64,000 nucleotides of DNA, from the NCBI RefSeq assembly GCF_003387475.1, contig NZ_QUNO01000005.1, forward strand, positions 434,001 to 498,000, given 5' to 3'. A program made the position numbers and the translations under genes. Below the pieces are notes generated by a model, which searched no databases, was not told the DNA's origin, and saw only the letters and a program-made list of their open reading frames with translations. Source of the stretch: Kutzneria buriramensis (GTDB lineage Bacteria > Actinomycetota > Actinomycetes > Mycobacteriales > Pseudonocardiaceae). Of the stretch, positions 1 through 64,000 are shown one piece after another; the stretch's first letter is position 1, and each line of letters begins with the position of its first letter.

Positions 1-100
1 GTGCGGCACCGATTCCCACCCTGCGCATCTGTCACTCCCCCGCGTCGATTCCGACGCTGACGCACATTAGCGGCGGCAACCCCGGGGTCGCATCGGGGAA

Positions 101-631
101 TCACCCTGAGGTGACCGCGAAGCGGCCGGCGGCCTGGGCGGGCGTGACCCCGTCACGGCGTCCGGGCACGTCGTGCACGGCGGTGGCGCCTTCGGCCCGC
201 AGCTGCTCGGCCCCGGCGTGGCGGGCCATGACGGTGGCGTAGGCGCGGACGTCGGCGGCGGTGACGTCGGTGCGGCCGCGCCCTTCGTGCTGGTCGAGGA
301 GGGTGTCGAGGTCCGGGGCGAAACGCAGGATCGTCACCGGGACGTGGAAGCGCCGCGCGATGGCGATGAGGCGGGCGCGGGCCTCCGGGGTGACGTTGGT
401 GGACTCGGCGACCGCGGTCCGTCCGGCGGCGAGCCGGGCGACGATCCTGCGGTCGCGTTCCGCGAAGATCCGACCGTCGTCGGCGTCGACGAGTTCCACG
501 CGGATCTCGTCGCTGGAGACCACGGCAGCCGCGTCGAGCCGCCCGCGCGCGATCAGTGCCCGAACGAAGCTGGTCTTGCCGGACGCCGGCGGGCCCACGA
601 GGACCACGAGACCCGCCGGCACGTGGATCAC
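101..631 (-). CDS. AAA-type P-loop kinase-like ATPase
   Basis: A 176-residue protein with a Walker A motif GPPASGKT at residues 13-20 directly after a hydrophobic first strand, the layout of small zeta-toxin/polynucleotide-kinase-like P-loop kinases. A downstream SSDEIR segment and a late arginine-rich stretch (EGRGRTD) fit a phosphoacceptor site and lid. The substrate cannot be told. The GTG start shares one base with the TAG stop of the upstream aldehyde dehydrogenase gene, so the two are probably translationally coupled and co-transcribed. The family assignment rests on the P-loop and overall size; an RNA/nucleotide kinase or a small-molecule kinase are both possible. Confidence 0.75.
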   Translation of the reverse strand: MIHVPAGLVVLVGPPASGKTSFVRALIARGRLDAAAVVSSDEIRVELVDADDGRIFAERDRRIVARLAAGRTAVAESTNVTPEARARLIAIARRFHVPVTILRFAPDLDTLLDQHEGRGRTDVTAADVRAYATVMARHAGAEQLRAEGATAVHDVPGRRDGVTPAQAAGRFAVTSG

Positions 632-2103
632 TAGTACGGGAAACCGTTCTGCTGGCCGGCGACGGTCACCCAGCGGGTCTCGGTGAACGCCTCCACGCCC
701 CACCGCCCGCCGAACCGCCCGTAGCCGCTGGACTTCACGCCGCCGAACGGCACCTGCGGCTCGTCGTCGACGGTCTGGTTGTTGACGTGCACGATGCCGG
801 TGCGCAGCCGCCGCGCGACCGCCAGCCCGCGCCGGGCGTCCTCGGTGATGACGCCGGCGGTCAGGCCGTAGTCGGTGTCGTTGGCGATGGCCAGCGCCTG
901 CTCGTCGTCGTCCACGGTGGTCACGGTGACCGCCGGCCCGAAGATCTCGTCGTTGAAGATCCGCATCTCCGGGGTGACGTCGGCGAGCACCGTCGCCGGG
1001 TAGCGCGACCCGTCGGCGTCCCCGCCGCCGGCCCGCAGCGACGCGCCGGCGTCGATCGCCTCGGCCACCAGCGCGGACACCCGCTGCGCGGCGGTCGCGC
1101 TGATCAGAGGCCCGATCACCGTGCCGGGATCGGTCGGGTCGCCGTGCGGCAGCGATGCCGCCTTGGCCGCCAGCTTCTCGGTGAACTCGGCGGCGACCGC
1201 CCGGTGCACCAGCACCCGGTCCGCGGACATGCAGATCTGGCCGGCGTTGTGGAAGGAGGCGAACGTCGCCGCGTTCACGGCGTAGTCGACGTCGGCGTCG
1301 TCCAGCACCAGCAGCGCGTTCTTGCCGCCCAGTTCGAGAATCGCGGGCTTGATGTGCTCGGCCGCGGTGGTGCCGATGATCCGTCCGACCTTGGTCGACC
1401 CGGTGAAGTTGACGACCCGGACCCGCTTGTCCGCGATCAGGGTGCGCGCGACCTCGGCCGCGTCGGCGGGCGCGTTCGTCACGACGTTCAGCACGCCCTC
1501 GGGCAGGCCGGCCTCGCGCAGGACGTCGGCGATGAACAGCCCGCACGCGATCGGCGCGTCCTCGCTGGGCTTGAGCACCACGGTGTTGCCGACCGCGAGC
1601 GGCACCGCCAGCGACCGCGTGCCCAGGATGATCGGCGCGTTCCACGGCGCGAACGCCGCCACCACGCCGACCGGCTGCCGTAAGGCGAGCGAGAGCTGGT
1701 TCTCGGTCTCGGTGGACAGCACCTCGCCGAGCGGCTGGCCGATCGAGGACGCGGCGTCGCGCAGGATGCCGGCGGCCAGGCCCACGTTGAAGCCGGCCCA
1801 GCCGGCGACGCCGCCGACCTCCTCGGCCATCAGCGCGGTCGCCTCGGCCGCCTTGGCCTCCATCAGGTCGGCGGCCCTGAGGAAGATCCGCCGCCGGGTC
1901 GCCGGGGAGGTGGCCGCCCAGGCCGGGAACGCCCGCTGGGCGGCGTCGACCGCGCGGGTGACGTCGGCGGCGCCGGCGGCCGCCACCACCGCGTACACCT
2001 CGCCGGTGTACGGGTTGAGATCCTCCGCCGTGCGGCCGTCCAGCGCCGGGACGTCCTCGCCGCCGATGACCAGGTCTCGTTTGATCGTCACAAGTCGCTC
2101 CAT
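631..2103 (-). CDS. NAD(P)-dependent aldehyde dehydrogenase, aromatic-aldehyde type
   Basis: A full-length 490-residue aldehyde dehydrogenase that oxidises an aldehyde to its acid with NAD(P). The oxyanion-hole Asn is in PWNAP (Asn155), the general base Glu in ELGGK (Glu257) and the catalytic Cys in GQICMS (Cys291). The APWNAPIILGTR stretch resembles salicylaldehyde/vanillin dehydrogenases, so an aromatic aldehyde is the likely substrate (inference). The ATG at 2103 is chosen because the family starts here; the open frame upstream reads through the divergent marR gene and is not coding. It is divergent from the MarR gene at 2210, with a perfect operator-like palindrome just upstream of its start, and is followed by the overlapping P-loop kinase gene. 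Confidence 0.93.
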   Translation of the reverse strand: MERLVTIKRDLVIGGEDVPALDGRTAEDLNPYTGEVYAVVAAAGAADVTRAVDAAQRAFPAWAATSPATRRRIFLRAADLMEAKAAEATALMAEEVGGVAGWAGFNVGLAAGILRDAASSIGQPLGEVLSTETENQLSLALRQPVGVVAAFAPWNAPIILGTRSLAVPLAVGNTVVLKPSEDAPIACGLFIADVLREAGLPEGVLNVVTNAPADAAEVARTLIADKRVRVVNFTGSTKVGRIIGTTAAEHIKPAILELGGKNALLVLDDADVDYAVNAATFASFHNAGQICMSADRVLVHRAVAAEFTEKLAAKAASLPHGDPTDPGTVIGPLISATAAQRVSALVAEAIDAGASLRAGGGDADGSRYPATVLADVTPEMRIFNDEIFGPAVTVTTVDDDEQALAIANDTDYGLTAGVITEDARRGLAVARRLRTGIVHVNNQTVDDEPQVPFGGVKSSGYGRFGGRWGVEAFTETRWVTVAGQQNGFPY

Positions 2104-2119
2104 GTGTTCCCAGAAGGAT

Positions 2120-2136
2120 TGTGCGCACTGCGCACA
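2120..2136. promoter_or_regulatory. Perfect palindrome, candidate MarR operator
   Basis: TGTGCGCACTGCGCACA is an 8-bp perfect inverted repeat around one central base. It lies 16 nt upstream of the aldehyde dehydrogenase ATG and inside the 106-bp divergent region shared with the marR gene. Size and placement fit a MarR dimer site that would block dehydrogenase transcription until a phenolic or aldehyde ligand releases the repressor. The site is seen directly; its owner is inferred from adjacency. Confidence 0.65.
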
Positions 2137-2209
2137 GACATTCGCGATACGCACAGTGTGGCCCCGGTGACACGCGGCCGTCAAGCCGGAGAACGTTGAA
2201 ATTCGTACT

Positions 2210-2683
2210 ATGTCCGACATGGCGGACCCGACCTGGCTGGACCGACGGGAACTGACGGCGTGGAAGCAGTTCCTGAGCGCGGGCGCCGTGATCAACCGGC
2301 TGGTCGACCAGCAGCTGAAGCAGGACGCCGGCCTGTCCCACCCGCAGTTCGAGGTGCTGGCGCGGCTGGCCGACTCCCCCGACGGCCGGCTGCGCATGAC
2401 CGAGCTCGCCGGCGCGGCGCTGACGTCCAAGAGCGGCCTCACCTACCAGGTCGGCCAACTCGAGAAGGCCGGCTTCGTCGCGCGCGAGGGTTGCCCGAGC
2501 GACGAGCGTGGCATCGTCGCAGCCCTCACGGAACGGGGCCGGGAGAAGCTGCGCGAGGCCGCCGTCGGCCATGCCGCGCTGGTGCGCGAGCTCTTCGTGG
2601 ACGGAATGAGCCGCAAGGAGTTCGGCGCGCTGGCCGAGGGAATGGACGCCCTGCACCGGAACATGAAGAACCGCTCGGGGTGA
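2210..2683 (+). CDS. MarR-family transcriptional repressor
   Basis: A 157-residue winged-helix protein. The sequence has the MarR layout: N-terminal dimerisation helix, HTH with recognition helix in LTSKSGLTYQVGQLEKAG, and a wing with the family-typical SDERG (residues about 90-95). MarR proteins usually repress divergent genes and respond to small aromatic ligands; the divergent neighbour is an aromatic-type aldehyde dehydrogenase. A TACTAT box at 2206-2211 could be a -10 element giving a leaderless message starting at the second ATG (2219), which would shorten the protein by three residues. No good Shine-Dalgarno precedes either ATG. Confidence 0.9.
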   Translation: MSDMADPTWLDRRELTAWKQFLSAGAVINRLVDQQLKQDAGLSHPQFEVLARLADSPDGRLRMTELAGAALTSKSGLTYQVGQLEKAGFVAREGCPSDERGIVAALTERGREKLREAAVGHAALVRELFVDGMSRKEFGALAEGMDALHRNMKNRSG

Positions 2684-2727
2684 CGGCTTGACGGCCGCCG
2701 CCGCGGCGCGTGACACTAGGCCGCATC

Positions 2728-2741
2728 GGAGAGCGCTCTCC
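2728..2741. promoter_or_regulatory. LacI/CebR-type operator, box 1
   Basis: GGAGAGCGCTCTCC is a perfect 14-bp palindrome. Its AGCGCT core and purine/pyrimidine flanks match the CebR/CelR cellulose-utilisation operator pattern (TGGGAGCGCTCCCA) of actinomycetes. It lies about 120 bp upstream of the secreted GH3 gene. Confidence 0.6.
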
Positions 2742-2750
2742 AACTAGCCC

Positions 2751-2777
2751 GGATCGGCTACCCACGGTGGCCGATCC
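2751..2777. terminator. Hairpin between marR and GH3 genes
   Basis: GGATCGGC and GCCGATCC form an 8-bp perfect stem with an 11-nt loop, about 70 nt after the marR stop. There is no U tract, which is common for actinomycete terminators. It may end marR transcription or be part of the GH3 promoter region. Confidence 0.35.
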
Positions 2778-2828
2778 GCCCCTGCGTACGGCTTTGTGCT
2801 GACTTCTGGTCACCGATCCAGCCGATCG

Positions 2829-2842
2829 GGAGAGCGCTCCAT
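2829..2842. promoter_or_regulatory. LacI/CebR-type operator, box 2
   Basis: GGAGAGCGCTCCAT repeats the AGCGCT core and left arm of the box at 2728, about 101 bp further on (ten helical turns). It sits 19 nt before the GH3 start codon, so bound repressor would block the transcript leader. Paired sites at helical spacing suggest looping or cooperative repression. Confidence 0.55.
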
Positions 2843-2861
2843 CAACCCTGCGGGAGACGGT

Positions 2862-5800
2862 ATGCCCAGCCCTCGCGGCGCGACGACGCGCCGGTTCCGC
2901 CTGCTCTGCACCGCGTTCGCGATCATCGTGGCGGCCGGCGGGCTCGTCGCCACCGGCCCTTCGGCGCACGCCGCGCCGACCCTGCTGTCCCAAGGCAAAC
3001 CCGCCACCGCGTCCTCGGTCAACGGCGGCAACTCCGCCGCCGCGGCGGTGGACGGCGACACCGGCACGCGCTGGGAGAGCGCGTGGTCGGACCCCCAGTG
3101 GTTGCAGGTCGACCTCGGCGCGACGGCGTCCATCACGCAGGTGGTGCTCCAGTGGGAGACCGCGTCGGCGAAGGCGTACCAGATCCAGACGTCCACCGAC
3201 GGCGCCAACTGGACCAGTATCTACAGCACCACCACCGGCCCCGGCGGCACCGAAACCCTCACTGTCACCGGCTCAGGCCGCTATGTCCGCCTCAGTGGCA
3301 CCCAGCGCAACACGGGCTACGGCTACAGCCTGTGGGAGTTCCAGGTCTACGGCACCGCCGGCAGCGGCTCGTGCGGCACGAACGCCGCCCTGAACAAGCC
3401 GGCCACCGCCTCCTCCACGGAGAACGCCGGCACGCCGGCCAGCGCCGCGTTCGACGGCAACACCGGGACGCGCTGGTCCAGCGCCGCGAGCGATCCCCAG
3501 TGGCTGCAAGTGGATCTGGGCAGCAGCCAGACCCTCTGCCAGGTCTCGCTGAACTGGGAGACGGCGTACGCCAGCGCCTTCCAGATCCAGGTCTCCGCCG
3601 ACGGCGCCAACTGGTCCAGCGTCTACACGACCACCACCGGCGCCGGCGGCACGCAGACCCTCAACGTCAGCGGAACCGGCCGCTACGTGCGGATGTACGG
3701 CACCGCTCGCGGCACCGGATACGGCTACAGCCTCTGGGAATTCGCCGTCTTCACCACCGGCGGCGGCGGTGGCGGCGGCAGCTGCGCGGACCCGGTGATC
3801 TCGGGGTTCGCGCCGGTGAAGGCCTCCTCGTACGCCGGGGCGAACGCGCCCGCGGCCGCGCTGGACGGCCGGTCCACCACGCGCTGGGAGAGCGCCGCCA
3901 GCGATCCGCAGTGGCTCCAGGTCGATCTCGGCGGCACCGCCGCGATCAGCTGCGTCGTGCTGACCTGGGAAACCGCTTACGCCTCCGCGTACCGCATCGA
4001 GGTCTCGCCGGACGCCACCAACTGGACCAGCATCTACTCCACCACCGCCGGCCAGGGCGGCACCGAGACCCTCAAGATCACCGGCACCGGCCGCTACATC
4101 CGCCTGTACGGCACCGCACGCGCCACCGGATACGGCTACAGCCTGTGGGAATTCCAGGTGCACGGCACGGTCGACACCTCCACGTCCACGCCGCCGCTGC
4201 TCTCCCCGCCGACCAAGGCGCCCGCCACCACCGGCCAGTTCGCGCTGTCCGCGCCCGCGAACAACGCGATGGTGACCGACACCCGCCGCCCCACCTTCTC
4301 CTGGGCCGCCGTCGCCGGGGCCGCGCACTACCAGGTGTGGCTCAACATCAGCCGTGCCGACTACGACTTCACCGCGTCGGGCAACCTGCTCGACTTCTAC
4401 ACCAAGGTCGCCGAGCCGGCCGGCACCAGCTACACGCCGACGTGGGACATCTCGGATCGCTGGACCTACAAGTGGTTCGTGGTCTCGGTCGACGGCGGCG
4501 GGGCCACCAAGGCGTCGAACGTCAACACGTTCAGCCTGTACCTGCCGGACGTCGCCGCGGCGTCCGACGGCGTGCCGATCGTCAACGGCGCGCGGGACCT
4601 GAACAAGGACGGCACGATCGAGCCGTACGAGGACTGGCGGCAGCCGATCGCCACCCGCGTCAACGACCTGCTCGGTCGGATGACGTTGCAGGAGAAGGCG
4701 TACCAGATGTTCTACAACAACCAGGTCTACCCGCAGTCGGGCTGGATCTTCGGGCCGGCGCAGCCGCAGGACCTGGACGGTTTCCTCAAGGCGTCGGCGG
4801 GAACCCGGCTCGGCATCCCGCCGATCGCCGCCGGCGACACCATCATCGGTTACCAGACCACGTATCCGGCGCAGAGCGCGTTGGCCGCCGGGCAGGACTA
4901 CGCCCTGGACTACAAGCTCGGCGACATGCAGCGGCGCGAGGAGGTCCAGGCCGGCGCACGCGGCACGCTCGGGCCGCTGGCCGAGGTCGGCACGAAGGTG
5001 CTCTACCCCCGGATCCAGGAGGGCAACGGCGAGAACGCCCAGGTCGCGGCGGCGCAGGTGCGGGCGCTGGTGTCCGGCATGCAGGGCGGTCCGGAGCTCA
5101 ACCCGCAGTCGGTGCTGGTGACCGTCAAGCACTGGCCCGGCGAGGGCGCGGGCGGCGAGGCCGGCGTCGTGTTCGACGGCACCACCATCAAGTACACGAT
5201 GATCCCGTGGACGGCGGCCATCGAGGCCAACGCCGGCAGCATCATGACCGGCTACGCCGGCGCGTCCTTCCTCGACCCGAGCGGCGCGGGGGCCGGCAAC
5301 AGCGCGCCGATCATGAACTACCTGCGGCAGAACATGGGCTACACCGGGCTGATCACCACCGACTGGCTGCCGTCGGGCGCGTGGGTGAGCGCCGCCAATG
5401 CCGGCGCTGACGTAATGGGCGGGGCCGATCCCGGCGCGGCCGGCTTCTCCCTCGACACCTTCGCCAGCAGCGTGCCGCAGGCGCGGATCGACGACTCGGT
5501 GCGGCAGATCCTCACCGTGAAGTTCAAGCTGGGCATCTTCGACCACCCGTACGGGGATCCGGCCAACGCGCCGTACCGGTTCCACCAGCCCTCGTACGCG
5601 GCGCTGGCCAACCAGGCGTCGCGGGAATCCATGACCCTGCTGAAGAACGACGGCGTGCTGCCGGTCAAGCTCAACGCCGGCGACAACATCGTCGTCACCG
5701 GCGCGCGGGCCGCCGACGGCGCGGCCTGCTGCCTGTGGACCAGCTACTTCCACCAGGACTACGGGTCGCTGGACTTCCTGGACGCCATCAAGGCGAGGGC

Positions 5801-6347
5801 GGCTCAGGCCGGGGTGAACGTGTACCAGGACACGTCGCCGACACCGCCCAAACTCGCCGTCGTGGCGGTCGGCGAGGCGTCGTACACGCACGCCACCAAC
5901 TGGGTGAAGGAGCAGCCGTACCTGCCGCCGGACCAGGTGGCGCTGATCCAGAACTACAAGAACCAGGGCATACCGGTGGTCGTGCTGCTGGTGCTGCCGC
6001 GGCCGTACGTGATCTCCGACTGGAACGGCCTGGCCGACGCCATCGTGGTCACCTATCGCGGCGGCGAGGAGATGGGGCCGGCGGCGGCGAGCCTGCTGTT
6101 CGGCGACTACACGCCGCGCGGCAAGCTCCCCTGGCAGCTGCCGGCCTCGCTAGACCAGGTGCTCAAGCCCGGCGGCACCGACGTGCCGGCCGACGCCGTG
6201 GAGAGCTGGGACCTCCCGTACGACCTGGGGGCCACCGACGCCGAGCGGGCCGACATCCGGGCCCGCATCGGGGCCGGGCAGCCGGTGCCGCCGACGTACG
6301 GCAAGCCCTTGTACCAGTACGGATCCGGCTTGCAGGGCTGGCACTGA
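2862..6347 (+). CDS. Secreted GH3 beta-glycosidase with three discoidin (F5/8C) domains
   Basis: An 1161-residue extracellular enzyme. A Sec signal peptide (residues 1-37, ending AHA) is followed by three near-identical F5/8-type C (discoidin/CBM32-like) domains at roughly 40-163, 170-298 and 310-435, the last two separated by a poly-Gly linker. A fibronectin-like module (about 460-560) follows, then GH3 N- and C-terminal domains (about 577-900 and 917-1157). The KHWPGEG motif and the candidate nucleophile Asp834 in LITTDW are present, so a retaining beta-glucosidase or xylosidase is likely. The ATG at 2862 has a GGGAG ribosome site. Two CebR-like boxes upstream suggest induction by plant oligosaccharides. 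The three binding domains suggest attachment to a polymer or cell wall. Exact substrate unknown. Confidence 0.9.
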   Translation: MPSPRGATTRRFRLLCTAFAIIVAAGGLVATGPSAHAAPTLLSQGKPATASSVNGGNSAAAAVDGDTGTRWESAWSDPQWLQVDLGATASITQVVLQWETASAKAYQIQTSTDGANWTSIYSTTTGPGGTETLTVTGSGRYVRLSGTQRNTGYGYSLWEFQVYGTAGSGSCGTNAALNKPATASSTENAGTPASAAFDGNTGTRWSSAASDPQWLQVDLGSSQTLCQVSLNWETAYASAFQIQVSADGANWSSVYTTTTGAGGTQTLNVSGTGRYVRMYGTARGTGYGYSLWEFAVFTTGGGGGGGSCADPVISGFAPVKASSYAGANAPAAALDGRSTTRWESAASDPQWLQVDLGGTAAISCVVLTWETAYASAYRIEVSPDATNWTSIYSTTAGQGGTETLKITGTGRYIRLYGTARATGYGYSLWEFQVHGTVDTSTSTPPLLSPPTKAPATTGQFALSAPANNAMVTDTRRPTFSWAAVAGAAHYQVWLNISRADYDFTASGNLLDFYTKVAEPAGTSYTPTWDISDRWTYKWFVVSVDGGGATKASNVNTFSLYLPDVAAASDGVPIVNGARDLNKDGTIEPYEDWRQPIATRVNDLLGRMTLQEKAYQMFYNNQVYPQSGWIFGPAQPQDLDGFLKASAGTRLGIPPIAAGDTIIGYQTTYPAQSALAAGQDYALDYKLGDMQRREEVQAGARGTLGPLAEVGTKVLYPRIQEGNGENAQVAAAQVRALVSGMQGGPELNPQSVLVTVKHWPGEGAGGEAGVVFDGTTIKYTMIPWTAAIEANAGSIMTGYAGASFLDPSGAGAGNSAPIMNYLRQNMGYTGLITTDWLPSGAWVSAANAGADVMGGADPGAAGFSLDTFASSVPQARIDDSVRQILTVKFKLGIFDHPYGDPANAPYRFHQPSYAALANQASRESMTLLKNDGVLPVKLNAGDNIVVTGARAADGAACCLWTSYFHQDYGSLDFLDAIKARAAQAGVNVYQDTSPTPPKLAVVAVGEASYTHATNWVKEQPYLPPDQVALIQNYKNQGIPVVVLLVLPRPYVISDWNGLADAIVVTYRGGEEMGPAAASLLFGDYTPRGKLPWQLPASLDQVLKPGGTDVPADAVESWDLPYDLGATDAERADIRARIGAGQPVPPTYGKPLYQYGSGLQGWH

Positions 6348-6374
6348 CCGGCAACTTCGCGGATTCGCCTCCGC

Positions 6375-6406
6375 TGCCTCCCGAGGAGTGGGACCCTCGG
6401 GAGGCA
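6375..6406 (+). terminator. 12-bp perfect stem-loop spanning the next gene's ribosome site
   Basis: The arms 6375-6386 and 6395-6406 (TGCCTCCCGAGG and its exact complement) form a 12-bp stem with an 8-nt loop. The right arm contains the GGGAGG Shine-Dalgarno and ends on the A of the amine oxidase ATG. It can serve as the GH3 terminator, as a translational block on the amine oxidase, or both. Confidence 0.65.
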
Positions 6407-7980
6407 TGAGGGGGATTTCGAGGCGGGACTTCCTGTCCGCGGTCGGCGTCGCCGGCGGGGCGGGCGCGATGTTCGCGACGATGGGGGCGCTCGGACTGGC
6501 CCCGACGGCCATGGGCGCGCCGGCCTACGTGCCGCCGCGGCCGTCCGACTTCCGGCTGACCGGCCGTGCGGCGGCCAAGGTGGTCGTTCTCGGCGGCGGC
6601 ATCGCCGGCCTGGCCAGCGCGTACGAGCTCGGCAAGGCCGGCTACGACTGCACGGTGCTGGAGGCGCGGGACATCGCCGGCGGCCGCAACTTCACCGTGC
6701 GCGGCGGCACCCGGCAGACCGATCTCGACGGCAACACCCAGGTCGCCCGGTTCGCCGACGGCGAGTACATGAACGCCGGCCCGGCGCGGATCGCGCAGTG
6801 GATGGTGACCCTGGACTACTGCCGGGAGCTCGGCATCCCGATCGAGGTGTTCACCAACGAGAACGCCAGCGCCCTGATCTACAACGAGCAGGCCGGCATG
6901 ACCGCGCCGGTCCGGTACCGCACCGCCAAGGCCGACATGTACGGCTACGTCGGCGAACTGCTGGCGAAGGCGACGAACCAGGGCGCGCTGGACGGCGACC
7001 TGACCGCCGTCGACAAGGAGCGGCTGCTGACGTTCCTCCAGGACTGGGGTTCGCTCGGCAAGACCGACTACCGGTACACCGGGTCGTTCCGGCGCGGCTT
7101 CTCGCCGGATCCCGGCGCGGCCGACCAGACCGGCACCGCGCTCGGGCCGCCGCCGTCGCTGTCGGACGTGTTCGCCAGCAACGTCGGCCGGACCTTCTCG
7201 TTCGAGTTCGAGTACCAGTACGCGATGCTGATGTTCCAGCCGGTCGGCGGCATGGACCGGATCCCCGCCGCGCTGGTGCGGGAGATCGGCCCCGGCCGGG
7301 TGCGGACCGGCTGCGTGGTCACCGGCATCACCAACCGGGACGACGGCGTCTCCGTGACGTACATCTGTGAGGGCGTCCAGCGCCGGATCGACGCCGACTA
7401 CTGCATCTCCGCGATGCCGCCCAACATCACCGCGCGGATCCCGCACAACCTCGGCGCGGACGTGCAGGCCGCGCTGGCGGCGTTCCCCGTGGAGAAGGTC
7501 GGCAAGATCGGCCTGGAGTACCGCAGCCGGTGGTGGGAGACCGACTACCGGATCTACGGCGGCATCACCGAGACCGACATGGACGTGGAGCACATCTGGT
7601 ACCCCTCGCACGGTTACCACGGTCCGCGCGGGGTGCTGATCGGCTACTACAACACGAAGGAGGACGCCGTCGCGTACGGCCAACTCACGCCGCCGCAACG
7701 GGAGGCCCGCGCCGTGGCGCAGGGTGTGAAGATCCACGGCTCGAAGTACCGGACCGAGCTGGCCAGTTCGTTCTCGGTCGCCTGGCACCGCACGCCGCAT
7801 ATCGAGAGCGGCTGGTCGATCTTGTTCGGCACGCAGCCGTACGAGCTGCTCAACCGGCCGCAGGGGCGGGTGTACTTCGCCGGCGACTGGCTGACCTGGC
7901 TCGTCACCTGGCAGGCCGGCGCCTTCGACTCCGCGCGGCGGGTCGTCACCGAGCTGCACCAGCGGGTGCTGAAAACCTGA
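6406..7980 (+). CDS. Tat-exported flavin amine oxidase
   Basis: A 524-residue flavin monoamine oxidase-family enzyme. SRRDF near the N-terminus followed by a hydrophobic stretch is a Tat signal, so the protein is exported folded with FAD. The FAD-binding GGGIAGLASAYELGKAG and the ARDIAGGR second motif lie at about 65-100, and the C-terminal FAD motif is in GRVYFAGDW. It probably oxidises an amine or L-amino acid to the imine with release of H2O2; the substrate is unknown. The ATG at 6406 is used; a GTG at 6388 would add six residues and lies in the loop of the hairpin that masks the ribosome site. A related enzyme is encoded at 10061-11695. The T-box leader begins right after its stop. Confidence 0.88.
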   Translation: MRGISRRDFLSAVGVAGGAGAMFATMGALGLAPTAMGAPAYVPPRPSDFRLTGRAAAKVVVLGGGIAGLASAYELGKAGYDCTVLEARDIAGGRNFTVRGGTRQTDLDGNTQVARFADGEYMNAGPARIAQWMVTLDYCRELGIPIEVFTNENASALIYNEQAGMTAPVRYRTAKADMYGYVGELLAKATNQGALDGDLTAVDKERLLTFLQDWGSLGKTDYRYTGSFRRGFSPDPGAADQTGTALGPPPSLSDVFASNVGRTFSFEFEYQYAMLMFQPVGGMDRIPAALVREIGPGRVRTGCVVTGITNRDDGVSVTYICEGVQRRIDADYCISAMPPNITARIPHNLGADVQAALAAFPVEKVGKIGLEYRSRWWETDYRIYGGITETDMDVEHIWYPSHGYHGPRGVLIGYYNTKEDAVAYGQLTPPQREARAVAQGVKIHGSKYRTELASSFSVAWHRTPHIESGWSILFGTQPYELLNRPQGRVYFAGDWLTWLVTWQAGAFDSARRVVTELHQRVLKT

Positions 7981-8014
7981 GGCGCTGCGACGTCGTCCGG
8001 GTTATCCTCTGCCG

Positions 8015-8278
8015 CAACACGTTGACGGAGACGAGTAGCCGGGATCGACGCGAGTCGGAGAGAGCCGCCGGGAGCTGCGAAGGCGGTCTCGGGTCCCCCG
8101 TGCGAAGACCCTCCCGAGTGCGGGGAGAAACGGCGCCGCGCGCCCAATGCCCCGCCGGCCGGCCCCCGTGATCGGGCCGCGACGAGGTTCCCGTCACCGG
8201 GGACGAAAGTGCGGTGGCACCGCGAGTTTCCCTTCTCGCCCGCACTCCCAAGGGGCCGACTCGACCACTGGAGTGGCG
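8015..8278 (+). ncRNA. T-box riboswitch, translational type, Asp specifier
   Basis: A T-box leader in front of a tRNA synthetase gene. The invariant bulge TGGCACC (8215-8221) is flanked by helix AGTGCGG/CCGCACT (8208-8214 with 8240-8246) and inner helix GCGAG/CTCGC (8222-8226 with 8235-8239). Upstream is a Stem I with an AGAGA bulge and GC-rich apical loop (about 8060-8090). GAC at 8107-8109, in a CGAAGACC internal loop, is the candidate Asp specifier codon. There is no terminator. Instead CACTCC (8243-8248) can pair with GGAGTG (8270-8275), which holds the Shine-Dalgarno, and this excludes the anti-sequestrator helix. Uncharged tRNA-Asp would therefore free the ribosome site. A TATCCT at 8003-8008 may be the -10 element. 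Confidence 0.88.
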
Positions 8279-9541
8279 ATGATCGCCCGAGTACTGGCCG
8301 CCGAGCTGGCCGCCCACATCGGCGAACGCGTCCGCGTCGCCGGCTGGGTGCACCGCGGCCGTGAGCTGAAATCCGTGACCTTCGTGATAGTGCGGGACCG
8401 ATCCGGTCTCACCCAGGTCGTCACCGCCGGTCCCGCGCCCGCGCAGGAGACCGTCGTCGAGGTGACGGGCCTGGTGACCGCCAACTCCAAGGCCCCCGGC
8501 GGGGTCGAACTGGTCGAGCCTGTCATCGCCGTCCTCGGCGAGGCGGTCGCCGCGCCGCCCTTCGACCTCTACCGACCAGTTGTGCCCGCGACGCTGCCGA
8601 CCATTTTGGACGGTGCGCCGGTCTCGTTGCGGCATCCCGCCCTGCGCGCTCAGTTCGAGATCGCCGCCGCCTCCGTCGCCGGGTTCCGGTCGGCGCTGGA
8701 CGCCATCGGCTGCACCGAGATCCACACGCCCAAGATCGTCGGGTCGGCCACCGAGTCCGGCGCGAACGTGTTCGGCATCGACTACTTCGGGCGCAGGGCT
8801 TTTCTGGCCCAGTCGCCGCAGTTCTTCAAGCAGTCCATGGTCGGCGTGTTCGAGCGGGTGTACGAGGTGGGGCCGGTGTTCCGCGCCGAGCCGCACGACA
8901 CCGCCCGGCATCTCGCCCAGTACACCAGTCTCGACGCCGAGATCGGCTTCATCACCGACGACCGGGACGTGATGTCCGTGCTCCGGCACGCCATCGCCGG
9001 CATGGTGTCGTCGGCTGCGTCACGCGTCGAGGCCGTGTCGCTGCTGGGTGCTCGCCTACCCGAGGTGCCGGCCGAGATCCCCGTCATCCACTTCGCCGAG
9101 GCCCAGAAACTGTTGGGAGGTAAGGACGAGATCGACCTCTCCCCCGCCGACGAGCGCTGGCTGTCGGCGTGGGCGGCGCGTGAGCTCGGTTCGGAGTTCC
9201 TGTTCGTGAGCGGGTTCCCGATGGCCAAACGGCCGTTCTATACCCACCCCCAACCCGGAAACCCCAAGTACAGCAACAGTTTCGACCTGCTTTTCCGGGG
9301 GCTGGAGCTCGTCACCGGCGGGCAGCGCCTGCACCGGCACGCCGACTACCTCGCCGCGCTGGCCGAACGCGGCGAGTCGCCCGAGGCGTACCGGAGCTAC
9401 CTCGACGTGTTCGCCCACGGCATGCCGCCGCACGGCGGTTTCGCCATCGGCCTGGAACGCTGGACCGCCCGGCTGCTGGGCGTCGCCAACATCCGGCAGA
9501 CCACGCTATTCCCACGGGACATCCACCGCCTGACCCCCTGA
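8279..9541 (+). CDS. aspS2: Aspartyl-tRNA synthetase, short archaeal-type (AspS2)
   Basis: A 420-residue class IIb synthetase that attaches aspartate to tRNA. An OB-fold anticodon domain (about 15-100) precedes the catalytic core: motif 2 in VGPVFRAEPHDTARH and motif 3 in GGFAIGLERWTARLL, ending FPRDIHRLTP as in AspRS. It lacks the roughly 150-residue GAD insertion of the usual bacterial AspRS (near 590 residues), so it is the archaeal/non-bacterial type and is probably a second AspRS in this genome. Whether it also charges tRNA-Asn cannot be seen. The ATG at 8279 has GGAG at 8270, which lies in the T-box sequestrator. Its last 36 bp overlap the convergent gene at 9506. AsnRS is the main alternative; the specifier codon and C-terminus favour Asp. 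Confidence 0.9.
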   Translation: MIARVLAAELAAHIGERVRVAGWVHRGRELKSVTFVIVRDRSGLTQVVTAGPAPAQETVVEVTGLVTANSKAPGGVELVEPVIAVLGEAVAAPPFDLYRPVVPATLPTILDGAPVSLRHPALRAQFEIAAASVAGFRSALDAIGCTEIHTPKIVGSATESGANVFGIDYFGRRAFLAQSPQFFKQSMVGVFERVYEVGPVFRAEPHDTARHLAQYTSLDAEIGFITDDRDVMSVLRHAIAGMVSSAASRVEAVSLLGARLPEVPAEIPVIHFAEAQKLLGGKDEIDLSPADERWLSAWAARELGSEFLFVSGFPMAKRPFYTHPQPGNPKYSNSFDLLFRGLELVTGGQRLHRHADYLAALAERGESPEAYRSYLDVFAHGMPPHGGFAIGLERWTARLLGVANIRQTTLFPRDIHRLTP

Positions 9542-9988
9542 CCTCGCGCGGGACCAGTACGAACGGATCACCGTCAGCTTCGCGTCGAAGTCGGCGGTGA
9601 TCCGACTCGTGCCGGTGAAACCTCCCGGAATGCGCAACGCCCGTCCGCGGCGGCGCACCACCCAGATGTCCCACCACCCGCCGCTTCGCGCCCGGTGGCA
9701 GCGCTTCTCGATCCGAACGACCTGGTCCCACGGGACCGAACGGCGACCGAAGAAGGTCCGGAACCTCATCCCCTCGGCCGTCAGGATGGTCCGTGCGTAG
9801 CCGCGGTCGACCATGTAGCAGAAGGCGAGCAGCCCGATCCCGCCGGTGACGCCGACGAACCACCAGTGATCACGGCTCCCGACCAGCGCCGACACCACCG
9901 CGAGGGCCCCGAAGATCACCGTCAGGACCCAGGTCCAACCCCGGTTCCGGCGCCGGGCGTCGGCGTCGAGACCAATCACATCGGCCAC
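9506..9988 (-). CDS. Two-helix membrane protein with bacterial PH domain
   Basis: A 160-residue protein starting at GTG 9988. Two hydrophobic segments (about 19-38 and 44-62) form a hairpin, followed by a soluble part with ILTAEGMRFRTFFGRRSVPWDQV, the signature of bacterial PH (bPH_6-like) domains. Such proteins sit in the cytoplasmic membrane; their role is unknown. Its 3' end overlaps the convergent aspS2 by 36 bp, so antisense interference is possible. Upstream lies a half copy of the 118-bp palindromic repeat. Confidence 0.75.
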   Translation of the reverse strand: MADVIGLDADARRRNRGWTWVLTVIFGALAVVSALVGSRDHWWFVGVTGGIGLLAFCYMVDRGYARTILTAEGMRFRTFFGRRSVPWDQVVRIEKRCHRARSGGWWDIWVVRRRGRALRIPGGFTGTSRITADFDAKLTVIRSYWSRARSGGQAVDVPWE

Positions 9989-10013
9989 ACCCCGATGCTA
10001 CCGACGCGCGGTG

Positions 10014-10060
10014 TGCCCGAAACCGCATTTCGGTGTGTCCCAGAGCGCGACTCGCGGGGG
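10014..10060. repeat. Half copy of 118-bp palindromic intergenic element
   Basis: Ends with CGCGACTCGCGGGGG, matching the right arm of the full elements at 22705-22822 and 26728-26845, including the TTCGGTGTGTCC core. The left arm is missing. The amine oxidase TAA stop (10061-10063) begins at the base after the element. Confidence 0.8.
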
Positions 10061-11695
10061 TTACAGGAGGGAGAGGAGTTCGGTGGCGGCTCGGGCGCCG
10101 GATTCGGCGCCGCCGTTCATGTATCCCTGGGAGTCCAGCGACGTGTGCTCGCCGGCGATGTGGACGTTGCCCTGGCGCTGGCCCTCGTAGCCGGCGAAGC
10201 GGTGGCAGTAGTCGACGGGGTAGCAGCTGTACGCGCCGTACGTGTACGGGTTGCGGTGCCACGCGGCCAGGGTCGCCCTGCCGGTGTAGACATCGCCGAT
10301 CCCCGGCACCACCACGGAGAACTGCGCCAACTTGTCCCGCACGGCGGAGCGAACGTAGGAAGATCCCGCGTCGGAGAACGCAACCGTGGGCTGGAAGGCC
10401 AGGGCGCCGCTGCCGCCACCGTACTGGATGGCGATGCCGGCGCGCCCGGGCTGGCCGGCGGTGGCGTCCCACACCTGCTGATACCCGGTGTCGGAGAAGC
10501 TGATCCCGTTGGCGACGCCGGGCCACGGGCCGCGCCCGACCCACGGCCGGGAGCCGAAGCGCATGTGCAGCTTGGTGCAGAAACCCATCTCCAGCAACGA
10601 GATCGCGCCGCGCATCCGGGGATCGAAGCCGGCCCGGGTGAGGTCGAGGCGCTTGAGCACCCCCAGCGGCACGGCGAGAATCGTGTGGTCGGCCCGGACG
10701 GCGCCGGTGTCGAAGCGCAGGGTCTGGGTGCCGTCTCCGTTGCGTGCCAAGGCTTCGAGCCGGTGCCCGTGTTGCACGGTGCCGGCGGGTAACGCGCGGG
10801 CGATGGCCTCGGGCAGGGTCTGGTTGCCACCGGTGATGTGGAACCGCTCGTCGGACGCGCCCCAGATCGACGGCTCGTTCAGGTCCTCCTGGTCGATCAT
10901 CAGGTACGTCAGGTTGACCGCGGTCTGCTGCCCACTGTCCCGGCCGTACTCGACCACGTACGCGTCGTCGATGAACCGCCCGAGCCAGGTCGAGTAGCCG
11001 CCGGGCACCCGCGTGGCGATCCACTCCTGCACGCTCATCCGGCTCAGCGCCACGCCGCCGGGCGTGGACGAGTCCCAGGTCGGGGTGTCCTCGCCGGCCT
11101 TGTCGATGTCGGCCTTCAACGCCTTGTAGACAGGCTGGAACTCGGCGACGAACTCGGCGTGTGGACGATAGCGGCCCTCGTAGTACAGGACATCGTTGCT
11201 GCCGGCGGGTTCGGCGGCGTGCACGTCGGTGAGGCCGATGCCGAAGCGCTTGCACAGGTCCCGGATCACGGTGTGGTCGGTGTCGATCAGCTCGCCGCCG
11301 TACTCGGTGACCTGGCCGCCGCCCCAGTAGTCGCGCTCGGAGTACATCCGCCCGCCGACGCGGTCGTTGGCCTCGTAGACGGTGCAGCGCACGCCGGCGT
11401 CGGCCAGCGTCAGCGCCGCGTTGAGTCCGGCGATGCCGGCGCCGATGACAGCGATCCGCGCATTCGTGGCCCGAGACGCAGCGGCGGCCGCCTTCGGTGC
11501 ACGCAGCACGCTCGCCGCGCCGAGCACGACCGCCGACGCGCCGAAGACCTTGAGCACGTCCCGGCGGCTCATCGTGCCGGCTGCCCGCGCCACCCGCGCC
11601 TCGCGGAACTCGGCCACCGGCATGCCCAGCCGCTCGGCGGCGGCATGGTCGGCGGCGACTCGACGCAGGAACCGGAACATCTCCGTACGCGGCAT
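10061..11695 (-). CDS. Tat-exported flavin amine oxidase
   Basis: A 544-residue FAD enzyme, distantly related to that at 6406. A 40-residue N-terminal region is followed by SRRDVLKVFGASAVVLGAAS (about 43-62), a twin-arginine signal, then the FAD motif IGAGIAGLNAALTLADAG (about 84-101) and the arginine motif NDRVGGRM. The C-terminal FAD motif is in GNVHIAGEHTS. This is the flavin monoamine oxidase/L-amino-acid oxidase superfamily; it probably oxidises an amine outside the cytoplasm. The unusual distance of the Tat motif from the start recurs in actinomycete amine oxidases; the in-frame ATG at residue 42 is an alternative start that would place the signal at the N-terminus. It is divergent from nothing close; the LysR gene upstream runs the same way. 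Confidence 0.87.
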   Translation of the reverse strand: MPRTEMFRFLRRVAADHAAAERLGMPVAEFREARVARAAGTMSRRDVLKVFGASAVVLGAASVLRAPKAAAAASRATNARIAVIGAGIAGLNAALTLADAGVRCTVYEANDRVGGRMYSERDYWGGGQVTEYGGELIDTDHTVIRDLCKRFGIGLTDVHAAEPAGSNDVLYYEGRYRPHAEFVAEFQPVYKALKADIDKAGEDTPTWDSSTPGGVALSRMSVQEWIATRVPGGYSTWLGRFIDDAYVVEYGRDSGQQTAVNLTYLMIDQEDLNEPSIWGASDERFHITGGNQTLPEAIARALPAGTVQHGHRLEALARNGDGTQTLRFDTGAVRADHTILAVPLGVLKRLDLTRAGFDPRMRGAISLLEMGFCTKLHMRFGSRPWVGRGPWPGVANGISFSDTGYQQVWDATAGQPGRAGIAIQYGGGSGALAFQPTVAFSDAGSSYVRSAVRDKLAQFSVVVPGIGDVYTGRATLAAWHRNPYTYGAYSCYPVDYCHRFAGYEGQRQGNVHIAGEHTSLDSQGYMNGGAESGARAATELLSLL

Positions 11696-11750
11696 GCCAG
11701 GGAGCCAACACCAACCGAATCAGTACTGTCAACGGCCAATCGCAACGAAA

Positions 11751-12635
11751 TCAGTCGTTCACAATCGCCAGGAATGCGCGAGTCGCAGGAGACAGCGCCA
11801 CCCCGGCCGGCGTCGCCGCGTACACGCCGCGCACCGGCACCTCGTCCGGGTGCAGCGGCACGAGGCTGATGTCCGGCCGCACCGACTCGGCCGCGATGGA
11901 CGGGATCAGCGTGATGCCCACGCCGGCCACCACGAAGCCCTGCTTGGCCAGCCAGTCCCGGGCCACGAAGCCGATCCGCGGCCGGAAACCGTGCGCCAGA
12001 CACGAACTCATCAGGGTGTCCTCGGGCCGGTCGCTGCCGGCGATCCACTCCTCGTCGGCCAGATCGACGAGCCGCAGCCGACGCCGCCGGGCCAGCCGGT
12101 GCCCGGCGGGCAGCGCCACCAGCATCGTGTCGTCACAGATCTTCCGCAGGTCCAGGCCCTCGAACGGGCTCTCGCCGGAGATCACCGCGACGTCGAGGGC
12201 ACCCTCCCGCAGCTGCCGGGCCAGGCCCGGGGTGTAGCCCTCGGTCAGCGTCACCGTGACCGCCGGATGGGCGGCGCGGAACGCCGCGATCGCTTTCGGC
12301 ACCAGGGAAGCGTCGGCCGTGGCGAACGCGCCCACCCGCAGCCGCCCGGTCGCCAGCTCGCGCAGGTCGGCGAGTTCGCGGCGGGCCGCCTCCAGCCGGT
12401 CCAGCACCGCCTCGGCGTGCGCGAGCAGTCGCCGCCCCGGCTCGGTCGGCCGCACGCCGCGCGGCAGCCGGTCGAACAACGGGGTGCCGGCCTCGTCCTC
12501 CAGCGCGGAGATCTGCCGGGAGATCGCCGACTGGGTGTAGCCGAGCCGGCTGCCGGCCGCGGTGAACGATCCGAGCCGCGCCACCTCGACGAACACCCGC
12601 AGCAGGCCGCTCGACAACTCATGCGCGTCAGGCAT
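11751..12635 (-). CDS. LysR-family transcriptional regulator
   Basis: A 294-residue LysR regulator: HTH at about 10-70 (FVEVARLGSFTAAGSRLGYTQSAISRQISALE) and a periplasmic-binding-fold effector domain to the end. A TAGCAT -10 box (complement of 12643-12648) lies 7 nt before ATG 12635, which suggests a leaderless message and supports this start over the ATG at 12644. It is divergent by 58 bp from the oxidoreductase at 12694, the classic arrangement for a LysR activating its neighbour. The effector is unknown. Confidence 0.9.
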   Translation of the reverse strand: MPDAHELSSGLLRVFVEVARLGSFTAAGSRLGYTQSAISRQISALEDEAGTPLFDRLPRGVRPTEPGRRLLAHAEAVLDRLEAARRELADLRELATGRLRVGAFATADASLVPKAIAAFRAAHPAVTVTLTEGYTPGLARQLREGALDVAVISGESPFEGLDLRKICDDTMLVALPAGHRLARRRRLRLVDLADEEWIAGSDRPEDTLMSSCLAHGFRPRIGFVARDWLAKQGFVVAGVGITLIPSIAAESVRPDISLVPLHPDEVPVRGVYAATPAGVALSPATRAFLAIVND

Positions 12636-12693
12636 GGCAGCCATGCTAGACATTCGCTGGTGGCATCGCACGGACGCTCGTAGCGTCGAGGAC

Positions 12694-13485
12694 ATGTCGA
12701 AGATCGCTTTTCTGGGGCTGGGCGCCATGGGGCTGCCGATGGCCCGCCGCCTGCTCGCCGCCGGCCACGAGCTGACGGTGTGGAACCGCACCGCCGCCAA
12801 GGCGGACTTACTTGCACAGGACGGTGCCAAGACCGCCTTCACACCGGCCGAGGCCGTCGAGGACGCCGAGTTCGTGGTGACGATGCTGGCCGACCCCAAG
12901 GCCGTGCACGAGGTCGTGGACGCCCTGTCGCCGGCGCTCAACCCCGGCGCGTACCTGATCGAGATGTCCAGCATCGGCCCCGAAGCCTTCGCCGAGGTCG
13001 CGGCCAAGCTGCCGGCGGGCGTCACCGCGATCGACTCACCGGTGCTGGGCAGCGTCGACCGCGCCGCGACGGGCCAGCTGACCCTGTTCGTCGGCGGCGA
13101 TCCGACGCCCGTGCAGGCGATTCTCGACCAGTTCGGCACCACCGTCCGCTGCGGCGGCCCGGGCTCCGGATCGGCGGCGAAGATCGTCATCATCACGTCC
13201 GTGATCGTCGGCGTCACGGCGGTGGCCGAGGCGGTGCGGCTGGCCGACCGCTACGGCCTGCCCGAGAGTCTGATCCGAACCGTGCTGTCCAACAGCCCGC
13301 TGGCCGGCGTCGCCGGTCGGGCCTTCGCCGAGGGCGTGCACTTCCCGATCCGCTTGGCCGCCAAGGATGTCTCGCTCGCGCTCACGTCCGCGGACCTGCC
13401 GCTGGCGCGGACCGTGCACGAGCAGCTGACCCGACTCGCCGGCCAGGAGGAGGATCTCGGCAAGGTCGTGGACCAGCTGCGCTGA
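12694..13485 (+). CDS. NAD(P)-binding beta-hydroxyacid dehydrogenase/imine-reductase-like enzyme
   Basis: A 263-residue protein with the N-terminal Rossmann motif GLGAMGLPMARRL (about 8-20), the family motif NRT for NADP phosphate binding, and GSGSAAKI, which carries the catalytic Lys of 3-hydroxyisobutyrate dehydrogenases. The C-terminal all-helical dimer domain is short. It reduces or oxidises a beta-hydroxyacid, aldehyde-acid or imine; the substrate is not deducible. It starts 58 bp from the divergent LysR gene and is probably its target. TAGCGT at 12681-12686 could be its -10. Confidence 0.85.
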   Translation: MSKIAFLGLGAMGLPMARRLLAAGHELTVWNRTAAKADLLAQDGAKTAFTPAEAVEDAEFVVTMLADPKAVHEVVDALSPALNPGAYLIEMSSIGPEAFAEVAAKLPAGVTAIDSPVLGSVDRAATGQLTLFVGGDPTPVQAILDQFGTTVRCGGPGSGSAAKIVIITSVIVGVTAVAEAVRLADRYGLPESLIRTVLSNSPLAGVAGRAFAEGVHFPIRLAAKDVSLALTSADLPLARTVHEQLTRLAGQEEDLGKVVDQLR

Positions 13486-13608
13486 AACCGACGGCTGCTC
13501 GCCTGAACCTGATCGGCCGCCGTCGCGTTGAGACGAACGGGCGCGGCGGGAACCACCGCGCGCCACGGTGTAGCGTGCCCCGCAGGCGGCGAGAAGTGCG
13601 AGGGTGAC

Positions 13609-14397
13609 GTGACGGAACTGGCGTCGCGCGACTACGAACGCATACTCGACCTGGCCGTTGCGGTGATGGACAGCCGCAACGTGGACAGGACGTGGTCGCT
13701 CGTCGCCGACGAATTGATCCGATCATTGCACGGCACCACGTGTGTGCTGTCGCGCAGTCACCGGTTCGTCGAGCGGGTCATCGTGCTGGACGAGGTCGAG
13801 GTGTGGACGCCGTGGTACCGCGGCGTCCTGCCGGCCGGCGCCGAGGAGCAGGCCCGGATGCCGCTGCACCCGCTGGTGCGGCACTACGCCGAGACCGGCG
13901 ACAACGAGCCGCGCACGGTCAGCGACCTGCTCGACGATCGGACCTGGCGCTCCACGGAGACGTTCGGCGCACTGCGCGAAACCTCCGGTGCCACAAGGCA
14001 CATCGCCCTGCCGCTGCACGACATGTCCGGCCACAACCGGGGTTTCGTGCTGGGCCGGGCCGGCATGGACTTCACCGACCGGGAACGGGCGTTCGTGCGG
14101 CGGCTGCAACCGTTGCTGCGTCGGGTGGACGGGCACGTGCGGCAGCTGAAACGCTGGCAGGACAAGGCGATCGACGGCTTCGACCGGGCGGCGGAGCTGA
14201 AGCTGACCAACCGGGAGATCACCGTGCTGTCGCTGCTGGCCGCCGGGCTGACCGCCGGCGGCATCGCCAACCGGCTCGGCGCGTCGCCCCGGACCGTGCA
14301 CAAGCACCTGGAGAACATCTACCGCAAGCTCGGCACGTCCGACCGGCTCACCACCGTGCTGCGGGCGCAGCGGTTCGGTCTGCTGCCCAAGTCATAG
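13609..14397 (+). CDS. LuxR-type regulator with N-terminal sensor (GAF-like) domain
   Basis: A 262-residue regulator. The last 65 residues (LTNREITVLSLLAAGLTAGGIANRLGASPRTVHKHLENIYRKLG region) are a LuxR/GerE HTH. The first 170 residues look like a GAF-type ligand or light-sensing fold but have no diagnostic motif. Start GTG 13609 follows AGGG by about 5 nt. There is no receiver domain, so it probably responds to a ligand rather than phosphorylation. It converges on, and overlaps by 6 bp, the sugar-isomerase-like gene at 14392. Confidence 0.85.
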   Translation: MTELASRDYERILDLAVAVMDSRNVDRTWSLVADELIRSLHGTTCVLSRSHRFVERVIVLDEVEVWTPWYRGVLPAGAEEQARMPLHPLVRHYAETGDNEPRTVSDLLDDRTWRSTETFGALRETSGATRHIALPLHDMSGHNRGFVLGRAGMDFTDRERAFVRRLQPLLRRVDGHVRQLKRWQDKAIDGFDRAAELKLTNREITVLSLLAAGLTAGGIANRLGASPRTVHKHLENIYRKLGTSDRLTTVLRAQRFGLLPKS

Positions 14398-15183
14398 CAG
14401 GGAAATCCCGCTCTCGCCGGCGATCCGCCGCAGCGCCGTGACGCTGTCGCGGGTGGCCTGCACCGTGCCGCCGACCGGATCCGCGTGGTGCGTCTCGATC
14501 GACAGGTACTCCTCGTAACCGGCCGCCGCGAGGCTGCGCAGCTGGCCGTCCCAGCCGACGATGCCCTCGCCGGGCCGCACCCAGCCCTCGCCGCGGGCGT
14601 AGTCCTTGACGTGCACGTGGCGCACCGCGTCCGCGATCTTGCCGCCGTCCACCCGATCCGGCTCCGAGTCCCGGAACCGGGCCTCGTTGGCCGGGTCCCA
14701 CACCACGCCTACCAGGCCCGGTGCCATCGTGCCGAGCAGCTCGTCCGCCTCCGCGACCGTTGCGACCATGCAGTTCTCGTCGATCTCGAGCAGCAGCCGG
14801 AACCCGGCCGCGCGGACCTGGTTCGCCGCCGCCGACAGCACGTCGGCCAGCCACGGCAGATACCAGTCGCGGTCGTCCACGCGCAGGCCCGAGAACACCC
14901 GGACCGCCTTGGCCCCCACCATGTCCGCGATCTCCATGCCGCGGTCCAGGTGCTCCCACACCGCCTTGGTCGCCTTGAGGAACGGCGTGTCCACCACCGG
15001 GCAGTCGAAGCCGCCGGCCCGCAGCGCCGCCCGGATCTCCCGCAGCCGCTGCGGCTCGTGGTGCACGACGTTGCGGCCGCCCACGCTGCGCAGCTCCACC
15101 GCCGTCAGACCGAGGCCCTCGCACTCGCGCAGCGCCGTGTCGAGATCGGGCGCGATCTCGTCGGTGATGACGGACAGCCGCAT
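14392..15183 (-). CDS. Sugar phosphate isomerase/epimerase (xylose-isomerase-like TIM barrel)
   Basis: A 263-residue AP-endonuclease-2/xylose-isomerase-like barrel. Metal-ligand motifs are visible: LLEIDENCM (Glu), VVWDPANEARF (Asp), HVHVKDY (His, Lys/Asp) and YLSIETHH (Glu). These enzymes isomerise or dehydrate sugars and inositols with a divalent metal. The substrate is unknown. GGAGTGG precedes the ATG. Its 3' end overlaps the LuxR gene by 6 bp in convergent orientation. Confidence 0.85.
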   Translation of the reverse strand: MRLSVITDEIAPDLDTALRECEGLGLTAVELRSVGGRNVVHHEPQRLREIRAALRAGGFDCPVVDTPFLKATKAVWEHLDRGMEIADMVGAKAVRVFSGLRVDDRDWYLPWLADVLSAAANQVRAAGFRLLLEIDENCMVATVAEADELLGTMAPGLVGVVWDPANEARFRDSEPDRVDGGKIADAVRHVHVKDYARGEGWVRPGEGIVGWDGQLRSLAAAGYEEYLSIETHHADPVGGTVQATRDSVTALRRIAGESGISLL

Positions 15184-15306
15184 ACTGGTTCCACTCCACG
15201 AATCAGGCAGGGTTTCCAGGTGGACTACCAGCTACCACCGGTCGGCGCAACGGCTACCACCCGTCACAGTCCCGGATGACCGCAAGGACGCGACGGACGG
15301 TCGAAA

Positions 15307-15393
15307 ATCCGAGCCGATGGTTCACAAACCGGCGAGCTCCCGGCTGACGGCGCTGAAGCGGCGCACGGTTCGATATCCGAGCCGATGGTTCAC
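15307..15393. repeat. 19-bp perfect direct repeat at the 3' end of an acetyltransferase gene
   Basis: ATCCGAGCCGATGGTTCAC occurs at 15307-15325 and again at 15375-15393. The second copy encodes part of VNHRLGYR in the acetyltransferase; the first straddles its stop codon. This looks like a short internal duplication or recombination scar at the gene end. Confidence 0.8.
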
Positions 15394-16311
15394 GTCGATC
15401 ATGTGGGTGTTGGCGGCCCCGGTGCCGGTCCACACCTGCTTCAGGCCACCCGTGTCGGCCCTGACCCAGCGCAGCATGGCCCCCTTCAACGCCATGCCCA
15501 GCCCGTGTCCACGGTGTGCGGCAAGCACCGCCGTCTCGGCTTGCACCAGCCGCTCGGGGTTGAGCGGCCGAAGCTGCACGGTGGTCAGCCCGGCCACCTC
15601 ACCGGACCCGGTGACCGCAACGATGGTCCACCTCGTGATGCCGTTGTCGCGGTATACGGCTTCCTCTCGGCGCACCCGCTCGACCGACCACGCCGACTCG
15701 GTCAGGCCGGACTCACCGAGCGGGGCGTCGGCCATCGCGTTGAGGGCCTTCGCGTAGGACTCCACGAGGTCGTCGGGCGCCGCGTCGACCCAGCGCACCA
15801 GCCGATATCCGGCGGGAACGGCAGCGTCCCAGCGGCTCGGGTCGCTCTCCGCGAATTCCAGGATCTGGAGCACGGAGGCGTTCACGACCCGGAAACCCAG
15901 GGCCCTCGTCCACCCGGCACCGGTGCCGCCCTCGGTGACATCCCACCCCTCGATGTGCGTGCGACCACGCTCACGCAGGGTCAGGGCCACGACGCGAAGG
16001 ATCTCCGTCGCGATGCCCTGACGCCGCTGGTCGGGGTGCACGATGATGCGCGCGATGGCGATCCTGTCATTGTCGTCAGCCGGCAGGTTGATGCTCGCCG
16101 ACCCCACCAGCCGTCCGTCCAGGCGCGCCAACCACAGCAGACGCTCGCCGAGGTGCAGCTGCGACGTGAGCAGCCCGGCGGCGCTGGCCGCCCTGGTCGG
16201 GACCGGCAGCTCCGGGTAGTCCACGCGACAGACCGCGCTCCACAGCTCGTGGTACTCGTCGATCTCCGAGTCGGTCGCCCGCCGTCCGTCCAACGGCCGC
16301 ACGTCAACCAT
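15322..16311 (-). CDS. Tandem-GNAT acetyltransferase (paralogue A)
   Basis: A 329-residue protein with two GNAT folds. The first carries the acetyl-CoA loop in HPDQRRQGIATEILR (about 95-110), the second in AHRGHGLGMALKGAML (about 265-280) with the terminal VNHRLGYR. Two-domain GNATs of this kind include enzymes acting on small amines and drug-modifying homologues, but no substrate is evident. ATG 16311 has a strong GGGGGAG ribosome site. It lies 17 nt downstream of paralogue B (16329-17315) and is clearly the product of gene duplication. Confidence 0.85.
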   Translation of the reverse strand: MVDVRPLDGRRATDSEIDEYHELWSAVCRVDYPELPVPTRAASAAGLLTSQLHLGERLLWLARLDGRLVGSASINLPADDNDRIAIARIIVHPDQRRQGIATEILRVVALTLRERGRTHIEGWDVTEGGTGAGWTRALGFRVVNASVLQILEFAESDPSRWDAAVPAGYRLVRWVDAAPDDLVESYAKALNAMADAPLGESGLTESAWSVERVRREEAVYRDNGITRWTIVAVTGSGEVAGLTTVQLRPLNPERLVQAETAVLAAHRGHGLGMALKGAMLRWVRADTGGLKQVWTGTGAANTHMIDVNHRLGYRTVRRFSAVSRELAGL

Positions 16312-16328
16312 CTGGCGCTCCCCCAGCG

Positions 16329-17315
16329 TCACAAACCGGCCAGCGCCCGGTTGACCACACAGTAGCGGCGCATGGTGGCGAAGCCGAGGCGGTGGTTGAC
16401 ATCGGCCATGTACTGGTTGGCCGCCGCCGTGGACGTCCACACCCGGCGCAGCTCCGGTCGGTCGGCGGTGATCCACCTCAGCATCGAGGCCTTCATCGCC
16501 TGGCCGAGGCCGTGGCCGCGATGGGCCGCCGACACGGCGGTGTCGCGCTGCGAGGCCAGTTCGGGGCGTAGCGGGTGCAGGTCGAGCTCGGTGACGCCGA
16601 CGACCTCGTCACCGGCGACGGCGACGACCACCCGCCGCTCGATCCCGTTCTCCCGATACCCGGCCTCCATCCGCCGCACGCGGTCGACCGTCCAGTCCGG
16701 CACGCGGAACGCGGACTCCCCGGGCGGCGCGTCGGCCATGGCGTGGCGCGCTCGCGCGTACGACTCGACCAGGTCGTCGGGGGCGCGGCCGCTCCACCGG
16801 ACGAGCCGGTAGCCGTCGGCCGGCGGCACGGCCCAGATGTCGGGGTCGACCTCGGCGATCTCCAGCGCCTGGAAGATCGACGTCTGCACGGTCCGGAAGC
16901 CGCGGGAGGCGGCGAACCGGAACCCGGGCGAGTTGGTCTCCACCTGCACGATCTCGACGATCTTGCGGCCGCGGTCGCGGAGCTCGGCCGCCCCGACCCG
17001 CAGCAGTTCGGTGCCGATGCCCCGCCGGCGCAGCTCGGGATGCACGACGAGCCGCACCATGCCGAGGTGCTCGTTGCCGTCCACCGGCAACTGGGCGACG
17101 AAGTGCCCGGCCAGCCGGCCGTCCAGGCGCGCGGTCCAGAACAGGCGTTCGCCCAGGTCGACGTCGGGATCCCGGAGCCTCGCAAGCGTCGTCTCCCTCG
17201 TCGGCGGCGGCGCGCCGGGGTAGTCCGCCAGGCTCGCGGCCCGTTGCAGCTCGTGGTGCTCGTCCACCTCGCCGTCGACCGCCCGCCGGGCGTCGATCAG
17301 CCGCACTTCCAGCAC
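16329..17315 (-). CDS. Tandem-GNAT acetyltransferase (paralogue B)
   Basis: A 328-residue two-domain GNAT closely related to the next gene: HPELRRRGIGTELLRVG in the first domain and AHRGHGLGQAMKASML in the second, ending VNHRLGFATMRRYCVVNRALAGL-like. GTG 17315 follows a CATAGT box by 6 nt, consistent with a leaderless transcript from that -10. First gene of a two-gene operon. Function as for paralogue A: acetyl-CoA-dependent acylation of an unknown amine. Confidence 0.85.
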   Translation of the reverse strand: MLEVRLIDARRAVDGEVDEHHELQRAASLADYPGAPPPTRETTLARLRDPDVDLGERLFWTARLDGRLAGHFVAQLPVDGNEHLGMVRLVVHPELRRRGIGTELLRVGAAELRDRGRKIVEIVQVETNSPGFRFAASRGFRTVQTSIFQALEIAEVDPDIWAVPPADGYRLVRWSGRAPDDLVESYARARHAMADAPPGESAFRVPDWTVDRVRRMEAGYRENGIERRVVVAVAGDEVVGVTELDLHPLRPELASQRDTAVSAAHRGHGLGQAMKASMLRWITADRPELRRVWTSTAAANQYMADVNHRLGFATMRRYCVVNRALAGL

Positions 17316-17376
17316 CGGTCCACTATGGCCGCCGCGAACGACTGCCGTCAGGCGAATTCCCCCGACGGCGTAGGGG

Positions 17377-18528
17377 TCAGCGACGCCAGGGAACGTGATC
17401 GGGCTTGGCCCCGAACACCCGTTCCGCCGCACGGCGGACCGGCTCGGGGCCGAGCCGGGAACACAGTGCGAGATAAGCCGCCACCAGACCGGTGTCCCAG
17501 ATTCCGTCCTGCCGCATCCGCTCGAAGATCGCCTCCGGATCGAGGTCGACAGGTTCGAGCTTGGCCTCCCAGCGGTCCTTCGCGTGCAGCCGCTGCGCCT
17601 CGATCACCTCGGCGGCGCTGAGGCGCACGTTGACACGGCCGTAAAAGTTCCACTGGTAGTACTTCATGTCCACCGCGAAGCCGAGCAGGCGGACATCCGC
17701 GGGCTCAACCTGGACCCCGAGCTCCTCCTCGCACCCCCGAACGGCCGTCCTGTACGCGCTGAGGCTGCCGTCCGGGTTCCGGTCCATTTTCGAGTGCATG
17801 CCTTCGACCACGCTGACGTCGCGTTCCCCTCCACGTGCCCTCGCGGTCGGACGACGCCGCCCGAGCAGGACCTTGTCGTCATCGGTGAATGCCAGCAGAG
17901 CGATACCGAGACCATTCGCGAGGAAGGGAACGGGACGTACCACCGCATCGTCGGAAGTCAGATAGTCTCGGCGCAACGTCGTCCGCACCGTCGCGCCGGA
18001 CCCGTCGACTCGCTCGAACTCCTCATCAAGTCTGAGGACCGTGGCACAGAAAGTGGCGTAGTCGACCGGCGCTGTCTCCAGTTGCATGCGGGATTTCTCG
18101 TGCCGGCTCGTTCTGGAAATGCGGTAACCGCGCAGCGCGACCAGCCTTTTGCTGTTCCACGTCGGCACAACGCCGACGCTGTTGCCACGGTCGACGTCCA
18201 TCTCCCTGAGCACCCGTTCCCGAACGGCCGCCACTTCCGGAGGCAGGGGCACGGGGTCCCGCTGAATGTCGATATCGACGTGCTCCGGCTCCAGGACCAG
18301 TGATCCGTCGCCCTCGACCAGGTGAACCGTCGTCGGCCGGCCGGCAATGTGGATCATGCCGTCGCCCTGGTGCTGCATCCGGGTGATCGCGTTCGCCACA
18401 TGCAATCTCTTCCTTCGCTCGACCCGCGCCTTCCAGCGGTCCTGGAAAAGGACCGCACAGATCACCCCGAATGGACCGCCGAGCAGTACGCCGAGGACAA
18501 GCCAGACGATACCCATCAGGACATCCAC
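17377..18528 (-). CDS. Membrane-anchored Nudix-like protein
   Basis: A 383-residue protein. One N-terminal transmembrane helix (about 4-26) is followed by basic residues, so the bulk is cytoplasmic. The central part (about 225-300) resembles a Nudix domain: FTDDDKVLLGRRR as the first strand and AVRGCEEELGVQVE as the Nudix box. The usual REUxEExGU pattern is altered (RGCEEELG), with Gly where the first Glu is expected, so metal binding or catalysis may be changed. GTG 18528 follows AAGGTGG; ATG 18516 is an alternative. The role is unknown. Confidence 0.7.
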   Translation of the reverse strand: MDVLMGIVWLVLGVLLGGPFGVICAVLFQDRWKARVERRKRLHVANAITRMQHQGDGMIHIAGRPTTVHLVEGDGSLVLEPEHVDIDIQRDPVPLPPEVAAVRERVLREMDVDRGNSVGVVPTWNSKRLVALRGYRISRTSRHEKSRMQLETAPVDYATFCATVLRLDEEFERVDGSGATVRTTLRRDYLTSDDAVVRPVPFLANGLGIALLAFTDDDKVLLGRRRPTARARGGERDVSVVEGMHSKMDRNPDGSLSAYRTAVRGCEEELGVQVEPADVRLLGFAVDMKYYQWNFYGRVNVRLSAAEVIEAQRLHAKDRWEAKLEPVDLDPEAIFERMRQDGIWDTGLVAAYLALCSRLGPEPVRRAAERVFGAKPDHVPWRR

Positions 18529-18611
18529 CGACGACCACCTTCTCGCCGAACCTTCGGACAACCGTGCCGCAGTGCGAGTTCGACCAGCAATCGCAGTCCC
18601 GGCGCGTTCCG

Positions 18612-19148
18612 TTATCCGAATTCCCCCGGCTCGATGATCCACGTGTCGAGGCGAATGGCCCGGCCCTTGGACGTCACCTCGATGGGCGCGGCGTCGCTGA
18701 GCCGGGCCCCCAGCGCCCGCGCGACCTGCTGGCTGCCGAGGTTGTCGGGCTCGATCTCCAGCAGCACGTGCGGCAGGCCGACGGTGCGCAGCGCGAACTC
18801 GGTGATCACCTGGCCGGCGCGGACGGCGAGGCCCTGGCGGCGGTGCGCCTTGCCGACCACGTACCCGGCCATGCACAGCGCCGGCCGCAGGAACACCATG
18901 CCCAGCGGCAGGTCCTCGCCGGGACGGGTGATGGCCAGGTGCAGGCGGTTCTCCTCGGCCCGGCTCCGGCGCATGGCGGCCAGGTAGTCCCGCGCGGCGG
19001 CCAGGTCGAACGGCGAGGCGATGGGTGTGCGCAGCGCCACGTCCGGGTCGTCGAAGACGTCGATCATCGCGGGCAGGTCGGCGTCGGTGAAATCCCGCAG
19101 CAGCAGGCCGTTCCCGGTGAGGACGAGCGGCGAGGCGAACGGGTTCAT
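18612..19148 (-). CDS. GNAT acetyltransferase (RimJ/RimL type)
   Basis: A 178-residue single-domain GNAT. LVLTGNGLLLRDFTDADLPAM is the typical RimJ/L-like opening and VVGKAHRRQGLAVRAGQVITEFA holds the acetyl-CoA loop; EPDNLGSQQVARALGARL is the family's C-terminal signature. It acetylates an N-terminal or small amine; target unknown. It is divergent by 63 bp from the alpha/beta hydrolase gene. Confidence 0.85.
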   Translation of the reverse strand: MNPFASPLVLTGNGLLLRDFTDADLPAMIDVFDDPDVALRTPIASPFDLAAARDYLAAMRRSRAEENRLHLAITRPGEDLPLGMVFLRPALCMAGYVVGKAHRRQGLAVRAGQVITEFALRTVGLPHVLLEIEPDNLGSQQVARALGARLSDAAPIEVTSKGRAIRLDTWIIEPGEFG

Positions 19149-19211
19149 GCCGCAACAATGCCAGACATACCGGTTCGACATCGCCGGAAGGATGCTGCAC
19201 GATCCGGACCC

Positions 19212-20753
19212 ATGAGGCACATCGTGGACACCGACGTCCGGATCACCGCCAGGGACGGCGTCGCGCTGGCCACGAACATCTGGCGGCCGGCGGACGAGCG
19301 GCCGGCGCCGGTGCTGTTGCTGCGCACCCCGTACGGCAAGGACGACATCGCCAGCTACGGCGGCAACCGCCCGAACCTGTTCGCCCTGCTGGAGGCCGGC
19401 TACGCCGTGGTGATCCAGTGCTGCCGCGGCACGGCCCGCTCCGAGGGCGTGCACGTGCCGCACGAGACGGAGGCCGCGGACAGCGCGGACACCATCGCCT
19501 GGCTGCGGGAACAGCCCTGGTGCGATGGGAACATCGGCGGTTTCGGGGCGTCCTACCAGGGCGCGGTGCAGTGGCAGTCGGCGGAGTTGTTGCAGGCCAT
19601 CGCCCCCACGTTCGCGACGGCCGACTTCTACCTGGCCCCCTGGTACTCCCCCGGCGGCGCGATGTCGCTGCACACCGTGCTGACGTGGATCACCGCGAAC
19701 GCCGCCGGCGAGGCCCTCAAGGCCGGCGCGGCCGAGGACCTGACGGAGATCATGCGGCAGCAGTTCGACGTGCTGCCGACCCGCGACCATCCGGTGCTGG
19801 CCAAGCACTTCCCTTGGCTGGACACGGTTTTCGACCACCCCGAGCACGACGGCTACTGGCAGCGGCTGGCCCCGGCGGCCAAGGCGCCCGCGCTGAGCGT
19901 CGGCGGCTGGTACGACATCTTCGTGGACGAGACGGTCCGTGCGCACAACGAGCGTCTGATCATCGGGCCATGGACCCACCTGAGCACCGACTACCGCAGC
20001 GCCAACCTCACCGACGCGCACCTGCGGTTCTTCGACCAGTGGCTGCGCGGCAGGCCGGACGGCTCCGCGCCGGTGCGGATCTTCGTGATGGGCGTCGACC
20101 AGTGGCGCGACGAGCCGGCGTGGCCGCTGCCGGACACCCGCCGGATGGACTACTTCCTCGGCGAGGGAACGCTTTCCGTGGTACCGCCGGCGGCCGGCTC
20201 GCTGACGTACCGCTACGACCCGGCGAATCCGGTGCCCACGATCGGCGGCAACACGCTGGCCGCCGACGCCGGCCCGCGCGACCAGCGGCCGGTGGAGACA
20301 CGGGACGACGTGCTGTGCTTCACGGGGCCGGAGCTGGCCGATCCGCTGGAGGTCACCGGGCACGTGTCGCTGACGCTGCACGTGTCCAGTTCCGCGGTGG
20401 ACACCGACTTCATGGGCAAGCTGGTGGACGTGCACCCCGACGGCACGGCCATCAACCTGTGCGAGGGCATGCTGCGCGCCCGCTACCGGAACTCGCTGTC
20501 CGCACCGGAACTCCTCGAGCCGCATCGGGTGTACGAGCTGCGGCTGGACCTTTCCGTGACGTCCAACGTGTTCCTGCCGGGTCACCGGATCCGGCTGGAG
20601 GTGGCGAGCAGCAATTTCCCGCGCTACGACCGGAATCCCAACACCGGCGGCGTGGTCGCGGACGCGCGGGAGGTCGTCGTCGCGGAGAACACCGTGCACC
20701 TCGGGCGCAGCCGGCTGACGCTGCCGGTGATCGACCGCGTCAGCGCCACGTGA
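19212..20753 (+). CDS. CocE/NonD-family serine hydrolase (X-Pro dipeptidyl-peptidase S15-like)
   Basis: A 513-residue alpha/beta hydrolase. The catalytic Ser114 is in FGASYQG (GxSYxG), and the His is in the family motif GPWTH. A C-terminal jelly-roll domain (about 340-510) with TGHVSLTLHVSSSAVDTDFMGKLVDV and PGHRIRLEVASSNFPRYDRN is characteristic of cocaine esterase, glutaryl acylase and PepX relatives. It hydrolyses an ester or amide; the substrate is unknown. There is no signal peptide, so it is cytoplasmic. Its 3' end overlaps the convergent nitroreductase by 14 bp. Confidence 0.9.
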   Translation: MRHIVDTDVRITARDGVALATNIWRPADERPAPVLLLRTPYGKDDIASYGGNRPNLFALLEAGYAVVIQCCRGTARSEGVHVPHETEAADSADTIAWLREQPWCDGNIGGFGASYQGAVQWQSAELLQAIAPTFATADFYLAPWYSPGGAMSLHTVLTWITANAAGEALKAGAAEDLTEIMRQQFDVLPTRDHPVLAKHFPWLDTVFDHPEHDGYWQRLAPAAKAPALSVGGWYDIFVDETVRAHNERLIIGPWTHLSTDYRSANLTDAHLRFFDQWLRGRPDGSAPVRIFVMGVDQWRDEPAWPLPDTRRMDYFLGEGTLSVVPPAAGSLTYRYDPANPVPTIGGNTLAADAGPRDQRPVETRDDVLCFTGPELADPLEVTGHVSLTLHVSSSAVDTDFMGKLVDVHPDGTAINLCEGMLRARYRNSLSAPELLEPHRVYELRLDLSVTSNVFLPGHRIRLEVASSNFPRYDRNPNTGGVVADAREVVVAENTVHLGRSRLTLPVIDRVSAT

Positions 20754-21324
20754 CCAGGTCGTCCAGCGGCATCCGCCGCTGGTCCAGGCGCGGCACCGGG
20801 GCCTTGGGGTCGGCGTCGGAGTAGCCGAGCGTCAGGATGCCGGCCAGGCCGACGTCCTTGGGCAGCCCGACGAGTTCGGCCAGTCCTTCGGCGTGCGGAC
20901 CGAAGAACCCGGTGGCCAGGCCCTCGTTGGCGGCGGCCAGTTGCAGCATGACCAGCAGGCTGCCGCTGTCGAACCACCAGTACGGCACCGGCCACTCGGC
21001 CTCGTTGCCGTTCTCGTCGACCTTGTCCGGCTGGCGGTAGCGCTCGTGGTAGGACTCCTCGCGAACGCCGACGACGATCAGCACCGGGGCGACCGAGATC
21101 CAAGGCTCCATGCCGGATTCGAGGTACCACGGCTCGGCCAGGTCGGCGACCTCCCGCCGCAGCTCGGGATCGGTGATCACGATCAGCCGGTGGCCCTGGC
21201 TGAAGCCGGCGCTGGGCGCGCGGTGCACGACCTTCACGACCCGCCGCAGCACGTCCTCGGGCACCGGGTCGGGGCGGTAGGTGCGCACCATCCGGCGGGC
21301 ACGGAGCACATCGGCGAACTCCAC
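20740..21324 (-). CDS. Nitroreductase-family FMN oxidoreductase
   Basis: A 194-residue nitroreductase-fold protein (RxxRxYxPDPVPEDVL start, WWFDSGSLLVMLQLAAANEGLATGFFG, and a C-terminal LGYSDADPKAP). These FMN dimers reduce nitro groups, quinones or act in flavin or cofactor metabolism. GGAGG lies well placed before the ATG at 21324. Its stop lies inside the end of the convergent hydrolase gene. Confidence 0.87.
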   Translation of the reverse strand: MEFADVLRARRMVRTYRPDPVPEDVLRRVVKVVHRAPSAGFSQGHRLIVITDPELRREVADLAEPWYLESGMEPWISVAPVLIVVGVREESYHERYRQPDKVDENGNEAEWPVPYWWFDSGSLLVMLQLAAANEGLATGFFGPHAEGLAELVGLPKDVGLAGILTLGYSDADPKAPVPRLDQRRMPLDDLVTWR

Positions 21325-21379
21325 GGGCGGTCCTCCTCGTAACGGTCCGACGTCCCAGCATGCCCGAGGCCGTCAAGGC

Positions 21380-22108
21380 TCACCCTTGCGCCGTGAGCAG
21401 GACGGAATGCTTGCCCACCCGGAAATCGCGGCGCCGGGCGACCTCGTCGTGCAGCGCCGCCAGCTCCTCGTCGGTGGCGTCCCGGTCCAGGCAGCTGGCC
21501 AGGTAGGCGACCACCGGCTCGACGCCGGGCGCCCTGATCTCGTCCTCGTACCGGATCACCTCGACCCCGTCGAAATGCCTGCCCAACAAGGCAACCGCGT
21601 TCTCCGCGTTGAACGAGAGATTCGCGGCTTCGGGGAACGCCATCGGCAGTCCGACAGTCCTGGCGACGTCCCACAGCTCGGCCATGTGACCGGCGCCGTT
21701 GGTGGTCGCGACGAACCAACCGCGTGGCCGCAGCACGCGTCGCAGCTCGGCGAGGGCGTCGGCGGGCTCGTCCACGTGGTACAGCATGTGGCAGGCGACG
21801 GCCCCGTCGAAAACGCCGGCGGTGAACGGCAAAGCGTCGGCGCTGCACCGAATGGGCCCGAACCCCTTGTCCCGCAACGTGGTGCACATCGCCGGCGAGA
21901 AATCCGTCGGCACCACACCGTCGACCGGTTGCGGCCACAGCGCGCCGGTGCCGGCACCTACCTCCAGCACGCGCTGGCCTGCGCGAAGGGGCAGATGGTC
22001 ACGGACCCAGTCGTGCCAGGGCCGGGGATTCGTGCTGTGGCGGTGCAATGCGATGCGGGCGGCGAGCCTGTCGATGGTCCGGTACTGGCTCAGCGCATGC
22101 ACGTTCAC
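21380..22108 (-). CDS. SAM-dependent class I methyltransferase
   Basis: A 242-residue Rossmann methyltransferase: motif I VLEVGAGTGALWP (about 47-59), acidic motif II in PTDFSPAM, and LRRVLRPRGWFVATT as the motif IV/V strand. UbiE/SmtA-like, substrate unknown. It starts at GTG 22108, 12 nt after the padR stop, so the two form an operon in which PadR may control methyltransferase synthesis. Confidence 0.87.
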   Translation of the reverse strand: MNVHALSQYRTIDRLAARIALHRHSTNPRPWHDWVRDHLPLRAGQRVLEVGAGTGALWPQPVDGVVPTDFSPAMCTTLRDKGFGPIRCSADALPFTAGVFDGAVACHMLYHVDEPADALAELRRVLRPRGWFVATTNGAGHMAELWDVARTVGLPMAFPEAANLSFNAENAVALLGRHFDGVEVIRYEDEIRAPGVEPVVAYLASCLDRDATDEELAALHDEVARRRDFRVGKHSVLLTAQG

Positions 22109-22120
22109 ACCCGTACGATC

Positions 22121-22654
22121 TCACGAATCGGTCGGCGGAATCTGCTGCGCGGCCCATTCGGACCAGTCCCGGCTCAGCTCGGCCAGGCGGGTGGCGAACT
22201 CCAGCACCATGCGGCCGTAGATGCGCAGATCGCCCATGTCCTCGCGGTCCCAGTCGACGTGCTCGCCGAACGCCGTCATCGCGGCGAGGTCCTCGGCGGA
22301 CCGCCGCTGGATCAGGTGCAGGTAGTCCCGGGCCTGGTCACGGGTGAGCGCGCCGAGCATGAACACGCGGAGCAGGCTCTCGCTGCGCGTCGGCGCCTCG
22401 TTGCCGGCGTCCAGCATCCACCGGCGCAGCTCGGCCAGGCCCGCCTCGGTCGGCGCGTACTCCTTGCGGCCGCGCGGGCCCTCCGCCGTGACCACGAGCA
22501 GGCCGGCGTCGGCGAGTTTGGCCAGCTCGGTGTAGACCTGGCTCTTGGTCGCCGGCCAGACCTTGGCCAGCGAGCTGTTGAACACGTGCATGAGGTCGTA
22601 GCCGCTGGCCGGACTCTCGCGCAGTAGGCCGATCAGTGCATGCCGCAGGCTCAT
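22121..22654 (-). CDS. PadR-family transcriptional regulator
   Basis: A 177-residue PadR protein with an N-terminal winged helix (LRHALIGLLRESPASGYDLMHVFNSSLAKVWPATKSQVYTELAKLADAGLL region) and a C-terminal dimerisation helix pair. PadR proteins repress detoxification or transport genes in response to phenolics or drugs. It is the first gene of an operon with the methyltransferase. A full 118-bp palindromic element lies 50 bp upstream. Confidence 0.9.
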   Translation of the reverse strand: MSLRHALIGLLRESPASGYDLMHVFNSSLAKVWPATKSQVYTELAKLADAGLLVVTAEGPRGRKEYAPTEAGLAELRRWMLDAGNEAPTRSESLLRVFMLGALTRDQARDYLHLIQRRSAEDLAAMTAFGEHVDWDREDMGDLRIYGRMVLEFATRLAELSRDWSEWAAQQIPPTDS

Positions 22655-22704
22655 ACGCAGCACCCTACCTTCCACCACTGACAGGTTGCCTCAGAACCGT
22701 CCAA

Positions 22705-22822
22705 CCCCCGCGAGTCGCGCTTACAGACACACCGAATGTCGGTTTCAGGCAGAAACGAGACTCGGAGCTCAGATCTGCCCGAAACGTACATTCGGTGTGT
22801 CCGAGAGCGCGACTCGCGGGGG
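22705..22822. repeat. 118-bp palindromic intergenic element, full copy
   Basis: The ends are perfect 16-bp inverted repeats (CCCCCGCGAGTCGCGC). Complementarity continues through ACACACCGAATGT almost to the centre, giving two arms of about 59 bp with scattered mismatches. The copy at 26728-26845 has the same length and terminal sequence. It lies between padR and the 3' end of a lacI-type gene. No target-site duplication is obvious and no protein is encoded. Confidence 0.85.
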
Positions 22823-22839
22823 ATGTGACGGTGAGCGGG

Positions 22840-22872
22840 ATTCGGTGTGCGCCTACGCGGGACTCGCGGGGG
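22840..22872. repeat. Extra right half of the palindromic element
   Basis: TTCGGTGTG then GGACTCGCGGGGGATGT repeats the right end of the adjacent full element 50 bp away, including the flanking ATGT(G/C)ACGG. It overlaps the last codons and stop of the lacI-type gene. Confidence 0.75.
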
Positions 22873-23866
22873 ATGTCACGGAGTCACGGGTGATCAACTG
22901 CACGGGGAGAACCACCCGTTTGGCGGGGGCTCCGGGGTTGGCGATGCGTTCCAGGAGCAGGCGGGCCGCCTCGTAGCCGATGTCGTAGTGCGGAATGCGG
23001 ACGGTGGTCAGCGCCGGCCGCTGCTTGTCCAGGAACGGCATGTCGTTGAACCCGGTCACCGACACGTCCTCCGGACACCGCAGCCCGCGCTCCTCCAACG
23101 CCCGGTAGCACCCCAGCGCGATCATGTCATTGCCGGCGACGATCGCCGTGACGGCCGCACTCCCGGCCAGCAGCTCCTGGGCCGCCTCGTACCCCGCCTG
23201 CTCGGTGAAGGCGGCCGAGACCACCACCCCCACGGGGGAAAGCCCGTGCGCGGCCAGGCCGTCGAGGAACGCCCGGTGTCGCTCCACGCCGGTCGACGTG
23301 TCCTGCGGCCCGGCCAGGTGGGCGATGCGCCGATGTCCCCGCTCCACCAACAGGTTGACGACCGCCCGCACGCCGGCGCCGCTGTCCGGCACGACGGAGG
23401 CGATGTCGCCGGCCTCGGTCCGGCGGTTGACCAGCACCACCGACACGTCCGGCCCGAGCGGCGGCAGGGTGTCCCGCCGGCTCGTCGCGAGGATGAACCC
23501 GGCCAGCTGCTGCCCGCGCATGGTGGTCAGCAGGTCCCGCTCGCGCTCGGCGTCGCCGTCGGTGTTGCCCAGCAGCGCCAGGTAGCCCGCCTCCCGCAGC
23601 GCGTCCTCGACCCCGCGCACGATCGGCGGGAACACCGGGTTGCGCAGGTCCGGGATCACCACGCCGACCACCGACGACGTCCGCGTGCGCAGGCTGCGCG
23701 CAGCCGAGTTCGGGGAGTAGCCCAGCGTCCGCGCCGCCTCCACGATCCGGGCGGCGGTGCGCGGGCTCACCTTGTCCCGGGTCTGCGGGTTCAGCGCACG
23801 GCTCGCGGTCGCCGCGTGCACGCGGGCCAGTTCGGCGACGTCCTTGATGGTCGCGGGCTTGTCCAT
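22853..23866 (-). CDS. LacI-family transcriptional repressor
   Basis: A 337-residue LacI/GalR regulator: HTH at 5-25 (ATIKDVAELARVHAATASRA) with hinge helix NSAARSLRTR, then a two-lobed sugar-binding domain (VVIPDLRNPVFPPIVRGVEDAL; GNDMIALGCYRALEERGLRCPEDVSVTGFNDMPF). The effector is probably a sugar or sugar derivative. The dehydrogenase gene upstream (23963-24895) runs the same way, with LacI-type palindromes in its promoter, so it is the likely target. The last six codons and TAG stop are made of palindromic-repeat sequence. Confidence 0.92.
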   Translation of the reverse strand: MDKPATIKDVAELARVHAATASRALNPQTRDKVSPRTAARIVEAARTLGYSPNSAARSLRTRTSSVVGVVIPDLRNPVFPPIVRGVEDALREAGYLALLGNTDGDAERERDLLTTMRGQQLAGFILATSRRDTLPPLGPDVSVVLVNRRTEAGDIASVVPDSGAGVRAVVNLLVERGHRRIAHLAGPQDTSTGVERHRAFLDGLAAHGLSPVGVVVSAAFTEQAGYEAAQELLAGSAAVTAIVAGNDMIALGCYRALEERGLRCPEDVSVTGFNDMPFLDKQRPALTTVRIPHYDIGYEAARLLLERIANPGAPAKRVVLPVQLITRDSVTSPASPA

Positions 23867-23962
23867 CGGGCCAGCATAGGGACTGGCGATCACCAAGCGT
23901 TGCCGACGAACGGCTACCGCGCCGGGAACTTCGCCGCCGACGCGGGACCGGCGGTCGGATGA

Positions 23963-24895
23963 TCACTCGTCGGGCGTGAGGCCGTCGTCCACGTCGGCAT
24001 GCTCGGACGCCAGCTCCAGCCCGGCCCGACGGCCCTGTTCCAGCACCAGCGCGGCGAAGTCCTCGTCGGTGTGACCGGCGCCGACCGCCGACGCGACCAG
24101 CTGCGCGGCCGCCGAGGCCAGCGGCATCGGGGCCTCCAGGGCGCGGGCCGCCGCCAGCCCCAGGTCGAAGTCCTTGCGCAGCAAGGGCATCGTGAAGGTG
24201 GGGGTGAAGTCGAGGTTGACCAGGGCGGGAGACTTGTACCGGGTGAACACCGAACCCAGCACCGAGTCGTTGAGGAATTCGAGAAACGCCGCGCGGCTGA
24301 CGCCGCCCTTCTCGGCGAGCACGGTGATCTCAGAGAGGGACTGGATGACCACCCCGAGGAACACGTTGTGAGCGATCTTCACGAGCCGGGCCACCTCGTC
24401 CTCGCCGACGTAGGTGACGCCCCGGCCGAGCGTGCGCAGCACCGGCTCGACCTCGTCGAACACGGGCCGCGGTCCCGACACGGCGAGCGTCAGCTTGCCG
24501 GCGGCGACGACCTTCGGGTTGCCGCTGACCGGCGCGGCCAGCAGCTCGGACCCGCGCTTGTGGGCGGCCACCCGGACCGCGGCCGAGGCCTCCTGCGACA
24601 CCGTGGAGGAGTCGATCACCACCCGGGGCGCGGCGTCCGGGTCGGTGAGCAGGCCGCCCTCGCCGGTCGTCACCTCCTCCAGGTCGGCGGACGCGGCGAC
24701 CATCGTGAACACGATGTCGCGGCCGGCCAGGTCCACCGGCCGGTCGGCGACGGTAGCGCCGTGCGCGGTCAGCGCCTCGGCCTTGGCGCGCGTGCGGTTG
24801 TACACCGCGACGTCGTAGCCGGCGGCGCGCAGCCGCGCGACGAGTGCGGCCCCCATCCGCCCCGCGCCGATCCAGCCGATCGTGGGTGAAGACAT
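23963..24895 (-). CDS. 3-hydroxyisobutyrate dehydrogenase-like oxidoreductase
   Basis: A 310-residue beta-hydroxyacid dehydrogenase: Rossmann motif GWIGAGRMGAALVARL, NRT cofactor motif, DSSTVS substrate loop, and catalytic Lys in ARLVKIAHN. The last is followed by the helical C-terminal domain. It probably interconverts a 3-hydroxyacid and a semialdehyde or ketoacid with NAD(P). GAGGAG precedes ATG 24895. It is upstream of, and probably regulated by, the LacI gene. Two operator-like sites lie in its promoter region. Confidence 0.88.
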   Translation of the reverse strand: MSSPTIGWIGAGRMGAALVARLRAAGYDVAVYNRTRAKAEALTAHGATVADRPVDLAGRDIVFTMVAASADLEEVTTGEGGLLTDPDAAPRVVIDSSTVSQEASAAVRVAAHKRGSELLAAPVSGNPKVVAAGKLTLAVSGPRPVFDEVEPVLRTLGRGVTYVGEDEVARLVKIAHNVFLGVVIQSLSEITVLAEKGGVSRAAFLEFLNDSVLGSVFTRYKSPALVNLDFTPTFTMPLLRKDFDLGLAAARALEAPMPLASAAAQLVASAVGAGHTDEDFAALVLEQGRRAGLELASEHADVDDGLTPDE

Positions 24896-24916
24896 GACAC
24901 TCCTCGACGTCCCCGC

Positions 24917-24930
24917 TGCAATCGTTCGCA
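24917..24930. promoter_or_regulatory. LacI-type operator 1
   Basis: TGCAATCGTTCGCA, an imperfect palindrome around a central CG, fits the general LacI-family operator form. The reverse complement recurs at 24985-24998 with one change. It lies 22 bp upstream of the dehydrogenase start. Confidence 0.6.
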
Positions 24931-24984
24931 GTCACGATGCCCAGAGTGTCGACGCTGGTCAACCCCATTGGGCCGGTCGTGTGA

Positions 24985-24998
24985 TGCGAACGATTGCG
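24985..24998. promoter_or_regulatory. LacI-type operator 2
   Basis: TGCGAACGATTGCG is the inverted partner of the site at 24917, with centres 68 bp apart. The second site lies nearer the divergent FAD monooxygenase, so a LacI protein here could affect both promoters. Confidence 0.6.
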
Positions 24999-25059
24999 AG
25001 GCCACGGCCGCCACCTTGTCGTTCGGGGTCGGACGACCGGCATAGTACCGCCACAGACT

Positions 25060-25074
25060 GTTGCCATATGCAAC
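25060..25074. promoter_or_regulatory. Palindrome before the FAD monooxygenase, candidate MarR site
   Basis: GTTGCCATATGCAAC has perfect GTTGC/GCAAC arms around CATAT. It lies 14 bp downstream of a CATAGT -10-like box (25041-25046) and 34 bp before the monooxygenase start, where a repressor would block transcription. The co-directional MarR gene downstream is the likeliest binder (inference). Confidence 0.5.
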
Positions 25075-25108
25075 ACTTGGAGATTCGTCGGAAATGACGG
25101 GAGAACCG

Positions 25109-26203
25109 ATGCGGGTGCTCGTGTGCGGCGCCGGCGTGGCCGGGCTGACCACCGCGTGGTGGCTGGACCGGCACGGCTGGGACGTGCTGCTGACGGAGCG
25201 GGACGAGCGCCCCCGCGACGCCGGGCACCTGCTGGACGTCGGCGGCGCCGGCTACGACGTGCTGGACCGGATGGGCCTGCTGCCGGCGCTGGACCGGTTC
25301 CGCCGGCGCATCCCGGCCGTGGTGTACGTCGACGAGGAGGGCGCCAAACTCGCCTCCGTCAGCTACCTGGCCACGGCCACCCTGCTCCGCGGCCGACTGC
25401 TCACGATCATGCGCGGCGACCTGGAGGACGTGCTGGCCGACGCGCTGCCGTCCCGCGTGCGGAGGCTGCACGGCGTCGAGGTGACCGCCGTCGAGGACGG
25501 CGACGGGCCCGTCCGGGTGACGCTGTCCGACGGCAGCGTGCACGTCGTCGACCTGCTGATCGGCGCGGACGGCCTGCACTCGAGCGTGCGGCGGATCGTG
25601 TTCGGGCCGGACCGGCTGTACGTGCGCGCGCTGGGGCAGTACAGCGGCACGTTCGTGTTCGACGACGCCGAGATCGCGGCGTGTGTGGGACCGGATCTGA
25701 AGGTGCTCAGCCTGCCCGACAGGCAGGCGGGCTTCTGCCGCACCGCCGACGGCCGGGTCGCTGCGTTCGTCGTGCACCCCGGCGAACGCTCCCCCGCCGA
25801 CCCGACGGCCGAGGTCCGCGAGCAGTGCGCCGGCATGGGCTGGATCGTCGACCGCGCGCTGGCGCTGTGTCCACCCCGGATCCAGCACGCCCCGGTCGCG
25901 CAGGTGGAGCTCGCCAGCTGGCACGTGGGCCGTACCGTGCTGGTCGGCGACGCCGCCGCCGCGGTGTCCGAACTCGCCGGTCACGGGGCGACGCTCGCCG
26001 TGTTCGGGGCCTTCCGGCTCACCGACTCGTTGCAGCGGTCCCTGGACCTGCGCGCCGGCATGACCGCGTACCAGCAGGGACTGATGCCGGCCGTGCAGCT
26101 CGTGCAGCGCACCGGTCGGCGGGCAGCCGGCTGGGTCGCGCCGACCACGCGCTGGCAGATCACCATCCGTGACGCGGTGCCGGCACTGGCCGGGCGGGCC
26201 TGA
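25109..26203 (+). CDS. FAD-dependent aromatic-type monooxygenase
   Basis: A 364-residue class A flavoprotein hydroxylase of the PHBH fold: GAGVAGLTTAWWLDRHG dinucleotide-binding motif (about 7-23), DG motif in LLIGADGLHSSVRR, and GD motif in VLVGDAAAAVSELAGHG. It would hydroxylate or epoxidise an aromatic or polyketide-like substrate with NAD(P)H and O2. ATG 25109 is used because GGGAG lies 6 nt upstream; ATG 25094 would add five residues. The MarR gene follows 14 nt later, so the pair is probably one regulated unit. Confidence 0.87.
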   Translation: MRVLVCGAGVAGLTTAWWLDRHGWDVLLTERDERPRDAGHLLDVGGAGYDVLDRMGLLPALDRFRRRIPAVVYVDEEGAKLASVSYLATATLLRGRLLTIMRGDLEDVLADALPSRVRRLHGVEVTAVEDGDGPVRVTLSDGSVHVVDLLIGADGLHSSVRRIVFGPDRLYVRALGQYSGTFVFDDAEIAACVGPDLKVLSLPDRQAGFCRTADGRVAAFVVHPGERSPADPTAEVREQCAGMGWIVDRALALCPPRIQHAPVAQVELASWHVGRTVLVGDAAAAVSELAGHGATLAVFGAFRLTDSLQRSLDLRAGMTAYQQGLMPAVQLVQRTGRRAAGWVAPTTRWQITIRDAVPALAGRA

Positions 26204-26217
26204 GGCACACTGGTCCC

Positions 26218-26709
26218 ATGCCGCGCAGCCAGGGCGAACTCGCCGAGCACACGGACGTCGACGCCGTCACCGATGCGGTGCTGACGGCGTCGAGGCTGCT
26301 GGTCGCCGTGTCCGCGCGGTCCATCGCCGCCGTCGACGAGGCGATCACCCTGGCCCAGTTCCGGATGCTGGTGATTCTCCAGTCGGTGGGGTCGGTCAAG
26401 CACGCCGCCCTGGCCGACCAGCTGGGGGTCAACCCGTCGACGGCCAGCCGGATGGTGGACCGCCTGGTCGCCGCCGGCATGGTGGAGCGGCAGACCAACC
26501 CCGTGTCGCGGCGGGAGATCGTCATCGAGCTGACCGCCGAGGCGCACCGGGTGGTGCGCCAGGTGACCGCCCGCCGGCGCAAGGAGATCGCGCGCATCGT
26601 CGCCAAGATGCCGCCCGAGACCCGCGCCGGCCTGGTCGACGCCCTCCTCGCCTTCGCCGAAGCCGGCGGCGAGACCCAGGTGACCACCCCCGACGCCGCC
26701 TGGTCCTGA
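26218..26709 (+). CDS. MarR-family transcriptional regulator
   Basis: A 163-residue MarR protein: winged helix about 45-115 with recognition helix in VNPSTASRMVDRLVAAGMV and wing NPVSRREIVIELT. It begins 14 nt after the monooxygenase stop and is probably co-transcribed with it, forming a feedback-controlled detoxification pair. The 118-bp palindromic element begins 19 bp after its stop and may terminate the operon. Confidence 0.9.
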   Translation: MPRSQGELAEHTDVDAVTDAVLTASRLLVAVSARSIAAVDEAITLAQFRMLVILQSVGSVKHAALADQLGVNPSTASRMVDRLVAAGMVERQTNPVSRREIVIELTAEAHRVVRQVTARRRKEIARIVAKMPPETRAGLVDALLAFAEAGGETQVTTPDAAWS

Positions 26710-26727
26710 CCCACCGAAGGCCACGCA

Positions 26728-26845
26728 CCCCCGCGAGTCGCGCTCTGAGACACACCGAATGTCGGTTTGGTGGAGAACTGAGCTCCGAGGCTCGTTTGTG
26801 CCTGAAAACGACATTCGGTGTGTCTGTAAGCGCGACTCGCGGGGG
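26728..26845. repeat. 118-bp palindromic intergenic element, full copy
   Basis: Same length and ends as the copy at 22705-22822. The first 41 bp and the last 41 bp are inverted repeats with four mismatches. It sits between the convergent MarR and flavodoxin-like genes, ending 17 bp before the latter's stop. Confidence 0.85.
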
Positions 26846-26862
26846 TTTGTTTGTCCGGGGGG

Positions 26863-27564
26863 TCAGCGGTATTCGGGGTTGGGGAAGTCGAAGCGGGCGC
26901 CGGCGTCCCAGGCGGAGCGCTGGTTGCCGTGGGCGGGGATGCCGCCGGCGTCCTTGAGCAGCCGGGCCAGGTGCATGAGGTTCCAGGTCATGAAGGTGGT
27001 GTTGCGGTTGGTGAAGTCGTTCTCGGGGCCGCCGGAACCGGGGTCCAGATAGGACGGCCCCGGCCCGGCCTCGCCGATCCAGCCGGCGTCGGCCTGCGGC
27101 GGCACGGTGTAGCCGAGGTGTTGCAGGCTGTACAGCACGTTCATCGCGCAGTGCTTGATCCCGTCCTCGTTGCCGGTGATCAGGCAGCCGCCGACCCGCC
27201 CGTAGTAGGCGTACTGGCCGGCGTCGTTGAGCAGGTGCGAGCAGGCGTACAGCCGCTCGATCACCTTCTTCATCTCGGAGCTGTTGTCCCCCAACCAGAT
27301 CGGACCGCACAGCACCAGGATGTCCGCGGCGAGCACCTTCTCGTAGATCGCGGGCCAGGCGTCGGTGGCCCAGCCGTGCTCGGTCATGTCGGGCCACACC
27401 CCCACCGCGATGTCGTGGTCGATGGCCCGCAGCACCTCGACCGTAACGCCGTTGCGGGCCATGATGCCGCTGCTGATGTCGATCAGCCCGTTGGTGTTGC
27501 TGACCTCCGGGGACCGCTTGAGCGTGCAGTTGACGAACAGCGCGCGCAGGTCGTCGAACGCCAT
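26863..27564 (-). CDS. NADPH-dependent FMN reductase/flavodoxin-fold protein
   Basis: A 233-residue flavodoxin-like protein. FVNCTLKRSPEVSNTNGLID is the phosphate-binding loop seen in NADPH-dependent FMN reductases, LCGPIWLGDNSSEMKKVIERL matches the family's flavin-contact loop, and GRVGGCLITGNEDG the second. It binds FMN and probably reduces quinones or azo compounds, or supplies reduced flavin. AAGGAG precedes the ATG. It converges on the MarR gene across a palindromic element. Confidence 0.85.
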   Translation of the reverse strand: MAFDDLRALFVNCTLKRSPEVSNTNGLIDISSGIMARNGVTVEVLRAIDHDIAVGVWPDMTEHGWATDAWPAIYEKVLAADILVLCGPIWLGDNSSEMKKVIERLYACSHLLNDAGQYAYYGRVGGCLITGNEDGIKHCAMNVLYSLQHLGYTVPPQADAGWIGEAGPGPSYLDPGSGGPENDFTNRNTTFMTWNLMHLARLLKDAGGIPAHGNQRSAWDAGARFDFPNPEYR

Positions 27565-27658
27565 GATCGGGAGCTCCTTCCGTCCACCGACAGTCCAGCA
27601 CGGGAACCGGCCGGAATGGACGTTCGGTAATAACCTCCTAAGGTCCCCCTGAACAAGG

Positions 27659-28870
27659 TCAAGGCGCGGCCAGCGCCTGGGTTGGCGTGAGGCGTGCGGC
27701 CCGAACCGAGGGATAGATGCCCGCGAGCACGCCGATCAGCACCGCGCCGGCGAGTCCCCCGCCCAGGGTGGCGACGGGAATGATCACCGGCCAGCCCTGG
27801 TATCCCGTGTACGCCACCGTCGCCACCACCCCGATCACGGTCCCGGCCAGCCCGCCCAGCCCCGACAGGACGGCGGCCTCGGTGAGGAACTGCCCACGGA
27901 TCTGGCCCCGGGTGGCGCCGAGTGCCCGCCGCAGGCCGATTTCCCGTCGGCGCTCGAGCACCGAGATCACCATCGTGTTCGCCACGCCGACGCCGCCGAC
28001 CAGCAGCGCGACGCCGGCAAGCCCGAGGAACAGCGCGGAGAACGTGGTCTTGGTGTCCTGTTTGGCGGCCAACGCGTCCGACGGCCGCGACACCTGCACC
28101 AGGCCGGGAAGTTGCGGATAGAGCGTGGGCCCGAGGACCGCCCGCACGTCCTGAAGGGCGTCCTCGTCGGCCTTCACGTACACGACCGTCGGATGCCCGT
28201 CGAAGCCCAGAACCTGTTTCGCCGCACCCCATCCGACCAGCACCGACCGCTCGAGATCCGGGTCGAGCGGCATCGGGTTCAGGATGCCGATCACGGTGAA
28301 CCACTGCTTGCCGATGTACACCTGCGGCGGCTGCCCCGGCACCAGCGACGTGAAGCCGAGCCGTGCCGACGCGACGGAACCGAGCACCACCGTCGGGAAG
28401 TTCGAGGTGGCGTCGTCGAGAAACTTGCCCGCGTGCAGTGATCCGTTGACGGCGGTCAGCAGGTTGGTGCTGCTGGCCAGCACGGTCAGCCCGGAGTCGG
28501 TGTTGGGATCGACCTTGTCGTTGCGCTGCACGGAACTGTGCGCGTTGGCGACCTGCGCGGCGGCGGCCACCGGCCCGATCCGTTTGACCATGCCCATCGC
28601 GTTCTCGGGCAGCAGCACGGGATCGCCGCCCTGTGCCGGGTGCGGCTCGGCCCGCAACAGGTTGGTGCCCAACGCCGTGAGCTGGTCGAGCAGCGCCTGC
28701 TGACTGGACGCCGGGATGCTGGTGACGATCACCATGGTGGCGATGCCGATGGAGATTCCCAGCGCGGACAACACGGTCCGCATCTTGCGGGTGCCGACAC
28801 CGAGCAGCCCGAGGCGCAGCACATCGCCGAAGGAGAGGCGAACGGGATGGGTGTTGAGGGTGGTGGTCAC
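27659..28870 (-). CDS. MacB/FtsX-type ABC exporter permease
   Basis: A 403-residue permease with the MacB layout: an N-terminal membrane helix (about 27-47, in MRTVLSALGISIGIATMVIVTS), a large extracytoplasmic domain (about 50-275), and three C-terminal helices with the FtsX core (GVGVANTMVISVLERRREIGLRRALGATRGQI). GTG 28870 follows GGGAG. It is the last gene of the adaptor-ATPase-permease operon (30682 to 27659). Such tripartite exporters remove antibiotics, peptides or siderophores, or act as mechanotransmitters at the cell envelope. Substrate unknown. Confidence 0.9.
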   Translation of the reverse strand: MTTTLNTHPVRLSFGDVLRLGLLGVGTRKMRTVLSALGISIGIATMVIVTSIPASSQQALLDQLTALGTNLLRAEPHPAQGGDPVLLPENAMGMVKRIGPVAAAAQVANAHSSVQRNDKVDPNTDSGLTVLASSTNLLTAVNGSLHAGKFLDDATSNFPTVVLGSVASARLGFTSLVPGQPPQVYIGKQWFTVIGILNPMPLDPDLERSVLVGWGAAKQVLGFDGHPTVVYVKADEDALQDVRAVLGPTLYPQLPGLVQVSRPSDALAAKQDTKTTFSALFLGLAGVALLVGGVGVANTMVISVLERRREIGLRRALGATRGQIRGQFLTEAAVLSGLGGLAGTVIGVVATVAYTGYQGWPVIIPVATLGGGLAGAVLIGVLAGIYPSVRAARLTPTQALAAP

Positions 28871-28922
28871 ACCGGACTCCCGGCGCACTTGCCGGTCGAG
28901 CGCGGCTGGCCGTTGAGAGAGG

Positions 28923-29606
28923 TCACACCAAACTCCCCGAGCGTGTGTCCGCGACCAGCTTCCCGTCGCGCATCTCGATCCGGCGTGGCAGGCCGGCCGC
29001 GATGTCCCGGTCATGCGTGATCACGGCGATGGTCGTGCCGTCGTTGTTCAACCGCCGCAACAACTCCAGCACGGCCTGGCCGTTCACGGTGTCCAGCGCG
29101 CCGGTCGGCTCGTCGGCCAACACGAGCGCGGGATCGTTCACCACTGCACGGGCGATGGCCACCCGCTGCCGTTCGCCGCCGGAAAGCTGTTGCGGCAGAT
29201 GGTCGACGCGATGCGACAGCCCGACACGATCAAGCGCCTCCAATGCCAGCGGACGCCGCCTGCGGCGAGGCACGCCGGCATACAACAGCCCGGTGGCGAC
29301 GTTCTGCGCGGCGGTCAAACCGTCGGTGAGATGGAACTGTTGGAACACAAAACCGAGCCACCGCCCGCGCAGGGCCGACAGCCGCCGGTCGGACAGCGTC
29401 GCGACGTCCAGGCCGCCGAGGCGAACCGAACCCTGCGAGGGCAGGTCCAGGGTGCCGATGATGTTCAGCATGGTCGACTTGCCCGAGCCGGAGGGTCCCA
29501 CGATGGCGACGAGTTCGCCGGATTCGATCTCCAGTGACACCGAGTCGAGCGCCGTCACGCCCGGATAGCGCTTGCTGACGCCGGTCAGCTCCAGCACCGG
29601 CGTCAC
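28923..29606 (-). CDS. ABC exporter ATPase (MacB/LolD type)
   Basis: A 227-residue ATPase with Walker [11 protein letters not shown]-loop FVFQQF, signature [14 protein letters not shown], Walker [13 protein letters not shown] and H-loop THD. It powers the permease encoded downstream. GTG 29606 overlaps the adaptor's TGA by four bases (GTGA), so they are translationally coupled. Confidence 0.95.
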
Positions 29607-30682
29607 GACGTGGTCACCACTTTCAGCCCCTCGGCGATGCCGGCGCCGCTGACCTCCACCATGCCGTTGGCGAACATCCCGGTCTGCACGGCCTTGTACT
29701 GGCCGTCCGGCGTCTGGACGGCGTAGCCGCCTTCGCGGAGAGCCACCAGCGCGCCGACGGGGACCGCCAACACTCCCTTGTGGACCGAGGTGGTGACCTG
29801 AACCTGAACGGATGCGGCATCGAGATCGGCTAGAGTGGACGCGTCGTCCGGTGTAACGGTGACGTTGAGCTTGGGCGGCCCGGACGACGTCTGATCCTTG
29901 CCGCCACCGTCCACAGTGGTGCTGATGGCGGTCACCTTGGCGGACACAGTCTTGTTGTCCGGACGGAGAATCGTCACCGCGGCACCGGTCTTGATCTGCC
30001 CGACCTCGGTGGCGTCGACCGGCATGGTGACGACCTTCTGCGTCGAGGTGAGGGGGATCAGGTCACCGGCGACCGGGTCGCCGAGCTGCGCGGTCACGGA
30101 GTTGACGCGCATCGGCCCGGCCAGCACCACCACCTGGCCGACGTCGATGGTGCCGGTGTCGTCGAGGCCGACGCTCTTCTCCCACTTCTTCAACGCGGCG
30201 GCGATCGCCGGCGTGAAGGCCGTCTGCTGCGGGTCCTTCGGCAGCGCGCCGACGCTGTAGCCCAGGGCTTTGAGGTTCGAAGCCACCACAGCGACGTCCG
30301 CGCCCTTCAAGGTCGGGCCGTCCAGCTTACGGAAGAGCGGTGTGTCCCCGAAGAACACCGGCACGGGCTTGTCGTTGACCCAGTACAAGGCCTTGCCCTG
30401 CGCGGCGACGTCGCCGACCGCGGGCAGCTTGGTCACCACGCCCGATCCGGTGCCCTTCAACGTCTGCGGCGCGCCATAACCGAGCGTGCCGCCGAACGAC
30501 TGGGCGTTCGACAGGTCGGTCCGCCGCACGGCGACGGTCTGCGCGGCCGGCGGTGGCGTCGCGGCGCCGGCCTGTTCGCCGTGCCGGGAGTCGATCAGGG
30601 CCACACCGAGCGCCGTGCCGACCACGACGACCAGGACGGCGATCCCGATCACCGTCCGCCGGCGGGCTGCCACTCTGGTCAT
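29603..30682 (-). CDS. Efflux adaptor (HlyD/MacA-like) with peptidoglycan-binding-like insert
   Basis: A 359-residue periplasmic-side adaptor: an N-terminal membrane anchor (about 10-30), a barrel-sandwich half (about 55-100), then [38 protein letters not shown], which reads as a PG_binding_1-type domain (about 130-175), and beta-barrel and membrane-proximal parts to the end. The insert replaces the usual coiled-coil hairpin, a pattern known from Gram-positive adaptors. It is the first gene of the operon, divergent from the response regulator by 78 bp. ATG 30682. Confidence 0.87.
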
Positions 30683-30760
30683 GGCGACACCATCGCCGAG
30701 GGATATGAGGAACTTGTCAGGATCCGGTGGCGTGCGCGTGGCGGACCTATCATCGGTGCC

Positions 30761-31453
30761 ATGTGCGCCCACATCGTGCTGGCCGAGGACGACGAGAAGC
30801 AGGCGGAGCTGGTCCGCCGCTATCTCGAGCGTGAACGGCACACGGTTGTCGTCGTCGGCGACGGCCGCGCGGCCATCGACACGGTCCGGGCCTGCCGGCC
30901 GGACCTGCTGGTGCTGGACGTGATGATGCCCAAAGTGGACGGTCTGGACGTGATCCGGGTGCTGCGCGGGGAATCCGACGTGCTGGTGCTGATGCTGACG
31001 GCCCGATCCACGGAGGACGACCTGCTGCTCGGCCTCGACCTGGGCGCGGACGACTACATGACCAAGCCGTTCAGCCCGCGCGAGCTGGTGGCACGGGTGC
31101 GGACGTTGCTGCGGCGGGCGCAGCGGGCGGCGGAACCGGACGAGCTCCTCAAGGTCGGCACGCTGGTGATCGATCCGGGACGGCACACCGTGACCAGCGA
31201 CGGCAATCGGGTGGACTGCACGCCGGGCGAGTTCATGCTGCTGGAAACCCTTGCCGGGCAACCGGATCGGGTGTTCACCCGGCAGCAGCTGCTGGCGCGG
31301 CTGCACGGCTTCGACAAGTACATCACCGACCGCACGATCGACGTGCACGTGATGAACCTGCGCAAGAAGATCGAACCGAACCCGCGGCGGCCGGTGCGAC
31401 TGGTGACGGTGTACGGCGTCGGCTACAAACTGACCGCCGACGAGAGGTCGTAG
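30761..31453 (+). CDS. OmpR-family response regulator
   Basis: A 230-residue regulator: receiver domain with acidic pair at 10-11, phosphoacceptor Asp53 (LLVLDVMMP) and Lys in YMTKPFS, then a winged-helix DNA-binding domain (about 130-228, ending LVTVYGVGYKL). TATCAT at 30748-30753 lies 7 nt before the ATG, which suggests a leaderless transcript. It is divergent from the ABC exporter operon and probably activates it when its cognate kinase, encoded next, senses the exported compound. Confidence 0.93.
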   Translation: MCAHIVLAEDDEKQAELVRRYLERERHTVVVVGDGRAAIDTVRACRPDLLVLDVMMPKVDGLDVIRVLRGESDVLVLMLTARSTEDDLLLGLDLGADDYMTKPFSPRELVARVRTLLRRAQRAAEPDELLKVGTLVIDPGRHTVTSDGNRVDCTPGEFMLLETLAGQPDRVFTRQQLLARLHGFDKYITDRTIDVHVMNLRKKIEPNPRRPVRLVTVYGVGYKLTADERS

Positions 31454-33210
31454 TGCTCGCCCGGCTGCTCGCGGTATCCATTGTGGTCGCCGCGTGCTCC
31501 ATCGCGGCGACGGCGTGGCTGGCCATCGAGACGACCAGTGGCGCGATCCGGCAGGAGCAGGGTCAGGCGATCACCACCGGCAACCAGATCTACGACGACC
31601 TGCTCGGCTACGCGGCGGCGCATCCGAGCTGGGCGGGCGTCGGGCAGAGCGTCACGGTGCTGGCGCAAGAGACGGGTCGCCGGATCGTGCTGACGGACCA
31701 GAACCGGCACGTGATCATGGACTCGGAGCCGGGCGGGCATGCGCTGCCGGACTCCGCGTCGGCGGGCGTGGACGCGCTGTCGGTGGATCCGAGCCTGGTG
31801 GACGCGGGACCGGACCGGATCTCGCCGTCGGCGGTGGGGCCGTTCGCCCTGAGCCAGGAGGATGTGGCGTACCTGAGCGGGCTGGGGCAGCGCGCGCTGG
31901 CGTGCGTGCGCGCTGGCGGCTCGGTGGGGTCGATCGTGACGACGCCGAGCGGGCGGCCGAAGATCCAGAGCCCGGATCCGCTGGTGGCGGCCCAGTGCGC
32001 CAAGACGCTCGACGAGCCGGTGAAGTCGGAGCAGGCGGCGCTGGACCAGCTGGGATCGCTGGTGAACGAGTGTTTGGCGCGGCAAGGGCTGCCGGCGGTG
32101 ACGGTGGCGCTGGACTTCACGTGGCAGGCGCGGTCGGCGCAGGCGAGTACGAGCGCGGCGGTGCCGAGTCCGACGGATCAGCGGGTGCAGGACTGTGTCA
32201 CGACCGGCCGGCACGAGCAGCTCACGCCGTTCGTGGCACCGGCTGCGCTGCTGTTCGTGACGACCAAAGGCGGCGTTTCGCCGGCGAGCGTGTTCGATCT
32301 GAGCGCGGAGAACAAGGTGCGGATCGGGCTGGCGGCCGGTGGGGTGCTGGTCGTGACGATCCTGGTGACGGTGCTGGCGGGGCGGCGCTTCACCCGGCCG
32401 CTACGGGCACTGACGGCGGCGGCTCAAGGGATGTCGGGCGGGGACCTGGCCACACGGGTGTCGGTCAGACGCCGGGACGAGATCGGTCGGTTGGCGGGGG
32501 CGTTCAACGAGATGGCGGCGGCTCGCGGTGAGGTCGAGCGGCTGCGGAAGGACCTGATCAGCGATATCGCCCACGAGTTGCGGACGCCGCTGAGCAACAT
32601 CCGGGGGTGGCTGGAGGCCGTGCAGGACGGGGTGACGGAGGCGGATCCGGCGTTGGTCGGGTCGCTGCTGGAGGAGGCGTTGCTGCTGCACCACATCATC
32701 GACGACCTCCAGGACCTGGCGATGGCCGACGCGGGAACGTTGCGGCTGCACCGGGAGCTGGTGTCGGTGGGGGAACTGCTGGGGGCGGTGGTGGCGGGGC
32801 ACCGGGCTCGGGCGGTGGCCGGCGGGGTGGAGCTGAGGTGTGACGGTGACGGTCAGGTGTGGGCGGACCCGGTGCGGTTGCGGCAGGTAGTGGACAACCT
32901 GGTGACCAACGCGCTGCGGCACACTCCGGCCGGCGGGCGCATAACGCTGCGCGGGTTCGCCGACGGCAGCGACCTGGTGATCGAGGTGCGCGACACCGGC
33001 ACGGGTATCGCCGCCGAGGACCTCGGGCACGTCTTCGAGCGGTTCTGGCGCGCGGAGAAGTCGCGCAGCCGGCTGACCGGCGGCAGCGGGCTGGGGCTGG
33101 CGATCGTGAAGAAGCTGGTGGAGGGGCACGGCGGCACGGTCGGGGTGGCCAGCTCGGTCGGCGAGGGGTCCCGGTTCTGGGTGCGTCTGCCGATCGACAC
33201 CCAGTCTTAG
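31453..33210 (+). CDS. Sensor histidine kinase
   Basis: A 585-residue membrane kinase. GTG 31453 shares a base with the regulator's TAG stop, so the two are coupled. Transmembrane helix 1 (about 3-26), a large extracytoplasmic sensor of about 270 residues, helix 2 (about 297-316), HAMP (to about 368), H-box with His374 in IAHELRTPLSN, then HATPase_c with N (LVTNALRHTPAG), G1 (DTGTGI) and G2 (GSGLGLAIVKKL) boxes. The sensor domain has no recognisable fold. Such cassettes often detect cell-envelope antibiotics. Confidence 0.93.
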   Translation: MLARLLAVSIVVAACSIAATAWLAIETTSGAIRQEQGQAITTGNQIYDDLLGYAAAHPSWAGVGQSVTVLAQETGRRIVLTDQNRHVIMDSEPGGHALPDSASAGVDALSVDPSLVDAGPDRISPSAVGPFALSQEDVAYLSGLGQRALACVRAGGSVGSIVTTPSGRPKIQSPDPLVAAQCAKTLDEPVKSEQAALDQLGSLVNECLARQGLPAVTVALDFTWQARSAQASTSAAVPSPTDQRVQDCVTTGRHEQLTPFVAPAALLFVTTKGGVSPASVFDLSAENKVRIGLAAGGVLVVTILVTVLAGRRFTRPLRALTAAAQGMSGGDLATRVSVRRRDEIGRLAGAFNEMAAARGEVERLRKDLISDIAHELRTPLSNIRGWLEAVQDGVTEADPALVGSLLEEALLLHHIIDDLQDLAMADAGTLRLHRELVSVGELLGAVVAGHRARAVAGGVELRCDGDGQVWADPVRLRQVVDNLVTNALRHTPAGGRITLRGFADGSDLVIEVRDTGTGIAAEDLGHVFERFWRAEKSRSRLTGGSGLGLAIVKKLVEGHGGTVGVASSVGEGSRFWVRLPIDTQS

Positions 33211-33224
33211 GGTGACCGTCACCC
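33210..33224. promoter_or_regulatory. 15-bp dyad after the kinase gene
   Basis: GGGTGACCGTCACCC has perfect 7-bp arms around one base. The spacer is too short for a hairpin, so it is more likely a protein-binding site. A TAGAAT -10-like box lies at 33257-33262 ahead of the FAD monooxygenase, whose start is about 190 bp downstream. Confidence 0.35.
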
Positions 33225-33414
33225 GGCCGCCGCAACCCCTTGCGCAAGATCCCCCGTAGAATGGTTGTCAGCGGTATCTCCGCAGGTCACCGGCCCTCAC
33301 AGCCCCTCACCTGACCACTCACCACCACCCTCGATCGCCATCGTCAGCGCACGATCAGCGACCGGTCAGCGCCGGCCGCGACGGTATGACCAGACACCGA
33401 CCGAGGAGGCAGAA

Positions 33415-34590
33415 ATGACGAAGATCCTGGTTTCCGGAGCGAGCATCGCCGGCCCGACCGTCGCCTACTGGCTGAACCACTACGGCTTCGACGTGACCGT
33501 CGTCGAGCAGGCCGCGGCGCTGCGCCAGGGCGGCTCCGCCGTCGACTTCCGGGGCGAGCAGACGGAGATCCTGCGCAAGATGGGCGTGCTGCCGGCGATC
33601 GAGGCTCTCAGCACCCAGATGGGCGACGTGACGATCGTCGATCGCGACGGCAAGTTCGAGGCGCGGGTCCCGTCCGCGGTGATGAGCGGCGAGGTGGAGA
33701 TCCCACGCGGCGACCTGAGCCGGGTCCTCTACGAACACACCAAGGACAAGGTGGAGTACGTGTTCGGCGACCGGATCACGTCGCTGACCGAGCACGCCGG
33801 CGGCGTGGACGTGACGTTCGCGAAGGGCGCGCCGCGCACCTTCGACCTGGTGATCGGCGCGGACGGCTCGCACTCGGGTGTCCGGTCGCTGGCCTTCGGG
33901 CCGGAGCAGGACTTCGCCACCGACCTGGGCTACTACGTCGCCTACTTCACCGTGCCCAACCACCTGGGCCTGGACCACTCCGGTCTGATGTACTCCGAGC
34001 CGAACATCGGCGTCATGGTCACCAGCCACCTGGACCAGGACGAGATGGGCGTGGCCATGTACTTCGCGTCGGAGCCCCTGACCTACGACCGGCGCGACAT
34101 CGCACAGCAGAAGCGGATCCTGATCGAGAAGTTCCGCGACGCCGGCTGGGAGCTGCCGACCATCCTGGAGGGCCTGGCCGACACCGACACGCTGTTCTTC
34201 GACTCGCTCACCCAGATCCGACTTGACAAGTGGTCGAAGGGCCGGGTCGTGCTGGTCGGCGACGCGGCGTGGGCGGGCGGCCCGGGCAGCGGCGGCACCG
34301 GTCTGGGCATGATCGGCGGCTACGTGCTCGCCGGCGAGCTGGCCACGAAGTCCAGCCACGAGGCGGCTTTCGCGGCGTACGAGGAGGTCATCCGGCCCAC
34401 CGCGAAGATGGGTCAGAACCAGGCCAAGCGCAGCGGCGGCTTCTTCGCGCCGGAGACCGAGCGGGCCATCCGCAACCGCAAGTACGTGTACCGCGTGCTC
34501 AACACCAAGCCCATGACGGGCCTGCTGACCTGGCTGGTCAACCGCTCCGCCGACTCGCTGACGCTGCCGGACTACACTCGGGCGGCGTGA
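33415..34590 (+). CDS. FAD-dependent monooxygenase (TetX-like class A)
   Basis: A 391-residue flavoprotein: [17 protein letters not shown] dinucleotide motif at 7-23, [11 protein letters not shown] substrate/flavin contact, [14 protein letters not shown] (DG motif), and [31 protein letters not shown] (GD motif). Closest in pattern to PHBH-fold hydroxylases that modify polyketides or tetracyclines; the substrate is unknown. A GGAGG site sits 8 nt before ATG 33415. The stop overlaps the recQ start by four bases (GTGA), an odd partner for a monooxygenase. Confidence 0.88.
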
Positions 34591-36404
34591 GTGAACCGGC
34601 TCAGGTACTGCGCACCGTCTTCGGCTACGACTCGTTCCGCGGCGACCAACAGGCAATCGTGGAGCATGTCGTGGCCGGAGGCGATGCGCTGGTGCTGATG
34701 CCCACCGGCGGCGGCAAGTCGCTGTGCTACCAGATCCCCGCGCTCGTCCGTGACGGCGTGGGGATCGTCATTTCCCCGCTGATCGCCCTGATGCAGGACC
34801 AGGTCGACGCGCTCAGCGCGCTCGGCGTGCGGGCGGGATTCCTGAACTCCACACAGGATCCGGACGAGCGCCGGATGATGGAGGCGCTCTACGTCGCGGG
34901 CGAGCTGGACCTGCTCTACCTGGCGCCGGAGCGGCTGCGCATGGAGTCGACGCCGCAGCTGCTGTCCCGCGGCAAGATCTCCCTGTTCGCGATCGACGAG
35001 GCGCACTGCGTCTCCCAGTGGGGCCACGACTTCCGGCCGGACTACCTCCAGCTGTCCCATCTGCACGAACGCTGGCCCGAGGTGCCGCGGATCGCGCTGA
35101 CCGCGACCGCCACCGAGGCCACCCGCAAGGAGATCGCCAGCCGGCTCAACCTGGAGCAGGCTCGGCACTTCGTCTCCAGCTTCGACCGGCCCAACATCCA
35201 GTACCGCATCGTGCCGAAGAACGAGCCGAAGCGGCAGCTGCTGGACCTGCTGCGCACCGAGCACAAGGGCGACGCCGGCATCGTCTACTGCCTGTCCCGG
35301 TCCTCTGTGGACAAGACCGCGGAATGGCTGACCGAGCAAGGAATCCAGGCGCTCCCGTACCACGCCGGGCTGGACGCGCAGACCCGCGCCACCAACCAGG
35401 CGCGCTTCCTGCGCGAGGACGGCCTGGTCATGGTGGCCACCATCGCGTTCGGCATGGGCATCGACAAGCCCGACGTGCGCTTCGTCGCCCACCTGGACCT
35501 GCCCAAGTCGGTCGAGGGCTACTACCAGGAGACCGGCCGCGCCGGCCGGGACGGGCTGCCCTCCACCGCGTGGCTGGCCTACGGCCTCCAGGACGTGGTG
35601 CAGCAGCGCAAGATGATCGACACCTCCGAGGGCGACGACGCGCACCGCCGGCGGCTCGGCCAGCACCTCGACGCGATGCTCGCGCTGTGCGAGACCGTGG
35701 AGTGCCGGCGCAGCGGGCTGCTGGCGTACTTCAACGAGACGCTCACCGAGGCCTGCGGCAACTGCGACACCTGCCTCACGCCGCCGGAGTCGTGGGACGG
35801 AACCATTGCCGCGCAGAAGTTCCTGTCCGCGGTGTTCCGGTTGGACAAGGAGCGCCGGCAGCGGTTCGGCGCCGGGCAGGTCATCGACATCCTGTTGGGG
35901 CGCAAGACCGCCAAGGTGATCCAGCACGACCACGACGGGCTCACCGTGTTCGGCATCGGCACCGAGCTCAACGAGTCGGAGTGGCGGGGCGTGGTGCGAC
36001 AACTCCTCGCACAGGGCCTGCTCGCCGTCGAGGGCGACTACGGCACGTTGTCGCTGACCGAGGCCAGTGCCGACGTGCTCGGCCGGCGGCGCGAGGTCCG
36101 GCTGCGCCGGGAGAACGCCGCCAAGCCACCCAAGGCCGCGCGCACGGCAACCGCGAAGGCCGCGGCGGCCGAGCTGCCGGCCGAGGCCGCGCCGGCGTTC
36201 GAGCAGCTCCGCTCCTGGCGGGCGGCCACCGCCCGGGAGCAGGGCGTGCCGGCGTACGTCATCTTCCACGACGCCACGCTGCGGCAGATCGCCACGCAGG
36301 CCCCGACGACGCTGGCCGAGCTGGGCACGGTCAGCGGCGTCGGCGAGAACAAGCTCGCGAAGTACGGGCAGGCCGTCCTGGACACCCTCGCCGCCGGCGG
36401 TTAA
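34587..36404 (+). CDS. recQ: ATP-dependent DNA helicase RecQ
   Basis: A 605-residue RecQ helicase that unwinds DNA 3' to 5' in repair and fork processing. Motif 0 [10 protein letters not shown], Walker A TGGGKS (40-45), DEAH box (137-140), motif [12 protein letters not shown], and a zinc-binding Cys set in CRRSGLL...CGNCDTC all intact. An RQC winged helix follows, then an Ala/Lys linker and an HRDC domain (about 525-605, [21 protein letters not shown]). GTG 34587 overlaps the monooxygenase stop. A hairpin terminator follows at 36440. Confidence 0.95.
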
Positions 36405-36439
36405 AGGGAAGAACTCCGCGCATCGATCCCGTCACACAA

Positions 36440-36462
36440 ATGCGGGGGCGGCCCCCCCGCAT
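36440..36462 (+). terminator. Terminator after recQ
   Basis: ATGCGGGGG and CCCCCGCAT form a 9-bp stem with a 5-nt loop, 35 nt after the recQ stop. No U tract, as is usual in high-GC actinomycetes. Confidence 0.65.
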
Positions 36463-37596
36463 GGTCGGGACATATCGGTCGCGGCCACCTTGTGCAGTAT
36501 TAGCGGCAGCCCGATGAGCGGACGTCGACTGCCGGAATCGGCGGCCTGAATTCCACCGTTTGACGGAGAAAGCGCTGACCAGCGGGCCGCCGCCCCCTGA
36601 TCACGGCGACCGGCCGCCACCGTGTCCGAGGCGGTCGGCCGTACGGGTTCGAACCGCCTGGCCGGATGCCTCGGGCCAGCGAAAGAAAACGTTTCAGGCG
36701 TTTATCGCCAATGCGTGGCGACCATTTTCCGACACGGCCGGTCAGCGGTTGCCCTTGTGACGGTCGGCGCAGCCGGCGGTGCGCCGCAGGGCCTACGCCG
36801 GCACCCGCCGACCGCGTCGCGCCCGCGGCGCGGCGGCGCGGGATCGGCCGGCCGTCGGCGGCGGTGCCGCTCCGCAGCCGAGTGACCGCGAACCGCAGCC
36901 CCGCCCGCGGCGGTCGGGCCCGTGCCCAAAAGTCGGCCCCGGCGTGCGGATCGCGGTCGATCGGACGCCCCGGTTGGACCGCCCGGCGCACTCGCGGCGG
37001 CCACATCGACACCCCGGGTGACCATCAGTGACCGGAAGTGCACATCTTGGCGTACGCACGTACCGCTACGGCCGGTCGGCCGCCGCCGCAAGGGCCCCGA
37101 TCAGCGCCGCGTGCACGCGTTTCGTTCGAGTTAATACGTGTCCGAATTTCTCGCCACGGGTTCATGAATTCGTCGAACGTGTTTGCTCACCGTACCGATC
37201 CGGGCGTGTACCGATAGCGACGGAACACCTCGTCCCATATCGTGCCGAACCGGGGCCGCTGTACCACTGAACGAGTGAAGACCGGGCCCGAAACCCGACG
37301 GGCCGCGACAGCTCGACCTAACTCCCTACGACCGTTCGGCGCATGCTTCTGCACGCTCATCGCAGTAGTCGACGAAAAGGCCAGATCGCCGACATGAGGA
37401 CTGTTCGCCCACTATCTCGAACGTGCTAGATTTCCTGGCCGGAAGAAGATCAAGATCGGTGAGCGGGCGCTTCTGTCCCGAGATGGCCGTGAACGCGACC
37501 ATCACTGCGAGTGTCCGCCGCCGCAATCGCCGACCGTGCCCGGGCGCCGGCGAGAGGCCACGAACCGCACACCCCCAGGGTCGGTGATGGAGCGTC
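36463..37596. other. 1.1-kb region without a convincing gene
   Basis: Every open frame here is short, lacks a ribosome site and shows low-complexity Arg/Pro/Ala translation, so I see no gene. AT content rises in patches near 36680-36700 (contains AAACGTTT) and 37120-37200. A TAGATT at 37427-37432 could be the -10 of the conservon, which would leave a 160-nt leader. A GGTTCGAACC palindrome at 36646-36655 is not part of a tRNA. The region may hold a long promoter, a small RNA or decayed sequence. Confidence 0.5.
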
Positions 37597-40080
37597 GTGA
37601 AGAACAAGGACAAGCCGGACAAGGCGAACCGGTCGATCAAGTCGCGCCTGGTCGGGGCGGTGTTGATTCCCAGCGTCGCGCTGGTCGTGCTGTGGACGGT
37701 GGCCGCATCGTACCTGGTCTTCGACGCCGTGTACGTCAAGGCGGTGGTCACCGGTGTGCGTGAGGTGTCCATCCCGGCGGTCACCGCGCTGGCCTCCGCG
37801 CAGAAGGAGCGCCAGCTCGGCACGGCCTTCTTAAGTGGGTCGTCGAACGACCTGGACACGCTGCACAACCAGGAGCAGCAGACCGACAAGTACCTGGCCT
37901 CGATGAAGACCGCCGCCGACGCGCTGGCCAAGAACGCGCCGCCGCCGGTCGTGCAGGGCCTGCAGAAGCTCAACGTGAGCATCGACCAGCTGCCCAAGAT
38001 CCGGGCCGAGGTCGACAGCAAGACCATCGACAAGGCGCAGGTCTTCGAGTTCTACAACACCATGCTGGACTCGGCCTGGAGCCTGTTCGACACCCAGGCC
38101 CGCATCCTGCCCGCCGTCACCGTCTCGCTGGGCGGCGTCACCTCGGCGGCGCAGTTCCGCGCCACCGACCTGATGTCCCGCTCGGCCACGCTGATCTCCA
38201 GCGGCTTCGCCGCCGGCACGCTCAGCCCGGCCGACCACCTCCAGTACGCCGGCCTGGTCGCCGCCTACCACTCCGAGTTCGCCACCACGATGCCGTTCGT
38301 GGAACCGGACATCGAGAGCCGGTACAACAAGCTGGCCGGCGGCGACGACTGGAAGCAGCTCGTCGACATCGAGAACGCGTTCATCGAGCACGGCGCGTGG
38401 ACGAAGGGCCTGACCGGGCTGCCCACCGACCAGGGCACCTGGCTGGCGCTGACCAACAAGATCTCCGACCAGCTGGTGACGCTGACCATCGACCAGGCCG
38501 ACGAGGTCTCCAGCCAGGCCATCACCGACAGCGACAGCCAGCTGACCACGGTGATCGTCGGCTCGGTGGTCGCCCTGCTCGCCGCGGTCGGCGCCATCCT
38601 GTTCGCGGTCCGGGTGTCCCGCACCCTGGTCGACCGCACCCTGGTCACCCGCCTGACCAAGATGCGCGAGGAGGCGCTGCGGTCCTCCCAGGAGCGGCTG
38701 CCCGACATCGTGCGCCGCCTGCGCGACGGCGAGACCCTGGACGTCCGCTCCGAGCTGCCCGAGCTGAACTTCGGCGGCGACGAGATCGGCCAGCTCGCCG
38801 ACGCCTTCAACGCCGCCCAGTACACCGCCGTGTCGGCGGCCGTCACCGAGGCGCAGGCCCGCGACGGCGTGCACAACGTGTTCCTCAGCATCGCCCACCG
38901 CAACCAGGGCCTGGTGCACCGGCAGCTGAAGATCCTGGACACCATGGAACGCGGCGAGGAGAACCCGCAGCAGCTGGAGCGGCTGTTCCAGCTCGACCAC
39001 CTGGCCACCCGGGCCCGGCGCAACGCCGAGAACCTGATCATCCTCGGCGGCGAGCTGCCCGGCCGGCGCTGGCGCAAGCCGGTCGCGCTGGTCGACGTGC
39101 TGCGCGCCGCGGTGTCGGAAACCGAGCTGTACCACCGGGTCCAGGTCGAGCGCGGCCCGGACGTGGCCATCGTCGGCACCGCGGTCGCCGACACCATCCA
39201 CCTGATCGCCGAGCTGGTCGACAACGCCACGTCGTTCTCGCCGCCGCGCTCGCAGGTGCTGGTCGGCAGCACCCGGGTGGCCCGCGGCGTCGTGGTCGAG
39301 GTCGAGGACCAGGGCCTGGGCATGAGCGAGGAGGACCGGGCCCGCGCCAACGCGATGATGGCCGAGGCGCCCGAGTTCGACGCCATGGCGCTGAAGTCCG
39401 ACTCCCGGCTGGGCCTGTTCGTGATCGCGCGGCTGGCCGCCCGACTGGAGATCAACGTCGAGTTCCGGCTGTCCCCGTACGGCGGCACCCGGGCCATCGT
39501 GCTCATCCCGAACCACATCCTGGCCCGCGACGAGGAGCCGGAGACCGAGTCGGTCGCCGGCCAGCTGATGCCGGTCGAAGGCACCCCGGTCTCGGGTGAG
39601 TACCAGGAGAAGGACGGCAGCGGGGCCAGCGAGCTGGACGAGTTCTGGGCGCTGAGCCGGTCCCGGCTGGCCGAGTCGGTGCAGACCACCGGCGGGCGGC
39701 AGCAGGTGGCCGCCCCGCCGGCGCCCGCGCCGGTGGCCGCGCCGACGGCCCGGGTCGAGCCGCCGCTGCTCGGCCAGAGCAGCGACGGGCTGCGGCTGCC
39801 GCCGGCGCCCGCACCGGCCAGCGAGGAGGTCACTCCGATCGGCGCCAGCAACGCGACGCCCCGCCCGGCACTGCCCCTGCGACAACCGCAGAACAACCTC
39901 GCTCCGCAGCTGCGCGGCGATCTCTACGACGAGCAGGAGCCCGGGTTCGACGACGAGCCGGGCAAGTCACCCGAGGAGATCCGCCGGACCATGTCGGCGT
40001 TCCAGAGCGGGTCGATGCTCGGCCGCCAGGCCGGCGAATCCTCGGACTTTTCACCGCAGGCACAGGGAAGTCAGGACTGA
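37597..40080 (+). CDS. cvnA: Conservon sensor kinase (CvnA-like, nitrate-sensor type)
   Basis: An 827-residue membrane protein. TM1 (about 19-41), an extracytoplasmic NIT-like helical sensor (about 55-315), TM2 (about 317-338), HAMP-like segment, then a kinase core with HNVFLSIAHRNQGLVHRQLKILDTMER in place of a classic H-box and an intact ATPase (ELVDNATSFSPP, VEDQGLGMSEED, SDSRLGLFVIARLA). The 130-residue C-terminus is a disordered Pro/Ala/Glu tail. CvnA proteins signal through the roadblock/GTPase partners encoded next rather than a response regulator. Start GTG 37597 follows GGAG. It is first in a four-gene operon. Confidence 0.92.
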   Translation: MKNKDKPDKANRSIKSRLVGAVLIPSVALVVLWTVAASYLVFDAVYVKAVVTGVREVSIPAVTALASAQKERQLGTAFLSGSSNDLDTLHNQEQQTDKYLASMKTAADALAKNAPPPVVQGLQKLNVSIDQLPKIRAEVDSKTIDKAQVFEFYNTMLDSAWSLFDTQARILPAVTVSLGGVTSAAQFRATDLMSRSATLISSGFAAGTLSPADHLQYAGLVAAYHSEFATTMPFVEPDIESRYNKLAGGDDWKQLVDIENAFIEHGAWTKGLTGLPTDQGTWLALTNKISDQLVTLTIDQADEVSSQAITDSDSQLTTVIVGSVVALLAAVGAILFAVRVSRTLVDRTLVTRLTKMREEALRSSQERLPDIVRRLRDGETLDVRSELPELNFGGDEIGQLADAFNAAQYTAVSAAVTEAQARDGVHNVFLSIAHRNQGLVHRQLKILDTMERGEENPQQLERLFQLDHLATRARRNAENLIILGGELPGRRWRKPVALVDVLRAAVSETELYHRVQVERGPDVAIVGTAVADTIHLIAELVDNATSFSPPRSQVLVGSTRVARGVVVEVEDQGLGMSEEDRARANAMMAEAPEFDAMALKSDSRLGLFVIARLAARLEINVEFRLSPYGGTRAIVLIPNHILARDEEPETESVAGQLMPVEGTPVSGEYQEKDGSGASELDEFWALSRSRLAESVQTTGGRQQVAAPPAPAPVAAPTARVEPPLLGQSSDGLRLPPAPAPASEEVTPIGASNATPRPALPLRQPQNNLAPQLRGDLYDEQEPGFDDEPGKSPEEIRRTMSAFQSGSMLGRQAGESSDFSPQAQGSQD

Positions 40081-40511
40081 TGAACGAGAAGGCCACTTCG
40101 GAGACCGACCTCAACTGGCTGCTGGACAACCTGGTGGAGCGGGTCGTCGCCGCGCAGCATGCTGTCGTGTTGTCGGCGGACGGACTGCTCATCGGCAAGT
40201 CCAGGGAACTCTCGCGGGACGACTCGGACCAGCTGTCCGCGATGGCCTCGGCCTTCCAGAGCCTGGCCAGAGGCGCCGGCCGGCATTTCAGCGGCGGGCA
40301 GGTGCGGCAGACCATCGTCGAGATGGAGCACGCCTACCTGTTCGTGACCGCGGCCGGCCGGGGCGCCTGCCTGGCCGTGCTGGCCGGCGAGAGCGCGGAC
40401 GTGGGCCTGATCGCCTACGAGATGAACCTGCTCGTCAAGCAGGTCGGCGTGTACCTGAGCTCGGCGCCGCGCACAGCGGCGGCCGCCGCGGACACCGGCC
40501 AGAGGGCGTGA
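40080..40511 (+). CDS. cvnB: Roadblock/LC7 protein (CvnB-like)
   Basis: A 143-residue roadblock/LC7-fold protein (LLDNLVERVVAAQHAVVLSADGLLI start, GKSRELSRDDSDQLSAMASAFQSLARG, LAVLAGESADVGLIAYEMNLLVKQVG). These dimerise and act as GTPase-activating or scaffold partners of the conservon GTPase. ATG overlaps the cvnA TGA by one base (TGATG). Cytoplasmic, membrane-recruited by the sensor. Confidence 0.92.
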   Translation: MNEKATSETDLNWLLDNLVERVVAAQHAVVLSADGLLIGKSRELSRDDSDQLSAMASAFQSLARGAGRHFSGGQVRQTIVEMEHAYLFVTAAGRGACLAVLAGESADVGLIAYEMNLLVKQVGVYLSSAPRTAAAAADTGQRA

Positions 40512-40885
40512 CGATGACCGGCGACGAAACACAGTGGTTCGACGAGGCGGCCGGCCCGCTGGTGCGGCCGTACGCCATGACCGGCGGCCGGACCCGGCCG
40601 GGCGCGGCCTGGCTGGACGTCGCCACCCAGGTGGTGACGGTGCCCTCGGCCAGCGAGCGGCTCGGGCTCGGCCCCGAGCACCAGGCGATCCTGGACCTGT
40701 GCCACCGCGCGCTGTCGGTGGCCGAGCTCGCCTCGTACGTCAACGTGCCGCTGGTCGTGATCAAGGTGCTGATCAGCGACCTGATGGACCGCGGCGACGT
40801 GGTTGTCCGTCCCCCCGCACAGGCCCTGCAAGCGCCGGGTCGCGACCTCCTCCAGGCGGTGCTCGATGGTGTCCGTGCCCTCTGA
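40508..40885 (+). CDS. cvnC: DUF742 protein (CvnC-like)
   Basis: A 125-residue DUF742 protein: LVRPYAMTGGRTRP opening, and a winged-helix-like C-terminal half (CHRALSVAELASYVNVPLVVIKVLISDLMDRGDVVV). This is the third component of conservons; its precise role is unsettled. GTG 40508 overlaps the preceding TGA by four bases; ATG 40514 is an alternative. Confidence 0.9.
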   Translation: MTMTGDETQWFDEAAGPLVRPYAMTGGRTRPGAAWLDVATQVVTVPSASERLGLGPEHQAILDLCHRALSVAELASYVNVPLVVIKVLISDLMDRGDVVVRPPAQALQAPGRDLLQAVLDGVRAL

Positions 40886-41468
40886 CCAACGGCAGGCCGC
40901 GGCGTTGGCCCCCGAGTCGGTGAAGATCCTGGTGGCCGGCGGTTTCGGCGTCGGCAAGACCACCATGGTCGCCTCGGTCAGCGAGATCCCGCCGCTGAGC
41001 ACCGAGGAGCTGCTGACCGAGGCCAGCGACGGCATCGACGACCTCGCCGGCATCGAGGGCAAGACCACCACCACGGTGGCGCTGGACTTCGGCCGCATCA
41101 CCATCAGCCCGAAGCTGGTGATGTACCTGTTCGGCACGCCCGGCCAGGACCGGTTCTGGTTCATGTGGGACGAGCTGGCCCGCGGCGCCATCGGGGCCAT
41201 CGTGCTGATCGACACCCGCCGGCTGGACGCCAGCTTCGCCGCGATCGACTTCTTCGAGCGCCGCGAGATCCCGTTCGTGGTGGGCATCAACCACTTCGAC
41301 GGGGCCGAGCACCGCTACGAGCCGGAGGAGATCCGCACCGCGCTGGCGATCAGCCCGGGCATCCCGATCGTGCCCTGCGACGCCCGCAAGCGCGACGCCA
41401 GCAAGCTCATCCTGATCCGGCTGATCGAGCACGCCATGAGCCGGCTGCCGGCGCAGGCCAGCGCCTGA
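40866..41468 (+). CDS. cvnD: Small Ras-like GTPase (CvnD-like)
   Basis: A 200-residue GTP-binding protein: P-loop GGFGVGKT (25-32), switch I Thr-rich stretch GKTTTTVALDFG, G3 GTPGQDRFW, and G4 NHFD instead of NKxD, as in other bacterial MglA/CvnD-type GTPases. It is the switch of the conservon. ATG 40866 lies inside the end of cvnC (20-bp overlap). A strong terminator follows. Confidence 0.92.
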   Translation: MVSVPSDQRQAAALAPESVKILVAGGFGVGKTTMVASVSEIPPLSTEELLTEASDGIDDLAGIEGKTTTTVALDFGRITISPKLVMYLFGTPGQDRFWFMWDELARGAIGAIVLIDTRRLDASFAAIDFFERREIPFVVGINHFDGAEHRYEPEEIRTALAISPGIPIVPCDARKRDASKLILIRLIEHAMSRLPAQASA

Positions 41469-41480
41469 CCTGGCTACGAG

Positions 41481-41515
41481 AAGGGCCCCCGCCGACGCGT
41501 CCGGCGGGGGCCCTT
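41481..41515. terminator. Strong bidirectional terminator
   Basis: AAGGGCCCCCGCCG and its exact complement form a 14-bp stem with a 7-nt loop and a following CC-T run. It lies between the convergent conservon and tryptophanase-like genes and can stop both. Confidence 0.92.
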
Positions 41516-41527
41516 TCCGTTGTCTCC

Positions 41528-42907
41528 CTACATGTGCACGGGTTCCATGCGGGAGTTGAAGTGCCGCAGGATCGGCGTGGTCTCCACCATCCGGTAGCCG
41601 GGCACGCTCTCCGGGTGCTTGGCGATGGTGGCCAGCGTCTCGGCGACGTACTCGTAGTGGCTGCGGGTGTAGACGCGGCGCGGCAGCGCCAGCCGGACCA
41701 GCTCGTACGGCGCCGCGCTGACCAGTTCGTAGTTCTCGTCAAGGGTGCCGAGGTAGAGCGAACCCAGTTCGACGCACCGGATTCCGCCCTCCAGGTACAG
41801 CTGGCAGGCCAGCGCGTGGCCGGGGAAGCGGCCGGGCGGGATGTGCGGCAGCAGGCGGCCGGCGTTGAGGTAGAGCGCGTGGATCCCTGGCGGCTGCACG
41901 ACATCGACGCCGGCCTCGTTGGCCAGCTGGGCCAGGTGCGCCGCGGCGGCGGCACGGGACCGCAGGTAGTCGGGCTCGAGCACCTCGCGCAGCCCCTGGG
42001 CGAGCCGGTCGAGTTCGTGGCCGGCGAGGCCGCCGTACGTGCGGAATCCCTCGGTGGCGGTGAGGATCAGCTCGCAACGTGAGGCAAGCTCGGGATCGTG
42101 GGTGGCCAGGAACGCGCCCATCGGCGAGATCCCGTCCTTCTTCAGGCTGGCCACGCAGCCGTCCGCGAGCCGGAACGCCGCCCTGGCCACCTCGGCCGGG
42201 GTCTTGTCCTCGTAGCCGGGCTCCCGCTGGGTCACCAGCCACGCGTTCTCCGCGAATCGGGCGGCGTCCAACAGGAACGGCACGCCGTGCTTGCGGCACA
42301 GGGCGCTGGCGGCCTCGATGTTGGCCATCGACACCGGCTGGCCGGCGCCGCCGTTGTTGGTGATCGTCATGATCACGAAGCCGACCTTGTCGCCCTCCGG
42401 CCCGGCCAGCGTCTGCTCCAGCACGGCCAGGTCGATGTTGCCCTTGAACGGGTCGTGGCTGTCCAGGTCGGCTGCCTCCGGGCACGGCAGGTCGCGCGCC
42501 TCACAGTGCAGCAGCTCGACATTGGCCCGGGTGGTGTCGAAGTGAGTGTTGCTCAGAGTGATCTTGCCCGGCGTCAGCAGCGCGCCGAACAGGATGCGCT
42601 CGGCGGCCCGGCCCTGGTGCGCCGGGAAGATGTGCGGGAAGCCGGTGAGGTCGCTGAGCACCTCGTGGAAGCGGTAGAAGGATCGGGCGCCGGCGTAGGA
42701 CTCGTCGCCCAGCGCGGCCGCCGACTCCTGCGCCACCGACACCGCGCCGGTGCCGGAATCCGACATGAGGTCGATGGTGACCTCGTCGGCACGCAGGTTG
42801 AAGGCGTTGTAGCCGGCGCGGGACAGTGAGCGCTCCCGGGCCTCGCGAGTGGTCAGCGGAATCGGCTCGACGACCTTGATCCGGTACGGCTCGATGATGG
42901 CGGGCAT
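41528..42907 (-). CDS. tnaA: Tryptophanase-type beta-eliminating lyase
   Basis: A 459-residue PLP enzyme of the tryptophanase/tyrosine phenol-lyase family. The PLP Lys is Lys257 in SLKKDG, matching the lysine of TPL and TnaA; THQGR-like HQGRAAE (phosphate site) and DESYAG (catalytic Tyr) are intact. At the position that is Arg in tyrosine phenol-lyase (MERG), this protein has VELG, like the VEIG of tryptophanases. It should therefore split tryptophan, or a prenylated tryptophan, to an indole, pyruvate and ammonia. AGGAGG overlaps the upstream stop; the gap to the prenyltransferase is 18 nt, so they form an operon. Substrate is inferred. Confidence 0.88.
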   Translation of the reverse strand: MPAIIEPYRIKVVEPIPLTTREARERSLSRAGYNAFNLRADEVTIDLMSDSGTGAVSVAQESAAALGDESYAGARSFYRFHEVLSDLTGFPHIFPAHQGRAAERILFGALLTPGKITLSNTHFDTTRANVELLHCEARDLPCPEAADLDSHDPFKGNIDLAVLEQTLAGPEGDKVGFVIMTITNNGGAGQPVSMANIEAASALCRKHGVPFLLDAARFAENAWLVTQREPGYEDKTPAEVARAAFRLADGCVASLKKDGISPMGAFLATHDPELASRCELILTATEGFRTYGGLAGHELDRLAQGLREVLEPDYLRSRAAAAAHLAQLANEAGVDVVQPPGIHALYLNAGRLLPHIPPGRFPGHALACQLYLEGGIRCVELGSLYLGTLDENYELVSAAPYELVRLALPRRVYTRSHYEYVAETLATIAKHPESVPGYRMVETTPILRHFNSRMEPVHM

Positions 42908-42925
42908 GGCAGACCCTTCCCCCTC

Positions 42926-44041
42926 CTAGTGGTTCGCTTGCGACAGCTGGGCGTGTGTGCTCGCCCGCGATCTCGGCGGCATCGTCGCGTAGGCCTCCGA
43001 GGACAGGTACACCGTGATTCCCGACCGGTCCGGGCCCAGCCGCAGCGAGGCGTAGGCGATCAGACCGACGCCGTCGCCGGGGCGACGGGCGCTGACCGCG
43101 TCGACCGCGCGCAGCACCGGCGAGTGGTCTAGACCCCACCGGTCCATCAACAGCAGCACCCGCTCGAGCGCCACCTCGTCATCGGGTACGAGATCGCGGA
43201 TGGGCAGGTACAAGGAGTAGTTCTTCGGCGTCCCCGGATCGCCGACGAACGAATAGCTGGACAGTGAGGGCAGGCCGGTCAACCGTCGGCCGAGGCCGCC
43301 GGCGATGACCGAGTAGAACTCGCGGACCCGGCCCATGTGGATGCCCGGCACGACGGCCGCGGCCGTCTCCACGGTGGGCGATCCGGCGTCGTAGTGGGAG
43401 ACGTAGACCTTGACCCGCGCGTGCATCCGCGCGTGCAGATCGAGGGCGAAGAATGGCAGCCGGTCCAGCCCGGGCCGGGCCACCGCACCGGCGCTGACCA
43501 GTGAATACGCGCTGTCGAGCCCGAGTCGGCACAGCGCCTCGGCCACCAATGCCGGCGCGTGTTCCTCCCCACGGGCCGCGGGATTGAAGTACACCTTGAA
43601 ATCGGGCGGGGCGCCCGGCCTGAATATGACCGAGAACCATAACCCGAAACGGCCGCAGGGCTCGCCCGGCACGAACAGGCCCCACACTTTTTCGAACTGT
43701 TCGAGGGAAATGTCGAATCGATCGGCGAGCGCGGTGAGTACCCGGAGCGCCACCCGATTGTTGGCATACACACCGGAGCCGTCGGCGATCGGCTCGACCA
43801 ACATTCGCAACACCGGGGTGCCGTCCTCGTCCATCGCTATCGAAAATTCGACGGGCGTCAGGTCGTCGGACACGTGGGACGCCCAGATCGGCGGCTCCGT
43901 GGTACCGCGATCACCGGCCGCACCCAGCAGCAATGTGAGGATGCTCACCGGAGTTTCGACGTCCGACAGGCCGACGGCGGCGCACAGCCCGCGCAGCTGA
44001 ACAGTGGCGTGTTCACGTAAGGAAAGGGACCGCACCTTCAT
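42926..44041 (-). CDS. DMATS-type indole prenyltransferase
   Basis: A 371-residue ABBA-fold prenyltransferase of the bacterial DMATS family. FGLWFSVIFRPGAPPDFKVYFNP, ALDLHARMHARVKVYVSH and KNYSLYLPIRDLVPDDE carry the alternating Lys/Arg/Tyr residues that bind prenyl diphosphate; no DDxxD is present, as expected. It most likely attaches dimethylallyl to the indole ring of tryptophan or indole. ATG 44041 has GGAG at 7 nt and a TTGCAG-17-TAATGT promoter just upstream. Linkage to a tryptophanase gene matches known streptomycete clusters that make dimethylallyl-indoles. Confidence 0.87.
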   Translation of the reverse strand: MKVRSLSLREHATVQLRGLCAAVGLSDVETPVSILTLLLGAAGDRGTTEPPIWASHVSDDLTPVEFSIAMDEDGTPVLRMLVEPIADGSGVYANNRVALRVLTALADRFDISLEQFEKVWGLFVPGEPCGRFGLWFSVIFRPGAPPDFKVYFNPAARGEEHAPALVAEALCRLGLDSAYSLVSAGAVARPGLDRLPFFALDLHARMHARVKVYVSHYDAGSPTVETAAAVVPGIHMGRVREFYSVIAGGLGRRLTGLPSLSSYSFVGDPGTPKNYSLYLPIRDLVPDDEVALERVLLLMDRWGLDHSPVLRAVDAVSARRPGDGVGLIAYASLRLGPDRSGITVYLSSEAYATMPPRSRASTHAQLSQANH

Positions 44042-44063
44042 CCTTCGACTCCGATGGGTAGTA

Positions 44064-44092
44064 ACATTAATCACCCGTCCAGCCCCCTGCAA
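44064..44092 (-). promoter_or_regulatory. SigA-type promoter of the prenyl-indole operon
   Basis: On the minus strand, TTGCAG (44087-44092) and TAATGT (44064-44069) are separated by 17 nt. The predicted start, near 44057, gives a 16-nt leader that holds GGAG. Confidence 0.7.
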
Positions 44093-44425
44093 GTTGCCCC
44101 AGAAACCTACCCAGTGACCCAGAGTCCGCATACCGCCTACCTGGCGATTGCACGCTCAACTTCCATGACCCAGCGCAGTTGTCGACGGTTCGAATAATGT
44201 CAACACACGACAACCAAGCACCCGCTCGGGACGTTTTCGCATTTCACCGGGGGTGCGCCGGACGGACGGCCGGAATCACCCACTCGCAGAACGTGAAACA
44301 TGCTAAGATCTCGCGTCCACACCACGGTCCGCGCTACACGCACAGTCAACGTTCGCCACGCACCGTCCAATTCGAACATGTATTCGAGCACAATGGACGT
44401 CCGCTGTGCACTGTCGGTGAGCGGG
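44093..44425. other. Gene-free stretch upstream of the prenyl-indole operon
   Basis: No frame longer than about 100 codons has coding character. Base composition is less GC-rich than its surroundings, especially 44190-44400. A TAAGAT at 44303-44308 on the plus strand could be a -10 box without a matching gene. Probably a regulatory region between the LuxR gene end and the promoter. Confidence 0.5.
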
Positions 44426-46630
44426 TCAGCTCCGGTCGGCGCCGGTCATCCAGGCGGCGATGGCGGCCCGGCGAGTGACCCCCAGTTTCCGCATGATGTG
44501 CGATATGTGCGTTTCCACCGTGCGCTCGCCGACGAACAGCGCGCGGGCGATCTGCGGCGTGGTCAGCCCGGCCGCGACCCGCTCCGCCACCTCAAGTTCC
44601 CGTTTGGTCAACTCGGCGCCGCCCCGCACGTCCGTGCCGAGCGCGAACCGCACGCTGTCCTCGTACGCCGCGGACTCGCCAGCGGCCAGGATTCGCCGGT
44701 GTTCGACGCTCGACAGCGCACGCCCGACCACGGCCTCCCAGCCGAGCCGCTCGGCCTGGAACGCCTTCAGTTCGGCGAACCGCACGCCGATGTCGGCCAG
44801 CTGCCGATTGCTGGCGCCCATCAGGCGGACGGCCCGCCGGTAGTCGCCCAGCGCCGCGGCGGTCCAGCCCATCATCAGCAGGCTCCACGCCGCACCCCAG
44901 ACGTCGCCGATGGCGACCTGCCGGCGCAGGTTGCGAGCGAACAGCTCGGCCGCGTCGGCCGGACGCGAGTGCCGCGTGATCAGCCCCTCGAGCCAGTCAG
45001 CCCAGCCGGCCGTCCACTCGGCACCGTCCGCGGCCACGATCTCCCGACACTCCAGCAACGCCGCTCGGGCCGCGTCGGCGTCGCCGAGCTGGCTGTGCGC
45101 GATGCCGCAGAACAGCGTCGCGAGGAAGCGCTCGGAGCCCATCTCCACACTGGACTCGCGGGCCAGCTCCAGTTGCTCCACTCCGGACGCTTCGCCGTGC
45201 AACAGCCAGCGGTACGTGCCCTCCGCGAGGTTCGTCGCGACCGTGAGCGCCTTGCTCGGCCCGACTGCGACCGCCGCGGCCCGGCAGACCGGCAGCAGCT
45301 CGCCGGTCAACTCGGCTTCGCCCCGCAGCGCGGCCAGCCACACCGACGTCGCCAGTACGAAGGCCTGCCCCTCCGCGGCGGCGTCGACCTCCTGCGCGCG
45401 GCGCAACCACTCCTGGCCCTCGCGCAGGTTGCCCATCGCGAACCAGGCGTGCGACCGGGCCAGGTTGACAGCGAGCAGCTGGCCCGCCGACTCCTGCCCG
45501 GGCGTGGTCAGCGACCACTCCAGCGCCTGGCGGAGGTGGGGCATGTCGTGCTCGAACGCGTGCAGGTACTCGACCTCGTTCGCGCTCACCCAGGCCGAGG
45601 CCCAACCTTCGGTCTGGCCCAGGTAGTAGTCGCGGTGCCGGGCCATCAGGACGTCCTGTTCCCCTGACGTCGCAAGCAGTTCCGCCGCGTACTCGCGAAC
45701 CGGCTGGAGCATCCGCCACCGCACGCGGCCGCCGTAGGTCTCCTTGCGTACCACCGACTTGTCCACGAGTTCGGCCAGCGTCGGCAACACGTCCGCGGCC
45801 GACAGGCCGTCATCGGAGCAGACCGCGGTCACCGCGGCCAGATCGAAGGATGCCGGGAACACCGCCAGCCGCCGCCACAGCAGCCGCTGCTTGTCGGCAC
45901 AGAGCTCGTGCGACCACGCGAAGGTGACGTGCAACGTCCGATGATGGGGCTGCGGGGTCGCGGTCAGCCGGCCGAGCCTCGCGCCGACCGAATCGGCGAG
46001 CGTCTCGAGCGGGATCGCCCGCATCATCGGCACCGCGAGTTCGATCGCCAGCGGCAGGCCGTCCAACCGCTGGCACAGCCGGACCGCGGCCGCGGTCTCC
46101 GCGCCCGGTTCCCAATCCGCACCGAGCGTCTGGCGCGCGCGGTGGGTGAGGAGCTCGAGCGCCTCGCCGGAGACCGGCAGCGGCGGCACGTCGATCACGT
46201 GCTCCCCGTCCACCCGCAGCGGTTCGCGGCTGGTGGCCAGGACCTTGGCGCCGGCCTGCACCAGCATCAGGGTGAACGCCGCCGCGCCGGCCAGCACGTG
46301 CTCGCAGTTGTCCAGCACGAACAGCTGCCGGCCGTGGGCCACGACGAGGTCAGGCCGCATGCCGTCCTGGAGCCCCAACGACTCCGCGACCACGCCGGCG
46401 ACCTGCTCCACCCCGCTGCCGGCGGCCAGCGGTGTGAGGTCGACGAAGCAGACCCCCGCCAGGTCCGCCGCAATCCGTGTCGCCAGCCGGGTCTTGCCGA
46501 TCCCGCCGGCACCGGTCAGCGTCACCAGGCGGGCGGAGTCGAGGGTCGCGCGAATCCGGGCGAACTCCTGCCGGCGGCCGACGAAACTGGTCAGCTCGAC
46601 CGGAAGCCGCCCGCGGTGTGCCCCAGTCAC
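44426..46630 (-). CDS. Large ATPase-LuxR (LAL/NB-ARC) transcriptional regulator
   Basis: A 734-residue regulator. It begins LPVELTSFVGRRQE, then a STAND-type ATPase with Walker A TGAGGIGKT (about 39-47) and Walker B in LFVLDNCEHVL, a TPR-like helical middle (about 330-640), and a C-terminal LuxR HTH (LTKRELEVAERVAAGLTTPQIARALFVGERTVETHISHIMRKLG region). Such proteins switch on secondary-metabolite or catabolic operons after ligand and ATP binding. It lies upstream in the same orientation as the prenyl-indole operon, with 384 bp between them, and is a candidate activator of it. Confidence 0.9.
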   Translation of the reverse strand: MTGAHRGRLPVELTSFVGRRQEFARIRATLDSARLVTLTGAGGIGKTRLATRIAADLAGVCFVDLTPLAAGSGVEQVAGVVAESLGLQDGMRPDLVVAHGRQLFVLDNCEHVLAGAAAFTLMLVQAGAKVLATSREPLRVDGEHVIDVPPLPVSGEALELLTHRARQTLGADWEPGAETAAAVRLCQRLDGLPLAIELAVPMMRAIPLETLADSVGARLGRLTATPQPHHRTLHVTFAWSHELCADKQRLLWRRLAVFPASFDLAAVTAVCSDDGLSAADVLPTLAELVDKSVVRKETYGGRVRWRMLQPVREYAAELLATSGEQDVLMARHRDYYLGQTEGWASAWVSANEVEYLHAFEHDMPHLRQALEWSLTTPGQESAGQLLAVNLARSHAWFAMGNLREGQEWLRRAQEVDAAAEGQAFVLATSVWLAALRGEAELTGELLPVCRAAAVAVGPSKALTVATNLAEGTYRWLLHGEASGVEQLELARESSVEMGSERFLATLFCGIAHSQLGDADAARAALLECREIVAADGAEWTAGWADWLEGLITRHSRPADAAELFARNLRRQVAIGDVWGAAWSLLMMGWTAAALGDYRRAVRLMGASNRQLADIGVRFAELKAFQAERLGWEAVVGRALSSVEHRRILAAGESAAYEDSVRFALGTDVRGGAELTKRELEVAERVAAGLTTPQIARALFVGERTVETHISHIMRKLGVTRRAAIAAWMTGADRS

Positions 46631-46865
46631 CCGGTCACTCTACGGGGCTCTCCGTACCCGTATCCGGGAAATCACGGATGCCCGTGACCACGTGGAGACG
46701 GCACAGTGATCACGTCCCGTGAGGGACGACAGGGCGGGGAGACCGCCGGCCGGTATGACGGTCCGTCAGGGGGGCGGGCAGCCGGTTCGCGACCGTGTTG
46801 ACCGAACGGGACGCGACCTCGTACCCGGCCTGCGGCTCCGGCGCTGGTTCCCCAGCCGACGCGTC

Positions 46866-46892
46866 CGCGGCCCGCTTCCCCAGCGGGCCGCG
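46866..46892 (-). terminator. Terminator after the pseudouridine synthase gene
   Basis: CGCGGCCCGC and GCGGGCCGCG form a 10-bp perfect stem with a 7-nt loop, 17 bp beyond the stop of the gene that ends at 46909. Confidence 0.7.
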
Positions 46893-46908
46893 CCGTCCTG
46901 CCCTCGGT

Positions 46909-47817
46909 CTACCCCCAGGCCGACAGGGTCAGGCGACTGTCGAAGCGGCGGTGTCGCCCCGTCAGGGGGTCGTCGAACTCCAGGGTCTTGGCCAGCAGCT
47001 GGAGCGGGTCGGTGAAGTCGTCCAGCGGCTTCTCGGTCAGCACCGGGTAGAAGTCGTCGTTGAGGATCGGCACGCCGAGGCCGCTCATGTGCAGCCGGAG
47101 CTGGTGCGTGCGGCCGGTGTGCGGCTTGAGGCGGTAGCGTCCGAGGCCGGCGCGGTGCTCGACGAGGTCGACGACCGTCTCCGCGTTGGGCTCGCCCGGC
47201 ACCTCCTGGGCGACGATCACACCCTTCTCCTTGACGATGCGACTGCGCACGGTGGTCGGCAGCACGAGGTCGGGGTCGTGCCGGGCGATCGCCTCGTAAA
47301 CCTTCCGTACCAGCCGATCCCGGAACATCGTCTGGTACGCGCCGCGCACCTGCGGGCGGATCACGAACATCACCAGGCCGGCGGTCACCCGGTCCAGCCG
47401 GTGCGCGGGCACCAGGTCCGGCAGGTCGAGGTCGCGGCGCAGCCGCACCAGGGCCGTCTCGGCGATGTGCTGCCCGCGCGGGATCGTGGCGAGAAAGTGC
47501 GGTTTGTCCACAACGAGCAGATCGTCGTCGCGGTGCACCACCTGGATGTCGAACGGCACCGGCGTCTCCACCGGCAGGTCCCGGTGGAACCAGATCACCC
47601 CGTCCGGCACGAACGGCGCGTCCGGGCCCAGCGGCCCGTCCAGGTCGACGATCCGCCGCTCCCGCAGCATCTCGTCGATCCGCTCGGGGTCCACCCGGGG
47701 CAGCCGGAACACCAGGTGCTCGCGCAGCGTCCGCCACGGCCCCTCGGCCGGCATCCGCATCCGCACCGGGTCGAGGCCGAGGCGCTGCGGCAGCGGGGGC
47801 TTGGCGCGGCGTCTCAT
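46909..47817 (-). CDS. RluA-family pseudouridine synthase
   Basis: A 302-residue enzyme that isomerises uridine to pseudouridine in RNA. Catalytic Asp142 sits in HRLDRVTAG, with HTGRTHQLRLHM as the conserved late motif and VVDKPHFLAT the first. It has an N-terminal extension (about 1-85) with HLVFRLPRVDPERIDEML, an S4-like segment. The rRNA or tRNA target cannot be read from sequence. A near-perfect 23-bp hairpin lies upstream of its start. Confidence 0.9.
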   Translation of the reverse strand: MRRRAKPPLPQRLGLDPVRMRMPAEGPWRTLREHLVFRLPRVDPERIDEMLRERRIVDLDGPLGPDAPFVPDGVIWFHRDLPVETPVPFDIQVVHRDDDLLVVDKPHFLATIPRGQHIAETALVRLRRDLDLPDLVPAHRLDRVTAGLVMFVIRPQVRGAYQTMFRDRLVRKVYEAIARHDPDLVLPTTVRSRIVKEKGVIVAQEVPGEPNAETVVDLVEHRAGLGRYRLKPHTGRTHQLRLHMSGLGVPILNDDFYPVLTEKPLDDFTDPLQLLAKTLEFDDPLTGRHRRFDSRLTLSAWG

Positions 47818-47843
47818 CTCCCGGCCAGCCTACGGCACCCGTT

Positions 47844-47900
47844 ATGCAGGGAAGGACGCCTTACCCTCGCTCAACGCGGGTAAGGCGTCCTTGCCTGCAT
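47844..47900. terminator. 23-bp near-perfect hairpin
   Basis: Arms 47844-47866 and 47878-47900 (ATGCAGG, one mismatched base, AAGGACGCCTTACCC) form a 23-bp stem with a single mismatch and an 11-nt loop. It lies 15 bp after the stop of the beta-helix gene and 27 bp before the pseudouridine synthase start. The sequence type (AAGGACGCCTTAC) may be a dispersed actinomycete terminator family. Confidence 0.85.
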
Positions 47901-47915
47901 CAGGCCGTCAGCGGA

Positions 47916-50117
47916 TCACGGGTAGCTGACGATGTCCACCGGGGTGGTGTTGGTCGGGGTCGCGGCGCCCGTCTCGTTGATGACGTGCGTGATGGACCCG
48001 TTGTTGCCCAGCGAGATGTCCATGATGTCGTGGAACTTGACGTTCCCGTTCTGCGGCACCTCGTAGGCGTGGTGGTTGACGATGCCCGGGTTGGTGCTGA
48101 AGTAGGCGTACACGCCCATGCCCCACGCCTCGTGGCTGGTGACGTTGTTGCCCACCTTGTAGGACGCGAAGCCCTGGGTGGAGCCGTTCATGTACGAGCC
48201 CTGGTCGGGCACGTCGTACGGCATCTCGCTCTGGTAGAAGATCGTCTTGCCGCCCTGGCCGTTCCAGATCGTCTGGTACTGCTGGTAGTGCTCGACGAAC
48301 AGGCCGTACGCGGTGACGTTGTTGCCGTTGACGACTAGGCCGTTCGCGGCGGTGTTGGTGTACCAGCCGGCCGTGCCGTTGTTGTCGTCGTGGTCGGCCC
48401 GCCAGAGCCAGGTGTCGTCGGTGATCACGTTGTTGCTGTTGATGACCACCGACTGCTGGGCCTTGCCGACGGTCGCGCCGCCGAGCCGGACGTGGAAGTC
48501 GGACAGCACGGTCGGGTCGGCCGAGTGGTCCGCGGACGAGCCCTGCGGGCCGACCTGCACCAGCTGCTGCGAGCTCGTGGTGCCGGCGTCGATCAGCAGA
48601 CCGGCGAGCTTCACGCCGTTGACGTCGCCCACCGAGATGGCGGTGATGCCGTTGTCCGGCACCAGGGTCGCGATGCCCAGGCCCAGCACCACGGTGTCGG
48701 GACGGGTGACGTTCAGCGTCTGGTTGAGGTGGTAGATGCCCGGCGTGACGATCAGGTTCTTGCCGGCGGCCAGCTGAGCGTTGATCGTCGAGGCCGAGTC
48801 ACCGGGCTTGACGATGTAGAACTGGCTGATCGGCAGCGAGCTGCCGGCCGGGTTGCCGTTGGCCCACGAGGTGCCCGAGCTGTTGTTCCGCAGCGCCGGC
48901 ACGAAGACCTGCCAGTTGCCGGCGTTGTCGACGTACAGGTAGGGCTTCTCGGCGATCGTCGGGCTGGAGTTCAGCGTGGTGTACGGCGGGTTCGGGAACG
49001 TGTTGCCGGGCGCGCCCTGCACGCCGGAGAACACCATGTTCCAGTTCTGGCCGTTCCAGCTGCCGATCTGGTCGTTGCGGGACAGCCACTGCTGCTGCGA
49101 TCCCGACTGCACCTGCCCGGTCACCCGGGAGTCGGCCAGGAAGCCACCGGAGGACCAGCCGCCGTCGTCCAGCTTGAGGTTGCCGTTGACCTGCACCCGG
49201 CGTAGCGGGTCGGCCTGGGACACCGCCCAGGTGTCGGTGCCGCCGGGCGGGTTGATGGTCAGACCCTCGGCGTCACGCCAGAAGTTCAGCGTGGCGTTGC
49301 CGCCCTGCCAGTCGGCCTCGACGTGCACCTGGCCGTTGATGGTGACCTGGCCCGGTGTCAGACCGAGGCCGGCGACCTCCTCGTAGAAACCGACATTGGC
49401 GTCCACGTTGTACGAGCCCGGCTTGAACAGCAGAGCGAAGCGTCCGGTGCCGAACTGCGCCGACTGCTGCTGGTTGAACACCGAGTTGAGCTTGTTCTGA
49501 ATGGTCGACGCCGACATGGACGGGTCGAACACCGACACGTTCGGGCCGAAGTCGGGCTGGCCGGGCGGCGGCGGGGGCGGCGGAGTGGTGCCGCCACCGT
49601 TGAGGCTGAACGACTGCGCGGCGGTGCCGTTGCAGGTGTACTGCTGCAGCTGCACGCTGTCGGCCACGGACGCGCTCGGCACGTCCAGGCACTTGCCGCT
49701 GTTCCGGTTGACGAAGTGGTAGTTGCCGTTGCCCTCGTCGACCGGCTGCCACTGCTGGTTGGCGCCGCCGCCGTACGTCCACAGCTGGATCGGCGCCGAG
49801 TCCGCGGTCGACACGTTGGTGACGTCCCAGACCTGCGCGGGCGCGCCCGCGACGCCGACCTGGAAGTAGCCGGAGTCGGTGGCGGTGAACGTCCAGGACT
49901 GCGCGCCGCTGCCGTTGCAGGCGTACTGCTGCACGGCGGTGGCGTTCGCGGTGGCGGCGGAGCGCGCGTCCACGCACTTGCCGCTGTTGGCGTTGGTGAC
50001 GGTGTAGGTGCCGGGTGACACCGCGGCGCTGGCCGCCGGCGCCATGGCGAAGCTGACTGCGGTCGCGGACAGGGTCACGACCACCGCCGCGACAGCGGCG
50101 GTTCGCACAGGGGTCAC
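47916..50117 (-). CDS. Secreted ricin-lectin plus beta-helix protein, probable polysaccharidase
   Basis: A 733-residue exported protein: a Sec signal peptide (about 1-33, ending ASA), a ricin-type beta-trefoil CBM13 with repeated NSGKC(V/L)D...QQW (about 34-170), a poly-Pro linker, and a long Gly/Asn/Asp-rich right-handed beta-helix domain (about 185-733; RFALLFKPGSYNV, FWRDAEGLTINPPGG, RPDTVVLGLGIATL). Relatives are often labelled coagulation factor 5/8-type proteins; the fold resembles GH55/GH87-like glucanases, so an endo-glucanase role is likely but unproven. GTG 50117 is chosen because GGAGG lies 4 nt before it; an ATG at 50135 would put that site inside the gene. Confidence 0.82.
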   Translation of the reverse strand: MTPVRTAAVAAVVVTLSATAVSFAMAPAASAAVSPGTYTVTNANSGKCVDARSAATANATAVQQYACNGSGAQSWTFTATDSGYFQVGVAGAPAQVWDVTNVSTADSAPIQLWTYGGGANQQWQPVDEGNGNYHFVNRNSGKCLDVPSASVADSVQLQQYTCNGTAAQSFSLNGGGTTPPPPPPPGQPDFGPNVSVFDPSMSASTIQNKLNSVFNQQQSAQFGTGRFALLFKPGSYNVDANVGFYEEVAGLGLTPGQVTINGQVHVEADWQGGNATLNFWRDAEGLTINPPGGTDTWAVSQADPLRRVQVNGNLKLDDGGWSSGGFLADSRVTGQVQSGSQQQWLSRNDQIGSWNGQNWNMVFSGVQGAPGNTFPNPPYTTLNSSPTIAEKPYLYVDNAGNWQVFVPALRNNSSGTSWANGNPAGSSLPISQFYIVKPGDSASTINAQLAAGKNLIVTPGIYHLNQTLNVTRPDTVVLGLGIATLVPDNGITAISVGDVNGVKLAGLLIDAGTTSSQQLVQVGPQGSSADHSADPTVLSDFHVRLGGATVGKAQQSVVINSNNVITDDTWLWRADHDDNNGTAGWYTNTAANGLVVNGNNVTAYGLFVEHYQQYQTIWNGQGGKTIFYQSEMPYDVPDQGSYMNGSTQGFASYKVGNNVTSHEAWGMGVYAYFSTNPGIVNHHAYEVPQNGNVKFHDIMDISLGNNGSITHVINETGAATPTNTTPVDIVSYP

Positions 50118-50183
50118 AGGGCCCTCCTGCTTCATTGAAAAGAGGACAGGGGTGTCGACAGTTGGCGGCCCCGACAGGGCCGA

Positions 50184-50212
50184 ATGTTATGGCGGTCACT
50201 GTGGAGCGTCAA
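50184..50212 (-). promoter_or_regulatory. SigA-type promoter of the lectin/beta-helix gene
   Basis: Minus strand TTGACG (50207-50212) and TAACAT (50184-50189) are separated by 17 nt. The predicted start near 50177 gives a 60-nt leader. Confidence 0.72.
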
Positions 50213-50265
50213 TACACGCCTTAAAATAAGACCGAGACAATCCCGCCCGCGGGGATCATGCAGGC

Positions 50266-51657
50266 ATGGCGAGAAGGCGCCCGATCAGCACCGGGACCGC
50301 CGTGGCCGGGCTGGTGGCGACGCTTGCCCTAGGCGCACTGGCGGTGCGGTCGCCGACGGTCGCGCCGCTGCTGGCGGCCGCCGCCGGCTGGCTCGGCGTC
50401 GAGACCTGGCTGCGTCACCGACTCGGGACCGCCAGGTTCCGGCACAGTCTGCACGATCGACTTCGCCGGTTCCGCGCGGGGTACGCGGCATTCCAGCGGA
50501 CGCGTTTGGCGCAGCAGCAGGGAAGCGCGACAGCGCAGTTCGTGCTGAGCCAACTGGACGACGACGATGCGCCGATCCCCGCCTTGCTGCCGTTCCGCCC
50601 GCACGCCGACCTCCGCGAGTACGCAGCGGACGAGCTCGCGGCGTCGTGGAAACCGTTGCGAAAGCGCACGGGCACGGGGTTGACGGTGGCGGCGGAGCTG
50701 TTGCGCGCCAACATGGTGTATCCGGTGCTGGCCCGGGTGCCGGCGCCGAAGCCCCGGTGGGCAAGGGAAATCGTCGGTTCGGTGCTGGCCTGTGCGCTGG
50801 CCGTGGCCTCCCTGGCGTGGCTGGAACAAACCTGGAACATCGAGCCCTCCCTCTACCACCGCACCATCCCGTTGGCGCTGGGCCTGGGCCTCGGGTGTCT
50901 GCTGCCGCTGGTCGAAGTGGCGCTCGGCACGGCGAGCGGGCGGCGGGTCCGGGTCACCGCCATCGCCCTGACACCGTTGGTGTTCATGATGTTCTGGACG
51001 ATCCGCAAGTCCTGGGACGTCAACTGGTGGCAGCCGGCGTTCGGCGTGCGTGAATGGCTCACCGTCGCCGCCGCGACGGCCATCGCGCTCGGCCTGCTCG
51101 CGGCGACATCCTCGACCCGGGGCCGCAATCGTTTGTCGCCGGCACGGATCCGCCAGCTGTCCTGGCTGTCCGCCGCCTCGGTCGCGGCGGTCGGGCTCGG
51201 CCTGCTCACGCCGGTGCTCGCCGGCCCCTCCCCCGCGCCCGCCTTCCCGCACGTGTCGGCGTGTTCGCTGCTGTCGCACGAGGCGCTGGCCCGGATCGCC
51301 CCGAACATCGACGCCGGGCCGGCCAACACCTTCACCGAAGCCACCGTGAACGGCTGCGAGTGGTTCCAGAGCCACGGGGCGGCGCCGGTCGGGTTCGTCG
51401 CGATCGACGCCTACGTCGGCAGCGGCGACATCCCGCAGTCGATCCGGGAGTTCACGCTGGCCACGCACGTCATCCCCGGCGCGGTGCGCGCGCTGCCGGG
51501 CCCGTGCGACCAGGCCAGCGAGGTGGTCAGCCAGCGCGGCGTCGAGGTGGTGCTGCGCTGCGGCAACCTGGTGCTGTCGGTGTTCAGCTCGGCCTCGGAC
51601 GCCGGGCTGGCCGAGCGACTCGCCGCGGAGGCCGCGCGCGTGGCAACCACGGGTTGA
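50266..51657 (+). CDS. Multi-helix membrane protein with C-terminal DUF3558-like domain
   Basis: A 463-residue protein I do not recognise as a whole. Two helices at the N-terminus (about 10-45), a basic cytoplasmic stretch (about 50-160), further helices (about 165-330: SVLACALAVASLAWL, TIPLALGLGLGCLLPLVEVALG, VTAIALTPLVFMMFW, TVAAATAIALGLLAA, AASVAAVGLGLLTPVLAG) and a secreted-side C-terminal domain with ACSLLSHEALARI...NGCEWF, the pattern of DUF3558 lipoprotein-like domains. No lipobox is present. TAAAAT at 50222-50227 may be its -10. It precedes the nuclease-helicase gene by 28 bp. Confidence 0.75.
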   Translation: MARRRPISTGTAVAGLVATLALGALAVRSPTVAPLLAAAAGWLGVETWLRHRLGTARFRHSLHDRLRRFRAGYAAFQRTRLAQQQGSATAQFVLSQLDDDDAPIPALLPFRPHADLREYAADELAASWKPLRKRTGTGLTVAAELLRANMVYPVLARVPAPKPRWAREIVGSVLACALAVASLAWLEQTWNIEPSLYHRTIPLALGLGLGCLLPLVEVALGTASGRRVRVTAIALTPLVFMMFWTIRKSWDVNWWQPAFGVREWLTVAAATAIALGLLAATSSTRGRNRLSPARIRQLSWLSAASVAAVGLGLLTPVLAGPSPAPAFPHVSACSLLSHEALARIAPNIDAGPANTFTEATVNGCEWFQSHGAAPVGFVAIDAYVGSGDIPQSIREFTLATHVIPGAVRALPGPCDQASEVVSQRGVEVVLRCGNLVLSVFSSASDAGLAERLAAEAARVATTG

Positions 51658-51685
51658 TCCTTCGCTGTGGAACACTGTGCCGGCG

Positions 51686-54600
51686 ATGTTCACCCCAACG
51701 GACCTGGCCGACCTGCTTGAGTGCGAGCACCGGAGCGTGCTCGACCAGGCGCTGTCCGCCGGCCTGCCGGGCGCGCCGAGGCCCGATCCGGGCGGCGACC
51801 AGCTGGCCGTCAAGCACGGCCAGGCACACGAGCTGGCGGTGCTGGAGCGGCTGCGGTCGGAACGCGGCGTGGTGGAGATCGGCGGCGACGATCCGGTGGC
51901 GGCCACGCTGGCCGCGCTGGAAGCCGGCGCGCCGGTGATCTACCAGGCGGTGTTCCGCGACGGCGACCTCACCGGCCGCGCGGACTTCCTCATCGCCGAC
52001 GCCGACGGCCGCTACGAGGCGTACGACACCAAGCTGGCCCGGCACGCCCGGCCGGCGGCGGTGCTCCAGCTGACGGCGTATGCGGATGCCTTGCGCCGCA
52101 CCGGTTTTCCCACCGGCCCGCACATGCACCTGCTGCTCGGCGACGGCAGCGACGTGGCGCTGCGGGTGGACGACTTCGTGCCGCTGCTGGATCGCTTGCG
52201 CGCCAAGCTGTCCGTCCGGGAGCCGGCGCTGCCCCCGCGGCTGTGGGACGACGCCCGGCCGGCCTGCGCCACGTGCAAGTTCCTGAGCAACTGCGAGTCC
52301 GGCCGGGAGGCCGACCGGGACCTGTCGCTGGTCGCCGGCATGCGGGCGGACCAGCGGCGCAAGCTCGTCGAGGCCGGGCTGGGCACCATCGACGCGCTGG
52401 CATCGGCCGCCCCCGAGGACCGTCCGCGCGACCTGTCCGCGACCACGTACACGGCGCTGCGGGCGCAGGCGGCGATCCAGGTGCGGCAGGACGCCACCGG
52501 CAAGATCAGCTACGAGGTGGTGGACGGCACCGAGCTGGCCAAGCTGCCGGCCGGCAGCCCCGGCGACGTGTTCTTCGACATGGAGGGCGACCCGTTCGCG
52601 CTGGCCGGCACCGGGCTCGAGTACCTGTTCGGCTCGATCACCACCGACGGGTTCACCCCGTTCTGGGCGCATTCCCGGGCGCAGGAGAAGAAGGCGTTCG
52701 CGGACTTCGTCGACTTCGCGTCCGCGCGCCTGGCCGAGCATCCCGGCGCGCATGTCTATCACTACGCGCCGTACGAGGTGACGGCGTTGAAGCGGCTGGC
52801 GGCGGTGCACGGCACCCGCGAGGAGGCCGTCGACGACCTGCTGCGCGGCGGCAAGCTGATCGACCTGTACGCCGTGGTGCGCAAGGCGTTGCGGGTGTCG
52901 CAGCGGTCGTATTCCATCAAGTACCTGGAGCCGCTGTACATGCCGTCGGCGCGGGACGGCGACGTGAAGACGGCCGTGTCCAGCATCGAGGCGTACGAGG
53001 AATACCTGACGCTCAAACAGCTCGACGATCCGCGGGCTGGCGAGGTGTTGCGGGGCATCAGCGACTACAACGAGTACGACTGCGTGTCGACCCGGGAGCT
53101 TTTCCAGTTCCTGCACCGGGTTCGCGTCGAGGCCGGCATCGAGACGGCGGAAGGGTCCATTGAGGACGATCTCGTCACGCAGACCGAGGACCTCGTCGCG
53201 GCCGAGCGCCGGGCCGAGCGGGCCGCCCGCCTGGCGGCGCTGGTCGATCCGCTGCTGGCCGACCTGCCCGACAACCCGCTCGACGCCACCGACGACGAGA
53301 AGGCCCGCGCGCTGCTGGCCGCGGCGGTCGGATACCACCGCCGCGAGACGAATCCGGCCTGGTGGGAGTTCTTCCGTCAGGTCGCCGCCCCGCTGTCCGA
53401 CCTGGAGGTCGACACCACGTGCGCGGTGCCGGTCTCCGTGCGGGCGGGCGACTGGCAGCCGCCGGCCGGCCGGTCGAAGCTGGCCAAGCGGGTGTTGACG
53501 CTCCGATGCGACCCGGACCGGCCGCACCCGTACGCCACGGGCGACCAGGTTCGGCTTCGCTACGGCGATTCGACGCGGGACGCGCTGGTCAGCGCCGCCA
53601 CCGCCGAGGAGTTGACGCTCGTCGAGAGCGCCAAGCCCGACGAGACCGACAACGCCCGCCCCGGCGCGGTGCTGCCGGGCGCGCCGGTCCGCCCGCAGCC
53701 GAAGGACGAGGCCGTCGCCGACCTGGCGCAGCTCGCGGTGGACGCTTTGCCCGCGCTGCCACAGCATCCCGGCGTCGACCTGCTCCGCCGCACTCCCCCG
53801 CGGCTGCGCGGCGGGCGGCCGTTGCCGGACCACGGTGAGGATCTCGTCCGCACGGTGATCGAGACCGTCGATCTGCTCGACGGGTCGACCTTGGCGGTGC
53901 AGGGGCCGCCCGGGGCCGGCAAGACCTACCTGGCCGGCAAGCTGATCGCGCACCTGGTCGGCTCCGGCCGGACGGTCGCCGTGACGTCGACCAGCCACAA
54001 GGCCGTGGAGAACGTGTTGCGGGCGGCCAAGTCCACCGCGCCGACGCTTCCCGCCGCGAAGCGGCCGAAGAAGGCGGCGGAGAAGGACGTGCCCTGGGAG
54101 CAGCCGAAGGACAACCCCGGGCTGGCCCGGTGGCGGGCCGAGCACACCGACGGGCACCTCGTCGGCGGCACCGCGTGGACCTTCGCCAACGCCGCCATGC
54201 GGGCCGAGCCGTTCGACGTGCTGGTGATCGACGAGGCCGGCCAGTTCGCGCTCGCCGACGCCCTGGCGGTGTCGATGTGCGCGCGAAACCTCGTGCTGCT
54301 GGGCGATCCGCAGCAGCTGCCGCAGGTCGTGCAGGGCACTCATCCCGCCGGCGCCGAGGCGTCCGCGCTCGGGCACCTCATCGGCGACAACGACGTGATC
54401 CCGCCGTCGCTGGGATATTTCCTCGACCAGTCCCGGCGCATGCACCCCGCCGTCTGCGAACCGGTGTCCCGGTTGTCGTACGCGGGGCTGCTGCACGCCC
54501 ACCCGTCGGCCGCCGAGCGGGGCATCGACGGCATCGACTCCGGCCTGTACCTGGCCTCCGTGGACCATCGCGGCAACACCACCCGCTCCGTCGAGGAAGC

Positions 54601-55033
54601 TGCCGCGGTCGTGGACATCGTGCGGTCCCTGCACGGTCGCAAGTGGACGGACGGCGACGGTGTGCGCCCCCTGGGCGACGAGGACATTCTCGTGGTGGCC
54701 CCGTACAACCTCCAGGCGCGGGTCGTCACCCGAGAGCTGGAACGCGCCGGCTTCCCCGGCGTGCGGGTCGGCACGGTGGACCGGTTCCAGGGCCAGGAGG
54801 CCCCGGCGGTGATCACCACCATGACCTCGTCGTCGGCCGTCGACCTGCCCCGGGGCCTGGACTTCCTGTTGTCCCGCAACCGGTTGAACGTCGCCCTGTC
54901 ACGGGCCCAGGCGGTCGCGGTGCTGGTCTGCTCGCCCAAGCTGGTGGAGGCCGACATCCGCACCGTCGACCAGATGCGCCTGGTCTCCGGCATGATCGGC
55001 CTCATGAACGCGGCCGCTCCCTGGCGTTCCTGA
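51686..55033 (+). CDS. TM0106-family RecB-like nuclease fused to SF1 helicase
   Basis: A 1115-residue DNA-processing enzyme. The N-terminus has a RecB/Cas4-like nuclease: EAYDTKL for the D/K active site, QLTAYADAL, plus a Cys set (CEHRS and CATCKFLSNC) laid out like the Fe-S cluster of AddB and Cas4. Next comes an RNase H-like exonuclease segment (DVFFDMEGDPF, about 292-310) with YNEYDC further on. The C-terminal half is a UvrD/Dna2-like SF1 helicase: Walker A GPPGAGKTYL near residue 740, Walker B VIDEAGQF, and DRFQGQEAPAV. Probably acts in recombination or defence against foreign DNA. Start ATG 51686; GTG 51677 is possible. Confidence 0.88.
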   Translation: MFTPTDLADLLECEHRSVLDQALSAGLPGAPRPDPGGDQLAVKHGQAHELAVLERLRSERGVVEIGGDDPVAATLAALEAGAPVIYQAVFRDGDLTGRADFLIADADGRYEAYDTKLARHARPAAVLQLTAYADALRRTGFPTGPHMHLLLGDGSDVALRVDDFVPLLDRLRAKLSVREPALPPRLWDDARPACATCKFLSNCESGREADRDLSLVAGMRADQRRKLVEAGLGTIDALASAAPEDRPRDLSATTYTALRAQAAIQVRQDATGKISYEVVDGTELAKLPAGSPGDVFFDMEGDPFALAGTGLEYLFGSITTDGFTPFWAHSRAQEKKAFADFVDFASARLAEHPGAHVYHYAPYEVTALKRLAAVHGTREEAVDDLLRGGKLIDLYAVVRKALRVSQRSYSIKYLEPLYMPSARDGDVKTAVSSIEAYEEYLTLKQLDDPRAGEVLRGISDYNEYDCVSTRELFQFLHRVRVEAGIETAEGSIEDDLVTQTEDLVAAERRAERAARLAALVDPLLADLPDNPLDATDDEKARALLAAAVGYHRRETNPAWWEFFRQVAAPLSDLEVDTTCAVPVSVRAGDWQPPAGRSKLAKRVLTLRCDPDRPHPYATGDQVRLRYGDSTRDALVSAATAEELTLVESAKPDETDNARPGAVLPGAPVRPQPKDEAVADLAQLAVDALPALPQHPGVDLLRRTPPRLRGGRPLPDHGEDLVRTVIETVDLLDGSTLAVQGPPGAGKTYLAGKLIAHLVGSGRTVAVTSTSHKAVENVLRAAKSTAPTLPAAKRPKKAAEKDVPWEQPKDNPGLARWRAEHTDGHLVGGTAWTFANAAMRAEPFDVLVIDEAGQFALADALAVSMCARNLVLLGDPQQLPQVVQGTHPAGAEASALGHLIGDNDVIPPSLGYFLDQSRRMHPAVCEPVSRLSYAGLLHAHPSAAERGIDGIDSGLYLASVDHRGNTTRSVEEAAAVVDIVRSLHGRKWTDGDGVRPLGDEDILVVAPYNLQARVVTRELERAGFPGVRVGTVDRFQGQEAPAVITTMTSSSAVDLPRGLDFLLSRNRLNVALSRAQAVAVLVCSPKLVEADIRTVDQMRLVSGMIGLMNAAAPWRS

Positions 55034-55056
55034 CCGCTGCCGGGTCCCCGGGCGGC

Positions 55057-55716
55057 TCAGGCCTGGCGGCCGAGGCCGGCGTCGTGGGCCCGGGCGATGA
55101 GCTGCGCGCGGTCGGCGTCCTGGAGCTTGGCGCGGATCGACGAGACGTGGTCGCCGACGGCGTCGGCGGCCAGCCGCAGCCGATCGGAGATCTGGCCGTT
55201 GGCCAGGCCGGCGGCGACGAGGTCGAGCACCTGGCGTTCGCCGACGGTCAGCTGCGGGAACGGCACGTCGGGCAGGTCCTCGGGCGCGCCGCCGAGTAAC
55301 TCGCCCACCCGGCGGGCGATGCGCGGGCCGAACATGACGCCGCCGGCGGCGACGCAGCGCACGGCGCGGACGATCTCGGCCGGCTCGGCGTCCTTGGGCA
55401 CGGCGCCGCGCGCCCCGGCCCGGACGGCGGCGAACACCGACTCGTCGTCCTCGCCGCCGCTGAGCATCAGCACCGCGGTGGACGGCGCGACGGCGGACAC
55501 CGCGAGGGTGGCGTCGAGGCCGTTCAGCTCGGGCATGTCGATGTCCACCAACAACACGGCCGGCCGGTGCGCGACCACCGCCTGGATCGCCTCGCGCCCG
55601 TCGACGGCCTCGGCCACCAGGCGGATGCCGGGCTCCGACCCGAGCGCCCGCTTCAGCCCGCCGCGCACCGCCGGGTGGTCGTCGGCCAGCACAACACTGA
55701 TCTCGGGCTCGGACAC
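55057..55716 (-). CDS. Orphan NarL/FixJ response regulator
   Basis: A 219-residue regulator: receiver with LADDHP acidic pair, phosphoacceptor Asp in LLVDIDMP, Lys in VPKDAE, and LuxR HTH (LTVGERQVLDLVAAGLANGQISDRLRLAADAVGDHVSSI region). GTG 55716 follows GGAG; the frame remains open upstream to an ATG at 55884, but that segment has no domain. No kinase lies next to it. It is convergent with the nuclease-helicase and downstream of the PP2C gene on the same strand, so it may be part of that signalling group. Confidence 0.85.
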   Translation of the reverse strand: MSEPEISVVLADDHPAVRGGLKRALGSEPGIRLVAEAVDGREAIQAVVAHRPAVLLVDIDMPELNGLDATLAVSAVAPSTAVLMLSGGEDDESVFAAVRAGARGAVPKDAEPAEIVRAVRCVAAGGVMFGPRIARRVGELLGGAPEDLPDVPFPQLTVGERQVLDLVAAGLANGQISDRLRLAADAVGDHVSSIRAKLQDADRAQLIARAHDAGLGRQA

Positions 55717-55932
55717 CGTGGCTCCTACCTCGTCGCGGATGGGACCGTGGACGTCGGCATCCTGACAGGGCAGGCCGAAAATGCCGGTGATCTTCCCACC
55801 CGACCGTGCGGGTTCCTCGCCGCCATTGTCGGCCGATGCGAACGGCGCCACGGGAAGACGCGCCAGCGGCCGACCAGATGGCATGATTTCCGACCCGTCC
55901 GGTCATCTCGGGCCGTCCCGGCCCCGGATTTC

Positions 55933-56724
55933 CTACCCGGACTGTCGCCAAAAGTACTTCCGGTGGCCGGATCGCGGCGCATCCGCCACATCGGCGAGCA
56001 GCACGCTCACGTTGTCCGGCGCGCCGCCGCGCAGGGCGAGATCGATGAGCTGATCGACGGCGTCGGCCGGGACGACGACGTCGGACAGGACGCCGGCGAT
56101 CGTCTCGTCGGTGAGCACGCGGGGCAGGCCGTCGGAGCAGATCAGGTAGCGGTCGCCGGCCCGCGCTCGGTGGGAGAACACGTCAGGCTCGGCGGAGCCG
56201 CCGGTCTGCACGGCCCGCGCGAGCAGGTTCTGCCGCGGGTGCACGGCGGCTTCCTCGGCGGTGATCCGGCCGCCGTCCAGCAGCGACTGGACGAAGGTGT
56301 GGTCCCGGGTGAGCTGCACGAGCTCGCCCGCGCGCCACCGGTACGCCCGCGAGTCGCCGATGTGCGCGCCGGTGACTGTCGCGCCGTTCCACAGCAGCGC
56401 GGTGATGGTGGTGCCCATGCCGTACAGACCGCTGTCGCGAGCGGCGAGGTCGTTCAGACGACGGAGCACTTCGCCGACGACGGCGGCGAGTGCGCCCGTC
56501 TTGTCGTTTTCGGCGATCTTCTCGTGTGCGACGGCCGTCTCGAGTTCGTCGAGAACCTCGACCGCGACCGCGCTGGCGACCTCGCCGTGCGCGTGGCCGC
56601 CCATGCCGTCGGCCACCGCGAGCACGTGTTCGCCCAGGTGGACGGCGTCCTGGTTGTAGGCCCGCAGGCAGCCCGGGTGGGTGCGTGACACGGCAGTCAA
56701 CCGAAGCTTCGATGTGTTCGCCAT
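55933..56724 (-). CDS. PP2C-family protein Ser/Thr phosphatase
   Basis: A 263-residue soluble PP2C. Metal and phosphate motifs are intact: RTHPGCLRAYNQDA, VADGMGGHAHGE, GTTITALL, HIGDSRAYR, ICSDGLPRVLTDE and GAPDNVSVLLAD. It removes phosphate from Ser/Thr, the counterpart of the kinase at 58556. It is divergent from the methyltransferase gene by 74 bp, with a perfect 19-bp palindrome in the shared promoter. No transmembrane helix, unlike PstP. Confidence 0.93.
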   Translation of the reverse strand: MANTSKLRLTAVSRTHPGCLRAYNQDAVHLGEHVLAVADGMGGHAHGEVASAVAVEVLDELETAVAHEKIAENDKTGALAAVVGEVLRRLNDLAARDSGLYGMGTTITALLWNGATVTGAHIGDSRAYRWRAGELVQLTRDHTFVQSLLDGGRITAEEAAVHPRQNLLARAVQTGGSAEPDVFSHRARAGDRYLICSDGLPRVLTDETIAGVLSDVVVPADAVDQLIDLALRGGAPDNVSVLLADVADAPRSGHRKYFWRQSG

Positions 56725-56740
56725 GCCACCAGTGAATCAG

Positions 56741-56759
56741 TTGTGAACTGAGTTCACAA
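56741..56759. promoter_or_regulatory. Perfect 19-bp palindrome in the divergent promoter
   Basis: TTGTGAACTGAGTTCACAA has perfect 9-bp arms around one base. It lies 16 bp from the phosphatase ATG and 39 bp from the methyltransferase GTG. A TAGGAT -10-like box at 56786-56791 follows it, 7 nt before that GTG, implying a leaderless message. An HTH protein must own this site; the HTH-carrying methyltransferase itself is a candidate. Confidence 0.7.
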
Positions 56760-56798
56760 GCAAAATGGTTGTGCACCGCTGCTGCTAGGATTCGGCCG

Positions 56799-58544
56799 GT
56801 GAACCACGACGCCACGGTCAGCGCCGCCGACATCGCTCGCCTCGTCGACGTCGGCCGGGCCGCCGTCAGCAACTGGCGGCGTCGGTTCGACGACTTCCCC
56901 CAGCCCGTCGGCGGCAGCGCCGCGAGCCCGCTGTTCTCCCTCGACGAGATCGAGGACTGGCTGCGGCGCAACGGCAAGGCGTTCGAGGTGTCCACCGCCG
57001 AACGGGCCTGGCAGGCGCTGCGCTCCAGCGTCGACGACCTGCGGCTCGGCGAGGAGGTCGCCCGCGCCGGCCTGTTCCTGGCCAGCGGCAGCGGCGTCGA
57101 CGACCCCGCGCTGGCGCAGCTGCTCTCCCGGCTGGCCACCGAGCACGGCGCCGCCGACGCGTTCGAGCTGCTCGTCGCCCGCTACCTCGACGCCCACTCC
57201 CGGCGGCTCGCCGTCACCCCGCCGGCCGTCGCCGAGCTGATGGTCCGGCTGGCCTGCCCGGACGGCGGCGTGGTGTTCGATCCGGCGTGCGGCGTCGGCA
57301 CACTGCCGATGGCCACCGCCGCGCACGAGGTCTTCGTCCAGGACGTCGACCGCGCCGCCGTGATGATCGCCGCCTGCCGGCTGACGCTGCGGGACACCGA
57401 CGTCGACATGGTCAACGCCGACTCGCTGCGGCACGACGGCTTCGCCGGCCGGCTCGCCGACGCCGTGCTGTGCGACCCGCCGGTCAACGACCGGACCTGG
57501 GGCCACGAGGAGCTGATCGGCGACCCGCGGTGGGAGTACGGCGTGCCGCCGCGCGGCGAGCCGGAGCTGGCGTGGGTGCAGCACTGCCTCGCGCACGTCG
57601 AACCCGGCGGCATGGTCGCCATCCTGATGCCGCCGACCGCCGCGAGCCGCCGCCCCGGCCGGCGGATCCGGGCCAAGCTGCTGCGTACCGGCGCGCTGCG
57701 GGCCGTCATCGCGCTGCCGGAGGCCAACTCCGACCTGTGGCTGCTGTGCCGCCCGACGCCCGAGCTGCGGCCGCCGTCAACGGTGTTGATCACCGACCGT
57801 GTGGACGGCGTGGAGGCGGCGTGGCTGGACCCCGCCGCCGAGGACGCGGTGCGGATCATCGACCTGCTCGACGACGACGTCGACGTCAGCCCGGCCCGGC
57901 GGCGGCAGCTCGCCCAGGGCCCGGACATCGGCCGCGAGTTCGCCGACGCCGTCGACCGGTTCCGCGAGCTCGACCTGACCCCGCCGGACCTGGCCGTGCT
58001 GGTCGAGCACCGGTCCGCGCCGACCACCACCGTCGGCGACCTCGTGCGGTCCGGGGCGCTCGGCGTACGCCACGCGCCGGCCAAGCTGACGCCCGGCGAC
58101 GACGTTCCCGTGCTGACGCTCGACGATCTCGCCGAGGGACGGCCGGCCGGCGAGCGTGCCGCCGACACCGGCGACCTGGTGATGATCGCACCCGGTGACG
58201 TCGTCGCCGCCCCCACCGGCATGGCGCGGGTGGCGACCGAGGTCGCCGCGCTCGGGCCGTACCTCACCGCGTATCGCGTCGACGAGCAGCAGCTGGACGC
58301 CCGGTTCCTGGCCGGCGCGCTGCGGGCGTCGACCGCGCGGCCGTCGACCGGGTCGAGCCGGCTGGACGTGCGGCGGACCCAGGTGCCGCGGCTGCCGCTG
58401 GCCGAGCAGCGGGCGTGCGGCGAGGCGTTCGAGCGGCTGCTGGCGTTCGAGGACCGGCTGCGGGAGGCCGCCGCGATCGGCGGGACGGTCGTGCGGCTCG
58501 GCGTCGACGGCCTGGTCGAGGGTAGCCTGCGGCCAGGACGCTAG
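56799..58544 (+). CDS. HTH-N6-adenine methyltransferase-specificity fusion (orphan)
   Basis: A 581-residue protein. The N-terminus (about 5-58) is a MerR-like HTH (VSAADIARLVDVGRAAVSNWRRRF), then a helical region as in HsdM, SAM motif I VVFDPACGVGTLP (158-170) and motif IV DPPVND (226-231). The canonical (N/D)PP(Y/F) aromatic residue is Val here, which casts doubt on catalysis. The C-terminus (about 440-581) resembles an HsdS target-recognition domain with PRLPLAEQRACGEAFERL. No restriction subunit lies nearby. It is followed 11 nt later by a Ser/Thr kinase. It could be a methylation-based regulator or a defence component. Confidence 0.85.
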   Translation: MNHDATVSAADIARLVDVGRAAVSNWRRRFDDFPQPVGGSAASPLFSLDEIEDWLRRNGKAFEVSTAERAWQALRSSVDDLRLGEEVARAGLFLASGSGVDDPALAQLLSRLATEHGAADAFELLVARYLDAHSRRLAVTPPAVAELMVRLACPDGGVVFDPACGVGTLPMATAAHEVFVQDVDRAAVMIAACRLTLRDTDVDMVNADSLRHDGFAGRLADAVLCDPPVNDRTWGHEELIGDPRWEYGVPPRGEPELAWVQHCLAHVEPGGMVAILMPPTAASRRPGRRIRAKLLRTGALRAVIALPEANSDLWLLCRPTPELRPPSTVLITDRVDGVEAAWLDPAAEDAVRIIDLLDDDVDVSPARRRQLAQGPDIGREFADAVDRFRELDLTPPDLAVLVEHRSAPTTTVGDLVRSGALGVRHAPAKLTPGDDVPVLTLDDLAEGRPAGERAADTGDLVMIAPGDVVAAPTGMARVATEVAALGPYLTAYRVDEQQLDARFLAGALRASTARPSTGSSRLDVRRTQVPRLPLAEQRACGEAFERLLAFEDRLREAAAIGGTVVRLGVDGLVEGSLRPGR

Positions 58545-58555
58545 CGGGAGGGCCG

Positions 58556-59440
58556 ATGCTCATCGCCGACCGGTACGAGCTCGACGACCTGCCGCTCAGC
58601 CGGGGTGGCATGGGCGCCGTGCACGGCGGCTACGACAAGCACCTCGACCGCCGGGTCGCGGTGAAGTTCCTGCACTGGCCCGGCGGTTCCGACGACGAGC
58701 TGGAGCAGCGGTTCGTCCGCGAGGCGCGGATCCTGGCCCGCCTGGAGCATCCCGGCGCGCCCGTGCTGTACGACTTCGGCGCCCACGAGGGCCGCCTGTT
58801 CCAGGTCATGCAGTTCATCGACGGCGTGACCGTCGCCGATCTCGTCAGCGAGCACGGGCCGGTGCCCGTGCCATGGGCCGCGTCCGTCGCCGCGCAGGCG
58901 TGCGCCGTGCTGTCCGCGGCGCACGCGCTGGGCATCTGCCACCGGGATCTCAAGCCCACCAACCTGATGCTGTGCCCCGACGGCAGCGTGAAGGTGCTGG
59001 ACTTCGGGCTCGCCATCCTGCGGGAGTCAGACCTCGCGCAGTTCACCCGGGCCGGGCAGATCCTCGGCACGCCGGCCTACATGGCCCCCGAGCAGATCCA
59101 GCGCGGCGCCGCCGGCCCCGCCAGCGACCTGTACGCCCTGGGCTGCGTGCTGCACGAGATGCTCACCGGCCGGCAGCTGTTCACCGGCCCCACCGCGTAC
59201 GCCGTGTTCGACCGACAGGTCAAGGAGCTCCCGCCCGACGTGCCCGGCCTGCCGCCGGCCCTCAACCAGCTGCTCCAGGACGTGCTGGAGAAGGCCCCCG
59301 AGCGCCGCCCCGCCGACGCCACCGTGCTCTACGACCGGCTGCTCCCCTTCGTCACCGACCTCCCGCCCCTTCCCGGCTTCCTCGACCCCACCCCCAGCCC
59401 CGCCCGCATGTACTCGCAGGCCGCCGGCCGCCTTCCCTGA
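58556..59440 (+). CDS. Soluble Ser/Thr protein kinase
   Basis: A 294-residue kinase: Gly-loop LSRGGMGAV, ATP Lys37 (VAVKF), HRDLKPTN with Asp131, DFG at 149-151, APE in YMAPEQ. All catalytic residues are present. Only about 25 residues follow the kinase domain, with no transmembrane or PASTA repeats, so it is cytoplasmic. GGGAGG precedes ATG 58556. It is co-transcribed with the methyltransferase and has a PP2C partner divergently encoded, so reversible phosphorylation of a shared target is likely. Confidence 0.92.
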   Translation: MLIADRYELDDLPLSRGGMGAVHGGYDKHLDRRVAVKFLHWPGGSDDELEQRFVREARILARLEHPGAPVLYDFGAHEGRLFQVMQFIDGVTVADLVSEHGPVPVPWAASVAAQACAVLSAAHALGICHRDLKPTNLMLCPDGSVKVLDFGLAILRESDLAQFTRAGQILGTPAYMAPEQIQRGAAGPASDLYALGCVLHEMLTGRQLFTGPTAYAVFDRQVKELPPDVPGLPPALNQLLQDVLEKAPERRPADATVLYDRLLPFVTDLPPLPGFLDPTPSPARMYSQAAGRLP

Positions 59441-59761
59441 CCCGATCCGGACGTGGATCGCCGGAAGAACGGCTCGCCCGCGAGGATCGGACAGTCGCTG
59501 CCGATTGATCCGACGGTGTGGTCCCGGAACCGGCGCGTTCGGGTCGTGACGGTCGCACATTCGGTCGAAAGTGCGGTGACCTCGATTTCAGCGACGTCGG
59601 GGTCGGCTACCTTGGAGTGCGTGCGGTAGAGCGGTTATCCGCAGCGCACGACCGCCCGATGAGATCGAAGCGACCCGACCTGCACCGACGGCCGGTGGGC
59701 GCGTTCGACTTGTTCCGGCGAAGAATTCAGTTCTGGGCCGCAAGTGGCCAGTGGAGGAAAG
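59441..59761. other. 321-bp non-coding stretch
   Basis: No coding frame with codon bias. A TTGGAG and a TTATCC 17 nt apart (about 59611-59639) may form the promoter of the small secreted protein. Nothing else recognised. Confidence 0.4.
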
Positions 59762-60163
59762 ATGTCTCGTCTCCTGGGGAAAGTAGCCGCGAGTGTCGGG
59801 GCGGTGGCGCTGCTGTGCGCGACGGCGGTCGGCACCGCATCGGCATCGGTCGCCGACGATCCGGGCGGCACGCGCGTGCCGGCCGGCCAGGTCGACGCCA
59901 CCGGAGTCACCACCGACATCCAGCCGGTGGTCTGGGAACAGGACGGCGGCCGGACGCTGGCCGTGGTCGCCGAGGAAGGCGGCTGCGTCAGGGTGAGCGG
60001 CCGGTTGTCCAAGCAGACGGCGACCGAGGTCGACTTCCAGGTCGTGAGCGTCGTCGTCAAGCACGTGGTGTGCCCCCAGTTCGTCCGCAACGTCTGGGTG
60101 ACGGTGCACCTCGATGCCCCGCTGGGCGACCGCACGGTCGTCTTGAGCACGGTCAACCAGTAG
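59762..60163 (+). CDS. Small secreted protein of unknown function
   Basis: A 133-residue exported protein: signal peptide about 1-28 (VGAVALLCATAVGTASA), mature domain of about 100 residues with two Cys that may form a disulfide. GGAGG sits 5 nt before ATG 59762. It overlaps the convergent DUF5107 gene by 11 bp. No family recognised. Confidence 0.75.
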   Translation: MSRLLGKVAASVGAVALLCATAVGTASASVADDPGGTRVPAGQVDATGVTTDIQPVVWEQDGGRTLAVVAEEGGCVRVSGRLSKQTATEVDFQVVSVVVKHVVCPQFVRNVWVTVHLDAPLGDRTVVLSTVNQ

Positions 60164-61877
60164 TCGTCATACGGAAGTCGTAGGCGGCGGGAATCGGTTC
60201 CGGGCCGGCGATCAGGGCCCACGTGTGGTTGAGGGATTCCTCGCCCTCACGGAGGTCTGCCACCTCGAAGCCGGCGTCGAAGACGGCCCGTGCGCCGGCG
60301 ATGTCGCCGCGGGCGTGGCGGATGCGGGCGTCCATCAGGCGCAGGCGCCCGAGGGAGGCGACATCCTCCGGCAGCGAAGCCAAAACGGCCGCGGCGGCGT
60401 CGGCGGAACCGGCGGTGAGCAGTGCCTCCAGGGCTTCGACGGCCAGCGCCGGCACTGACGGCGCCAGCTCGATGGCCCGTGACAACAACACACCCGCCTG
60501 CGCCGGCCGGGCGAAAGCCAAGGCACGCAAGGACCACGGGGACTCCGCCAGCGCCAGCGACTGCTCCCAGGCGGACTCCGCGCCGAGCAGGTCGCCGTGG
60601 TACCAGCGCGAAACGCCCAAGTGGTACAAAGAAAACCACGAATCCGGCGCGGCCTCCAGCAGTGACGACCACGCCACCAGCGTGCATCCGGGCGGCGACA
60701 ACGGATCCGGGACCGGCATCGCACCGTCCAGCAACGCCAGCCACGGCTCCTGCTCCGGCCCCAGCGAGTCGAACGGCGTGCCGGGCAAGGGATCCGTCCC
60801 GGTTCGCAGCAACTCCAACGCACCCCACCCGGCCCCGGCGAACAGCCGCGAGGGCTCGGAGTCCGCCACCGACCGCCACGAATCCAGTGGCAGCGCGGGA
60901 ATGTCGCCGTACGGGCCGTACGCCTCCAACCAGTCCCACGACGCCCCGCCCGGCATCGGCACGTACTCGAACTGGGTCGGGGCCAGCCCGGCCTGGATCT
61001 CCAGGTAGCCGCCGGTCCCCGGCGCGAGCCACGACTGCCACCGCCGCCCGCCCGCGCCCGTCCCCCACACGAACAACTTCCGGCCACGCAGGCGATCCGT
61101 CGACGCCTGCATCAGGCCGAAGCCGTCGTCGTCGACGGCGGCGATCCAAGGCTGTTGGCCGGCGGGGATGTCGTAGAACAGGTCGGCGGCGTCCCGGTCG
61201 GCCACCGTGACGTGCGAAGCGTCCACACGGGACAGTTTCTGGCTGTACCCGTAGTGCCAACCCTCCTGAGCCGGCACGAGGATCCGGGTGTCGTCCGTGC
61301 GGGGTACCGCGGCATTGGACCACCAGTAGGCGGGAACCTCCTGCTGCCAAGGGTTTCGGATCCGCACGCCGACGTACAGGAACTCCGATTCCGGCGGCAG
61401 CCACAGATCCACCTGGTACACCAGGTTCCGAGTCCGCTCCCACTCCCACAGCCGCAGCACCGGCGACCCGTCCGGGCCGTCGACGGTCCCCGCGAACATC
61501 GGGGCGCACGTCATGGTGGTGTGCCCGGTGCTGCCGAGGTTCCACTCCACGCCGCCCGCGAACCACGCGTTGCGCAGCGCCAGATTGGCCGGCTGGAACA
61601 CCGGGTTGCGGAACAGCAGGTCCCGCCCGGACGCCTTGTGCAGCAACGAATGGAGCCGGCCGCCGAGCCCTGGCAGGACGGTCGCCCGCAGGTGGTCGTT
61701 CTCCAGCACGACCGCCGGCAGGGTGGTCTCGACCCGTGACCGCCCGTAGCCGTCCTGGAGCAGGCACGGCAGCACCTTGGCCCGGTCCGCCCCCAGCACC
61801 GGCAGCGGATTCTCGGGCCCGAGCGCCGCGGCCGGCAGCCCGAGTTCGGTCACGGTCAGTGTGGTTTTCCGCCCCAT
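60153..61877 (-). CDS. DUF5107-domain protein with TPR-like C-terminus
   Basis: A 574-residue soluble protein. The N-terminal half (about 1-330) has the DUF5107 pattern: VLENDHLRATVLPGLGGRLHSL, LRNAWFAGGVEWNLGSTGH and VPAYWWSNAAV, a galactose-mutarotase-like beta-sandwich fold. The C-terminal half (about 380-560) is helical with TPR-like SWFSLYHLGVSRWYHGDLLGAESAWEQSLALAESPW. DUF5107 proteins are linked to carbohydrate metabolism; enzyme activity is not established. A perfect LacI-type palindrome lies 42 bp upstream of its ATG (61877), consistent with sugar control. Confidence 0.83.
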   Translation of the reverse strand: MGRKTTLTVTELGLPAAALGPENPLPVLGADRAKVLPCLLQDGYGRSRVETTLPAVVLENDHLRATVLPGLGGRLHSLLHKASGRDLLFRNPVFQPANLALRNAWFAGGVEWNLGSTGHTTMTCAPMFAGTVDGPDGSPVLRLWEWERTRNLVYQVDLWLPPESEFLYVGVRIRNPWQQEVPAYWWSNAAVPRTDDTRILVPAQEGWHYGYSQKLSRVDASHVTVADRDAADLFYDIPAGQQPWIAAVDDDGFGLMQASTDRLRGRKLFVWGTGAGGRRWQSWLAPGTGGYLEIQAGLAPTQFEYVPMPGGASWDWLEAYGPYGDIPALPLDSWRSVADSEPSRLFAGAGWGALELLRTGTDPLPGTPFDSLGPEQEPWLALLDGAMPVPDPLSPPGCTLVAWSSLLEAAPDSWFSLYHLGVSRWYHGDLLGAESAWEQSLALAESPWSLRALAFARPAQAGVLLSRAIELAPSVPALAVEALEALLTAGSADAAAAVLASLPEDVASLGRLRLMDARIRHARGDIAGARAVFDAGFEVADLREGEESLNHTWALIAGPEPIPAAYDFRMTTTG

Positions 61878-61918
61878 GCCCGTGATCTAACGGCACCTGT
61901 CAACGCGCCCCGCGGTTC

Positions 61919-61930
61919 GCAAACGTTTGC
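61919..61930. promoter_or_regulatory. LacI-type operator
   Basis: GCAAACGTTTGC is a perfect 12-bp palindrome with the central CG of LacI-family sites. It lies between the divergent DUF5107 gene and the repeat-protein gene. Confidence 0.6.
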
Positions 61931-61979
61931 CGCCCCGAATCGCTCGCACGACCGCCCCGAGCAGGGCAGAGTGGGCGTC

Positions 61980-62825
61980 ATGACCTCGATCATCGGCCTC
62001 GCGAAGGCGGCCACGGTGGCCGCCATCGACACGACGGTCGCCCTCGTGTCGCTGCCGGCCCGGGCGATCGGACTGGTCGGCGCGGCCGAGTCGCTCGTGG
62101 AGCGCATCAACGACGTGGTGCAGCGGGCCGAGCGCCTGGTCACCGAGGTGGAGGCGATCGCCGCGACGGCCGGCGTGGTGGTGGTCGACGCGGCCCGCAT
62201 CAGCGACGAGGCGGCGGTCGTGGTCGGCGACGCCAAGCGGGTCAGCGGCAAGGCGGCCATCATCGTGGACGAAGCCGCGCTGGTCAGCGGCAAAGCGGCC
62301 CTCGTCGTGGACGACGCCGCGGTCGTCAGCGGCAAAGCGAATCTGATCGTGGACGACGCGGCCGTGGTCAGCGGCAAGGCCGCGCTCGTGGTGGACGGCG
62401 CGGCGCTGGTCAGCGGCAAGGCGGCGGTCATCGTCGAGGACGCGGGGAAGGTGAGCGACGAGGCCGCCGCGGTCGTGGCCATGGCCGAGAGCACCGCGAC
62501 CATCGCCAACGAGCTGATCCGCCTCTACGAGCCGATCGCCAACCGGGCCGCGCCGCTGGCCGGCCGCTTCGTCGAGGAGCTCTCCGAGGACGAGGTCGAG
62601 GCGGCGATCAAGCTGGTCGACGAGCTGCCCCGGCTGACCGAGCACCTCACCACCAACATCCTGCCCATCCTGAGCACCCTGGACCGGGTCGGCCCGGACG
62701 TCACCGAGCTGCTCAAGGTGACCCGGGACGTGCGGCGGGCCATCGTGGGCATCCCCGGCTTCGGCTTCTTCCGCCGCCGGGGCGCGGAGCGCATCGGCGA
62801 GCCGGACGACAAGGCGACCGACTGA
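61980..62825 (+). CDS. Repeat protein with seven 14-residue amphipathic units
   Basis: A 281-residue protein I do not recognise. The first 65 residues are helical and hydrophobic but have no clear signal. Residues 66-163 are seven tandem units of exactly 14 residues of the pattern (L/I/V)VVD-A--VSGKAA, with acidic, basic and small residues alternating at fixed places. Residues 164-281 are helical with an acidic stretch (FVEELSEDEVEAAIKL) and a basic end (FFRRRGAERIG). A 14-residue helical repeat suggests an extended amphipathic surface that binds lipid, a polymer or itself. ATG 61980; GTG 61971 is possible. It is divergent from the DUF5107 gene. Confidence 0.75.
   Translation: MTSIIGLAKAATVAAIDTTVALVSLPARAIGLVGAAESLVERINDVVQRAERLVTEVEAIAATAGVVVVDAARISDEAAVVVGDAKRVSGKAAIIVDEAALVSGKAALVVDDAAVVSGKANLIVDDAAVVSGKAALVVDGAALVSGKAAVIVEDAGKVSDEAAAVVAMAESTATIANELIRLYEPIANRAAPLAGRFVEELSEDEVEAAIKLVDELPRLTEHLTTNILPILSTLDRVGPDVTELLKVTRDVRRAIVGIPGFGFFRRRGAERIGEPDDKATD
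62175..62468 (+). repeat. Seven tandem 42-nt coding repeats
   Basis: Seven in-frame units of 42 nt code for the 14-residue motif of the protein at 61980. Units 3 to 6 are most alike, with GTCAGCGGCAA(A/G)GC in each; the outer units diverge, suggesting growth by internal duplication. Confidence 0.88.
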
Positions 62826-62937
62826 CGACGCACAGCGAGCGTCGCGGTTGCCCAGCAGTGGCATACACCATTTCGAGTGATCCTCAGATGGGTGATGGGC
62901 GTCTCCCGTTGTGACAGCACACCACTGGGAGGGCGTC

Positions 62938-63426
62938 ATGAACATCAAGGCATTCGCCGCCATCGGCCTGGCCGGAATCGCGGTCTTCGCGACCGCCGGC
63001 ACCGCCTCGGCCATGCCCGGCGACCACCTCTGCACCGCCAACGAGGTCACCGCCAGGCTCGTCGCCGGCGACCCGGGCGCCGGCCAGCGCTACGCGAACG
63101 TGCAGTTCACCGCCAAGCCGGACCGCGGGTGCAGCCTCCAGGGCGCCCAGCCGGTGAGCCTGGCCGGCGCGCCGGGCATCGACGTGGTCACCGACCGCGG
63201 CGAGGGCAAGCTGGTGACCATCGCCAACGGCGAGTCGGCGAGCATGCTGCTGCACTGGTCCGGCATCAACGCCCCGGCGCAGCAGGTGACCCCGAGTTCG
63301 GTGAAGATCACCCTGGCCCACGACACCTTCATCACGCTGCCGTGGAACCAGGGCCCGCTGGACGACAGCCAGGAGGCACACGGCCTTCGGGTAAGCGCTG
63401 TCCAGCCGGGCGCCGCGCAGTACTGA
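62938..63426 (+). CDS. Secreted DUF4232-domain protein
   Basis: A 162-residue exported protein: signal peptide about 1-27 (GLAGIAVFATAGTASA), then a DUF4232-type domain with CTANEVTARL and GCSLQG, whose two Cys probably bridge. Small actinomycete surface proteins of this kind have no known function. GGGAGG sits 6 nt before ATG 62938. Confidence 0.82.
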   Translation: MNIKAFAAIGLAGIAVFATAGTASAMPGDHLCTANEVTARLVAGDPGAGQRYANVQFTAKPDRGCSLQGAQPVSLAGAPGIDVVTDRGEGKLVTIANGESASMLLHWSGINAPAQQVTPSSVKITLAHDTFITLPWNQGPLDDSQEAHGLRVSAVQPGAAQY

Positions 63427-63438
63427 GCTGGAAACCGA

Positions 63439-63470
63439 AGGGCCGCCTCCGCGAAAGCCGAGGCGGCCCT
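63439..63470. terminator. Bidirectional terminator
   Basis: AGGGCCGCCTC and its exact complement GAGGCGGCCCT form an 11-bp stem with a 10-nt loop. It lies between the convergent DUF4232 and LuxR genes. Confidence 0.9.
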
Positions 63471-63476
63471 AGGGCT

Positions 63477-64000
63477 TCACACCCGGTTCCCCAGCAGCCC
63501 GCGCAGCTGGTTCAACAGGTCGCTGCGGGTGTCGCTGCCGAGCCGCTGCCGCATCCGCGCCACGTGGTACTCCACGGTTTTCGCGGATATGAACAGCTTC
63601 TCGCCGATCTGCTTGTACGTCAGCCCACTGACCACGAGCTCCGCCACCTCGCGCTCCCGGTCGCTGAGCGTGGTCGCATTGTCGGTGAGCGGGGCCTCCT
63701 GCTGCGGTTCCTGTTGCCGGCCCTGGATGATCCGCGCGCAGTCGAGTAAACCGACCATCGCCGCGCGGTCGGTGGTGCGGATCGCGGCCTGCCCGGCCAG
63801 CCGGGCGCCGTCCCACACGAGGCCGGCGGCGGCCAACGCCCGCGCGGACGTCTCGGTCTCCACGGCGTCGACGTCGCCCGCGAGCAGCTTCACCCAGACC
63901 CGGGCGCCGTCGGCGACCGCGGCGCAGAACGGATGCGCCGGCGCGAACCGGGCGAGATCGGCGGCGTGCCGCGAGGCGTCCTCGGGATGCTCGTCCAACA
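63477..64000 (-). CDS. LuxR-family regulator, 3' part (cut by window end)
   Basis: About 175 C-terminal residues are visible. The last 65 form a LuxR HTH (LSDREREVAELVVSGLTYKQIGEKLFISAKTVEYHVARMRQRLG region); the preceding part looks like a helical TPR-type region of a larger LAL-type protein. The coding frame stays open at the window edge, so the start lies beyond 64000. Confidence 0.85.
   Translation of the reverse strand, partial: LDEHPEDASRHAADLARFAPAHPFCAAVADGARVWVKLLAGDVDAVETETSARALAAAGLVWDGARLAGQAAIRTTDRAAMVGLLDCARIIQGRQQEPQQEAPLTDNATTLSDREREVAELVVSGLTYKQIGEKLFISAKTVEYHVARMRQRLGSDTRSDLLNQLRGLLGNRV

Follow-up and report, generated by a model that had tools for sequence, protein, structure and literature searches.

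The T-boxes that precede ileS genes in Actinobacteria, reportedly the subject of Sherwood et al. in 2015, are said to act on translation, and a T-box of Clostridium acetobutylicum, reportedly studied by Saad et al. in 2012 and 2013, is said to answer to tRNA-Asn (and Glu) and to head an AspRS/GatCAB transamidation operon. The excerpts of Seliverstov et al. 2005 (PMC1262725) report the T-boxes of Actinobacteria as lying on ileS and as translational, with no classical ones among them. According to the accessible part of a review (PMC7583486), translational T-boxes mostly have a short or intermediate Stem I, and a few have a long one. The sections of the TBDB paper at hand describe a search of Actinobacteria with the class II (truncated-Stem-I) model, and database sequences that are trimmed to the poly-U (PMC7778990). 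For aspartyl-tRNA synthetase (AspRS), an excerpt of PMC2494555 places a T-box on one of the three aspS genes of C. acetobutylicum, and additional AspRS genes in bacteria are called rare in a portion of PMC4206432. A T-box on an actinobacterial aspS was not found in the literature searched, and some of the leaders described here may have been listed earlier.

Here we describe the leader of aspS2, the gene for a second AspRS, within a window of Kutzneria buriramensis DNA (the whole 64,000-nt stretch that was analysed). Judged from sequence comparison, this leader is quite probably a tRNA-Asp-specific T-box riboswitch that controls the translation of a reserve AspRS. In a phylum where T-boxes have been described chiefly on ileS, it would add a class that is Asp-specific, has a long Stem I and appears to act on translation.

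Detection and anatomy of the leader

The initial annotation had read the region as a T-box, with a GAC (Asp) codon in the specifier loop and a TGGCACC bulge between two helices, and each of these points held in the present analysis. The covariance search with cmscan was positive: the Rfam T-box model RF00230 aligned to the leader over model positions 1-219 of 219, with 55.7 bits and an E value of 1e-11. The bulge and its flanking helices A1 and A2, as well as the GAC codon, were found at the places proposed (Table 1), and an alignment of the aspS2 leaders showed GAC in the specifier slot in 37/37. The score of the leader is below the RF00230 gathering score of 93, which is why a default Rfam scan of the window was silent, no family reaching its gathering score. 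L016 alone reaches the gathering score (93.1 bits in cmscan) and the other 34 of 35 leaders fall below it, suggesting that almost all of them would escape routine annotation with Rfam.

Table 1. Positions of the leader elements and of aspS2 in the window.
Feature	Position	Strand	Basis or remark
T-box leader of aspS2	8013..8278	+	RF00230 match 8013-8246, then putative sequestrator and ribosome site
Stem I, full length	8019..8119	+	cmscan alignment; covariation count
Stem I base	8019-8020 with 8118-8119
Specifier helix in Stem I	8027-8030 with 8111-8114
AGAGA bulge of distal Stem I	8059..8063	+	with the GCUG loop, elbow-binding module
Distal Stem I helix	8064-8069 with 8082-8087
GAC specifier (Asp)	8107..8109	+	GAA 8104-8106 before, C8110 after
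Stem II	8120..8155	+	GCGGGG 8120-8125 with CCCCGC 8150-8155; 97.1% of cells paired
Stem III	8187..8204	+	8187-8192 with 8199-8204; double-sided changes in 5/6 pairs
Antisequestrator	8208..8246	+	A1 8208-8214 with 8240-8246; A2 8222-8226 with 8235-8239
T-box bulge UGGCACC	8215..8221	+	UGGC can pair with the predicted GCCA end of tRNA-Asp
A2 terminal pair G8222-C8239	8222..8239	+	replaces the G-U described as aminoacylation sensor
Sequestrator	8243..8275	+	CACUCC 8243-8248 with GGAGUG 8270-8275; seen in folds, covariation not significant
Shine-Dalgarno GGAG	8270..8273	+	5 nt before the start codon
aspS2, archaeal-type AspRS, 420 aa	8279..9541	+	NF003483, 519.7 bits (cut-off 353)

In thermodynamic folding the whole leader was no more stable than its dinucleotide shuffles (z +0.74); whole-leader folding of this GC-rich RNA gave no signal, and comparative evidence was preferred. 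Among 24 aligned leaders, standard pairs fill 97.6% of the cells over the 39 pairs of Stem I, Stem II, a IIA/B-like element, Stem III, A1 and A2. Double-sided changes occur in 16 of these 39 pairs, against a mean of 4.6 in shuffles and 1-4 with slid partners, and RNAalifold found them in 25 of 49 pairs. In the antisequestrator, 98.8% and 100% of cells are paired in A1 and A2, with double-sided changes in 6/12 pairs. The AGAGA bulge and the GCUG loop at the tip of Stem I correspond to the module that binds the tRNA elbow. The AGAGA and G-N-U-G loop motifs are present in 37/37 leaders (which are related to one another, so that counts over the 37 are not independent), and with this module kept the leaders are not of the ultrashort-Stem-I (class II) type. 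One Kutzneria leader (L006:2737-2955) is without the Stem II region and keeps Stem I, Stem III and the antisequestrator.

On this anatomy, Stem I would hold tRNA-Asp through the GAC codon and its elbow-binding tip. The GCCA end of an uncharged tRNA-Asp would pair with UGGC of the bulge and stabilise the antisequestrator, and as long as the antisequestrator is held the strand at 8243-8248 could not cover the Shine-Dalgarno sequence, so that AspS2 would be made. With charged tRNA-Asp the antisequestrator would not be held, CACUCC would pair with GGAGUG, and translation would be off.

The K. buriramensis genome gave two T-box matches at E values up to 10, the aspS2 leader and a leader of ileS, and two matches were likewise found in each of four relatives of the genus. 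The ileS T-box of K. buriramensis (G000:C3:567921-568094) scores 30.3 bits and has a UGGU bulge followed by a frame that matches ileS; its Stem I appears short by eye. Four ileS T-boxes of family f31 (L089, L093, L095 and L096) have an AUC specifier and score 59-68 bits. All six T-boxes used for comparison precede ileS.

The second AspRS, its distribution and its putative role

The gene downstream had been proposed to encode a second AspRS, of archaeal type, and both parts of this proposal were borne out. The product is over the NF003483 cut-off, compared with 144.2 bits vs a cut-off of 443 for the bacterial AspS model, and the genome contains one bacterial-type AspRS besides AspS2. A gatB gene was also found, and no asparaginyl-tRNA synthetase (AsnRS) was detected over the cut-off in this genome. 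The nearest PDB enzyme is Thermus thermophilus AspRS2 (E 3.1e-118), and the AspS2 of Kutzneria sp. 744 is 89% identical. A histidine and a proline in the anticodon-binding loops are the mark of a non-discriminating AspRS. In the alignment, H25 and P73 of AspS2 match 1n9w and 1wyd, the latter of which we take to be of the non-discriminating type, and 1b8a has W and K at these positions. AspS2 thus follows the sequence rule for a non-discriminating AspRS, and activity on tRNA-Asn is predicted.

Archaeal-type AspRS was found over the cut-off in 36 of 394 genomes of the class. A T-box match lies just upstream of the gene at 24 of 45 loci (K. buriramensis and 23 of the 44 others), and a weak case (L027) and a split case (L100) add two further leaders, giving 26/45. 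At L030, L042 and L044 the match is limited to the Stem I portion of the model. When 150 genomes in the genus of G238 were searched, a divergent AspS2 gave 16 matches, in 15 genomes; L041 apart, 11 of the remaining 15 matches were retrieved with their loci, and all 11 have the T-box. In total, 37 T-box leaders were found at 56 distinct archaeal-type aspS loci, and none was found at 19 loci (L020, L022, L023, L028, L029, L034, L035, L037-L040, L043 and L045-L051).

On a tree of 43 proteins the presence of the T-box needs 5 changes, 4 of them forced by well-supported branches. The L041 enzyme groups with the eight enzymes of family f51 (100/100), its two marker positions are N and K, and its gene carries the same GAC T-box, suggesting that the RNA follows aspartate whichever subfamily is controlled.

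Several loci show peculiarities of their own. The L021 leader comes from a bin labelled Bacillota, and its protein lies on a long branch among actinobacterial ones. Genome G454, from the same genus as G238, encodes the divergent AspRS twice, and the L117 copy has an Asp T-box. Relative to L030, the L042 and L044 enzymes contain a low-complexity insertion of ~30-34 residues close to where the N-terminal OB-fold ends. In G065:C895 (L127 and L100), ~3 kb with other frames separate the bulk of aspS2 from its N-terminal portion and the T-box; one of these frames resembles an XRE-type regulator, and an assembly error is possible. In Actinocrispum wychmicini (L016:3010-3246), a tRNA-Trp and two tRNA-Leu genes are located just downstream of aspS2.

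In K. buriramensis, the upstream neighbours of the leader encode a flavin amine oxidase (6388-7980) and a GH3 enzyme that contains three stretches of F5/8 type C (2796-6347), and neither is matched in any of the compared regions from other genera. A conserved gene cluster around aspS2 was considered and rejected: in a comparison of three loci with six regions, the frames of at least 160 aa that match between genera were aspS2 and frames overlapping it only.

Bacterial AspRS was searched for in 37 genomes with the archaeal-type enzyme, 28 of them drawn from 30 loci of the class-wide search and 9 from another search, six further over-cut-off genomes, all of family f51, having been set aside. It is present in 29 of the 37, counts that are not independent since the genomes are related. 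The T-box precedes aspS2 in 21 of the 37 genomes, and all 21 also have the bacterial AspRS, suggesting that the T-box marks a reserve enzyme. The 16 genomes without an aspS2 T-box comprise eight with the bacterial enzyme and eight without it, the latter all of family f51. The gatB gene was found in 37/37 genomes, in 36 of them over the cut-off.

A switch that responds to tRNA charging would induce the second AspRS when the housekeeping AspRS is blocked or aspartate is lacking, and we infer that AspS2 is a stand-alone reserve AspRS induced by undercharged tRNA-Asp. Such a reserve AspRS may be induced when the main AspRS is inhibited, and the locus suggests that a spare synthetase gene can come with a charging sensor of its own. 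A more specific role, possible but on balance unlikely, would be self-resistance against a natural product that targets AspRS, with the T-box as its sensor and the RNA mechanism unchanged. Spare synthetase genes serve this purpose in antibiotic producers according to the part of PMC9437257 at hand (SerRS, IleRS and TrpRS), and the bacterial AspRS that accompanies AspS2 in 21/21 T-box genomes would suit it. However, around the loci of K. buriramensis, G032 and G379, compared with the six regions, only aspS2 is common between genera.

Mode of control and choice of tRNA

A helix that sequesters the Shine-Dalgarno sequence and excludes the antisequestrator had also been proposed in the initial annotation. 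The complementarity and the exclusivity stand: the CACUCC strand overlaps the 3' strand of A1, sharing 8243-8246, so that the two states are mutually exclusive. Covariation of the sequestrator in fixed columns was not significant and no better than in shuffles. The Shine-Dalgarno region pairs with the strand at -10.6 kcal/mol, vs -7.7 kcal/mol for its own shuffles, and the comparison of native with swapped Shine-Dalgarno pairing gave P 0.06, or P 0.30 with 14 representatives.

The segment from the 3' strand of A1 to the start codon was on average more stable than its shuffles, with a mean z of -1.40, negative in 24 of 26 leaders, with -0.59 for the K. buriramensis leader. Over the same number of leaders (26), the mean probability that the Shine-Dalgarno sequence is unpaired was 0.22 without the 5' strand of A1 and 0.38 with A1 forced. 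Forcing A1 opens it in 15/26 leaders, leaves it within 0.05 in 7/26, and closes it further in 4/26 (L018, L024, L026 and L027); among the leaders of the divergent subfamily it is more open with A1 in 11/11. In 8/26 leaders, K. buriramensis included, A1 is already part of the best 3'-domain fold without tRNA, so that energies alone predict no off state there.

Termination of transcription, the mode of most T-boxes, would accord with the non-significant covariation of the sequestrator and with the full-length Stem I, which is usual in transcriptional T-boxes according to the portion of PMC7583486 available. A pattern scan also gave one terminator-like site, at 8210-8224, but this coincides with the region around the bulge in the antisequestrator itself, with the tail AGTTTCCCTT. 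Moreover, no run of at least four T was found between the bulge and the start codon in any of the 37 leaders, and the gap from the bulge motif to the start codon is only 59-77 nt in all of them, which makes termination rather improbable. Translational control, the mode initially assigned, is the best reading of these leaders; it is supported by the anatomy and by the lack of a terminator, with moderate to weak statistical support for the sequestrator.

The identity of the tRNA was considered from both ends of the putative contact. The bulge reads UGGC in 31/37 leaders and UGGU in 6/37. Position 73 was read at 30 tRNA loci among 54 tRNA matches of the K. buriramensis genome: tRNA-Asp and tRNA-Asn have G73, as do tRNA-Ser-GCU and tRNA-Trp, U73 occurs in tRNA-Thr with each of the three anticodons sampled, and tRNA-Ile has A73. 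The G73 of tRNA-Asp was found in 9 of 10 genomes searched, K. buriramensis included, and tRNA-Asp was not retrieved from the tenth (G141). The nine include four genomes with the UGGU bulge (G021, G524, G551 and G563), where a U-G wobble would be needed. The bulge base thus speaks for Asp or Asn rather than Thr or Ile, and the GAC codon points to Asp.

In the specifier loop, the 3' strand has 7 nt in 36/37 leaders and 8 nt in L021, and the base after GAC is C in 29/37 and A in 8/37. The rule given in an excerpt of the TBDB paper (PMC7778990), by which the specifier is sought first at positions 2-4 counted from the bulge's 3' end, gives GAC when applied to this leader.

It is very improbable that the switch senses tRNA-Asn, as would befit an enzyme with non-discriminating marks (H25 and P73) in a genome without AsnRS over the cut-off and with gatB, and for which the T-box on the transamidation operon of Clostridium acetobutylicum would reportedly be a parallel. 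Although tRNA-Asn also has G73, the slot reads GAC and not AAC in all 37 leaders, and the GAC T-box is also found ahead of the divergent subfamily, where H and P are replaced by N and K (L041). A Thr reading (codon ACC or ACA at 8108-8110), which would keep the usual spacer base after GAA, explain a strand one nucleotide shorter than the GAA-G-AUC-A of the four ileS T-boxes of related genomes and turn the C or A after GAC into synonymous third-place variation, is least credible of all, since U73 of tRNA-Thr pairs with neither UGGC nor UGGU, L021 retains the spacer and reads GAA-C-GAC-A, the downstream gene encodes AspRS in every case, and the TBDB rule yields GAC. The preferred reading remains a GAC specifier for tRNA-Asp.

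The sensing site and comparison with known systems

In the part of the review at hand (PMC7583486), the G-U pair at the end of A2 is described as the main steric sensor of 3'-aminoacyl-tRNA, and a purine critical for function stacks on the codon-anticodon helix, where the ribosome has C1400. In the leaders studied here the terminal pair is G-C in 33/37, G-U in 3/37 and, by alignment, A-U in L021, and the purine after the specifier is replaced by C in 29/37. The CGUCC strand is kept in 6/6 ileS T-boxes from K. buriramensis and related genomes. The 5' flank of Stem III is mostly GAG right before the stem, and seems shorter than the published RRRxG pattern.

These deviations point to an altered sensing site, and a different mode of sensing is putative; the lack of the sensor G-U and of the purine in most leaders might weaken discrimination against charged tRNA. 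More tentatively, and with somewhat less than even confidence, the actinobacterial Asp T-boxes could be a lineage of their own whose sensing site has been rebuilt (a specifier loop shorter by one base, C, like C1400 of the ribosome, where the stacking purine would be, and a Watson-Crick A2 pair). Such T-boxes would discriminate charged from uncharged tRNA-Asp by other steric means, and would occur as a self-contained inducible cassette with both of two divergent subfamilies of archaeal-type AspRS. With the proposed aminoacylation-sensor pair swapped by nature, one can test directly how charged tRNA is rejected by T-boxes.

Compared with the translational ileS T-boxes of Actinobacteria, as far as the excerpts of PMC1262725 describe them, the Asp leaders share the phylum, the opposition of antisequestrator and Shine-Dalgarno sequestrator (putative in the Asp leaders), the bulge and a synthetase gene as target. 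They differ from them in the use of tRNA-Asp instead of tRNA-Ile, in the full-length Stem I with elbow motifs, in the predominance of UGGC, in a terminal A2 pair that is mostly G-C where those have G-U, and in a target that is an additional enzyme.

The order of Stem I, Stem II, the IIA/B-like element, Stem III and the discriminator is that of the long-Stem-I transcriptional T-boxes of Firmicutes (RF00230, for example on tyrS). In contrast to these, the Asp leaders have no terminator but a putative sequestrator, a specifier-loop strand of 7 nt and an altered sensor pair. The likeness to Thermus thermophilus AspRS2 (1n9w, 3kfu) is one of the enzyme, which is of archaeal type and non-discriminating, with H and P at the marker positions. 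From the C. acetobutylicum T-box, which reportedly serves an operon, the leader differs in its GAC specifier and in the single gene that it precedes. With that organism it shares, to the extent covered by the excerpt of PMC2494555, the placement of a T-box on one of several AspRS genes.
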